Part shown: positions 1-37,086 of the stretch, one piece after another
How the letters are laid out: each line of letters opens with the position of its first letter
Position numbering within the stretch: the stretch's first letter is position 1
Origin: Elusimicrobiaceae bacterium
GTDB lineage: Bacteria; Elusimicrobiota; Elusimicrobia; Elusimicrobiales; Elusimicrobiaceae
Reading direction: 5' to 3'
NCBI GenBank assembly: GCA_017417005.1
Contig: JAFQAA010000057.1
Span: 1-37,086 of the forward strand
Length of the DNA stretch: 37,086 bases
Program-made: the position numbers and the translations under genes
Notes under the pieces: generated by a model
Seen by the model: only the letters and a program-made list of their open reading frames with translations
Told to the model about the DNA's origin: nothing
Databases searched by the model: none

Positions 1-289
1 AGCGATATTCGGCCGTAAGCATTTTTTTATATTGGCTATAATATTTATCGCGAATTTCTTTCCAAAAGACATAATTGCAATCGCTTAATTTTCTTAAATC
101 TTCTATGGCATTACGAAAATCTTGTTCAAAAGAAATATCGGTTAAAGGGGCCCTTCTTTTATGCTGCACGCACATTTCCTCCAAACGAACAAATAATTGG
201 CGGAAATCTTCATTATATTTACGCAATTTTATTTGGGAATCTTCAACCTGTTTTAATATTATTTGTAAGTTTTGTTCTAGTTCGCTCAT
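1..289 (-). CDS. Coiled-coil protein, C-terminus cut off by window edge
   Basis: An open frame starts at an ATG at 289 and runs off the window without a stop, giving about 96 residues. The start is supported by a 4-nt ATGA overlap with the stop codon of the upstream histidine kinase, a typical sign of translational coupling. The visible protein begins MSELEQNLQIILKQVEDSQ and is charged and helical (heptad-like L/I spacing, many E, K, R, Q) with no signal peptide or membrane segment, so it looks cytoplasmic. No family is recognised. Its position last in the gatB-barrel-kinase run suggests it works with the kinase, possibly as a partner or the N-terminal part of a regulator; that is inference only. 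Confidence 0.6.
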   Translation of the reverse strand, partial: MSELEQNLQIILKQVEDSQIKLRKYNEDFRQLFVRLEEMCVQHKRRAPLTDISFEQDFRNAIEDLRKLSDCNYVFWKEIRDKYYSQYKKMLTAEYR

Positions 290-1056
290 TTATCTTTTTG
301 AGGTTTAGGAAATTTTAGGGAAATTATAGTCCCCACACCATATTGAGAGCGCATAGCAATATGGCCTTTATGCAAAGCCATAATCCTTTTAACCAAAGCA
401 AGACCTAAACCCCACCCCTCTATTTGTCCTGTAAAGAAATCATCAACTTGATAAAAAGTTTCAAAAATTTTATGTGATTCTTCTTCTTTGATACCGACGC
501 CATTATCGGCTATTGCAACAACATCCTGGCCTTCTTCTTCATAATAAAAAAGTTTCAACCGCTTATTCATATTATTGTTAAACTTAATACTATTATCAAG
601 TAATTCTTCTAAAGCCATAATAAACAATTTTTTATCTGCGGAAATTGTTGTTTCTTCGGAGCATTTAATTTCCACATTGGGCCCTTTGCGGCGCATAGTT
701 TCCTCGGAAGAGTTAACATTTACGGCATCATCCCTAAAAATACATTTCGCGGCAACTTCCGTTAAAACGGAATATAAATTAATTTCTTCTTTTTTTATAT
801 CTGTTTCTTTTAATTCATTTATAGAAGAAAAATGAACTAACCTATCTACCAAAAGGGCCATCTTTTGTCCTTGTTTACTGATATTGCGCAAAGCCTGTAT
901 ATTAAAGGAAGACATTTCCCCAGGTTGTATTGTAGATAAAATTGTTTCGCTATAACCATTTATTATGGATAAAGGCGTTTTTAATTTATGCGACACTAGA
1001 GCAAGTAATTTTGATGCCGGATCTTTTGCTATTTGCGGTTTTATTTCTTCTGCCAT
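286..1056 (-). CDS. Soluble histidine kinase without a sensor domain
   Basis: A 256-residue protein consisting almost only of a histidine kinase core. The H-box is SHKLKTPLS with the phosphorylatable His at 23. In the ATPase domain the N-box is LLDNSIKFN (Asn 155), the G1 box DNGVGI is at 184-189 and the G2 box GWGLGLAL is near 214-221. There is no transmembrane segment, PAS or HAMP domain ahead of the H-box, so signal input must come from a partner protein. No response regulator gene is visible nearby. It lies 17 nt downstream of a barrel protein gene and overlaps the next coiled-coil gene by 4 nt, so the coiled-coil protein is a natural candidate partner. Kinase class is certain; the signal is unknown. 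Confidence 0.9.
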   Translation of the reverse strand: MAEEIKPQIAKDPASKLLALVSHKLKTPLSIINGYSETILSTIQPGEMSSFNIQALRNISKQGQKMALLVDRLVHFSSINELKETDIKKEEINLYSVLTEVAAKCIFRDDAVNVNSSEETMRRKGPNVEIKCSEETTISADKKLFIMALEELLDNSIKFNNNMNKRLKLFYYEEEGQDVVAIADNGVGIKEEESHKIFETFYQVDDFFTGQIEGWGLGLALVKRIMALHKGHIAMRSQYGVGTIISLKFPKPQKDK

Positions 1057-1073
1057 AAGATGTAATCCTCTTG

Positions 1074-1928
1074 TTAAAATTTAAAAGATATAGAACCTTT
1101 AAAAATATCTTTATCTTTTTGCGACTCAATAAAAATATGATTATAGGCTAAATTAATATAAAAATTATTTTTCATCATTATCATAGTGGAAAAAAGCGCT
1201 GAATGTTGCGCTGAAATATCTTTATCTTGAAATTCTATAAATCTATAAGAAATTGTAGTAATACTTTGACTTACTTGGGAATTCCACCTTATCTTTGCCC
1301 CGATAGAACCTTTAGGTAAATTTAGAACATAGTTTAAAGTATCAAGGGAAGCTATATTTTGCTGGTCTAAAACGCCGGCAATACTTTCAACAGAACTAAT
1401 GCCGGAAAGATACTCAAACATATTACCGCTTATTTCAAAGAAATAGGCATTAAAGTAATTTAAACTTATCCCCCCTTCATAAGCAAGTTGATTAAACTTT
1501 TCCTTATTTGCGCTAAGCCCTGTTTTATTAACATAAGCATCCTGGCTGGCAAAGCCAAGAGCAAAAAAGACATCCGCAAAGGAATTATCAACTTCATCTT
1601 TTTTTATAGTAAAACTAAAAGAAGTTTTTGCCCCAAAAGCACTGGCCTCATTTGCATTATCCGGAATAATAAAAGGTCTAAGAAGCAAAACAAAGTTTTC
1701 TGTTTTAAGCACTAAGGGCAAACTAAAAGTATAAATATGATTTTCTATATTTTCATACTCTGTTAAATCAAAATTAAAACCGAGATTAACCAAATAGTTT
1801 AAATCTTGCGAAACATATACACTATTTTGCCAAAAAGCATTACTATAGGTAAAACTTTCTGATACCTCTAAAGCATTTAAGGCAAAAGTGCCTAGCAAAA
1901 AAATAATTGTTAAGAAAATCTTTCTCAT
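1074..1928 (-). CDS. Secreted beta-barrel outer-membrane protein
   Basis: A 284-residue protein with an N-terminal signal peptide (MRKIFLTIIFLLGTFALNA, cleavage likely near residue 19). The mature part alternates hydrophobic and polar residues, is rich in F, Y, N and S, and ends in Phe (SFKF), the usual C-terminal signature of barrels inserted by BamA. This supports an outer-membrane beta-barrel of perhaps 12-14 strands. No specific family is recognised and no substrate can be named. The gene sits 20 nt downstream of gatB and 17 nt upstream of the histidine kinase, so it is probably cotranscribed with both. Confidence 0.75.
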   Translation of the reverse strand: MRKIFLTIIFLLGTFALNALEVSESFTYSNAFWQNSVYVSQDLNYLVNLGFNFDLTEYENIENHIYTFSLPLVLKTENFVLLLRPFIIPDNANEASAFGAKTSFSFTIKKDEVDNSFADVFFALGFASQDAYVNKTGLSANKEKFNQLAYEGGISLNYFNAYFFEISGNMFEYLSGISSVESIAGVLDQQNIASLDTLNYVLNLPKGSIGAKIRWNSQVSQSITTISYRFIEFQDKDISAQHSALFSTMIMMKNNFYINLAYNHIFIESQKDKDIFKGSISFKF

Positions 1929-1948
1929 AACTTTATTCTACTATATAA

Positions 1949-3385
1949 TTAACCCATTAAGCGAACAAGAATTTTGTTAATAATAGCCGGGTTTGCTTTA
2001 CCTTTGGAAAGCTTCATAACCATACCGACCATAGCCCCAATTGCTTTTGTGTTGCCACCTTTATAATCGCTAACGGCTTTGGGGTTAGCTTCAAGAGCCT
2101 GTTTAGCCCAGGCTTCTATTTGCGCTTCATCATTTATTTGGGTTTGACCTAAACTTTTAACAAGATCGGCAATTTTTTTATGTTCGTTAAAAGCTTTAGG
2201 GAAAATTTCCCTTGCCATTTTTATTGAAATTTTACCCTCTTGGATAAACTTGATTAACTCGGCAAGTTCGCTTGGCGGCAAGGGGCTAGCTTCTATTTCC
2301 TTTCCGGCGGCATTTAAAGCACCAAGCAAATCTGTACCTATCCAATTTGAAGCCTGTTTTGCAGGAACGCCGTAAGACAAAACTTTTTCAAAATATTCTG
2401 TAATTTGGCGACTCTTTGTTAAAATACCGGCATCATAAGTAGCAAGGCCAAGTTCGCGCTCAAAATATTCTCTTTTTTGTGCGGAAAGCATTGGCATTGA
2501 AGCGCGAACCTGGGCAATTTCCTCATCCGTAATAATTAAAGGTTTTAAATCAGGCTCCGGAAAATATCTATATTCTTGCGCGGTTTCTTTGCTGCGCATA
2601 ACTTTTGTTTGACCGGCGACTTCATCCCAAAGCATTGTTTGCTGGTGCAAGGTTTGGCCTTCTTTAACAGCGGCAATTTGGCGGTTAATTTCATAAGTTA
2701 GGGCATCTTTTACAGCCTTAAAAGAATTAAGATTTTTTATCTCCATCCTTGTGCCAAATTTCTCTTGGCCTTTTGGACGGACAGAAACATTGACATCAAC
2801 CCTTAGCTCGCCTTTTTCCATATCGCAATTTGAAACATCAAGCCAAGATAAAAGGGAGCGCAAGTTTGTTAAATAATCATAGGCTTCTTGCGGAGTTCTT
2901 AAATCAGGCTCGCCGACAATTTCTAGTAAAGGCACGCCGCTTCTGTTTAGATCTACAAGGGAATCACTTGCCTCGTGCATACTTTTGCCGGCATCTTCTT
3001 CTAAATGGGCGCGGGTAATGCCAATTTTTTTGGTATTACCGGCAGCATCTTTAATTTCTATATAACCTTTACCTATAATAGGTTTATCATCTTGCGAAAT
3101 TTGATAGCCTTTTGGCAAATCAGGATAAAAATAATTTTTACGCGCAAAAACAGATTCTTTATTTATCTGAGCATTAAAGCCAAAACCTGCTTTTAAAGCA
3201 AGTTCAACAGCTTTTTTATTAAGAACGGGTAAAGCACCGGGCTGGCCGCTACACACGGGGCAAAGTGCGGTATTGGGTGCAAGGTTCTTTTTTGCTCCGC
3301 TTGGGCAAGAGCAAAACATTTTACTTTCGGTATTTAGTTGGACATGAATTTCAAGTCCGATAATAGCTTCAAAATTTTGTTCCAT
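1949..3385 (-). CDS. gatB: Asp-tRNA(Asn)/Glu-tRNA(Gln) amidotransferase subunit B
   Basis: GatB is the tRNA-binding and kinase subunit of GatCAB, which converts mischarged Glu-tRNA(Gln) and/or Asp-tRNA(Asn) to the amidated forms in the cytoplasm. The 478-residue length is normal. The N-terminus carries the family signature IIGLEIHVQLNT and a four-Cys zinc site (C25, C27, C42, C45 in CSC and CPVC). The C-terminal third has the tail and YqeY-like helical region that touches the tRNA elbow, including KGGNTKAIGAMVG. The start gives the usual short N-terminus before the GLEIH motif. gatA and gatC are not in the window, so the complex is encoded at dispersed loci. It appears to be the first gene of the minus-strand run and diverges from clpC. 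Confidence 0.97.
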   Translation of the reverse strand: MEQNFEAIIGLEIHVQLNTESKMFCSCPSGAKKNLAPNTALCPVCSGQPGALPVLNKKAVELALKAGFGFNAQINKESVFARKNYFYPDLPKGYQISQDDKPIIGKGYIEIKDAAGNTKKIGITRAHLEEDAGKSMHEASDSLVDLNRSGVPLLEIVGEPDLRTPQEAYDYLTNLRSLLSWLDVSNCDMEKGELRVDVNVSVRPKGQEKFGTRMEIKNLNSFKAVKDALTYEINRQIAAVKEGQTLHQQTMLWDEVAGQTKVMRSKETAQEYRYFPEPDLKPLIITDEEIAQVRASMPMLSAQKREYFERELGLATYDAGILTKSRQITEYFEKVLSYGVPAKQASNWIGTDLLGALNAAGKEIEASPLPPSELAELIKFIQEGKISIKMAREIFPKAFNEHKKIADLVKSLGQTQINDEAQIEAWAKQALEANPKAVSDYKGGNTKAIGAMVGMVMKLSKGKANPAIINKILVRLMG

Positions 3386-3464
3386 ATTTTAATATGATAT
3401 CATAAAGATAAGTTTTAAGAAAGAGTTTTTAATTTAAAAATTAAGGTTTCTCTTAAATTTATAT

Positions 3465-3470
3465 ATAATA
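3465..3470 (+). promoter_or_regulatory. clpC: Probable -10 element for clpC-recA
   Basis: A perfect TATAAT lies 35 nt before the clpC start codon, leaving room for a leader carrying the AAGGA ribosome site at 3494-3498. A second hexamer, TATACT at 3486-3491, would place the start of transcription inside the ribosome site, so the upstream box is preferred. No convincing -35 box, CIRCE element or CtsR operator is visible in the 120-bp gap to gatB. Confidence 0.4.
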
Positions 3471-3505
3471 TAAGTAAACACATTTTATACTCTAAGGATT
3501 TTATT

Positions 3506-5989
3506 ATGTTAAGATTTAGCCCGGGCGCACAAAAAGCAGTTTTGATTGCACAACAGGAAGCAAAAAAATTAAATCACGATTATGTAGGAACAGAACACCT
3601 TTTGCTTGGTCTTGCCAAAGCAGAAGGAGAAATTTCTTATGCAATTTTATACAATCTTGGTCTTGAAGCACCAAAAATTATTAACGCTATTGAACAACTG
3701 GTAGGAAGAGGCGACGGCGTTTCTATACCAAGTGAAATACCTTTTAACGCAAGATCAAAAAGGGTTCTTGAACGCTCTTTTGAAGAAGCACAAATTTTAA
3801 ACAGCGTGTTTATAAATACAGAACATTTGCTCCTTGGGCTTGCTGCCGAACAAGAAGGCGTGGGTGCGCGTATTTTGCAAAATTTTAATATTACAGAAGA
3901 CCTTATAAGAGCTTTGGTTTTAAAAACAATTTCCGAACAGGAAAGGGAATTTAAAGAAGAAAAAGAAAATAAAACTTTGGCCGGCTTAGAAAAGAAGCAA
4001 GAAACTTCTTCAACGCCAACCCTTGATGAACATTCCCGCGATTTAACCCAACTTGCCCGGGAAGGCAAACTGGACCCTGTTATCGGCAGAGAAGAAGAAA
4101 TTGAACGCCTAACCCAAATACTTGCAAGAAGAACAAAAAATAATCCTATTTTAATCGGCGACCCCGGTGTCGGTAAAACCGCTATTGTTGAAGGGCTTGC
4201 TCAGCGTATGGCAAGTGGCGAAATTGCCGAAGTTTTACACAATAAACGCCTTGTTAATATTGACCTTGGTTCGCTTGTTGCCGGCACAAAATACCGCGGC
4301 GAGTTTGAACAAAGACTTAAAAATATTATCAGCGAAGTGGAAGAAGCAAAAAATGTTATTTTGTTTATTGACGAGTTCCACACTATCGTCGGTGCAGGCG
4401 CGGCGGAAGGCTCTATGGATGCTTCAAATATGTTAAAACCGGCTTTGGCAAGGGGTTCTTTTCAATGTATCGGTGCTACCACTTTTGATGAATATAGAAA
4501 ATATGTGGAAGCAGACCCGGCTTTAGAAAGAAGATTTCAACCAATTACAACCGAACCTGCTTCTTTAAGTGAAACTATTGAAATTTTAAAAGGTTTAAAA
4601 AATAAATACGAACAACACCACGAAGTTGTTTTTACTGATGAGGCTTTAAAAGCAGCGGCAAATATCGCAGATAGATATATTACAGAGCGCGCTTTGCCAG
4701 ATAAGGCTATTGACCTCTTAGATGAAGCAGGCTCAAGAGTGCGTTTAAAAAATTCCACCTTGCCGCCAAGTTTAAGAGAAAAGCAAAAAACCTTAAACGC
4801 TTTAAACGAAGAAAAAGAAGAAGCCTTAAATAAACAAAAATACGAGGCTGCTGAAAAAATAAAACAAAAAATTTCTAAACTTAGTGAAGAAATTGAAAAG
4901 GCAAAAGAAACTTTCTTTAAAAATAAAAAGAAAAAGCACCCGCAAGTTTCCGCCGAAGATATTGCTATTGTTGCTTCTAAATGGACGGGTATTCCCGTAA
5001 CGCGTTTAACCCAAAGCCAGACCGATAAAATCTTGAATATGGAAGCATTCTTACACGAAAGAATTATCGGCCAGGATGAAGGCGTGCACGCAATTTCCCA
5101 GGCAATTAAAAGAAGCAGAACCGGTCTTTCTAACCCCAACAGACCTTTGGGCGGTTTTTTATTTTTAGGGCCGACCGGTGTGGGTAAAACCGAACTTGCC
5201 AAAACTTTGGCTTCTTTTCTTTTTGGCGATGAAGATGCAATGATAAGAATTGATATGTCTGAATATATGGAAAAATTTGCCGTTTCACGCTTAATCGGTG
5301 CGCCCCCGGGTTATGTGGGTTATGAAGAAGGCGGCCAACTGACCGAAGCCGTCAGACGCCGCCCTTACAGCGTGGTCGTTTTAGACGAATTTGAAAAAGC
5401 ACACCCGGATATTTATAATATCCTTTTGCAAGTGCTTGATGAAGGCAGTTTGACCGATAATTTAGGCCATAAAGTTAATTTTAAAAATACTATAATTATT
5501 ATGACTTCCAATGTCGGCGCGCGCGAAATTGTTAATAAAGGCAGCCGCCTTGGCTTTACCGCGCAAAATACTTTGCAGGAACAATATGCCGATATGAAAG
5601 TTGATGTTCTTGACCAAGTAAAAAGAACCTTTAACCCGGAGTTTATAAACAGAATTGACGAAATTATTGTTTTCCACCAATTAACCGAGGAAAATATGCG
5701 CAAAATTCTTGATATAAACTTAAAAGATATTGAAACAAAACTTGCCGCCCATAATTTAAAAATTAAATGGACGGCAGGCGTAAAAGATTTTTTAGTCAAA
5801 ACCGGCTTTGACCCAAAATACGGCGCAAGACCGCTTTTAAGAACTATCAGGCGCGAACTTGAAGACCCTTTAGCCGAGTATATTTTGGAAAATCAACTTG
5901 GCGATAAAAACGAAGTTGTGGCCGATTTTGATAAAGAAAAAGATAAAATAGTTTTTAGTATTTCAAAACCCAAAAGTGCTAAAAAATAG
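3506..5989 (+). CDS. clpC: ClpC-type AAA+ unfoldase of the Clp protease
   Basis: An 827-residue Clp/Hsp100 ATPase that unfolds substrates and feeds them to ClpP. Domain order is: a double Clp-N repeat (about 1-145, with [12 protein letters not shown] and its second copy [11 protein letters not shown]), AAA-1 (Walker A GDPGVGKT at 218-225, Walker B ILFIDEFH), a middle UVR motif ([18 protein letters not shown]) and AAA-2 (Walker A GPTGVGKT at 555-562). The UVR segment and the short middle domain mark ClpC rather than ClpB. The start has a good AAGGA ribosome site. recA follows after 13 nt, so the two are almost certainly cotranscribed, linking proteolysis with DNA repair. Confidence 0.96.
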
Positions 5990-6002
5990 GAGGAAGTAAA
6001 AA

Positions 6003-7046
6003 ATGGCAGAAACAAATTTAGATAAGAAAAAAGCCCTTGAACTTGCTATCGGGCAGATTGAAAAATCTTTCGGCAAGGGCGCAATTTGCCGCCTGGGACA
6101 AGCGGCTACGCAAAAAATTGAGTGTATCCCCACGGGTGCGCTTTCCCTAGATTTAGCCCTTGGTATCGGCGGTATTCCGCGCGGCAGAGTTATTGAAATT
6201 TACGGCCCGGAAGCAGGCGGCAAAACAACTTTAAGTTTGCATATTGCAGCCCAAGCCCAAAAAGCAGGCGGAACGGTTGCTTTTATTGACGCTGAGCACG
6301 CTTTAGACCCGTCTTATGCAAAACTTATCGGCGTAAATATTGATGAATTATTTATCTCCCAACCAGATAGCGGCGAACAGGCTTTGGAAATTGCGGAAAA
6401 ATTAGTCCGCTCCGGTGCAACGGATTTGATTATTATTGACTCTGTTGCGGCCCTTGTTCCCCAGGCTGAAATTGAAGGCGAAATGGGCGATGCCCATGTC
6501 GGTCTTCAAGCCCGCTTAATGAGCCAAGCTTTAAGAAAATTAACCAGCCTTCTTGCTAAAACAAAAACAAGTATTATCTTTATTAACCAACTCCGCCAAA
6601 AAATCGGGGTGATGTTTGGCAACCCGGAAACTACCCCGGGCGGTCTTGCTTTAAAGTTTTATTCTTCCGTTCGTTTGGAAGTTAGAAAAATTGAAAACCT
6701 TAAAACAGGCGAACATGTTATTGGCACTCGCGTCAGAGTAAAAGTTGTTAAAAATAAAGTAGCTCCGCCTTATAGACAAGCCGAGTTTACTATGCTCCAC
6801 GGCGAAGGTATCTCTAAGGAAGCCTGCCTTATTTCTATGGGGGCTGATAATAATGTTATTGAAAAAAGCGGCAGCTGGTTTATTTATAATGGCGAAAAAC
6901 TCGGTCAAGGTGCAGAAAATGCCCGCCAATATTTAAAAGATAACCCGGAAGTAGCAAACGAAATTGAGAATAAATTAAAAGAAATGTTCTTAAATACAGG
7001 CACGCTTCCGACCAAGGCTGATAAAAAAGCAAAAAAAGCAGCCTAA
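6003..7046 (+). CDS. recA: Recombinase RecA
   Basis: A 347-residue RecA, the ATP-dependent strand-exchange protein that also stimulates LexA-type self-cleavage. The nucleotide-binding core is intact: Walker [10 protein letters not shown], the MAW-type segment [10 protein letters not shown], Walker [12 protein letters not shown]1/L2 region [14 protein letters not shown] and [19 protein letters not shown]. The P-loop reads AG where most RecA proteins have SS; the invariant glycines, Lys and Thr remain. The C-terminus is Lys-rich ([10 protein letters not shown]) rather than acidic. A strong AGGAGG ribosome site sits just before the ATG. The gene follows clpC by 13 nt and ends in its own terminator. 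No LexA-type operator was recognised. Confidence 0.98.
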
Positions 7047-7063
7047 GAATATTCTTATTATAT

Positions 7064-7100
7064 ATAGGGCTTATGGCTGCGCGCTGTAAGCCCTATTTTT
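7064..7100 (+). terminator. Rho-independent terminator after recA
   Basis: A perfect 10-bp stem, ATAGGGCTTA (7064-7073) with TAAGCCCTAT (7087-7096), 13-nt loop, followed by TTTT. It ends the clpC-recA unit. The T-run ends only 7 nt before the ATG of the downstream recombinase. Confidence 0.85.
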
Positions 7101-7107
7101 ATAAAAA

Positions 7108-7986
7108 ATGGAAATTGAAGATTTTTTAAATCACCTTTCTTTTGAAAGGCAATTATCTAAAAACACTATCCTTGCTTATGGCAGAGATACTAGGCAGTTT
7201 TTTGCCTATTGCGCGCAAAATAAAACAGAGCCGGTGCAGGCAACGCCGGAGTTTTTGGATAATTATATTTACCATTTAAAAGCCGAACTTATGCTTGCCC
7301 CTGCCAGCACCCAAAGAAAACTTGAAGCCCTAAAAGCTTATTATAAATTTTTGATGATTGAAGGTCTAATAAAAGAAGACCCTTCGCGTTTTTTAATTTC
7401 GGCCAGAACTATCCGCCACTTGCCAAAGCAATTAACAAAAGAGCAAATGGATAGGCTTTTAAGTTTTCCTGCCAAAACTTTTAGCGAAAAGAGGACCTTA
7501 GCCATTTTGCATTTACTTTATGCTAGCGGCATAAGAGTTAGCGAACTTATAAACTTGCGTATTGAAAATGTTAACCTTGAAGAAAGGTGGCTGCTAGCCT
7601 TTGGTAAAGGCAGAAAACAAAGATTTGTGCCTATTAATAAAGAAGCCTGCCGGGTTTTAAAAGATTATTTGGAACTTAGGCGTTTTCACTTTGCTAAAAA
7701 AAATACTTCTGATGAGTTCTTTTTAAACCGCGACGGCAAAAAAATGAGCCGTGTTATTGTTTGGAAAGACCTTGCCGAAATCGGCCGTTTAAGCGGTATT
7801 ACAACCAAATTACACCCCCACCTTTTGCGCCACACTTTTGCAACACACCTGCTTAGTGGCGGGGCGGATTTACGCTCGCTTCAAGAAATGTTAGGCCATG
7901 AAAGCTTAAACACCACCCAAATTTATACCCATGTAAATACCCAAGATCTGAAGAGAAAGCATAAACTAGCACACCCAAGGGGCTAA
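7108..7986 (+). CDS. xerD: XerD-type tyrosine recombinase
   Basis: A 292-residue site-specific recombinase of the XerC/XerD type that resolves chromosome dimers at dif with its partner and FtsK. The N-terminal SAM-like core-binding domain (about 1-100, FLNHLSFERQLSKNTILAYG) is followed by the catalytic domain with Arg143, the His238-x-x-Arg241 pair (HPHLLRH), His264 (LGHES) and the nucleophile Tyr273 (TTQIYTHV). The HPRG C-terminus favours XerD over XerC, but the assignment within the pair is not certain. The ATG at 7108 is the first possible in-frame start (a TAA lies just upstream), yet it has no ribosome site and sits directly behind the recA terminator. A host Xer protein is likelier than a mobile integrase because no element is visible around it. 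Confidence 0.88.
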   Translation: MEIEDFLNHLSFERQLSKNTILAYGRDTRQFFAYCAQNKTEPVQATPEFLDNYIYHLKAELMLAPASTQRKLEALKAYYKFLMIEGLIKEDPSRFLISARTIRHLPKQLTKEQMDRLLSFPAKTFSEKRTLAILHLLYASGIRVSELINLRIENVNLEERWLLAFGKGRKQRFVPINKEACRVLKDYLELRRFHFAKKNTSDEFFLNRDGKKMSRVIVWKDLAEIGRLSGITTKLHPHLLRHTFATHLLSGGADLRSLQEMLGHESLNTTQIYTHVNTQDLKRKHKLAHPRG

Positions 7987-8093
7987 TGTGCTATAACAAA
8001 AAATATTTTTAAAAGCAATACTATTAAAAGTTTTTTCTTCCCCCCAAACTTTTTAACTGATAAAATATAAGTATAGAAGTAATGGAGGAAAAA

Positions 8094-9341
8094 ATGAAAA
8101 AACTAACAAAAATCGCAACTTTAGTGTTATCCGTTTGCTTTGCCGGTCAGATTGCTTTTGCCGCTGGCTTTGGTTTATATGAGTTCAGCGCAAGAGGCAA
8201 TGCTATGGGCGGTGCCGTTTTAGCAGGGGAAGCAGAACCTGCCTCTTTGGCACTTAACCCGGCCTTAATTACCCAATTACCCGGCAAACAGGTTCAATTA
8301 TCCGCAACTCTTGTTACTGCAAAAATTGAAGATGTAGAATATGGCTCTGCCAAAACTGATACAGATAGAGAATGGTGGCCTTTGCCCGCTTTATATTATA
8401 CCCAACAACTTGGGGAAAAATGGTGGCTTGGCTTGGGTGCTTTTACCCGCTTTGGTTTAAGTAATACTTATTCTGATAAAGGTTGGATGTTGCCAGAAAC
8501 AGGAACACATAGTTTATACCATGTGGGCGTAGTAACCTATACCGTTCAACCGACAGTTGCTTACCAAGCAACAGATAAACTTTCCGTTGCTGCCGGTCTT
8601 GAAGTTCAATATTTAAACTTTACAGAAAAAGTAAACTTTGGGAACGTCGCACATTTAGATTTAGATGGGGATAGCGTTTCCTGGTCAGGTATGCTTGCTT
8701 TCTTCTATAATGCTAATGAAAAGGTTAACTTTGGTGGTAGTTTCCGTATGAGAAACGACCACAGCGTTAGAGGCCCGGTAAATTATGAAGAAAGCACTCT
8801 GCCTTCCTCTTTCGTTAAGGCAGGCGATTTCTGGGGCGATATTACCTTCCCCGCACAACTTGCTTTAGGTGCTTCTTATAAACCAACCGATAAATGGTTA
8901 TTTGAATTTAACTGGACAAATATCTTCTGGAGCTGTTTTAGATCCATTGATATTTACTTTGATAATGTCCCCGGCGGTGGCGCAACCCCCGGTATGATGG
9001 GAACAGCACAAGGTAATATGAAAGAATATCAAGATGCTTACAGAATCGGTATCGGTGCTGAATATACTTTAAATGATAAAACCAAACTGCGCGGTAGCTT
9101 CATCTTTGATAAATCACCTATAAACGATAGATTTATGGATGTTATGCTTCCTGCTGATGATAGATATATTGTTGGTCTTGGTGCAGGTTTTGATTTAGGC
9201 AAAAATGTTCTTTTAGACCTCAGTTATAATATCTTATTTGTTCAAGGTTTAGACGGCGTTGCTGCAGATCAAACAACTCCCGTTGACTACAAAAGTTCTA
9301 TCAGCCACTTGATGGGTATTTCAGTTAGATACACTTTCTAA
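8094..9341 (+). CDS. FadL/OmpP1/TodX-type outer-membrane transport protein
   Basis: A 415-residue outer-membrane protein resembling the FadL family, which imports long-chain fatty acids and other hydrophobic compounds. After a signal peptide (MKKLTKIATLVLSVCFAG then QIAFA) comes the family start AAGFGLYEFSARGNAMGGAV, followed by ALNPALITQLPGKQ. The C-terminus is a barrel end, SVRYTF. An ATG 12 nt upstream at 8082 is in frame but contains the ribosome site GGAGG (8084-8088), so 8094 is the better start. The gene is monocistronic: an AT-rich promoter region lies upstream and a terminator follows. Substrate is unknown. Confidence 0.88.
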   Translation: MKKLTKIATLVLSVCFAGQIAFAAGFGLYEFSARGNAMGGAVLAGEAEPASLALNPALITQLPGKQVQLSATLVTAKIEDVEYGSAKTDTDREWWPLPALYYTQQLGEKWWLGLGAFTRFGLSNTYSDKGWMLPETGTHSLYHVGVVTYTVQPTVAYQATDKLSVAAGLEVQYLNFTEKVNFGNVAHLDLDGDSVSWSGMLAFFYNANEKVNFGGSFRMRNDHSVRGPVNYEESTLPSSFVKAGDFWGDITFPAQLALGASYKPTDKWLFEFNWTNIFWSCFRSIDIYFDNVPGGGATPGMMGTAQGNMKEYQDAYRIGIGAEYTLNDKTKLRGSFIFDKSPINDRFMDVMLPADDRYIVGLGAGFDLGKNVLLDLSYNILFVQGLDGVAADQTTPVDYKSSISHLMGISVRYTF

Positions 9342-9360
9342 CCTAAAATTAAAACAGATT

Positions 9361-9391
9361 AAACCCCTGCTTTTTGCAGGGGTTTTTTATT
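9361..9391 (+). terminator. Terminator after the FadL-like gene
   Basis: Stem CCCCTGC (9364-9370) with GCAGGGG (9376-9382), five-T loop, flanked by AAA and a six-T run. The same core recurs at 12049-12068. Confidence 0.9.
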
Positions 9392-9400
9392 TTCATTATT

Positions 9401-9497
9401 TATCGTCATTCCAGAAAGTCTTTGTCTGGAATCTATAACCCTTTGTCATTTAAAAATAGGAAGAGATGCTGAACAAAAACTTTTCAGCATGACGATA
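9401..9497. repeat. 97-bp palindromic REP/MITE-like element
   Basis: The ends are inverted repeats, TATCGTCAT (9401-9409) and ATGACGATA (9489-9497). Inside are two hairpins: TCCAGA/TCTGGA (9410-9415 and 9425-9430) and ATGCTGAA/TTCAGCAT (9466-9473 and 9483-9490). A related 3' half is found at 19560-19590, so this is an interspersed element. It has no coding capacity. Confidence 0.7.
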
Positions 9498-9573
9498 TAA
9501 CTATTGCAAATGGTATATTAAAATTTTTATTTTTCCTCTTGTAAATGAAAACATTTTATAATATTATATATCT

Positions 9574-11013
9574 ATGAGAATCACTAAAATATCCCTTTTA
9601 TTCCTTTTACTAACCTTGCCCGCTTTTTGCCAGCAAAGCGCAATTATTGTTGAAGGCCCTTATGGACCGGCGCAAAAACAATTATCCGGGCAGAAAGAAT
9701 CTAAAAAAATTTCTGATATAAATAAAAAAATTGAAGAGCTTAAACAAGCCGCTAAAAATGAAGATTATAACTTTGTCAGAGAAACAGCCTTAAAACTGCT
9801 TTCCTCAGGTGCGCAAGATGCAAGAATTGAACGCCTGCTTGCTTTAAGTTATGAAAGAGAGGGCAATTGCAAAAATGCAATTTATTATGCTTCCCAAGCT
9901 ATTGCGCGCCAACCGGCTGATGCCCAGGCCTATGCCGTGCGGGCAAGTTGCTATTATAAAAACAGCGATATTTTAAGGGCCGGTGAAGATATTGAAACCG
10001 CTTTAAATTTAAATCCTAATTATATCTATGCTAAAGACTTAAAAAATTTAATTGATAATTATGAAAACCAAATTGTAAAAAAGAAAATTCAGGCAAAAAA
10101 TAAAAAGAAACTGCCCTCTTGGTTCTTGCCTTATTTGTTATGCGTGCTGGCCCTGCTTGGACTTTTGCTTTTTATGCATTTTAAAACCTTATATGCTTTA
10201 AAAGATAAAAAAGGAACAGCTTATAAAGGTATAAATATTAAGGAAAAATATAATTTTATCCGCCAAATAGGCGAGGGCGGTATGGGTAAAGTTTACGAGG
10301 CTTACGACACTATTTTAAAAAGAAAAGTAGCCGTTAAAAGAATAAAACCCGAACTTTTAAAAAACGAGCATATACGCGAACAATTTTTGGCAGAAGCACG
10401 CCTGGTTGCAATGCTGCGCCACCCTTGCATTGTTGAAATTTACACCGTTATTGAAACGGCAAACAGCCTTTATCTTGTTTTTGAATATGTTGACGGGCAA
10501 ACCTTGGAAACCCGCCTTGATATTGATAATAATTTAACCTTAGAGCAGGCAAAGGATATTTTTTCTTCCGTCTGTAAAGGCCTTGCTTACGCACACAGCC
10601 AAGATATTGTGCATTGTGATTTAAAGCCCGGAAATATTATGATTTCCGATAGCGGTATAGCAAAAGTTATGGATTTTGGTGTAGCCAAAAAACTTGCCGG
10701 CGCAGATAAAAAAGAAGCAAAAAATTTGGCCGGAACGCCGGCCTATATGTCGCCGGAGCAACAACAGGGCATAATGTCAAAACAATCAGATATTTATTCT
10801 TTGGCTGTTTGCTTATATGAAACGCTTTGCGGGCAAGTGCCGTGGTCTATTGAAGGTTTTGATGTAGAAACAAAAAAAATTGTTCCGCTTTCAAAATTAT
10901 TGCCTAATATCCCGCCCGCCGTTGATGCTTTAATTGAACGCTGCTTAAAAGAAGACCCAAGCGAAAGAGTGCAAAGCGTGGAAGAATTTTGGGAAAGATT
11001 ATCAAAAGCATAA
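9574..11013 (+). CDS. Membrane Ser/Thr protein kinase with external TPR sensor
   Basis: A 479-residue Hanks-type kinase with reversed layout. Residues 1-20 are a signal peptide or signal anchor (MRITKISLLFLLLTLPAFCQ), about 50-170 form TPR-like helices (for example ALKLLSSGAQDARIERLLAL), about 183-201 is a membrane helix (WFLPYLLCVLALLGLLLFM), and about 225-479 is the kinase. Catalytic features: glycine loop GEGGMGKV (233-240), Lys255 in VAVKRI, HCDLKPGN with Asp349 (Cys replaces Arg, so a non-RD kinase), DFG at 367-369 and GTPAYMSPEQ. PknB-type kinases usually have the kinase first and the sensor last. A TATAAT at 9557-9562 predicts a leader of only about 5 nt; no ribosome site precedes the ATG. 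Confidence 0.93.
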   Translation: MRITKISLLFLLLTLPAFCQQSAIIVEGPYGPAQKQLSGQKESKKISDINKKIEELKQAAKNEDYNFVRETALKLLSSGAQDARIERLLALSYEREGNCKNAIYYASQAIARQPADAQAYAVRASCYYKNSDILRAGEDIETALNLNPNYIYAKDLKNLIDNYENQIVKKKIQAKNKKKLPSWFLPYLLCVLALLGLLLFMHFKTLYALKDKKGTAYKGINIKEKYNFIRQIGEGGMGKVYEAYDTILKRKVAVKRIKPELLKNEHIREQFLAEARLVAMLRHPCIVEIYTVIETANSLYLVFEYVDGQTLETRLDIDNNLTLEQAKDIFSSVCKGLAYAHSQDIVHCDLKPGNIMISDSGIAKVMDFGVAKKLAGADKKEAKNLAGTPAYMSPEQQQGIMSKQSDIYSLAVCLYETLCGQVPWSIEGFDVETKKIVPLSKLLPNIPPAVDALIERCLKEDPSERVQSVEEFWERLSKA

Positions 11014-11106
11014 AATAAAAAATATTCTTTTTTTGTGCTAAAAATGCTATTCTTTATTTAAGGATTATTTTTGTTTGAGTAAGAAGTTTTTTTGGGAGAT
11101 TTTGTT

Positions 11107-12030
11107 GTGCAAAAAACTTATGTATTAAAAGATAATAAAATTGTGGAAGATGAAAACATAAGCGCAAATGCTTGCGATGTTTTGCTTTTTGTGGACCCAA
11201 CTTCCGCCGAGCAACAATATTTAATTAATGAATTAAAAATTGACGAGCACACCCTTGCTTCCGCAATGGACCCTGAAGAATTGCCCCGTGTTGAACAAGA
11301 ACCCAACCACACCGCTTTGATTTTAAACAGACCGCGCAATTATTCCGGCAAGGACCAACTTGTTTTTAAAGTTGCTTCCATGGGTTTATTTATGTTTAAA
11401 GATAAACTTGTTATTGTTATGACGGAAGATATACCGCTGTTTATCGGCAAAAGATTTAATACTATATCCTCCACCCAAGATGTTTTCTTAAAAATTATTT
11501 ACAATGCTATTGCCCATTATTTAGAACATTTGCGCGTTATCAATTTGATTTCCGAAGAAATTGAAAAGAAAATGACTGAATCGGTAGATAATAAATATTT
11601 GCTTAATTTGTTTAGTCTTGAAAAAAGTTTGGTTTATTATATCAGCGCAATTACAGCAAACGGCTTTGCTTTTGAAAAGTTAAGAAACTTCTCCGCCCGC
11701 CTTGGCTTTGATGAGGCAAGCAGAGAAACCCTTGATGATATTATAGTTGAAAATACCCAATCTCAAAAACAGGCGGAAATTTACTCCGACATTTTGGCCG
11801 GCCTTATGGATGCAAGAGCTTCTATTGTTAATAACAATTTAAACTTGCTTATCAAGCGTTTAAATAATATAACTATCGGTATTATGGTGCCGACTTTTGT
11901 TGTTAGCGCATTTTCTATGAACGTTAGAATACCGCTTGCCCAACATTACTATGCCTTTTGGATAGTTATGGCACTTGGCCTGCTTTCCGTTTGGGCTATG
12001 ATTTCCATTTGGAAATACAAAAAGTGGTAA
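11107..12030 (+). CDS. corA: CorA-family divalent metal transporter with SMN motif
   Basis: A 307-residue CorA-like protein, probably a pentameric Mg/Co channel of the inner membrane. A long acidic helical cytoplasmic domain is followed by two C-terminal membrane helices (about 253-272 and 282-300) and a basic end, KYKKW. The signature before the loop reads S270-M-N rather than the usual G-M-N, and the following loop is VRIPLAQHYY. The start is taken as GTG 11107 because GGGAG (11094-11098) lies 8 nt upstream; an in-frame TTG at 11092 would overlap that site. It follows the kinase gene by about 90 nt and ends in a bidirectional terminator. Selectivity cannot be read from sequence. Confidence 0.85.
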   Translation: MQKTYVLKDNKIVEDENISANACDVLLFVDPTSAEQQYLINELKIDEHTLASAMDPEELPRVEQEPNHTALILNRPRNYSGKDQLVFKVASMGLFMFKDKLVIVMTEDIPLFIGKRFNTISSTQDVFLKIIYNAIAHYLEHLRVINLISEEIEKKMTESVDNKYLLNLFSLEKSLVYYISAITANGFAFEKLRNFSARLGFDEASRETLDDIIVENTQSQKQAEIYSDILAGLMDARASIVNNNLNLLIKRLNNITIGIMVPTFVVSAFSMNVRIPLAQHYYAFWIVMALGLLSVWAMISIWKYKKW

Positions 12031-12044
12031 AATTTACAGATCGC

Positions 12045-12075
12045 AAAACCCCTGCTTTTTAGCAGGGGTTTTTTA
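12045..12075. terminator. Bidirectional terminator between convergent genes
   Basis: Stem CCCCTGCT (12049-12056) with AGCAGGGG (12061-12068), TTTT loop, preceded by AAAA and followed by TTTTTT. It can serve corA on the plus strand and the nuclease gene on the minus strand. Confidence 0.88.
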
Positions 12076-12090
12076 TAACAAAACACTTCA

Positions 12091-12624
12091 CTAGAGATTT
12101 TTAAGATAGTTTAAAAGCTCGTCAAATAAACGAGAAATAAGAGCCTTAATATCTTGCAAAAGGGTTTCCTGCTTATTAGGATTTTTTGGCATTTTACACC
12201 AATCAATATCTGCCTTAGTTTCTCCGTAATATCTAACGGCTAAATGATTATTTACCAGTTCCTCTGATAAATCATAACCTTGATTTTGCCCCAAAACAAT
12301 AACATCACAAAGGATGCGGAAATATTTATCCCTTTTACAATTTTTTAGAACAACAGGACCTTTAGATAAAATTTCTCCCGTAAGAGCTTGAGCTTGTTTT
12401 GCTTTTTTCTTTTCACAAGCATTTTGCGTTTTAATTTCAGGTGTATCAATGCCGTAAACACGAACGGAAACACCCCTGCAAAAAATATCTTGCGTGCAAG
12501 GCAAATTTACTTTAAAAGTATCTCCGTCATAAACGGAAACAACTTTTACATCGTCAAAATTTTCCGCATTAACAAGCGAAAAACAAAATAAGCCCACACA
12601 AAACAAAAAATATTTTTTAAACAT
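12091..12624 (-). CDS. Secreted staphylococcal-nuclease-like nuclease
   Basis: A 177-residue protein with a signal peptide (MFKKYFLFCVGLFCFSLVNA, cleavage near 20) and an SNase/OB fold. Conserved residues are in place: the DGDT motif at 33-36, Arg55 in VRVYGID, Glu63 in TPE, and Arg103 in DKYFR, matching the metal-binding Asp and the Arg/Glu/Arg catalytic set of thermonuclease. It likely cuts DNA or RNA in the periplasm or outside the cell with Ca2+. Several Cys residues (43, 49, 70, 96, 106) may form disulfides. It lies 3 nt downstream of the mechanosensitive-channel gene, so they are cotranscribed. The last 25 residues, after the core, are amphipathic. Confidence 0.9.
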   Translation of the reverse strand: MFKKYFLFCVGLFCFSLVNAENFDDVKVVSVYDGDTFKVNLPCTQDIFCRGVSVRVYGIDTPEIKTQNACEKKKAKQAQALTGEILSKGPVVLKNCKRDKYFRILCDVIVLGQNQGYDLSEELVNNHLAVRYYGETKADIDWCKMPKNPNKQETLLQDIKALISRLFDELLNYLKNL

Positions 12625-12627
12625 AAA

Positions 12628-13830
12628 TTAAAGAGTGTATCTTTCGTAAACCTTCAAATCAAAAACAGAAATGATAGATAAAAGATGATCAAAAATATCT
12701 GCCTGTATGCCTTCGTAAGAAACCCAGTTTGTATCACTAGAAAAGGCGTAAATTTCCAAGGGTAAACCCTCTGAAGTCGGCTCCAACTGGCGCACCATAC
12801 ATGTAAAATCTTGTGTAATTTTTTTGTTATGTTTTAAGTATTCCTGACAATAAGCCCTAAAGGTGCCGATATTAGTTAAGCGCCTGGTATTATAAATATT
12901 TTCGCGGTGTTCAACTTTTTGGTTATAATCGGCAAGTTCCTTTTCTTTTTTGGCAAGATAATCTTTTAAAAGGGAAATACTTTTTAATTTTTCAATTTCT
13001 TCAGAAGTTAAAAATTTTATTGAGTGGATATCTATGTTTATGGCTCTTTTTATTCTTCTGGCGCCGGATTCGCTCATCGCTCTCCAGTTGGTAAAGGAGT
13101 GCGAAACCAGGTCATAAGCAGGCACATTGACAATAGTATTATCCCAATTTTTAACTCTAACCGTGGCAAGCAAAATATCCACCACTTCGCCATCGGCGCC
13201 TTGGCCGGGAATAACTATCCAATCGCCAACACGCACAAGGTCGTTTAAAGAAAGTTGAAACCCGGATACAAGCCCTAAAATAGAATCTTTAAAAATTAAA
13301 AGTAAAATGGCAGATAAGGCTGTTAGCCCACCGAGTAAATAAACCGGTTCTTTATTAACAATAATAGACACCATTAAAATTATTGACACAAGCCAACAAA
13401 CAACCTGAATTGCTTGCACAATACCCTTTACAGGCATTTTAAAAGAACGGGCATATTTATCCCCCACCACACTTAAACAAGCTGTTATAAGCAAAGTAAA
13501 TTTTACTATTATAACTATATTAATAAGCCTTAAGAGAAAAGTTGTAAATTTTGGATAGGCTCCTGTTAAAATAAGCTCGCTTGCGCCAACTAAAAAACAA
13601 AGACCTATTGCAAAAAACAAATGGTCTAAAACTTTATGTTTGATAATTAAACTTATCCAACCTTTGCCAATAATCTGCCTGTTGCTTAAAATCTTTTCGG
13701 TAGTCCATTGTAAAGTGCGGGAAATATACTTTAAAAGAAAAATGATTAGTAATAGTATCGCCACACCTAAAATATATCTTGTAAAAACATTTTCAATAGA
13801 CAAAAAACTTTTTAAAAATTCACCCGACAT
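12628..13830 (-). CDS. ybdG: YbdG-type mechanosensitive channel (MscS superfamily)
   Basis: A 400-residue inner-membrane channel that would open under osmotic downshock. Five hydrophobic helices cover roughly residues 20-190. The MscS core follows: pore helix region ILLIFKDSILGLVSGFQLSL, then the beta domain VRVGDWIVIPGQGADGEVVD and VRVKNWDNTIVNVPAY, which is close to the YbdG/YnaI branch rather than MscS itself. The C-terminal domain contains the RRIKRAINIDIHSI segment typical of YbdG. Length is close to the E. coli protein (about 415). It diverges from the barrel gene at 13895 with a 64-bp shared promoter gap and leads a two-gene operon with the nuclease. Confidence 0.9.
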   Translation of the reverse strand: MSGEFLKSFLSIENVFTRYILGVAILLLIIFLLKYISRTLQWTTEKILSNRQIIGKGWISLIIKHKVLDHLFFAIGLCFLVGASELILTGAYPKFTTFLLRLINIVIIVKFTLLITACLSVVGDKYARSFKMPVKGIVQAIQVVCWLVSIILMVSIIVNKEPVYLLGGLTALSAILLLIFKDSILGLVSGFQLSLNDLVRVGDWIVIPGQGADGEVVDILLATVRVKNWDNTIVNVPAYDLVSHSFTNWRAMSESGARRIKRAINIDIHSIKFLTSEEIEKLKSISLLKDYLAKKEKELADYNQKVEHRENIYNTRRLTNIGTFRAYCQEYLKHNKKITQDFTCMVRQLEPTSEGLPLEIYAFSSDTNWVSYEGIQADIFDHLLSIISVFDLKVYERYTL

Positions 13831-13894
13831 AACTTCTCCTTTTATGCTATTATATCTATATACATATTGTATAAATTATGGAGGACTTTTAAAA

Positions 13895-14647
13895 ATGAAA
13901 AAAATTATTTTTAGCGCTCTTGCTCTTTTTTTAGTCGGACAAGTTTTTGCTTTAAATATTACTGACCCTTTCTATATGCCCAAAAAAGAAGGCTTTTTCT
14001 TAGATAGCACTTTGGCTTTTGAAAATAGTGGGCCTACAAGGGCTTATGGCATTAAAGAAACCTTTTATTATGGTATTATGGATAATTTGTCTTTAGGTGT
14101 TGATCTTGGTTGGGCCAAAATTAAAGATGGTGATAACGGCCTTCAAGACCCAAATATCTATGCAAGATATAGACTTATACACGAAGAAGACTCCCGCGAT
14201 GGCTTAGTTGTTGACTTAAAAGGGTATATCAGCCCAAGCATTTTTAATTCCCCGGCTAATGGCAAAAAAGGTGTTGCAAAAGGTTCTACTAATTTTGGTT
14301 TTTCCGTATTAGGTGGCTCAAGAGAGTGGCTTGCTAACACGCTTTTATATTTGGAAGTTTCCTTACAAAGTATCGGTAGCACAGATTACACAAAATCAGG
14401 CACAATTATCGGTATTTCCGGTAATGGCAAATACTATTTGGACGACTTAAACTCCTTTGGTGCCGGAGTGTTTACCAAAATGTATTCCGGCTTTGGCAAT
14501 AGTTATACAGGATATGGTATAAGACTTGATTATGCAAGAGTATTGCAAGATAACCTTGCTTTAGTGCCTTTCTGGTCCGCCGAAGCCCACAGCGATCATA
14601 TACCTTCAGAAGTAAATTATGGTATTACTTTAAGATATACTTTCTAG
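13895..14647 (+). CDS. Small outer-membrane beta-barrel protein
   Basis: A 250-residue protein with a signal peptide (MKKIIFSALALFLVGQVFA, cleavage near 19) and a strand-rich mature part ending in ITLRYTF, a typical barrel terminus almost the same as that of the FadL-like protein. GIKETFYYGIMDNLSLGVDL suggests alternating hairpins. The frame is open far upstream (to 13640) inside the divergent channel gene, but the ATG at 13895 has GGAGGA at 13880-13885 and gives the signal peptide, so it is the real start. No family or substrate is recognised. A strong terminator follows. Confidence 0.85.
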   Translation: MKKIIFSALALFLVGQVFALNITDPFYMPKKEGFFLDSTLAFENSGPTRAYGIKETFYYGIMDNLSLGVDLGWAKIKDGDNGLQDPNIYARYRLIHEEDSRDGLVVDLKGYISPSIFNSPANGKKGVAKGSTNFGFSVLGGSREWLANTLLYLEVSLQSIGSTDYTKSGTIIGISGNGKYYLDDLNSFGAGVFTKMYSGFGNSYTGYGIRLDYARVLQDNLALVPFWSAEAHSDHIPSEVNYGITLRYTF

Positions 14648-14666
14648 TTTCTTAAAATAATTTGAC

Positions 14667-14704
14667 AAAAGACCTTTGCGAAATAGCGCAAAGGTCTTTT
14701 TTTT
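14667..14704 (+). terminator. Strong terminator after the barrel gene
   Basis: A perfect 14-bp stem, AAAAGACCTTTGCG (14667-14680) with CGCAAAGGTCTTTT (14687-14700), six-base loop, then TTTT. Confidence 0.95.
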
Positions 14705-14720
14705 AGTAAAATCTAAGTAT

Positions 14721-15896
14721 ATGAAGAAATTTTTATTTTTTGCCTTGATTTGTCTTACTTTAAATCTTAACGGCGCGCAAATTATGCGCGGACCTTATAG
14801 CCAAGATACAGAGCTTACAACTGCCGTAATACGCTTTTCTACCGATGTCCCTTCTAGCGCGTGGATAGAATACGGACCTAAAGGCAACTGCTCGCTAGTT
14901 ATGGCAAACAGCCCAAAACAAAGAAACCATGTTATTACTTTGCACGGGCTTATTCCTAATACCCAATTTTGTTATAAAGTTTATGTGGAAAATAATAGAG
15001 GAACCGGCGTGCAAGAAGCACAAAACGGAACTTTCACAACTGCTTATAGCGCAGAAAGAAAAGAACTTAATTTTTTAGTTTTGGGTAATACCGCTGATCC
15101 AAACAATAATGCCGGACAAATAAAAAAACAACTCGCCCAAAGTATGCTTGAACATAAAGCAGATTTTTTAATTCACACAGGGAATATTGCAACAGACGGA
15201 CTTTTAAGTAATGTTTACACAGACTTCTTTGAACCTTTTAAAGAAGTATTAAAGCAAACGCCTTATATGGCCGCCCTTGGACAAGATGAATATGGCGCAC
15301 AAAGAACAAGCCAAGAAGGCAAAAACTTTTTAAGCTCTAATTATAAAGTAATAAATACTATGCCCTGGAGTAAAGGCACACCAAATTATTATTATTACGA
15401 TAGTGCAAATGCCCGTATAATTGTGCTTGATACAAATAATTTATATGATGCAATTTTTGCGCCCAAACTTGATAAAGATAGCAACCAATATGCTTGGCTC
15501 AAAAATACTCTTGCCACAGCCGGAGCAGATAAATGGAAAATCGTTGTTTTGCATCACCCTGTTTACTCAAGCGGAGCAAGTGAAGATAGATTAAGCCAGC
15601 TTCTTGCCCCCTTATTTGAAACCTATAAAGTGCATTTAGTGTTGCAAGGCCATCAGGGAGCCTATGAAAGAACAAAGCCTATACGCTCGGCACAGGCTAG
15701 CAAAACCGGCCCGATTTATGTAACTATCGGCGGGGCGGGGCGTTCTTTTGAGCCTTCTTCATACGATAATGAGTGGTCTAGTAAATATTATGCAACCCCT
15801 CATTTTGCCCAAATAAAAATTGTAGATAGAAAACTTTCTTTAAGAATTTATACCCACGAAAATAAAAAAATTGATGCGTTGGATATTTATTTCTAA
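14721..15896 (+). CDS. Purple-acid-phosphatase-like protein lacking metal ligands
   Basis: A 391-residue secreted protein: signal peptide (1-18), an N-terminal fibronectin-like domain of the purple acid phosphatase type (about 20-108), then a metallophosphoesterase fold (about 115-370). The five metal motifs are recognisable but altered. The first (GD) is GN at 122-123, the second (GDxxY) is GNIATDG at 154-160, the third (GNH) is GQD at 187-189, the fourth keeps HHP at 278-280, and the last (GHxH) is GHQG at 310-313. Four of the usual ligands are replaced. Hydrolase activity is therefore doubtful and a binding role is plausible. The ATG follows a TAAAAT (14707-14712) so closely that the mRNA may be leaderless. 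The open frame extends upstream into the terminator. Confidence 0.85.
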   Translation: MKKFLFFALICLTLNLNGAQIMRGPYSQDTELTTAVIRFSTDVPSSAWIEYGPKGNCSLVMANSPKQRNHVITLHGLIPNTQFCYKVYVENNRGTGVQEAQNGTFTTAYSAERKELNFLVLGNTADPNNNAGQIKKQLAQSMLEHKADFLIHTGNIATDGLLSNVYTDFFEPFKEVLKQTPYMAALGQDEYGAQRTSQEGKNFLSSNYKVINTMPWSKGTPNYYYYDSANARIIVLDTNNLYDAIFAPKLDKDSNQYAWLKNTLATAGADKWKIVVLHHPVYSSGASEDRLSQLLAPLFETYKVHLVLQGHQGAYERTKPIRSAQASKTGPIYVTIGGAGRSFEPSSYDNEWSSKYYATPHFAQIKIVDRKLSLRIYTHENKKIDALDIYF

Positions 15897-15909
15897 AAAA
15901 TATTTTTTC

Positions 15910-15939
15910 TTTACAGAAGTGTTTTAAATTTGATATAAT
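15910..15939 (+). promoter_or_regulatory. Extended -10 promoter of the tRNA-Val unit
   Basis: TTTACA (15910-15915), 18-nt spacer, and TATAAT (15934-15939) preceded by TG with one base between, an extended -10. Transcription should start near 15946 and run through the tRNA relic and tRNA-Val. Confidence 0.7.
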
Positions 15940-16010
15940 ATATATGTTGTTAGAAATAATGACGATAAATAATTAGTTCTTTTAGAAATTAGTTTTATTT
16001 TATAAATTAA

Positions 16011-16077
16011 GCCCAGTTAGCGCAGCGCTTACTAAATAAAAGTTTCGTTCCCTTAGGGAACGCGCGCGAGTTGGGTT
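16011..16077 (+). pseudogene. Broken tRNA-Val copy (tRNA-like relic)
   Basis: The first 19 bases plus 7 bases of leader match the intact tRNA-Val downstream with one change (A for G in the D-arm). Then the sequence diverges: the anticodon arm is reduced to GTTCCC-TTA-GGGAAC (16047-16061), with a three-base loop and no anticodon, and no T-arm is present. The end, GTTGGGT (16070-16076), can still pair with the first seven bases using wobbles. It cannot be a working tRNA. It is best explained as a decayed tandem duplicate, or an RNA that mimics a tRNA end. Confidence 0.6.
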
Positions 16078-16126
16078 AAAACAAATTAAGTTCTTTAAAA
16101 GTTTATAGATTTTAGTAATAAATTAA

Positions 16127-16198
16127 GCCCAGTTGGCGCAGCGGTAGCGCGTTCCCTTGACATGGGAAAGGTCACAGGTTCAAATCCTGTACTGGGCA
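16127..16198 (+). tRNA. tRNA-Val (anticodon GAC)
   Basis: A complete cloverleaf: acceptor GCCCAGT/ACTGGGC, D-arm GCGC/GCGC, anticodon arm TTCCC-TTGACAT-GGGAA with anticodon GAC, and T-arm ACAGG-TTCAAAT-CCTGT. The discriminator base is A. CCA is not encoded (the genomic sequence continues TAT), so it must be added. It decodes GUC/GUU. Confidence 0.95.
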
Positions 16199-16201
16199 TA
16201 T

Positions 16202-16249
16202 TTTATTGGCATTTTTGCCGATAAAATATGTCCTTGTAGAAACAACAAC
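16202..16249 (+). repeat. Direct repeat, copy 1, with hairpin
   Basis: 48 bp starting TTTATTGGCA and ending AACAACAAC. It matches 16385-16433 apart from a single one-base indel. Its first half forms a stem with a short T loop. It begins 4 bases after the tRNA end. The last part pairs onward: GAAACAACAA (16239-16248) with TTGTTGTTTC (16253-16262). Confidence 0.85.
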
Positions 16250-16384
16250 TGCTTGTTGTTTCGTCAGGATTTGAAAGGCGGAGCGTTATGTGAGTTTTGC
16301 CTTAGGCAAAGGCGAACATCGCGAGCCCGGCCTGCAGAAAAATTTCGTCAGAAATTTTATCGGAAGGCAAATCCTTAAAACACA
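16250..16384 (+). other. Hairpin-rich cassette between direct repeats
   Basis: 135 nt with nested pairing: outer GGATTTG (16267-16273) with CAAATCC (16368-16374), TTTGCC-TTA-GGCAAA (16296-16310) inside, and AAATTTC-GTCA-GAAATTT near 16340-16357. No convincing reading frame covers it; the frame that does also runs through the tRNA. It lies between tRNA-Val and the terminator at 16524 on the same strand, so it is probably transcribed. It could be a structured RNA or an inserted mini-element. Confidence 0.45.
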
Positions 16385-16433
16385 TTTATTGGCAATTTTT
16401 GCCGATAAAATATGTCCTTGTAGAAACAACAAC
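16385..16433 (+). repeat. Direct repeat, copy 2
   Basis: 49 bp matching 16202-16249 except for one extra A in the hairpin loop. The two copies flank the hairpin-rich cassette, as would follow from a duplication or an insertion with long target duplication. 16434-16523 holds nothing recognisable. Confidence 0.85.
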
Positions 16434-16523
16434 GGCTCTTCTTTAACTAATTTAATTTTCTAAACACTCCCAGTACGAAGACTTTCACAAAATATTTTAA
16501 AAATATTCTATTATTTAGGTATA

Positions 16524-16558
16524 AAAAAATCCCCGAGGTAAAAACCTTGGGGATTTTA
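16524..16558. terminator. Bidirectional terminator, tRNA unit / barrel gene
   Basis: Stem AAAATCCCCGAGG (16526-16538) with CCTTGGGGATTTT (16545-16557), one mismatch or wobble, and A/T runs on both sides. It can end the tRNA-Val transcript (plus) and the barrel operon (minus). Confidence 0.85.
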
Positions 16559-16574
16559 TTTTTTCTAAATCAAA

Positions 16575-17696
16575 TTAGAAAATGGCTTTGATATATGCGC
16601 CAACTCTGTTGTTATCATATTCATAAGCATCAGACATATTGGAAGCGCGTTTTCTGAATTGATACCAAACACCGGCTGTTAACCAATCTTTTAATTGATA
16701 GTCAATTTCCGGGCGAATTGTGTAAACATCATCTTTGCGTTTGATATTAGAAACTTCTTTTTGATAAGCCAAATTATCATAGCCTAAATTTAAACCAAGA
16801 GTAAGTTTATTGATTTTTTGGGCCATATATAAATTGACACCTGTGGAAACGAAGTAGCGGTTATTGGTAAATAAAGTTTCTTCAAAGGTTCTTTCGCCAC
16901 TTAAAGTGATTATGTTTCTGTTAGTGGGCTGCCAAGATAAAGAAACTTCATAACCGAACAAATCGGCATAATTATCATAACCGGCTAAATCGTGATCATA
17001 ATTGCGGTAGTTATAGGTTGCTTTTGCAGTGCCTTTAACTTTGGAAGCGATTTGGCCTTCAACACCTAAAGCAACAATTCCGCCGTCGGAATTATTATCT
17101 TTATTTTTATCGTAATCAATATCAGTATAAGTATATTCGGCAAATAAACTTGTTTTGCTTGAAATATTGTAATAAGCACCAACACCAGCATTGATTCTGT
17201 TTCTGTTTAAACCTTTAAACTCATCTTTAAAATATCTGGTATAATCATCAGAAACTTTAAAACCTAAGCTAAACATTTTTTCTTTGCTGGTAATGAAACT
17301 TGCATAAGCATAGTTATTGATTCTTTTTGCTCTTTCGGTTTGTTCGGAGTTTGCGGGATCGGAAGTAAGCAAGAATCTATCGCCGATAGTGAAATTTTTA
17401 TTAGAAATTTCAGCAATTGCTAAAGCATCCCAATAACCATTTTTGCTGTTATCTTCTGTATAAGCATTATATCCGCCGACAGCGCTAAAAAGGGCTTTCA
17501 AAGAAGAATTAGGAATTTTGCCTTCATATTTAGCACCAAGTCTGGTGGTGCTGATAAAAGAATCCTTTGTATCAGTGTTGGTTAAATAAATATTGTCATC
17601 ATAGCGAACTTCTTCGGAGGCCATAAATTTAAGATCGCCGGCGTTTGCCAAAGCGGCAAAAACGCAAATAATACCGAGTAATGTTAATTTTTTCAT
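16575..17696 (-). CDS. Outer-membrane barrel, beta-barrel-porin-2 type
   Basis: A 373-residue protein with a signal peptide (MKKLTLLGIICVFAALANA, cleavage near 19) and a barrel of about 16 strands rich in Y, N, D and K. The N-terminal EEVRYDDNIYLTNTDTKDS resembles the putative beta-barrel porin 2 group (YDDNIYLT near the start). That group is often found with polysaccharide export or of unknown role. The C-terminus GAYIKAIF ends in Phe, as expected for BAM substrates. It is 15 nt downstream of a secreted protein gene and probably cotranscribed with it. Function is unknown. Confidence 0.8.
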   Translation of the reverse strand: MKKLTLLGIICVFAALANAGDLKFMASEEVRYDDNIYLTNTDTKDSFISTTRLGAKYEGKIPNSSLKALFSAVGGYNAYTEDNSKNGYWDALAIAEISNKNFTIGDRFLLTSDPANSEQTERAKRINNYAYASFITSKEKMFSLGFKVSDDYTRYFKDEFKGLNRNRINAGVGAYYNISSKTSLFAEYTYTDIDYDKNKDNNSDGGIVALGVEGQIASKVKGTAKATYNYRNYDHDLAGYDNYADLFGYEVSLSWQPTNRNIITLSGERTFEETLFTNNRYFVSTGVNLYMAQKINKLTLGLNLGYDNLAYQKEVSNIKRKDDVYTIRPEIDYQLKDWLTAGVWYQFRKRASNMSDAYEYDNNRVGAYIKAIF

Positions 17697-17711
17697 TTTA
17701 TACTTTAACCT

Positions 17712-18236
17712 CTATATTCCAGTAGGAGCAGAAGGACTTAATTGGCCTTCAAGATCTTGAATTGCTTGTTCAGAAACAATTTCGTTTACATAGTCCTCAG
17801 GTTCCGGGAAAGAAACTTCCACTATGGTTTCTGCAGCATCCGGATTTTGAACATCATTAATGTTTTGTTTGGTGTTTTCTTGCTTAGCTGTGGTAAGTTG
17901 AACCGGTGCGCGAACGACGGTATTTCTTTTAAGATCAATAACATAAGTTGCTGGTTTTTCAGATCTTAAGGTTTGACCGAGAACTCTAATACCGCTAAGA
18001 TTATCACCGCTGATTAAAATATTGCCATCTTTATTTTGGCTCATTTTTACTCTTTTCCCTTTAGGAATGGTAAATAAGACCCCGTCATAATATACTTCTG
18101 CAACATCTTTTGTTGCAATATTAATAGTGGACCCTTTTTCGTATGTGGTTACTTGGCCTTCATGGGCAACTTTAACCTGGGCAAATGCTGGCACAGAAAA
18201 CAAAACTATGGCAGCAAGTATTGCGATTTTTTTCAT
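17712..18236 (-). CDS. Secreted periplasmic protein of unknown function
   Basis: A 174-residue protein with a clear signal peptide (MKKIAILAAIVLFSVPAFA, cleavage near 19). The first part (about 22-110) is strand-rich with YEKGSTINIATKDVAEVYYD and GVLFTIPKGKRVKM, reminiscent of FecR-like beta domains. The C-terminal 60 residues are acidic and probably disordered (PEPEDYVNEIVSEQAIQDLE). The ATG at 18236 is chosen over an in-frame ATG 39 nt upstream because AAGGAG lies directly before it and it gives the signal peptide. It leads the two-gene unit with the downstream porin and might anchor or regulate it; this is inference. Confidence 0.75.
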   Translation of the reverse strand: MKKIAILAAIVLFSVPAFAQVKVAHEGQVTTYEKGSTINIATKDVAEVYYDGVLFTIPKGKRVKMSQNKDGNILISGDNLSGIRVLGQTLRSEKPATYVIDLKRNTVVRAPVQLTTAKQENTKQNINDVQNPDAAETIVEVSFPEPEDYVNEIVSEQAIQDLEGQLSPSAPTGI

Positions 18237-18450
18237 TTCTTTTCTCCTTGATATAATCTCAAATACTTTACACATCTAGTATTTTTTTCTTTAAATAAAT
18301 TATACCATTTATAGATTTATTTTACAATTTTTTTTATCCTTATATTATACCGACGAGAAATTAAGATATTTTTGTAAGTTTAAAAAAGTATAAAAATAAT
18401 ATAAAATAGTTATATATTTTAAAATATATTTACAAGTTAAGGAGGAAATT

Positions 18451-18915
18451 ATGTTAATAATACTTATTATCTTATTTTTAATTGCCGGAGGACTTAGCAG
18501 TATTTTTGTTGGTTCGGCTGTTAAAGGGTGGTATGTTTTCTTAAAAAAGCCATTTTTTGCACCACCGGCTTTGGTTTTTGTACCTGTATGGACGATATTA
18601 TATATCCTGCTTGCTGTTTTTTATTGGCGGCTTGATAAAATTTATGACAAGAGCAACAATAAAAAGTTAATAGAAAAATTAAAAGGTATTTTTATTTTGC
18701 AAATGGTCCTAAATTTTATGTGGACGCCAGTTTTTTTCGGTTTAAGAAATATTGTTGGCGGATTAATTATTATTTTAGCGCTTGATTTGCTTGTTGTTTG
18801 GATAACTTGGCTTAGTTATAAAATTGATAAGAAATGTTTTTATATTTCTTTAATTTACCTTGTGTGGCTTTTATATGCAAGTGCATTAAACTTAGGTATT
18901 TTTATTTTGAATTAA
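18451..18915 (+). CDS. tspO: TspO/MBR family membrane protein
   Basis: A 154-residue protein with five membrane helices and the TspO pattern: W/KP-F segment (WYVFLKKPFFAPPALVFVPV), WTILYILLAVFYW, the LNFMWTPVFFGL motif, and a fifth helix WLLYASALNLGIFILN. TspO proteins bind tetrapyrroles and affect stress and envelope physiology; they are often called tryptophan-rich sensory proteins. The start has an AAGGAGG ribosome site. The 175-bp AT-rich gap upstream is shared with the divergent envelope operon. The last codons overlap a promoter for the RNA described next. Confidence 0.92.
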   Translation: MLIILIILFLIAGGLSSIFVGSAVKGWYVFLKKPFFAPPALVFVPVWTILYILLAVFYWRLDKIYDKSNNKKLIEKLKGIFILQMVLNFMWTPVFFGLRNIVGGLIIILALDLLVVWITWLSYKIDKKCFYISLIYLVWLLYASALNLGIFILN

Positions 18916-18934
18916 AATAAATTTTTGTTATACT
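18907..18934 (+). promoter_or_regulatory. Extended -10 promoter for the 19-kb RNA
   Basis: TTGAAT (18907-18912), 16-nt spacer, TATACT (18929-18934) preceded by TG and one base. It overlaps the tspO stop codon. Transcription would begin near 18941. Confidence 0.55.
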
Positions 18935-18940
18935 AAATAT

Positions 18941-19158
18941 AGTAAGTTATTTGCTTACACAAAAATTTAATCTGTTTTTGGAACCTTGTTTTTAGAGCAA
19001 GGTGACATTGCCGAAAAGGCAATTCAAAGAGAGTCCAAAAGCAGTCGTATTTTAAATATGCCAAAAGGTATATTTAATTCTGCCGCCTTTATGGCGGCAG
19101 ATACGGCTGTTGTATTTGAGGTACTCTCTTTGGCTCAAATATGACAGCCGTTTTTTTA
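18941..19158 (+). ncRNA. Structured RNA with alternative folds (riboswitch-like leader or sRNA)
   Basis: About 218 nt between tspO and the next gene, with at least six stems. Local hairpins: GTAAG/CTTAC (18942-18958), ACCTTG/CAAGGT (18983-19003), ATTGCC-GAAAA-GGCAAT (19007-19023), a TTAAATATGCC hairpin near 19052-19077, and CTGCCGCC/GGCGGCAG (19080-19099). Two long-range stems, CAAAGAGAGT (19025-19034) with ACTCTCTTTG (19123-19132), and CAGTCGTAT (19042-19050) with ATACGGCTG (19101-19109), enclose the last two. The second uses the left arm of the terminator, so the folds compete. It resembles no riboswitch class I know. It could be a leader for the gene at 19207 or an independent small RNA. 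Confidence 0.6.
19103..19157 (+). terminator. Long terminator hairpin of the structured RNA
   Basis: ACGGCTGT and TATTTGAG (19103-19120) pair with CTCAAATA and ACAGCCGT (19134-19151) through an 18-bp stem with two G-U pairs in the middle, followed by seven T. The 13-base loop contains the ACTCTCTTTG that is complementary to 19025-19034. Confidence 0.88.
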
Positions 19159-19206
19159 TTTGCGCTACTCTTATATCTTCCAAAAACAATTTTAAGGAAA
19201 AATAAT

Positions 19207-19545
19207 ATGCACGATTTAATCTATAAAATTATCAGCTATACCCAAGCTAAATATAGATGCACCTATAATAAATGGTATATCGGACTAACCGATAACCCAA
19301 AAGAAACAAGAAAAGAGTTTGAAAGTAAAAATAAAATTATTTGCACTTATTTTAAAACTTGGTCTTGTAAAAATAAAACCCAAGCAAGAAAAATATTAGA
19401 AGAATTTAAAGATTTTAATTTTATTATTTGTAAAAAAACACCAAAACCGCTTATTTTTATTTTTTTAAGTGTAGATAAGAAAAATTATAAAGCTTGGAAA
19501 GTCTTAAACGCCCCTATACCTAATACTTTCCTTACCTTAGATTAA
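19207..19545 (+). CDS. Small protein, faint GIY-YIG resemblance
   Basis: A 112-residue basic protein. The ATG at 19207 has AAGGA (19194-19198) before it; the frame is open further up but overlaps the terminator. The segment NKWYIGLTDNPKETRKEF resembles the YIG half of GIY-YIG nucleases, but the catalytic Arg/Glu pair cannot be confirmed and the protein is short. The rest is rich in K, F and I with a PLIFIFLSV strand. No signal peptide. It lies 49 nt downstream of the terminator of the structured RNA, so it may be controlled by read-through. I do not assign a function. Confidence 0.6.
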   Translation: MHDLIYKIISYTQAKYRCTYNKWYIGLTDNPKETRKEFESKNKIICTYFKTWSCKNKTQARKILEEFKDFNFIICKKTPKPLIFIFLSVDKKNYKAWKVLNAPIPNTFLTLD

Positions 19546-19559
19546 AATAATAAAAAAAG

Positions 19560-19590
19560 ATACTGAGCAAAAACATCTCAGTATGACGAT
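19560..19590. repeat. Half copy of the palindromic element at 9401
   Basis: ATACTGAG (19560-19567) pairs with CTCAGTAT (19577-19584), followed by GACGAT. It matches the right hairpin and end of the 9401-9497 element with paired changes in the stem. Confidence 0.6.
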
Positions 19591-19601
19591 TTTATTTTGC
19601 A

Positions 19602-19632
19602 CCCCACCCCTTTTCTTTGAAAAAGGGTGGGG
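19602..19632. repeat. CCC-rich hairpin repeat, copy 1
   Basis: CCCCACCC (19602-19609) pairs with GGGTGGGG (19625-19632). A second copy at 36104-36132 has CCCTCCC/GGGAGGG, so one stem pair is swapped from A-T to T-A. The rest of 19633-19722 is AT-rich with no gene. Confidence 0.7.
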
Positions 19633-19722
19633 AATATAGGAGTTTTTTCAAGGATTTTGCAGTTCAAATTACGAATTAACAGAGCAAATAGATTTGCAAG
19701 TATTTTTGCCTTTTTTACTCCC

Positions 19723-19904
19723 GTTTGCTTGGTTCTTGGCGATATGGAGTGTCTGCAAAATTGAAATATTTTTTTGTTCTAACAAGCCGTCTATGTCCGA
19801 GTAAGAAAGCAAAGCCTTTACCTTTTAAAATTGCTTTCTTACGAGTTAGCGGCTTAGATAGAAAAATATAATTTTGCACGAGTTTGAGCCAAAACCAAGC
19901 AAAC
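19723..19904. repeat. 182-bp foldback element, copy 1
   Basis: Ends are near-perfect inverted repeats, GTTTGCTTGGTTCTTGGC (19723-19740) and GCCAAAACCAAGCAAAC (19888-19904). Further pairs continue inward: TGCAAAATT with AATTTTGCA, TCTAACAAGCCG with CGGCTTAGA, and GTAAGAAAGCAA with TTGCTTTCTTAC. The whole unit therefore folds into one long hairpin. A second copy of the same length is at 36178-36359, 11 differences by my count. Similarity continues in the AT-rich flank to about 19960, followed by a tandem ATTTAGATAC pair (19963-19982). Confidence 0.85.
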
Positions 19905-19982
19905 AAAAAATCTGACAAATAATGGGTTAAATAGAACAAATAAAATAATAGAAGAATATAAAATTTAGATACATTTAGATAC

Positions 19983-20018
19983 AAAAAAACTCCCCAAGTT
20001 TTTGTTCTTGGGGAGTTT
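19983..20018 (-). terminator. Terminator of the tuf end of the operon
   Basis: AAACTCCCCAAG (19987-19998) with CTTGGGGAGTTT (20007-20018), a 12-bp stem with an 8-base loop. On the minus strand it is followed by a run of seven T. It lies 18 nt after the tuf stop codon. Confidence 0.92.
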
Positions 20019-20036
20019 CTGTTAGCAAGAAATTTG

Positions 20037-21224
20037 CTACTCAATAATCTTTGTAACAACACCTGCGCCTACTGTTCTGCCACCTTCGCGGATAGCAAAG
20101 CGCACACCTTCTTCCATGGCTACAGGAGTTATTAAGGTTACTTCAATTTCGGCATTATCACCTGGCATAATCATGTCGCCTTTGAATTGTAATTCGCCGG
20201 TTACATCGGTGGTTCTGAAATAGAATTGCGGTTTATATCCAGGGGTTAAAGGTGTATGTCTGCCACCTTCATCTTTCTTCAAGATATAAACTTGACCTGT
20301 AAATTTCTTATGAGGAGTAATTGTTTTAGGAGCTGCTAAAACTTGTCCTCTTTCTACTTGGTTCTTGTCAATACCTCTAAGTAAGATACCAACATTATCG
20401 CCTGCAATACCTTCGTCAAGAAGTTTGCGGAACATTTCAATACCGGTGGCTACTGAGGTTAAGGTATCTCTAAAACCGATAATTTCAATAGGATCACCTA
20501 CTTTAATCTTACCTCTTTCAATTCTACCGGTGGCAACTGTACCGCGACCGGTGATTGAGAAGACGTCTTCTACTGCCATTAAGAAAGGTTTATCTGTTTC
20601 TCTTTTCGGCTCAGGTATCCATGTATCTAAGGCTTCTAAGAGTTTCTTAATTGAAGGAACACCAAGTTCACTAGTATCGCCTTCAATTGCTTTTAAGGCG
20701 CTACCGCGGATAATCGGGGTTTCTCTGTCAAAACCATATTTTTCAAGTAAATCGCGGACTTCTTCTTCAACTAAGTCAAGCATATCTTTATCATCTACTA
20801 AATCTACTTTGTTTAAGAATACAACTAACTTCGGAACATTAACTTGTTTTGCGAGCAAAACGTGTTCTTTTGTTTGAGGCATTGCACCATCAACGGCGGA
20901 AACAACCAAGATTGCCCCGTCCATCTGGGCAGCACCGGTAATCATGTTCTTAATATAGTCTGCGTGGCCCGGGCAGTCAATGTGGGCATAGTGTCTTTTA
21001 TCACTTTCATATTCAACGTGGGATACTGCAACGGTTACGATTTTGCTTGCGTCTCTAACAACACCGCCTTTTGCGATATCGCTATAGGCCATTTCTTTTG
21101 ATTTACCTTCGCTTGCCAATACTTTGGTTAAAGCGGCGGTAAGGGTTGTCTTGCCGTGGTCAACGTGGCCGATTGTGCCAACATTAACGTGCGGTTTGCT
21201 TCTTGAAAACTTCTCTTTTGCCAT
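20037..21224 (-). CDS. tuf: Elongation factor Tu with divergent switch I
   Basis: A 395-residue EF-Tu, the GTPase that delivers aminoacyl-tRNA to the ribosome. P-loop GHVDHGKT (19-26), G3 DCPGHADY, G4 NKVD and the domain 2/3 segments ([23 protein letters not shown]) are standard. Switch I is not: between MAYSDI and VEY it reads [19 protein letters not shown] (51-69), where nearly all bacteria have a form of APEEKARGITI. The region is also two residues longer. Thr64 aligns with the Mg-binding Thr of RGITI, but the preceding Gly and the acidic pair are gone. It is the last gene of the fused beta/str operon, 60 nt after fusA with a hairpin between. Identity is certain; the consequence is not. 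Confidence 0.98.
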
Positions 21225-21248
21225 AATTATTTATTTCTCCTTTAAATT

Positions 21249-21277
21249 ACCTGCCCTTCCTTTTTGAAAGGGCAGGT
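21249..21277 (-). promoter_or_regulatory. Hairpin between fusA and tuf
   Basis: ACCTGCCCTT (21249-21258) with AAGGGCAGGT (21268-21277), read on the minus strand just after fusA. No T-run follows, so it looks like a processing or mRNA-stability hairpin, not a terminator. The tuf ribosome site AAAGGAG follows it. Confidence 0.6.
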
Positions 21278-21284
21278 TAAATTT

Positions 21285-23384
21285 TTATTTTGCTGCGGCG
21301 GCAGTTTTCTTTTCAATTACTGCTTTTGCAACGTTTGCGGGCACTTCTTCATAGTGGCTAGGTTCCATTGTAAAGGAAGCGCGGCCCTGAGAAAGAGAGC
21401 GAACGGTTGTCGCATAACCAAACATTTCGGCAAGGGGAACTTGCGCTTTAATATATTTGGCGTTTCCTCTTTCGCCCATTTCGCCAATTTTGGCGCGGCG
21501 GGAACTTAAATCGCCCATAATATCGCCCATATTGGCTTCCGGCGTAACGACTTCTACCTTCATAACAGGTTCCAAAAGAACGGGTGCTGCTTTCTTTGCA
21601 CCTTCTTTAAGACCCATAGAGGCGGCAATTTTAAATGCCATTTCTGAAGAGTCAACTTCGTGGAAAGAGCCGTCGTATACAGCCACTTTGATATCTACCA
21701 ACGGATAACCGGCTAAAGCACCGCTATCAAGGGCTTCTCTACAACCCTTTTCAACGGCAGGGATATATTCTCTAGGAATACGACCTTGGGTAATTTCGTT
21801 GACAAATTCAAAACCTTTGCCCGGAGCTTGAGGCTCTAAGCGCAAGAAGACGTGACCATATTGACCTTTACCGCCGGATTGACGAATAAATTTGCTTTCT
21901 TGTTCAACGGTTTTGGTAATGGTTTCGCGATAGGCAACTTGCGGTGCGCCGACATTAGCTTGAACATTAAATTCCCTTTTCATTCTATCTACGATGATAT
22001 CCAAGTGAAGTTCACCCATACCGGAAATAATGGTTTGGTTGGTTTCTTCATCGGTTTTTACTCTGAAGGTTTGGTCTTCTTCGGCAAGTCTTGCTAAAGC
22101 ATTAGACATTTTTTCAGAGTCATCTTTAGATTTAGGTTCAACGGCAATAGAAATAACCGGTTCAGGGAAAGAAATGCTTTCAAGCACGATAGGATGATCG
22201 GGCGAGCAGATGGTTTGACCGACGGAAGCATTTTTAAGTGCAACGGTTGCGGCAATATCACCGGCTCTGAGAGATTTAACTTCTTCTCTCTTATTTGCGT
22301 GCAAGCGCATAATACGACCAACGCGTTCTTGTGCATTTTTAGACGGGAAATAAATAGTATCGCCCGCGTCAAGTTTACCTGAATAAATGCGGAAGAATGA
22401 GAGCTTACCTACATAAGGATCTGTCTGTATTTTGAAGAGTAAAGCACAGAAAGGTTCTTTATCGCTATGCTTTCTGATTTCTTCGGCACCGGTATCAGGA
22501 TTAATACCTTTGACGGGAGGAATATCCAAAGGTGAAGGCAAATAGTAGCAAACAGCATCAAGCAAGGGTTGCACACCTTTGTTTTTGTAAGAAGAACCGC
22601 AAACAACAGGGAAGAACTTACCAGTTAAGGTTCCTTTTCTGATTGCTTTGTGGATTTCTTCTTCGGTAAAATTGGTTTCGCCACCCAAGTATCTTTCCAT
22701 AATAGCATCGTCAAAATCGGCGAGTTTTTCTATCATATGGGTTCTGACTTCTTGGGCTTCGGCTTTTAATTCTTCGGGGATTTCAACTTCGTTGAAGGTG
22801 GCTCCGTTGTGGTCGCCATCCCAGATGATTGCTTTCATCTTGATAACATCAACGACACCTTTAAAGTTGTCTTCTTCCCCAACAGGAATTTGGATAGGGC
22901 AGGCATTACCGCCGAGTTTATCAACGATAGATTTTGCTGCACGGCGGAAGTTTGCGCCGATTCTATCCATTTTGTTAATATAGGCAATTCTAGGGACATT
23001 ATATTTATCCGCCTGACGCCAAACGGTTTCAGATTGAGGTTCAACGCCTTGCACGCCGTCAAAGCAACAAACTGCGCCGTCTAATACGCGCAAAGAGCGT
23101 TCCACTTCTGCGGTAAAGTCCACGTGTCCTGGAGTGTCAATAATGTTAAATTGGCAATCACGCCATTTGCAATAAACAGCAGCAGAAGTAATAGTGATAC
23201 CTCTTTCTCTTTCCTGTTCCATCCAGTCAGTAACAGAAGCACCATCGTGGGTTTCCCCAATTTTGTGGGTTCTACCTGTATAATAAAGTATGCGTTCTGT
23301 TGTGGTGGTCTTACCAGCGTCAATGTGAGCGATAATACCGATATTTCTAATTTTGTCTAAAGGAAAAACTTGGTTATCAGCCAT
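21285..23384 (-). CDS. fusA: Elongation factor G
   Basis: A 699-residue EF-G, the GTPase that drives translocation and, with RRF, ribosome recycling. P-loop AHIDAGKTT (19-27), canonical switch [14 protein letters not shown]3 DTPGHVDF and NKMDR are present. Domains II-V follow, with [13 protein letters not shown] in domain IV and a Lys/Ala-rich C-terminus. The canonical switch I contrasts with the neighbouring EF-Tu. It lies 11 nt after rpsG and 60 nt before tuf, in the usual str-operon order. Length is normal for the family (about 690-705). Confidence 0.98.
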
Positions 23385-23395
23385 TTGTCAAACTC

Positions 23396-23875
23396 CTACC
23401 ACTTAAAGTGAGCAAAAGCTCTGTTGGCTTCGGCCATTTTGTGTGTATCTTCGCGTTTCTTGAAAGCAGCGCCTTCTTTTTTGGAACCGAGGATAATTTC
23501 TTCAGCCAATTTTTCTGCCATAGGGCGACCTTTGCGGGCTTGGGCAGCACCCAAAAGCCAGCGCATAGCAACAGAAGTGCTTCTGATAGGTTTAACTTCT
23601 ACAGGCACTTGATAGGTTGCACCACCGACGCGGCGAGCTTTGACTTCCAAAAGGGGTCTGACATTTTCAATACATTTATTGAATGTTTCCAAAGGATCGC
23701 TTTTGGTTTTTGTTTTAATAATATCCATAGCATCAAATAAAATTTTTTCTGCTGTGGATCTTTTTCCTTCAAAATTTATTTTGTTGATAAAGCGGGCTAC
23801 CAAAACAGAATTATATTTGTAATCTGCGGGAGGTAAAGCGCGTTTATCTCTGGGTCTTAAACCTTTTCTTGGCAT
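23396..23875 (-). CDS. rpsG: 30S ribosomal protein S7
   Basis: A 159-residue S7, which nucleates assembly of the 30S head and contacts the E-site t[24 protein letters not shown] is slightly longer than the E. coli start; the core [20 protein letters not shown] and the helix [20 protein letters not shown] are typical. It sits 15 nt after rpsL and 11 nt before fusA. Confidence 0.98.
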
Positions 23876-23890
23876 ATTAAATTAATCTCC

Positions 23891-24271
23891 TTATTTACCT
23901 GCTTTAGGGCGTTTTACACCATAAAGGGAACGGCCCTGTTTTCTGTTTTCTACACCGCTGGCATCAAGGGCACCGCGGATAATGTGATAACGAACACCCG
24001 GCAAGTCTTTTACACGGCCGCCACGAACCAGCACAATGCTGTGTTCCTGTAAGTTATGGCCAACGCCAGGGATATAAGCGGTAACTTCCATTTTAGAAGT
24101 TAATTTAACACGGGCAACTTTCCTTAAAGCTGAGTTCGGCTTTTTAGGAGTTGTCGTATAGACACGGGTGCAGACCCCTCTTCTTTGAGGGCAGGATACT
24201 AAGGCCGGTGCTTTTGTTTTATATTCAGCCTTTGCTCTGCCGTGTTTAATCAATTGATTTACTGTAGGCAT
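23891..24271 (-). CDS. rpsL: 30S ribosomal protein S12
   Basis: A 126-residue S12, part of the decoding centre. [13 protein letters not shown] carries Lys43 and Lys44 in the E. coli register, and GGRVKDLPG is intact, so the residues whose change gives streptomycin resistance are wild type. The 3-nt gap after rpoC shows direct coupling of the rpo and str gene sets. Confidence 0.98.
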
Positions 24272-24274
24272 TTA

Positions 24275-28420
<4,146 letters not shown>

Positions 28421-28435
28421 TTTACTCTCTCTCCA

Positions 28436-31400
28436 CTATTTAGCCTCTGCTTTGGCTTCTTTTTTAGAGTTTTCTTTTTTATCTGATTGCTTATGTTCTT
28501 TAAGCAATTCTACGCTTACACCTAAAGCCTGAAGTTCTTTTACAAGGACTTTGAATGATTCCGGAACGCCGGGTTGTGTAGGAAGTTCGCCTTTAACAAT
28601 AGATTCATACATCTTTGTTCTGCCGACGAAATCATCTGATTTAACCGTTAAGAATTCCTGCAAGGTGTAAGTTGCGCCATAACCTTCTATAGCCCAGACT
28701 TCCATTTCACCAAATCTCTGACCGCCGAATTGCGCTTTACCGCCCAAAGGCTGTCTTGTAATTAAGCTATATGGTCCGGTGGAACGGCTGTGAACTTTAT
28801 CTTCCACCAAGTGATTAAGTTTCATCATATACATATAGCCAATGGTTACTTTTTCTGCAAAAGGTTCACCTGTTCTGCCATCGTATAAAGTGATACGGCA
28901 GTAATCGTCCGGCAAATATTTCTCCGGCACGCCTTTTGCTCTTAAAGCATCTTTTGCTTTGCGCACTTGGGCAATAACTTCTTCTTCGCTAGGGCCATCA
29001 AAAACCGGGGTTGCGGTATGAATATTTAAGTGATGGGCAGCCCAACCTAAAGTGGTTTCAAAAAGCTGACCGACATTCATACGAGAAGGAATACCCAAAG
29101 GTGATAAGACTACATCAAGGGATGTGCCATCCGGTAAGAAAGGCATATCCTCTTCCGGTAAAACTTTGGCAACAATACCTTTGTTTCCGTGCCTACCAGA
29201 CATTTTATCACCCACTTGAATTTTGCGTTTAGAAGCAATAAAAACTTTTACGGACTTATTAACCGTAACGGCAAGGCCATCGCCTTGATTGATTGTGCGA
29301 GCTCTTTCAAAATGTTCAAGAGCGCGTTTTTCAAGAGTTTTATAAAGAGTGTTAATTCTTTCTTCTTCTTTTTTAAGTTCGCTTGCTTTTTTGATATTTG
29401 CTTTTGCATAAGCAAGGGCTCTCTTCTTTTCTTCTTTTAAAGTGTTAAGAGCCAAAGTTTGTTCTTCTTCTAAAGCTTTGAGTTTTGCTTTTTCTTCTGC
29501 TTTAGTAAGCTTTTCTTTGCGGACAAAAACTCTTGTTCCGATAACTTTACCGGTTGTGCCGGGTGGAACCCTTAAAGAAGCATCGACAACATCATCTGCT
29601 TTTTTACCGAAGATTACTTTTAAAAGTCTTTCTTCAGGAGTAAGTTGTTGCTCGCCTTTAGGGGTAACTTTACCGACTAAGATATCACCAGGCCCGACAA
29701 CGGTTGAAGGAATAATGATACCATCATTATCTAAATGGGCAAGAGCATCGGAACCGATATTGGGAATATCTCTTGTAATTTCTTCTGCACCGAGTTTTGT
29801 GTTTCTTGCATCAGTAGAAAACTCGTGCAAGTGAATAGAAGTTAAAACATCTTCTTTAACAAGACGACTTGAAATCAAAATAGCGTCTTCGTAGTTATAG
29901 CCTTCCCAGCTCATAAAGCCTACAAGGAGGTTTTTACCTAAAGATAAAATACCATCGCTCATAGAAGGCCCATCAACTAAAATTTGCCCTGCTTTTACAT
30001 TATCGCCGGTTCTAACTAAAGGTTTATGGTTTACGCAAGTATCTTGGTTAGATCTTTTATATTTAACAAGTTCATAAATATCAAGCTTGCCGCCGTTAGT
30101 AGGCTCTATGGCAATTAAATCTGCACTTGCAAGCACAACTCTACCTGCTTGTTTTGCAACGATAGCAGAACCGGAATCTCTTGCAACGGCATCTTCAATA
30201 CCGGTGCCGACTAAAGGAGCTTCCGTTGTAAGTAAAGGCACACCCTGGCGTTGCATGTTGCAACCCATCAAGGCGCGGTTTGCGTCGTCGTGTTCAAGGA
30301 AAGGTATTAAAGCGGCTGATACGCTGATAACTTGAAGTGGCGAAATATCCATATAGTCAACTTCGCTTGGATTAACAACAGGGTAGTCATCTTGCACACG
30401 GCAAGCAACTTGCTCGGAAGCAATTTTGCCATCTGTACCGACAGGGGCATTAGCCTGGGCTACCATATAATTATCTTCAATATCTGCGGTTAAATAATCT
30501 ACTTTATCGGTTATTTTGCCGTTTTGGACTTTTCTAAAAGGTGATTCTAAAAGGCCGTATTTATTAACTCTTGAGTAGCAAGCAAGAGAGGTAATAAGAC
30601 CAATGTTTGGACCTTCCGGTGTTTCAATAGGACATAAGCGGCCATAGTGTGTGTGGTGAACGTCGCGGACCTCAAAGCCGGCGCGTTTTCTGTTAAGACC
30701 ACCGGGCCCTAAAGCTGATAAACGGCGTTTATGGGTTAACTCGGAAAGGGGGTTAATTTGGTCCATAAATTGTGAAAGTTGAGAAGTTCCAAAGAACTTT
30801 CTGATGATAGCTGCCACCGGTTGGGCATTAATTAAAGCACGCGGGGTGGGCTTCATTGTGGAAGTTTCTTTGTTCATTCTATCGCGGGCGGTTTTTGCCA
30901 TTTGCAAAAGACCAACGCGGATTTGGTTTTCCAAAAGTTCGCCTATACCGCGAACACGCCTATTACCCAAGTGGTCAATATCGTCAAGTTTAAAATCAAT
31001 AGTATTGCCATAAGTTTCGGCAATATATTCTTCGCCTGCGTTTAAAGCAAGTAAATATTGAACGGTTACGATAACATCTTCCGGTGCTAAAGTTCTGCGT
31101 TTGTCATTTGGAGTAATAAACTTTTTGAAAGTTGCTTTCTTTAAATTTTCAAAGAAAGGAGCAAATTTTTTGTTAATTTTAAAACGGCCTACAAAGCTTA
31201 AATCATATCTTCTGATATTATCAAAAATTAAACTTTGTAAAAATTGTTCGGCTTGTTCTTTAACGATAAAATCTTGCCCTCTCATTTTTTTGTAAATTTC
31301 AAACTGGGCTTCTTTAGCGGATTTGACTTCGTCTTTTTTGGCTTCCAAAGTGGCAAGAATTGCAGGGTTATCTTGTCTTGGATTGCCGGATAATACTTTA

Positions 31401-32239
31401 ACTGATTTTATTTTGTGATCAATTAAAACTTTAAAGGTTTTATCGTCAATAGGAGTTGTGGCTTTTTCATCTAAGTTCCAAAGAATTTCACCAGTTTTTG
31501 TATCAATAATATCTTCTGCTGCATATCTGCCGACGATATTATCAATGTCTTGCAATTTTACGGGGATATCTTCGGTTTTATAAAAAGCTTGCAAAATTTC
31601 GGAATTGGTTTCTAGTCCGCAAGCTCTAAGAAAAGTGGTGGCAAGAACTTTTTTCTTTCTGTCAATTCTGACCCAAAGGATATTGGCAAGGTCAAATTGA
31701 AATTCAATCCAAGCACCTCTGTAAGGAATGATGCGTGCAACATAAAGTTTTTTACCCAAAGTTGATTGTGCTTTTTCTTCATCTTCTTCAAAAATAATAC
31801 CGGGAGAGCGGTGCAACTGGCTGACAACTACGCGTTCGGCTCCGTTAAAAACGAAACAGCCAGCTTGCGTCATTAAAGGCAAATCACACAAGGTTATATC
31901 TTCTTCTTTTACTTCCTTAAGTGTGCCGTTTTTTTGTTTAATATAAAGTCTTACCCAGGCTTTTAAAGGTGCGCTATAAGTGCCATCTTGCATGGCGGCT
32001 TCCATAGGGCTGGTGTATTTAGGTGCACCAAGTTCATATCTAACAAACTCAAGTTTCATACTGCCGTCTGGAGCTTCTATCGGGAAGACATCTTCAAAGG
32101 CTGCTTGTAAACCCCTTAGTTCTCTTTTGGTCGGGGCAATATCTAATTGTAAAAAATCTATAAAAGACTGCTTTTGCATATCCAGTAAATCTGGTAAAGG
32201 CAGTTTTGTTTTAATTTTGCCGAAATTTAGTTGTTTCAT
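28436..32239 (-). CDS. rpoB: RNA polymerase subunit beta
   Basis: A 1267-residue beta subunit. The rifampicin region reads TSQLSQFMDQINPLSELTHK then RRLSALGPGG; the positions matching E. coli D516, H526 and S531 are unchanged. KRAGFEVRDVHHTHYGRLCP and GDKMSGRHGNKG (active-site segments) are normal. A coiled-coil insert (LTKAEEKAKLKALEEEQ onward, about 100 residues) precedes the GDKM block, as in many bacteria. The end is Lys/Glu-rich. It follows rplL by 90 nt, with an attenuator-like pair of hairpins between, and precedes rpoC by 15 nt. Confidence 0.99.
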   Translation of the reverse strand: MKQLNFGKIKTKLPLPDLLDMQKQSFIDFLQLDIAPTKRELRGLQAAFEDVFPIEAPDGSMKLEFVRYELGAPKYTSPMEAAMQDGTYSAPLKAWVRLYIKQKNGTLKEVKEEDITLCDLPLMTQAGCFVFNGAERVVVSQLHRSPGIIFEEDEEKAQSTLGKKLYVARIIPYRGAWIEFQFDLANILWVRIDRKKKVLATTFLRACGLETNSEILQAFYKTEDIPVKLQDIDNIVGRYAAEDIIDTKTGEILWNLDEKATTPIDDKTFKVLIDHKIKSVKVLSGNPRQDNPAILATLEAKKDEVKSAKEAQFEIYKKMRGQDFIVKEQAEQFLQSLIFDNIRRYDLSFVGRFKINKKFAPFFENLKKATFKKFITPNDKRRTLAPEDVIVTVQYLLALNAGEEYIAETYGNTIDFKLDDIDHLGNRRVRGIGELLENQIRVGLLQMAKTARDRMNKETSTMKPTPRALINAQPVAAIIRKFFGTSQLSQFMDQINPLSELTHKRRLSALGPGGLNRKRAGFEVRDVHHTHYGRLCPIETPEGPNIGLITSLACYSRVNKYGLLESPFRKVQNGKITDKVDYLTADIEDNYMVAQANAPVGTDGKIASEQVACRVQDDYPVVNPSEVDYMDISPLQVISVSAALIPFLEHDDANRALMGCNMQRQGVPLLTTEAPLVGTGIEDAVARDSGSAIVAKQAGRVVLASADLIAIEPTNGGKLDIYELVKYKRSNQDTCVNHKPLVRTGDNVKAGQILVDGPSMSDGILSLGKNLLVGFMSWEGYNYEDAILISSRLVKEDVLTSIHLHEFSTDARNTKLGAEEITRDIPNIGSDALAHLDNDGIIIPSTVVGPGDILVGKVTPKGEQQLTPEERLLKVIFGKKADDVVDASLRVPPGTTGKVIGTRVFVRKEKLTKAEEKAKLKALEEEQTLALNTLKEEKKRALAYAKANIKKASELKKEEERINTLYKTLEKRALEHFERARTINQGDGLAVTVNKSVKVFIASKRKIQVGDKMSGRHGNKGIVAKVLPEEDMPFLPDGTSLDVVLSPLGIPSRMNVGQLFETTLGWAAHHLNIHTATPVFDGPSEEEVIAQVRKAKDALRAKGVPEKYLPDDYCRITLYDGRTGEPFAEKVTIGYMYMMKLNHLVEDKVHSRSTGPYSLITRQPLGGKAQFGGQRFGEMEVWAIEGYGATYTLQEFLTVKSDDFVGRTKMYESIVKGELPTQPGVPESFKVLVKELQALGVSVELLKEHKQSDKKENSKKEAKAEAK

Positions 32240-32264
32240 TTTTCTTTGGGTCCCTGCTTACTTC

Positions 32265-32314
32265 AATATGCTTTTTAGAGCATATTATCCCCTGCCTACT
32301 AAAGAGGCAGGGGA
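32265..32314 (-). promoter_or_regulatory. Double hairpin between rplL and rpoB (attenuator-like)
   Basis: Read on the minus strand, the first hairpin pairs TCCCCTGCCT with AGGCAGGGGA (32305-32314 and 32288-32297); the second pairs AATATGCT with AGCATATT (32279-32286 and 32265-32272). Neither has a clear T-run, so partial termination or processing is more likely than full stop. In E. coli the same gap holds an attenuator and an RNase III site, so position fits. Confidence 0.6.
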
Positions 32315-32329
32315 CAAATTTTATGGCTT

Positions 32330-32713
32330 TTATTTAAGTTCGATTGTAGCACCGGCTTCAGTTAATTTTTTCTTTAATTCTTCTGCTTCTGCTTTAGCTA
32401 CATTTTCTTTTACTGCTTTAGGAGCGCCTTCTACTAAATCTTTAGCTTCTTTCAAACCTAAACCTGTAACTTCGCGAACTACTTTAATTACAGCGATTTT
32501 TTTAGCAGCATCAACAGCTGTTAAGACGACATTAAATTCAGTCTTTTCTTCAGCTGCGGCGGCACCGGCAGCAGGAGCTGCGGCAACGGCAACAGCAGGA
32601 GCTGCTGCTTTTACGCCGAATTTTTCTTCAACTGCTTTTACGAGCTCGGAAAGCTCAAGAACGCTCATTTCAGCAATAGCGTTAAGTATTTCATCTTTTG
32701 TTAATTTTGCCAT
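32330..32713 (-). CDS. rplL: 50S ribosomal protein L7/L12
   Basis: A 127-residue stalk protein that recruits translation GTPases. The N-terminal dimerisation part ([20 protein letters not shown]), the Ala/Pro hinge ([20 protein letters not shown]) and the C-terminal GTPase-binding domain with [20 protein letters not shown] are all present. It follows rplJ with a 113-nt gap full of hairpins and has an AAGGA ribosome site. Confidence 0.98.
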
Positions 32714-32752
32714 TTTATTAATTTCCTTATTTTATTTGAGTAGCTGCCTTCT

Positions 32753-32814
32753 GCTTTGGCCGAGCCAAAGCCCGTGCATTTATCCCCTAGGGGACTACTA
32801 CCGCTCTTGGGCGG
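32753..32814 (-). promoter_or_regulatory. Three hairpins between rplJ and rplL
   Basis: On the minus strand: CCGC/GCGG (32801-32814), a CCCCTAGGGG palindrome (32784-32793) and GCTTTGGC-TCG-GCCAAAGC (32753-32771). A spacer this structured suggests control of the extra L7/L12 needed (four to six copies per ribosome). No promoter is apparent in it. Confidence 0.5.
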
Positions 32815-32826
32815 GTTTGATTTGGT

Positions 32827-33357
32827 TTATTTCTTAGAGTCTTCAACGGCTTTAAGAACATAGGCCAAATCCCTGATAGGAGCTTGTAATACTTGTGCGC
32901 TTTGGGCAACAGCATTGTATAAAGCACCAGCAAATTTGCTGAGGTTTTCTTCTTTGCTGCCGATGGTTGCCAAAATTTTTATTTTGGCTTCATCATACCA
33001 AACGCCGTCGGTATAACCGGCTCTTATCTTAAAAGCCGCATTTTGCTTGGTAAAATCTGCCAAGCTTTTAGCTGACATTGCAACATCGCCGTCTTCTTTT
33101 AAAATTGCTACTGCTGTAGGCCCTTTTAAAAGATTTTCATCAACACCTTCAATACCGGCATTTTTCAAGGCATGGGTTAAGATTGCGTTTCTTTCAATTC
33201 TAAATTTGCATTTAGCATTGGAAAGAGACTCTCTTAAACCGGCAAGTTCTTTGAACTTTAAACCTTGATAAGCGGTAAAAAAGATACCAGCGGATTGCTT
33301 GATTTCACTAGCAAGACTCTGCGACCTTTCTTTTTTTTGTTCTTTCGTTAAGTTCAT
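32827..33357 (-). CDS. rplJ: 50S ribosomal protein L10
   Basis: A 176-residue L10, the stalk base that binds 23S rRNA and L7/L12 dimers, and usually represses its own operon. The core FFTAYQGLKFKELAGLRESL and KFRIERNAILTHALKNAGIE match the family. The C-terminal helix carrying the L12 sites is present. It is the first gene of the operon, with promoters and a leader upstream and no rplK or rplA. Confidence 0.96.
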   Translation of the reverse strand: MNLTKEQKKERSQSLASEIKQSAGIFFTAYQGLKFKELAGLRESLSNAKCKFRIERNAILTHALKNAGIEGVDENLLKGPTAVAILKEDGDVAMSAKSLADFTKQNAAFKIRAGYTDGVWYDEAKIKILATIGSKEENLSKFAGALYNAVAQSAQVLQAPIRDLAYVLKAVEDSKK

Positions 33358-33406
33358 ACTTTATTAACTTTTACTGCTTTTTATCAGGGATTTTTGCGAA
33401 CTTCTT

Positions 33407-33480
33407 GCCGTCTTAAAAACGGAAAAAAGAACGGCTAAAAACCCTTACCTAAATTTTTACAATTCGGTATGGTTCTTAGT
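33407..33480 (-). promoter_or_regulatory. Probable L10-binding leader of rplJ
   Basis: Upstream of rplJ on the minus strand, GCCGTTCTT pairs with AAGACGGC (33435-33427 with 33414-33407, one bulge), preceded by a longer imperfect stem with ACCATACC and GGTAAGGG around 33436-33480. L10 leaders in other bacteria occupy this place and form a kink-turn. Sequence similarity to those is weak, so the assignment rests on position and pairing. Confidence 0.4.
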
Positions 33481-33517
33481 GTCCCGTGAAAATCTATAAT
33501 TTTTACTACTAATATTT

Positions 33518-33547
33518 ATTTTATCAAATTAAAGCCGCCTATTGCAA
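33518..33547 (-). promoter_or_regulatory. Second possible promoter for the rplJ operon
   Basis: TTGCAA (33542-33547) and TAAAAT (complement at 33518-33523), 18-nt spacer, on the minus strand. It is weaker than the upstream pair at 33582-33611. Confidence 0.4.
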
Positions 33548-33581
33548 CCCATGCAAATGTTCTATCCGCAGCTTTTAATAA

Positions 33582-33611
33582 ATTATAACATTTTTTAGGG
33601 CTTTTTGTCTA
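33582..33611 (-). promoter_or_regulatory. Main promoter of the rplJ-tuf operon
   Basis: On the minus strand, TAGACA (33611-33606), 18-nt spacer, perfect TATAAT (33587-33582). It gives a leader of roughly 220 nt before rplJ, enough for the probable L10 site. The rest of 33358-33640 holds no gene. Confidence 0.7.
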
Positions 33612-33640
33612 TTTTTAGGAAAATTTAACATTGAAGGAAA

Positions 33641-34336
33641 TTACGAACAATATTTATCACACAAAAGCAAGTATTTCCTTATTAAAGAGCCTATTATGCC
33701 TATGTGCAACCAGGGAGAATTGCAAACTTGGCAAATTTCATTTATATCTTCATCTGCACTGCAATCGCCGGAATATTCGCAACAAGCTTGGCTAGTTGGA
33801 TCTATTTGGCAGGGATTGGTAGGTTCTTCTTGAGGAATTGGATTATCCACAGGAACTTCTGGTTCTTGGGGCTCTTCGTTAATTACGGGCATTTCGGGAA
33901 AGCCAAACTCTTTACAAATATAATGACTTGAAGGTTGGCAAAAATACTTTTTTTCTTCATAGTTCACAGATAGTTCATATTCGCCATTATTGCGTCTTGC
34001 TAAGGCAAGAGGTTGCATTTGCCCGTAAACAACATAATCAAAGTGCTCCCCTTTAAAGCTATTGCCTGAGGCTTGATTACCGGTATCAAAATTTTTAAAA
34101 ACCAAATTAAAGTTTTGGACTTTATCGGTATATTCATTGGAAGATAATTTATAGTTATCTTCACTTAAAGATATAGAAGATAAAACCTGAATAGCTTCTC
34201 GCGTTCTGGTTTTTTCCACAGCTCTAATATAACTTGGCACAGCAATAGCTGCCAGTATGCCAAGGAGTAAAACTACTACTAATATTTCTAGTAAGGTAAA
34301 GCCCTTTTTATCACAGACGAATTTAGATGTAAACAT
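33641..34336 (-). CDS. Type IV pilin-like protein with Cys-rich tail
   Basis: A 231-residue pseudopilin or pilin-like protein. A short leader ends in DKKG, with prepilin peptidase cleavage expected after Gly12 to leave FTLLEILVVVLLLGILAAIA, with Glu at +5. After the N-terminal helix come a strand region and a Pro/Glu-rich linker (PEVPVDNPIPQEEPTNPC). The tail contains nine Cys within the last 60 residues (including CCEYSGDC and CQVC). The tail may form several disulfides or bind metal. TATAAT on the minus strand ends only 7 nt before the ATG, so the mRNA may be leaderless; no ribosome site is seen. Role (pilus, secretion or attachment) is unknown. Confidence 0.88.
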   Translation of the reverse strand: MFTSKFVCDKKGFTLLEILVVVLLLGILAAIAVPSYIRAVEKTRTREAIQVLSSISLSEDNYKLSSNEYTDKVQNFNLVFKNFDTGNQASGNSFKGEHFDYVVYGQMQPLALARRNNGEYELSVNYEEKKYFCQPSSHYICKEFGFPEMPVINEEPQEPEVPVDNPIPQEEPTNPCQIDPTSQACCEYSGDCSADEDINEICQVCNSPWLHIGIIGSLIRKYLLLCDKYCS

Positions 34337-34397
34337 AATCTTAATTATACAAAAAAATAACTAAAAATACCTATTTAATAAAATTTTGCATTACCTT

Positions 34398-34889
34398 TTA
34401 GAAAGGACAAGTTATGTTTGCAACAGAAACTATTTTGCAAGCACCATTATCAATATCTTTACAGCAAAGTTGCTTTGTGTGGATATTTTTAGATATAAGA
34501 AATTTATTATTTCCGCTTGTTTTTTTAACCCAGGCAACCCACCCGGCTTTATTATCAGATACGCCATAGTTATAACCAGGAGCGGAAGGCAAACTAGTAT
34601 TTAAACTTGAAATATTTTTTGCGTAAGAGCCTTTTGAGACAAGAGAAACCTGCTGTTCCCTTAATAAATTATCAAGTTGCGGTAAAATGCTTGCTTTTAA
34701 TAAAATACCATCCCGCAAAGTTGTTCCCCCTTGTTTATTTTTGCCGGTTTGCGAAGAAGAACCCGCAAGTTTTAAGGCGCTAACATTAGAAAGAGATTTT
34801 TTATATTGTTTCATCGCAAACTGAACAACAAATATTAAAATAACAACTGATATAAGTATACCTATTATGGAAAAACCTTTTTTGTTCAT
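34398..34889 (-). CDS. Pilin-like protein without Glu5
   Basis: A 163-residue pilin-like protein. The start at 34889 has GGAGG in front and gives a four-residue basic leader, KKG then FSIIGILISVVILIFVVQFA. The residue at +5 is Gly, not the usual Glu, as in some minor tip pseudopilins. The rest resembles a small pilin: a globular part with GYNYGVSDNKAGWVAWVKK and C-terminal Cys pairs (KQLCCKDIDNGAC). An upstream in-frame ATG (34985) is rejected because it would bury the leader inside a longer N-terminus. It lies 61 nt before the other pilin gene, in the same direction. Confidence 0.8.
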   Translation of the reverse strand: MNKKGFSIIGILISVVILIFVVQFAMKQYKKSLSNVSALKLAGSSSQTGKNKQGGTTLRDGILLKASILPQLDNLLREQQVSLVSKGSYAKNISSLNTSLPSAPGYNYGVSDNKAGWVAWVKKTSGNNKFLISKNIHTKQLCCKDIDNGACKIVSVANITCPF

Positions 34890-34943
34890 AAGAATATCCT
34901 CCAAAAATCTTTTATAATATGATAGCAAAATGTTTAAAAAAAT

Positions 34944-34976
34944 AAAACAGCCATCTTTTATAAAGACGGCTGTTTT
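34944..34976 (-). terminator. Terminator of the secreted-protein gene
   Basis: AAAACAGCCATCTTT (34944-34958) with AAAGACGGCTGTTTT (34962-34976). The single mismatch is a G-U pair in the minus-strand RNA, and a T-run follows in that direction. It shares its ACAGCCG core with hairpins at 19144 and 35771. Confidence 0.85.
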
Positions 34977-34995
34977 ACTTCGCAATAATTAAATT

Positions 34996-35562
34996 TTATC
35001 TATCTTCATTTAAGATATCTTGAGCAACAACATGTAAGATGTGTCCGTTTTCAGATTGATAAATTATTTTTGCTCTGCGATCTGCATAAGAAAAACTTAA
35101 TGTCAATTGCTCAGGGTTAACACAATATGCACGAATATCTTTCATTATGGAAATATTTAAATTCTTTTTTGCATATTCCGCTATTTTTATGCCGACTTTT
35201 TGCTCCAACATTTGTTGATACATTATTCTGGACGATTTAAAATACTCCAGATACTCTTGTTTATCAGGACTATTTTTATATTGAGAAATATATCTATCAT
35301 CATTTTCAATGGCCGTTTGTAAAGCTTTTTCCACAGACTTAACTATAATCTGATATTGTGCAGGTTGTTGTGAAATAGGTTTTTGTTGCTGCAAAGAAAC
35401 TTTTTGTGCTTTTGTAAGTTCGGTTTTTAATGCTTTAAATTCTTTAGAAAAATTTTCTTGCAAATAATTTTTGGTTATTTGGGTATTGGAAACTACAGCC
35501 GTTTTTGCAAACAAACAAGTGCAAGCAGATAAACAAATTACGGCAAAAAAAATTTTTTTCAT
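34996..35562 (-). CDS. Secreted protein of unknown function
   Basis: A 188-residue protein with a signal peptide (MKKIFFAVICLSACTCLFA). The ACTC stretch could hint at a lipobox, but cleavage after the Ala at 19 is more likely. The mature part is helical and Gln/Lys-rich (KAQKVSLQQQKPISQQPAQY), then SRIMYQQMLEQKVGIKIAEY and a strand-rich end, LTLSFSYADRRAKIIYQ. No family is recognised. A good AAAGGAG ribosome site and a TATAAT (35589-35594) precede it; it ends in a terminator before the pilin genes. Confidence 0.75.
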   Translation of the reverse strand: MKKIFFAVICLSACTCLFAKTAVVSNTQITKNYLQENFSKEFKALKTELTKAQKVSLQQQKPISQQPAQYQIIVKSVEKALQTAIENDDRYISQYKNSPDKQEYLEYFKSSRIMYQQMLEQKVGIKIAEYAKKNLNISIMKDIRAYCVNPEQLTLSFSYADRRAKIIYQSENGHILHVVAQDILNEDR

Positions 35563-35770
35563 TTTATTACTCCTTTAATTCCTCTATAATTATATGTTAA
35601 CTTACTTATAAACAAAATAAAAGAGAAAAAAGGCCTAACTGCAATTAGGTCTAAAGACCTATAAAAATTTCTTTTATAATTGCGCATATTATCCGTCGAA
35701 TAATTTTGAGTATTGTGTCCGTCAACGCTAAGCATTTTTATAATGGGTCTATAATCCGTTTTTTAAATGC

Positions 35771-35804
35771 AAAACAGCCGCCCTTTTTAAAGACGGCTGT
35801 TTTT
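35771..35804. terminator. Hairpin flanking the Cys-rich peptide gene
   Basis: ACAGCCGCC with the matching GGCTGT arm (35774-35801). T-runs lie on both sides, better on the plus strand. On the minus strand it lies 8 nt after the peptide stop codon. 35600-35770 otherwise holds only overlapping small palindromes (CCTAA/TTAGG and AGGTCT/AGACCT near 35652-35671). Confidence 0.6.
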
Positions 35805-35811
35805 TCAATTT

Positions 35812-35853
35812 TTATTTTTTGGGCTTATCGCCGCCGCATCCGCATCCTGACAT
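35812..35853 (-). CDS. Possible 13-residue Cys-rich peptide
   Basis: The frame reads MSGCGCGGDKPKK. A GGGGG ribosome-like site lies 7 nt before its ATG (35853); an earlier in-frame ATG at 35859 is too close to that site. Upstream is a good promoter with a 17-nt spacer, and downstream a hairpin, so a transcript of about 115 nt encoding nothing else is expected. The CGC segment followed by Gly-Gly could bind metal, or the peptide could be a precursor. No family is known to me. The frame is so short that chance cannot be excluded. Confidence 0.4.
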   Translation of the reverse strand: MSGCGCGGDKPKK

Positions 35854-35890
35854 TTTCATACCCCCTATTTGCGACTTTTACAACAAAATA

Positions 35891-35919
35891 AGTATAAATA
35901 TTTTTAAACTAAAATGCAA
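35891..35919 (-). promoter_or_regulatory. Promoter ahead of the Cys-rich peptide
   Basis: On the minus strand, TTGCAT (35919-35914), a 17-nt spacer, TATACT (35896-35891). Start of transcription is expected near 35884. 35920-36103 holds nothing recognisable. Confidence 0.65.
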
Positions 35920-36103
35920 GATATTCACTTAATTAAAAACAAAAAGAAAGAAATAAAAACTCCGCAAATTAGCTATAAGCATTTTGTGTTTAAAGTTGGC
36001 ACAACCGAAGAAATTCTAATTGTTTTTTAGTGGAGCAAATGTTTTACGAAAGTTTTTGAGATAATTTTAATTAGTTTTTTCTTTTTCACACCCCACCCTT
36101 TAT

Positions 36104-36132
36104 CCCTCCCCTTTTCTTTGAAAAAGGGAGGG
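36104..36132. repeat. CCC-rich hairpin repeat, copy 2
   Basis: CCCTCCC (36104-36110) with GGGAGGG (36126-36132), same loop as at 19602-19632 and a compensating A-T to T-A change in the stem. Confidence 0.7.
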
Positions 36133-36177
36133 AAATATAAGAAAGTTTTGCAAGAATTTTGTGCCTTTTATCTACCC

Positions 36178-36359
36178 GTTTGCTTGGTTCTTGGCGATAT
36201 GGAGTGTTTGCAAAATTGAAATATTTTTCTGATCTAACAAGCCGACTATGTTTGAGTAAGAAAGCAAAGTTTTTACCTTTTAATATTGATTTCTTACGAG
36301 TTAGCGGCTTAGATAGAAAAATATAATTTTGCACGAGTTTGAGCCAAAACCAAGAAAAC
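36178..36359. repeat. 182-bp foldback element, copy 2
   Basis: Same length and orientation as 19723-19904, 11 base differences and no indels by my count. The left end GTTTGCTTGGTTCTTGGC is identical; the right end has A for C in GCCAAAACCAAGAAAAC. AT-rich flank similarity continues towards 36420. It lies downstream of the 5S terminator on the minus strand, as copy 1 lies downstream of the tuf terminator. Confidence 0.85.
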
Positions 36360-36420
36360 AAAAAATCTGACAAACAATAAAACTAAAAAAGAACAGATAA
36401 AATAATAAAAGAATATAAAA

Positions 36421-36447
36421 TAAAAAGCCCCTTAATGAAATAAGGGG
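36421..36447 (-). terminator. Terminator of the rRNA operon
   Basis: CCCCTTA (36428-36434) with TAAGGGG (36441-36447), six-base loop. On the minus strand it is followed by CTTTTTATTTTA. It lies just downstream of 5S rRNA. Confidence 0.85.
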
Positions 36448-36470
36448 TTGGGAATTTAAAAAGGGTAGCA

Positions 36471-36598
36471 ATGAGACTGACATCGATCTACTCTGACAAC
36501 ACCGAATTGGGTGTTACTACCATCGACCCTGGTGAGCTTAACTGCCGTGTTCGGAATGGGAACGGGTGTGTCCTCACCGGAAAAAACATCAGTCTCAT
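36471..36598 (-). rRNA. rrf: 5S ribosomal RNA
   Basis: The minus strand contains the typical loop sequences CCCGTTCCCATTCCGAACAC and GTTAAGC, then CGATGGTAGT. Ends are set by helix I, ATGAGACTGA with TCAGTCTCAT. A further GGGTAG/CTACCC stem just outside is a likely processing site. It is the last gene of the rRNA operon. Confidence 0.93.
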
Positions 36599-36760
36599 TC
36601 CTACCCCTTTATTTCGTTCTGAAAATGATGACTTCATTTTAGAACCGGGATCTTGCGACCCACTTTGGTAAGAATAAAATTTAGATTCGCTTTTCAATTA
36701 GAACCAAGCCACACAACTTACACCTTTGAGCGTAAGCGTATATTCTGGATTAAAGAATAC

Positions 36761-37086
36761 GGCCAAGCCTCACGACCTATTAGTAAAGATTAGCTAAACA
36801 TATTACTATGCTTACACATTCTTCCTATCAACCCGGTAGTCTTCCGGGGGTCTTATGGGACATAAAGTCCAGGGAAACCTTATCTTGAGGCGGGTTTCGT
36901 GCTTATATGCTTTCAGCACTTATCCCTACCGAACACCGCTAATCAGCTATGCCGTTGGCACGACAACTGAGATACAGGAGGTTCGTTCATCCAGGCCCTC
37001 TCGTACTATGGACAACTCCTCTCAAGTTTCCTACGCACACAACAGATAGAGACCGTACTGTCTCACGACGTACTGAACCCAGCTCA
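36761..37086 (-). rRNA. rrl: 23S ribosomal RNA, 3' end (partial)
   Basis: The minus strand shows the sarcin-ricin loop AGTACGAGAGG and the typical end (TAGGTCGTGAGGCTTGGCC). The 5' part lies outside the window. The 3' end at about 36761 is estimated. 36599-36760 is spacer with an RNase III-like stem near 36617-36643 and a TATTCT/AGAATA hairpin just after the 23S end. Confidence 0.93.

Follow-up and report, generated by a model that had tools for sequence, protein, structure and literature searches.

The region between tspO and a small gene starting at position 19207 of a 37,086-nucleotide stretch from an Elusimicrobiaceae bacterium (the whole stretch analysed here, hereafter the window) raises the question of whether its RNA is a regulatory switch, and of what kind. 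The initial annotation had described a structured RNA at 18941-19158 with six or more stems and two mutually exclusive folds. Our analysis leads us to regard this RNA as very probably the 5' leader belonging to the gene at 19207. It would represent a new class of transcription attenuators that act in cis and have been highly amplified.

The segment 18941-19170 folds at -94.1 kcal/mol, against -48.7 +/- 4.1 in 200 shuffled sequences (z = -11), and its predicted fold contains seven stems, namely a 5' hairpin, P1 to P5 and the terminator (P6), with P1 closing a three-way junction with P2 and P3, and P5 carrying a bulged U. All coordinates given in the initial annotation are correct: the terminator arm at 19101-19109 (ATACGGCTG) pairs exactly, with one G-U, with 19042-19050 (CAGTCGTAT), and the terminator loop at 19123-19132 (ACTCTCTTTG) is fully complementary to 19025-19034 (CAAAGAGAGT). 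The exclusivity of the two folds was supported as well, and both alternative pairings turned out to be co-linear, forming a single 25-bp antiterminator. The terminator, proposed to be 18 bp long, has about 18-19 bp followed by T7; a simple terminator scan did not report it, its loop and bulge probably falling outside the rules of that scan. The elements of the window copy are as follows.

18907..18934, + strand: predicted promoter, TTGAAT-16-TATACT with an extended -10 (TGTTATACT), overlapping the tspO stop codon; based on a pattern match and the pile-up of -10 boxes in 135 copies
18942..18958, + strand: 5' hairpin where the transcript is predicted to begin, found in many copies and outside the modelled core
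18972..18982, + strand: P1 5' strand (CTGTTTTTGGA)
18983..19003, + strand: P2 hairpin
19007..19023, + strand: P3 hairpin
19025..19034, + strand: copy-specific strand (CAAAGAGAGT), pairing with the terminator loop at 19123-19132; distal part of the antiterminator
19034..19044, + strand: P1 3' strand (TCCAAAAGCAG), common to P1 and the antiterminator
19045..19050, + strand: linker that lies outside P1 and lengthens the antiterminator; putative toehold
19052..19077, + strand: P4 hairpin, with an AAAA loop in the window copy rather than the palindrome usual in the family
19079..19100, + strand: P5 hairpin
19101..19157, + strand: intrinsic terminator, stem with loop at 19101-19150 and then the T tract, conserved across copies
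19025..19132, + strand: antiterminator of 25 bp, formed between 19025-19050 and 19101-19132, with P4 and P5 enclosed
19207..19545, + strand: downstream gene, presumed to be controlled, 112 aa, of no known family, starting 50 nt past the terminator

Directly 5' of P1 lies a single-stranded (A)CAATTTGAAT-like segment (18961-18971 in the window), which is strongly conserved in nearly all copies and has no assigned pairing partner.

The window holds one copy of this RNA, which is about 215 nt long across the class. From an alignment of 26 copies (A1) we derived a consensus structure and a covariance model, with which eight full copies were found in the same genome; a DNA search added further partial copies there and many more in relatives. 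The model detected the RNA in 80 of 90 Elusimicrobiaceae genomes, confined to two genera (g1 and g6). It is also carried by 14 genomes of a second family elsewhere in the phylum Elusimicrobiota (f15), and a third family (f2) contributed two weak members. Copy numbers, all of which are lower bounds, range from one per genome to at least 128 in a 1.7-Mb genome (G045), with at least 48 and at least 46 in two others (G034 and G014; E up to 1e-8). In a pattern scan of 84,980 species, the contig titles among the matches listed named Elusimicrobiota or lower ranks, including Candidatus Avelusimicrobium, apart from a few 'uncultured bacterium' contigs and one labelled Lachnospiraceae, which we take to be misbinned. 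A viral origin was considered and rejected: there was no match in IMG/VR, and phages gave a single 24-nt chance match. The window copy is itself a divergent member, scoring 111.7 bits, the lowest of the eight in its genome; given this divergence and a downstream gene without clear relatives, it may be partly decayed. In the distant members L296, L297 and L310, P1-P3 and the antiterminator are kept and P4 is apparently missing; these copies may have lost P4, or the other copies may have gained it later.

The proposal that the RNA belongs to no known class was upheld. Rfam yielded nothing at the gathering score for the window copy, with only chance matches at E up to 10 (T-box included), and no match up to E 0.01 for 16 loci with other copies; the T-box, GEMM, SAM, TPP and cobalamin covariance models did not match the RNA. 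Titles and abstracts retrieved from open-access PubMed Central papers gave no description of it. Like T-box leaders, the RNA offers a terminator/antiterminator choice, and its P1-P2 region contains UGGAACC, resembling part of the T-box sequence; in contrast to T-boxes, this motif lies inside P1/P2 rather than in an antiterminator bulge, and no specifier stem is seen.

The fold is supported by sequence changes across the family, where copies are often only ~70% identical yet share the same structure. In A1, 96.1% of paired cells were complementary, compared with 80.3% after shuffling, and 333 double changes were counted against 94.6 in shuffled alignments, while sliding the partner strands left 39-46% paired, near chance. 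P1 and the lower terminator pairs hardly vary, and so contribute little covariation; P1 is invariant and the junction residues near-invariant, beside variable stems. Since A1 was picked for long copy-specific pairing and P4 palindromes, its figures for these two features are circular, and unbiased figures were taken from alignments A2 and A4. A2 comprises 112 distinct matches to a model that includes neither feature; it was gathered largely by a pattern for the P1 5' strand, so that the conservation of that strand is partly selected.

The antiterminator joins a copy-specific strand of 8-12 nt, the P1 3' strand and the linker, and pairs them with the whole 5' arm and loop of the terminator over 18-25 bp. 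In A2, the copy-specific strand formed at least 8 Watson-Crick base pairs with its own terminator loop in 109 of 112 distinct copies, as opposed to 0.47% of mismatched combinations (a control that removes the kinship of copies sharing descent only partly), even though this strand has 101 different sequences among the 112. An earlier set of 106 copies was also examined for this pairing. In the second and third families, at least 7 bp were found in 30/30 copies and in 11/870 mismatched combinations, and an antiterminator was predicted in 28 of the 30. More than 100 diverged copies preserve this pairing while its sequence changes, which exceeds chance, and, read from aligned sequences, the copy-specific pairing is a case of near-complete covariation, in line with the homologue comparison that the initial annotation had called for. 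A further correlated change links P1, where CAG becomes TAG, to the terminator arm, where CTG becomes CTA (Fisher p = 0.0009, a value that ignores descent); P1 itself does not require the G-to-A change in the arm. Cross-talk, or enforced orthogonality, among the copy-specific strands of a genome was looked for and gave no signal (1/1056 versus 2/3724 pairs).

Predicted energies, which stand in for a folding process that is kinetic in the cell, describe a two-state device. In transcripts lacking the 3' arm of the terminator, 109 of 112 copies were predicted to form an antiterminator of at least 18 bp and no P1, and the antiterminator fold was favoured over the P1 fold by 13.0 kcal/mol on average. 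For full-length RNA the order is reversed: the best predicted fold has P1 and the terminator in 103/112, and this state beats the antiterminator by a mean of 10.8 kcal/mol over all copies (range 3.4-22.7). The competing duplexes are nearly equal, at -12.2 for P1 and -12.6 for the linker part of the antiterminator. Along the growing chain of the window copy, P1 is predicted up to 19111, the antiterminator from 19112 to 19146, and P1 with the terminator from 19147, just before the T tract begins at 19151; a T tract is present in 138 of 140 copies. A pure pseudoknot reading of the loop complementarity was superseded, as the co-linear antiterminator also accounts for the conserved TTTGGG and the linker; the terminator and the copy-specific pairing could coexist as a pseudoknot rather than compete.

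The placement of the RNA supports a role as leader. A sequence match to the promoter that had been proposed to overlap the tspO stop codon was found, in an AT-rich window region where promoter-like matches are common by chance (12 found, 11.1 expected). Across 135 copies, the best -10 boxes peak 15-19 and 25-29 nt before P1 (28 and 26 copies; ~5.5 expected in each interval), and many copies have their own promoter. About 24 copies have an AAGGAG resembling a Shine-Dalgarno site 40-54 nt upstream of P1, followed in several of them by a minimal ATG-stop; this segment is possibly a leader peptide or a second transcript start. Downstream sequence was long enough to assess in 134 copies: the next gene is prepilin-like in 94, another ORF follows in 34 and no ORF was found in six; 128 have a same-strand ORF within 150 nt. 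Pilin starts lie a median of 38.5 nt beyond the T tract, and the spacing of ~30-50 nt between terminator and gene would leave no room for a separate promoter in most copies. A 384-kb portion of G045 contains 32 full copies, of which 27 precede a pilin recognised by a regular expression and one more a pilin recognised by eye, at leader-to-pilin distances of 28-47 nt; 27 of its 44 pilins carry the leader.

Most of the copies not at pilins precede envelope proteins. Among the non-pilin targets are outer-membrane barrels, lipoproteins of BamE-like and TRL-like type, a lipoprotein nuclease, a sulfatase, a polysaccharide pyruvyl transferase and HsdR_N-like proteins. Of the 20 N_methyl proteins in the genome of the window, a single one is preceded by the leader, so that pilins, although the chief target, do not define the class. 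Two genes of this genome for secreted nuclease (SNase) lipoproteins (L046:3958 on C31, and L049 on C95) begin at the first ATG, immediately behind the T tract, where a ribosome site could fit only within the terminator. At L132:2374-2576, L130:5330-5534 and L119:5902-6101, the downstream ORFs are pilin-like with an apparent in-frame insert within or before the GFTLIE signal (for example MNIKNTWRGFTQQEK...WGFTLIELLVVV). The protein encoded at 19207 matches no Pfam family and has only weak PHROG matches. Its sole clear relative (L048, G000:C14:1643-2230) has an internal stop and also lies behind a copy of the RNA, which indicates that leader and gene were duplicated together.

With exclusive terminator and antiterminator, strong covariation, an own promoter and a gene start ~50 nt past the terminator, the attenuator logic suggested for this locus is supported across the family. 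The RNA shares with transcription-attenuation riboswitches and leader attenuators a 5' leader with a promoter of its own, the exclusive structures and a start codon just past the terminator. Unlike them, it has an antiterminator in which 8-12 nt are private to nearly every copy, contains no known aptamer and reaches extreme copy numbers per genome.

The structures, covariation, position, spacing and copy number were computed; read-through in vivo, kinetics, the direction of the switch and the existence and nature of a signal are what we infer in the following model. RNA polymerase would start ~30 nt before P1, and P1-P2-P3 would be the first to fold. The emerging 5' arm and loop of the terminator would then invade P1 through the unpaired linker, acting as a toehold, and extend their pairing over the P1 3' strand into the copy-specific strand next to it; the resulting 18-25-bp antiterminator would allow read-through. 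Once the 3' arm emerges, P1 plus terminator would become more stable and transcription would stop before the gene. This race would be decided by a factor acting in trans, most likely a binder of the invariant P1-P2-P3 domain that keeps P1 closed; with P1 held closed, the gene would be off. As the same device stands at prepilin-like and other envelope genes genome-wide, one signal could gate many surface proteins.

What this factor might be can be weighed from the conservation of the RNA and from its targets. We tentatively entertain a metabolite or second-messenger riboswitch, in which a small molecule bound at the P1-P2-P3 junction or at P4-P5 sets the choice between terminator and antiterminator. 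The invariant P1 and near-invariant junction beside variable stems fit such a reading, with P1-P3 as a candidate aptamer only, as does the predicted two-state expression platform. With several copies per genome, c-di-GMP-I/cGAMP (GEMM) and c-di-GMP-II riboswitches are known upstream of genes for pilins and surface proteins, and the RNA described here, likewise multi-copy, forms one class before a largely envelope regulon; in contrast to the similarity in targets, it has no sequence or structure match to them in Rfam, either for the window copy (E up to 10) or at the 16 other loci (E up to 0.01). Against a ligand, few unpaired bases of the junction are conserved, no pocket that might bind one was identified, the RNA falls in no known class, and the targets are mostly structural proteins rather than enzymes that would name a metabolite. 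The idea of tetrapyrrole sensing, prompted by tspO, was not supported, since tspO is merely the upstream neighbour and the other copies examined precede unrelated genes.

The same invariant stem with its hairpins would also suit a protein, and an envelope and pilus regulon under one signal is compatible with an RNA-binding regulator or processive antitermination factor recognising P1-P3 or P4. EAR and PUT are processive antitermination RNAs that act on distant terminators, EAR being envelope-related; they resemble this RNA as elements at the transcript start that affect termination (here by prediction), but in our case the cognate terminator lies within every copy. An unsystematic look produced no candidate protein, and we consider this reading possible but somewhat unlikely.

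Poised predicted energies and a private antiterminator strand in each copy are also what a built-in bistable terminator might display, one that needs no signal and lets each cell express a random few pilins as bet hedging. The prepilin-like genes are very greatly expanded in three genomes of 1.4-1.7 Mb, with at least 150 N_methyl matches in G045, at least 113 in G034 and at least 108 in G014, and the combination in G045 of at least 128 leaders with its prepilin-like repertoire would suit such a scheme. The strict conservation of P1-P3 and P4-P5 exceeds the needs of a leaky terminator, which makes a purely stochastic switch unlikely.

Contacts between leaders come into view through the P4 loops, 66 of 112 of which contain 6-nt palindromes (10.9 in shuffled loops) and 98 of 112 4-nt palindromes (47 shuffled). 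The palindromes vary in sequence (TAATTA, TTATAA, TCATGA, TTCGAA; GACG loops also occur), and palindromic P4 loops are found in the second family too. Retroviral dimerisation hairpins are kissing palindromes, and the P4 loop, in this respect alone and judged by its letters, is alike, with 9 nt holding a 6-nt palindrome flanked by 2 and 1 nt. The pattern hints at possible loop-loop dimers through P4, with the window copy lacking the palindrome. More than 100 leaders of one class per genome, with private antiterminator strands and mostly kissing loops, might then amount to an RNA system that chooses the few pilins displayed, with leader-leader contacts contributing; this is a speculative and decidedly improbable extension. 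The narrower idea that dimerisation in trans through P4 helps to set the switch draws on the excess and turnover of the palindromes and on their occurrence in the second family, but the AAAA loop of the window copy, the apparent absence of P4 in the f2 relatives and copy-specific strands with no cross-complementarity beyond chance render it highly doubtful.

That the RNA is a free-standing small RNA, an alternative raised at the outset, or a mobile repeat merely beside genes is scarcely credible despite its own promoter, strong terminator and very many copies per genome, since a stand-alone small RNA would be placed independently of downstream genes while most copies lie a tight 30-50 nt from a same-strand start codon, copies often ~70% identical fold alike, and a terminator-antiterminator switch would be pointless, although terminated leaders would still be small RNAs.

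If the attenuator model is correct, the family provides more than 100 natural variants of one terminator/antiterminator switch for the study of co-transcriptional folding. It would constitute an undescribed class of cis-regulatory RNA and, with at least 128 copies in 1.7 Mb, to our knowledge one of the largest single-class RNA regulons in any genome, a ranking based on general riboswitch counts rather than a survey. For the Elusimicrobiota themselves, it would tie RNA attenuation to the expansion of prepilin-like genes in little-studied bacteria of the rumen, hindgut and termite gut.

Follow-up and report, generated by a model that had tools for sequence, protein, structure and literature searches.

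Few bacterial proteins are as conserved or as abundant as elongation factor Tu (EF-Tu), which delivers tRNAs to the ribosome and whose switch I region is the GTP sensor of the molecule. To our knowledge, EF-Tu switch I has usually been described in one form. In canonical bacterial EF-Tu (TIGR00485), as in the E. coli and Thermus proteins, the loop follows the pattern D-x-A-P-E-E-x-x-R-G-x-T, termed here R-type, and in E. coli it reads DNAPEEKARGIT, with 12 letters to the Thr (reference sequence L231, mature numbering with Ser as residue 1). Other translational GTPases that lack the Gly of switch I include EFGII, Ria1, Snu114, eEF2, aIF5B and eIF2gamma (PMC4342817), although these belong to other subfamilies and EF-Tu is not named with them in section 12 of that article. 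The same article mentions actEF-Tu and Streptomyces EF-Tu3, extra copies of EF-Tu that are distinct in sequence from the usual one.

The tuf gene described here lies in a window of 37,086 nucleotides from an Elusimicrobiaceae bacterium, contig C17 of a bin (G000; 1.19 Mb in 109 contigs, 90.2% complete). The encoded EF-Tu shares with the canonical protein the three domains, the G motifs, the Mg-binding Thr, the gate residues, His84 and the K89/N90 pair, but its loop has 12 residues (15 in relatives) bearing R-D-x-x-K in place of D50-G59. This second form, termed K-type, is defined by R-D-x-x-K-[I/T/V]-x-T, displays no Gly two residues before the Thr and is 2 or 5 residues longer than the R-type. 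In contrast with these Gly-less GTPases, K-type EF-Tu is an EF-Tu and keeps the P-loop Asp ligand, and unlike the extra copies actEF-Tu and EF-Tu3 it is here the gene of the str operon, with no canonical copy found in the bin. No description of the K-type loop was found in an open-access library or in passages of the papers judged closest (PMC13351119, PMC3444138, PMC4342817, PMC7203096, PMC2647929 and PMC5770160), and Jenkins and Fuerst (2001), on planctomycete EF-Tu, may have noted the form. Among the alignments listed for three K-type queries against the PDB, the two distinct chains were both canonical. The K-type sequences themselves are already in public genome records.

The window tuf gene and its switch I loop

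The tuf gene (20037..21224, minus strand) encodes 395 residues in a single open frame. Its product scores 652.2 bits with the TIGR00485 profile (curated cut-off 522.4) and lies above the cut-offs of PF00009, PF03144 and PF03143, which represent the GTP-binding domain and domains 2 and 3. The P-loop (GHVDHGK), the DxxGH motif (DCPGH), the NKxD motif (NKVD), the Mg-binding Thr64 and the catalytic His87 are all present. The gene order, rplJ-rplL-rpoB-rpoC-rpsL-rpsG-fusA-tuf, is the usual one and places tuf in the str operon, the gene names being those we assign by recognising the translations. The adjacent fusA (21285..23384, minus strand) encodes an EF-G with the canonical switch I RERGITI. Directly after tuf there is a terminator-like hairpin of 14 pairs followed by a T run (19985..20020, minus strand); the consensus scan found 3 such sites against 1.5 expected in shuffled sequences, and the hairpin after tuf is by far the longest. 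An intact EF-Ts gene adjoins rpsB; its product has 274 residues and contains the TDFV motif. The window protein shares 96% identity with the EF-Tu of a buffalo-rumen bacterium of the Elusimicrobiaceae (L131).

The initial annotation had singled out positions 21018-21086, which code for residues 47-69, and had reported at residues 51-69 an altered effector loop that is followed by the normal VEY and later by DCPGH, in an intact frame of the main translation operon and next to an EF-G with canonical switch I; the window translation confirms all of this. The switch I of the window protein does not follow the R-type pattern. The loop is, as had been stated, two residues longer, with 12 rather than 10 residues between Ile50 and the gate residue. 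The alternative module comprises residues 51-62 (21039..21074, minus strand), which replace E. coli D50-G59 (DNAPEEKARG), and is delimited by the columns that separate the types in five phyla and by a peak of cross-phylum identity. In the alignment of full-length rows, Val63 (21036..21038, minus strand) is the equivalent of the hydrophobic-gate Ile60, and Thr64 (21033..21035, minus strand) is that of the Mg-binding Thr61, a position occupied by Thr in every one of the 234 K-type rows and the 113 R-type rows. The earlier view that only Thr64 aligns does not hold, since Val63 and also Val65 (for Ile62) are conservative replacements and SHVEY is intact.

Only one other place in the bin lies above the EF-Tu cut-off, at 7212-8396 of contig C89 (locus L036, 7212-8399). 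This copy is 95% identical to the window gene and has the same loop, but contains one in-frame TAA and displays ATT where the start ATG is expected. Genes for tRNA-Cys, -Gly and -Thr precede it, a position like that of tufB. Compared with the window tuf it has 171 differences in 1188 bases, but only 43 compared with a gene of another species of the genus (G096); being far nearer to the latter, it may lie on a relative's contig that was misplaced into the bin, or be a tufB in decay. The suggestion that a second tuf might exist elsewhere was correct to the extent that another copy is present, but this copy is damaged and offers no canonical fallback because it carries the same K-type loop, and a profile search of the contigs of this 90.2% complete bin found no canonical tuf. 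A specialised extra paralogue beside a canonical housekeeping tuf is also improbable, since the sole other place above the cut-off in the bin has the same loop, although at that completeness a further copy may be missing.

Distribution of the two loop types

Within Elusimicrobiota, 198 genomes were searched and 98 matched at 1e-60, giving 106 loop-covering loci and 88 genomes in which the loop was readable; 10 of the 98 had only tuf pieces outside the loop. The K-type was found in 80 of the 88 readable genomes and the R-type in 8, six of them from family f7, of the window's own class, one from f18 and one from f19. Wherever two copies were readable (18 genomes), both are K-type, the damaged C89 copy counted, and the D-[CA]-PGH motif is present in 106 of 106 loci. 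The stretch in the window recurs identically in 5 other readable genomes of the genus, so that the loop in the window tuf is neither an error nor a product of chance; 5 further genomes of the genus gave no EF-Tu match at 1e-60 and are untyped. A reading of the loop as an oddity of its lineage is not supported: most readable genomes of the phylum sample carry it, and it is frequent in several further phyla. The initial annotation had also named, as evidence against its reading, the same segment occurring throughout a large clade with unchanged function, and the first part of this, a loop common across a large clade, is what was found. In one second tuf at a contig end (L108, G070:C25), Ser occupies the place of the Mg-binding Thr (KILSIALSHVEY), which represents an error or decay; the other copy of that genome has Thr.

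Outside the phylum, a DNA pattern for the K-type loop matched at least 115 stretches on genome contigs, and 115 of the 115 listed carry EF-Tu motifs. As this pattern looks for K-type letters, it says nothing on frequency, and its hosts are mostly metagenome bins, some of which may be misassigned. In the 80 listed records the hosts include Planctomycetota, of which one is the isolate-named Rhodopirellula baltica strain BR-MGV (L173), as well as Verrucomicrobia, Nitrospira, Aminicenantes, Omnitrophota, Taylorbacteria, WOR-3, Thermoflexus and Elusimicrobia. Phylum samples were scanned with a two-type pattern, which also fits mixed K-G or R-I loops and demands DCPGH; the types were read off the letters by eye, genomes without a match are left untyped, and each outside sample bears the phylum label of its centre genome. 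On this basis the K-type is present in 46 of 91 matched Planctomycetota genomes (99 searched), plus one derivative, in 50 of 94 Verrucomicrobiota (96 searched), in 15 of 64 Acidobacteriota (99 searched), in 9 of 53 Nitrospirota (100 searched) and in 2 of 57 Chloroflexota (101 searched). The K-type loop is a major natural form of EF-Tu switch I and no curiosity.

Three loci of the wider collection deserve separate mention. A Chlorobiaceae bin (G207), whose full tuf is R-type, has a short piece of a K-type tuf at the end of one contig (L150), probably a misplaced contig. A very divergent extra EF-Tu (L259, G215:C206; 56% identity) displays a K-type-like loop (VAKGGIKRDESKTVTVVTSHVEF) in a genome that also has a normal K-type tuf. 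In L211, the stretch after HVEY is unrelated to normal EF-Tu sequence (RTYSGPDALPFKHLL...), reflecting an insertion, a frameshift or a misassembly.

Loop history and gene history

K-type loops have 14 or 17 letters to the Thr, against 12 in the R-type, and the 17-letter form reads AKASESQGRRDDSKIVT in Elusimicrobiota and AKADAKMFRRDATKILT outside. No intermediates between the types were identified among the rows examined, except for one derivative. The collection comprised 412 loci, of which 24 were without a usable EF-Tu frame and 388 had one; 347 full-length rows (234 K-type, 113 R-type) were compared, corresponding to 304 distinct proteins (192 K-type, 112 R-type) because some genes were retrieved twice. 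The columns that separate the types in all five phyla are E. coli positions 50, 53, 55 and 59 and the inserted columns, all within the loop. Beyond the loop, no column tracks the type in all five phyla, the best column outside the segment having a mean difference of 0.65, in a test that scores one residue at a time and includes only 6 R-type rows of Elusimicrobiota. A compensating network inside EF-Tu was rejected on the same single-residue scoring.

Over residues 51-63, rows are 0.75-0.89 identical to type-mates in another phylum, as against 0.00-0.25 between K- and R-type within one phylum; the 17- and 14-letter K forms of Elusimicrobiota are 0.43 identical here. Elsewhere along EF-Tu the identities to type-mates and to members of the same phylum are mostly similar, or the same phylum is favoured. 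A milder excess for type-mates extends over residues 31-50 and 64-68, and since residues 31-46 also resemble type-mates more (0.55 vs 0.34-0.37 in three comparisons), the exchanged tract may be longer or coupled. At residues 339-368, K-type rows with the 17-letter loop and R-type rows of Elusimicrobiota are closer to Verrucomicrobiota (0.68) than to the 14-letter K rows of their own phylum (0.55).

Trees were calculated from cluster representatives, comprising 146 rows, 145 rows (quick trees, from which L259, the longest end branch, was left out, although it was kept in the 146-row tree) and 60 rows picked evenly within groups (careful maximum likelihood, with the loop columns masked). In the 60-row tree, all 16 Elusimicrobiota rows (12 K-type, 4 R-type) form one clade (100/99), in which the R-type rows occupy two separate starred places. 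Resolution at depth is poor, with 19 of 57 inner branches open in the 60-row tree and 54 of 143 in the 146-row tree. Loop type changes 6 times on the 60-row tree, 12 times on the 145-row tree and 15 times on the 146-row tree (shuffled mean 48.7). The loop and the remainder of the tuf gene have thus had different histories.

Taken from these comparisons, the window gene most likely encodes a functional housekeeping EF-Tu whose switch I has one of two natural, alternative forms and whose loop has been modular in its history. K- and R-type would be interchangeable versions of the same effector loop. A short loop module may have passed from one tuf gene to another by recombination, alongside some transfer of whole genes, and recombinational exchange of this kind would be the simplest account of the distribution of the loop. 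By an alternative route, two ancestral tuf copies could have been sorted while gene conversion acted on all of the gene except the loop, leaving a similar pattern.

That whole K-type tuf genes spread between phyla by horizontal transfer, carrying the loop along with no module exchange, is unlikely as a general explanation. K-type as a single clade is rejected on the 60-row tree (lnL 125 lower, AU p 6.3e-9) and on the 145-row quick tree (AU p 0.026), K- and R-type Elusimicrobiota group together as described above, and Nitrospirota K rows lie beside a Nitrospirota R row, if weakly (92/60). For some Acidobacteriota such transfer is nevertheless likely. In one class, two K rows cluster with K rows of Verrucomicrobiota (96/89), and over large parts of the gene the K rows of Acidobacteriota are at least as close to those of Verrucomicrobiota as to rows of their own phylum; thus, with whole-gene transfer also occurring, not every switch of type is a module swap. 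Three of the 15 K-type Acidobacteriota genomes (G223, G252 and G278) have an R-type gene as well. In the class of G223, 12 of 13 genomes matched, all 12 with the K-type and the same 3 with the R-type too. In G223 and G252 the K-type gene follows fusA in the str operon (L414-L417), while the canonical gene keeps the tufB place, from tRNA-Tyr/Gly/Thr to tRNA-Trp, as it also does in G278 (L381), an arrangement that likewise favours transfer of the K-type gene.

Independent origin of the same loop under selection by a partner (ribosome, EF-Ts, tRNA or ion conditions) would suit the scattered distribution and the repeated changes of state on all three trees, yet it is quite improbable: whole loops, whether of 14 or of 17 letters, recur unchanged in different phyla, AKASESQGRRDPTKILT being shared by Acidobacteriota, Nitrospirota and Verrucomicrobiota and AKADAKMFRRDATKILT by Acidobacteriota, Caldifarciminota and Chloroflexota, and re-invention of APEE--RG in families f7, f18 and f19 is equally unlikely. 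A defence role is very improbable. EF-Tu is cleaved at the Gly59-Ile60 bond by Lit, a phage-exclusion protease (PMC3014915), and K-type EF-Tu, lacking Gly at the cleavage position, would evade it; however, the Lit family PF10463 occurs in 1 of 99 Planctomycetota genomes, itself K-type (G497), and is too rare there to explain the half-and-half split of that phylum. That the window tuf is a pseudogene, an assembly error or a specialised paralogue can be practically dismissed in spite of the damaged or foreign look of the C89 copy, since, in agreement with the initial annotation, which had already discounted a pseudogene or sequencing slip, the window frame is intact and in the str operon, the stretch is repeated in the genus and the loop type is shared by 80 of the 88 readable genomes of the phylum sample.

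Function and the monovalent-cation site

Asp21, Lys24, Thr61, Asp80, Gly83, His84, Lys89 and Asn90, as well as Asn135, Lys136, Asp138 and Thr382, are identical in K- and R-type EF-Tu apart from one gap in the 347 rows. Rows were admitted only with the P-loop Asp and the D-[CA]-PGH motif, so the constancy of these two among compared rows is partly by construction. In a freer check without this entry filter, the P-loop Asp (Asp22 in the window protein, 21159..21161, minus strand; Asp21 in E. coli) was present in 400 of 401 segments. Within the loop, R57, D58, K61 and T64 are invariant in the 234 K-type rows. Because the catalytic and tRNA-5'-end residues compared agree and no column outside the loop is linked to type, K-type EF-Tu very probably runs a normal GTPase cycle. 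The K-type loop would perform the same GTP-sensing cycle, its invariant Arg-Asp-x-x-Lys taking over from E55, R58 and G59 of E. coli. The initial annotation had suggested that EF-Ts exchange, delivery of tRNA or sensitivity to EF-Tu antibiotics may be altered.

An AlphaFold2 model of the window EF-Tu has a mean pLDDT of 86.8, with block means of 55 and 63 in the loop, where short strands are predicted at residues 56-58 and 61-62 with too much uncertainty to indicate a preferred nucleotide state. VIA-align superposes the predicted fold on 1EFT, a GTP form, with Z 55 and an rmsd of 1.8 Å, and ranks GTP-form EF-Tu entries on top, which implies nothing special about the loop. As confidence in the loop is too weak, no mechanism rests on the model.

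In other translational GTPases a monovalent cation is bound by the main-chain carbonyl of the switch I Gly and by the P-loop Asp, as described in PMC4342817 and PMC4509514, the latter also citing work that gives the cation little part in catalysis. Judging from its position relative to the Thr, this Gly would correspond to Gly59 of EF-Tu, where K-type proteins have Ile, Thr or rarely Val. The lost Gly would be the clearest testable consequence of the K-type loop; its loss may equally change nothing, since a carbonyl ligand does not strictly need Gly. The derivative from the Planctomycetota sample (L413, G471), which is the single exception among the 401 P-loops, has changed both the loop Lys to Arg (TRVVT) and the P-loop Asp to Ala (GHVAHGK), a double change at cation-site positions as expected if the two residues touch. 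A tentative and rather doubtful extension, drawn from these residue patterns, is that the loop has travelled from phylum to phylum as a cassette, apart from its gene, and that its R-D-x-x-K acts as a built-in cation and lessens the need for K+ in binding and hydrolysing GTP. The Lys three residues before the Mg-binding Thr would then possibly face the P-loop Asp and replace the monovalent cation held by Gly.

A second form of switch I in about half of the typed Planctomycetota and Verrucomicrobiota, and in most typed Elusimicrobiota, shows how much of switch I is required. Generic models of EF-Tu may rest on only one of its switch I forms. K-type loops offer natural variants with which GTPase activation and the monovalent-cation site can be dissected, and the Acidobacteriota with one tuf gene of each type are ready-made test organisms.
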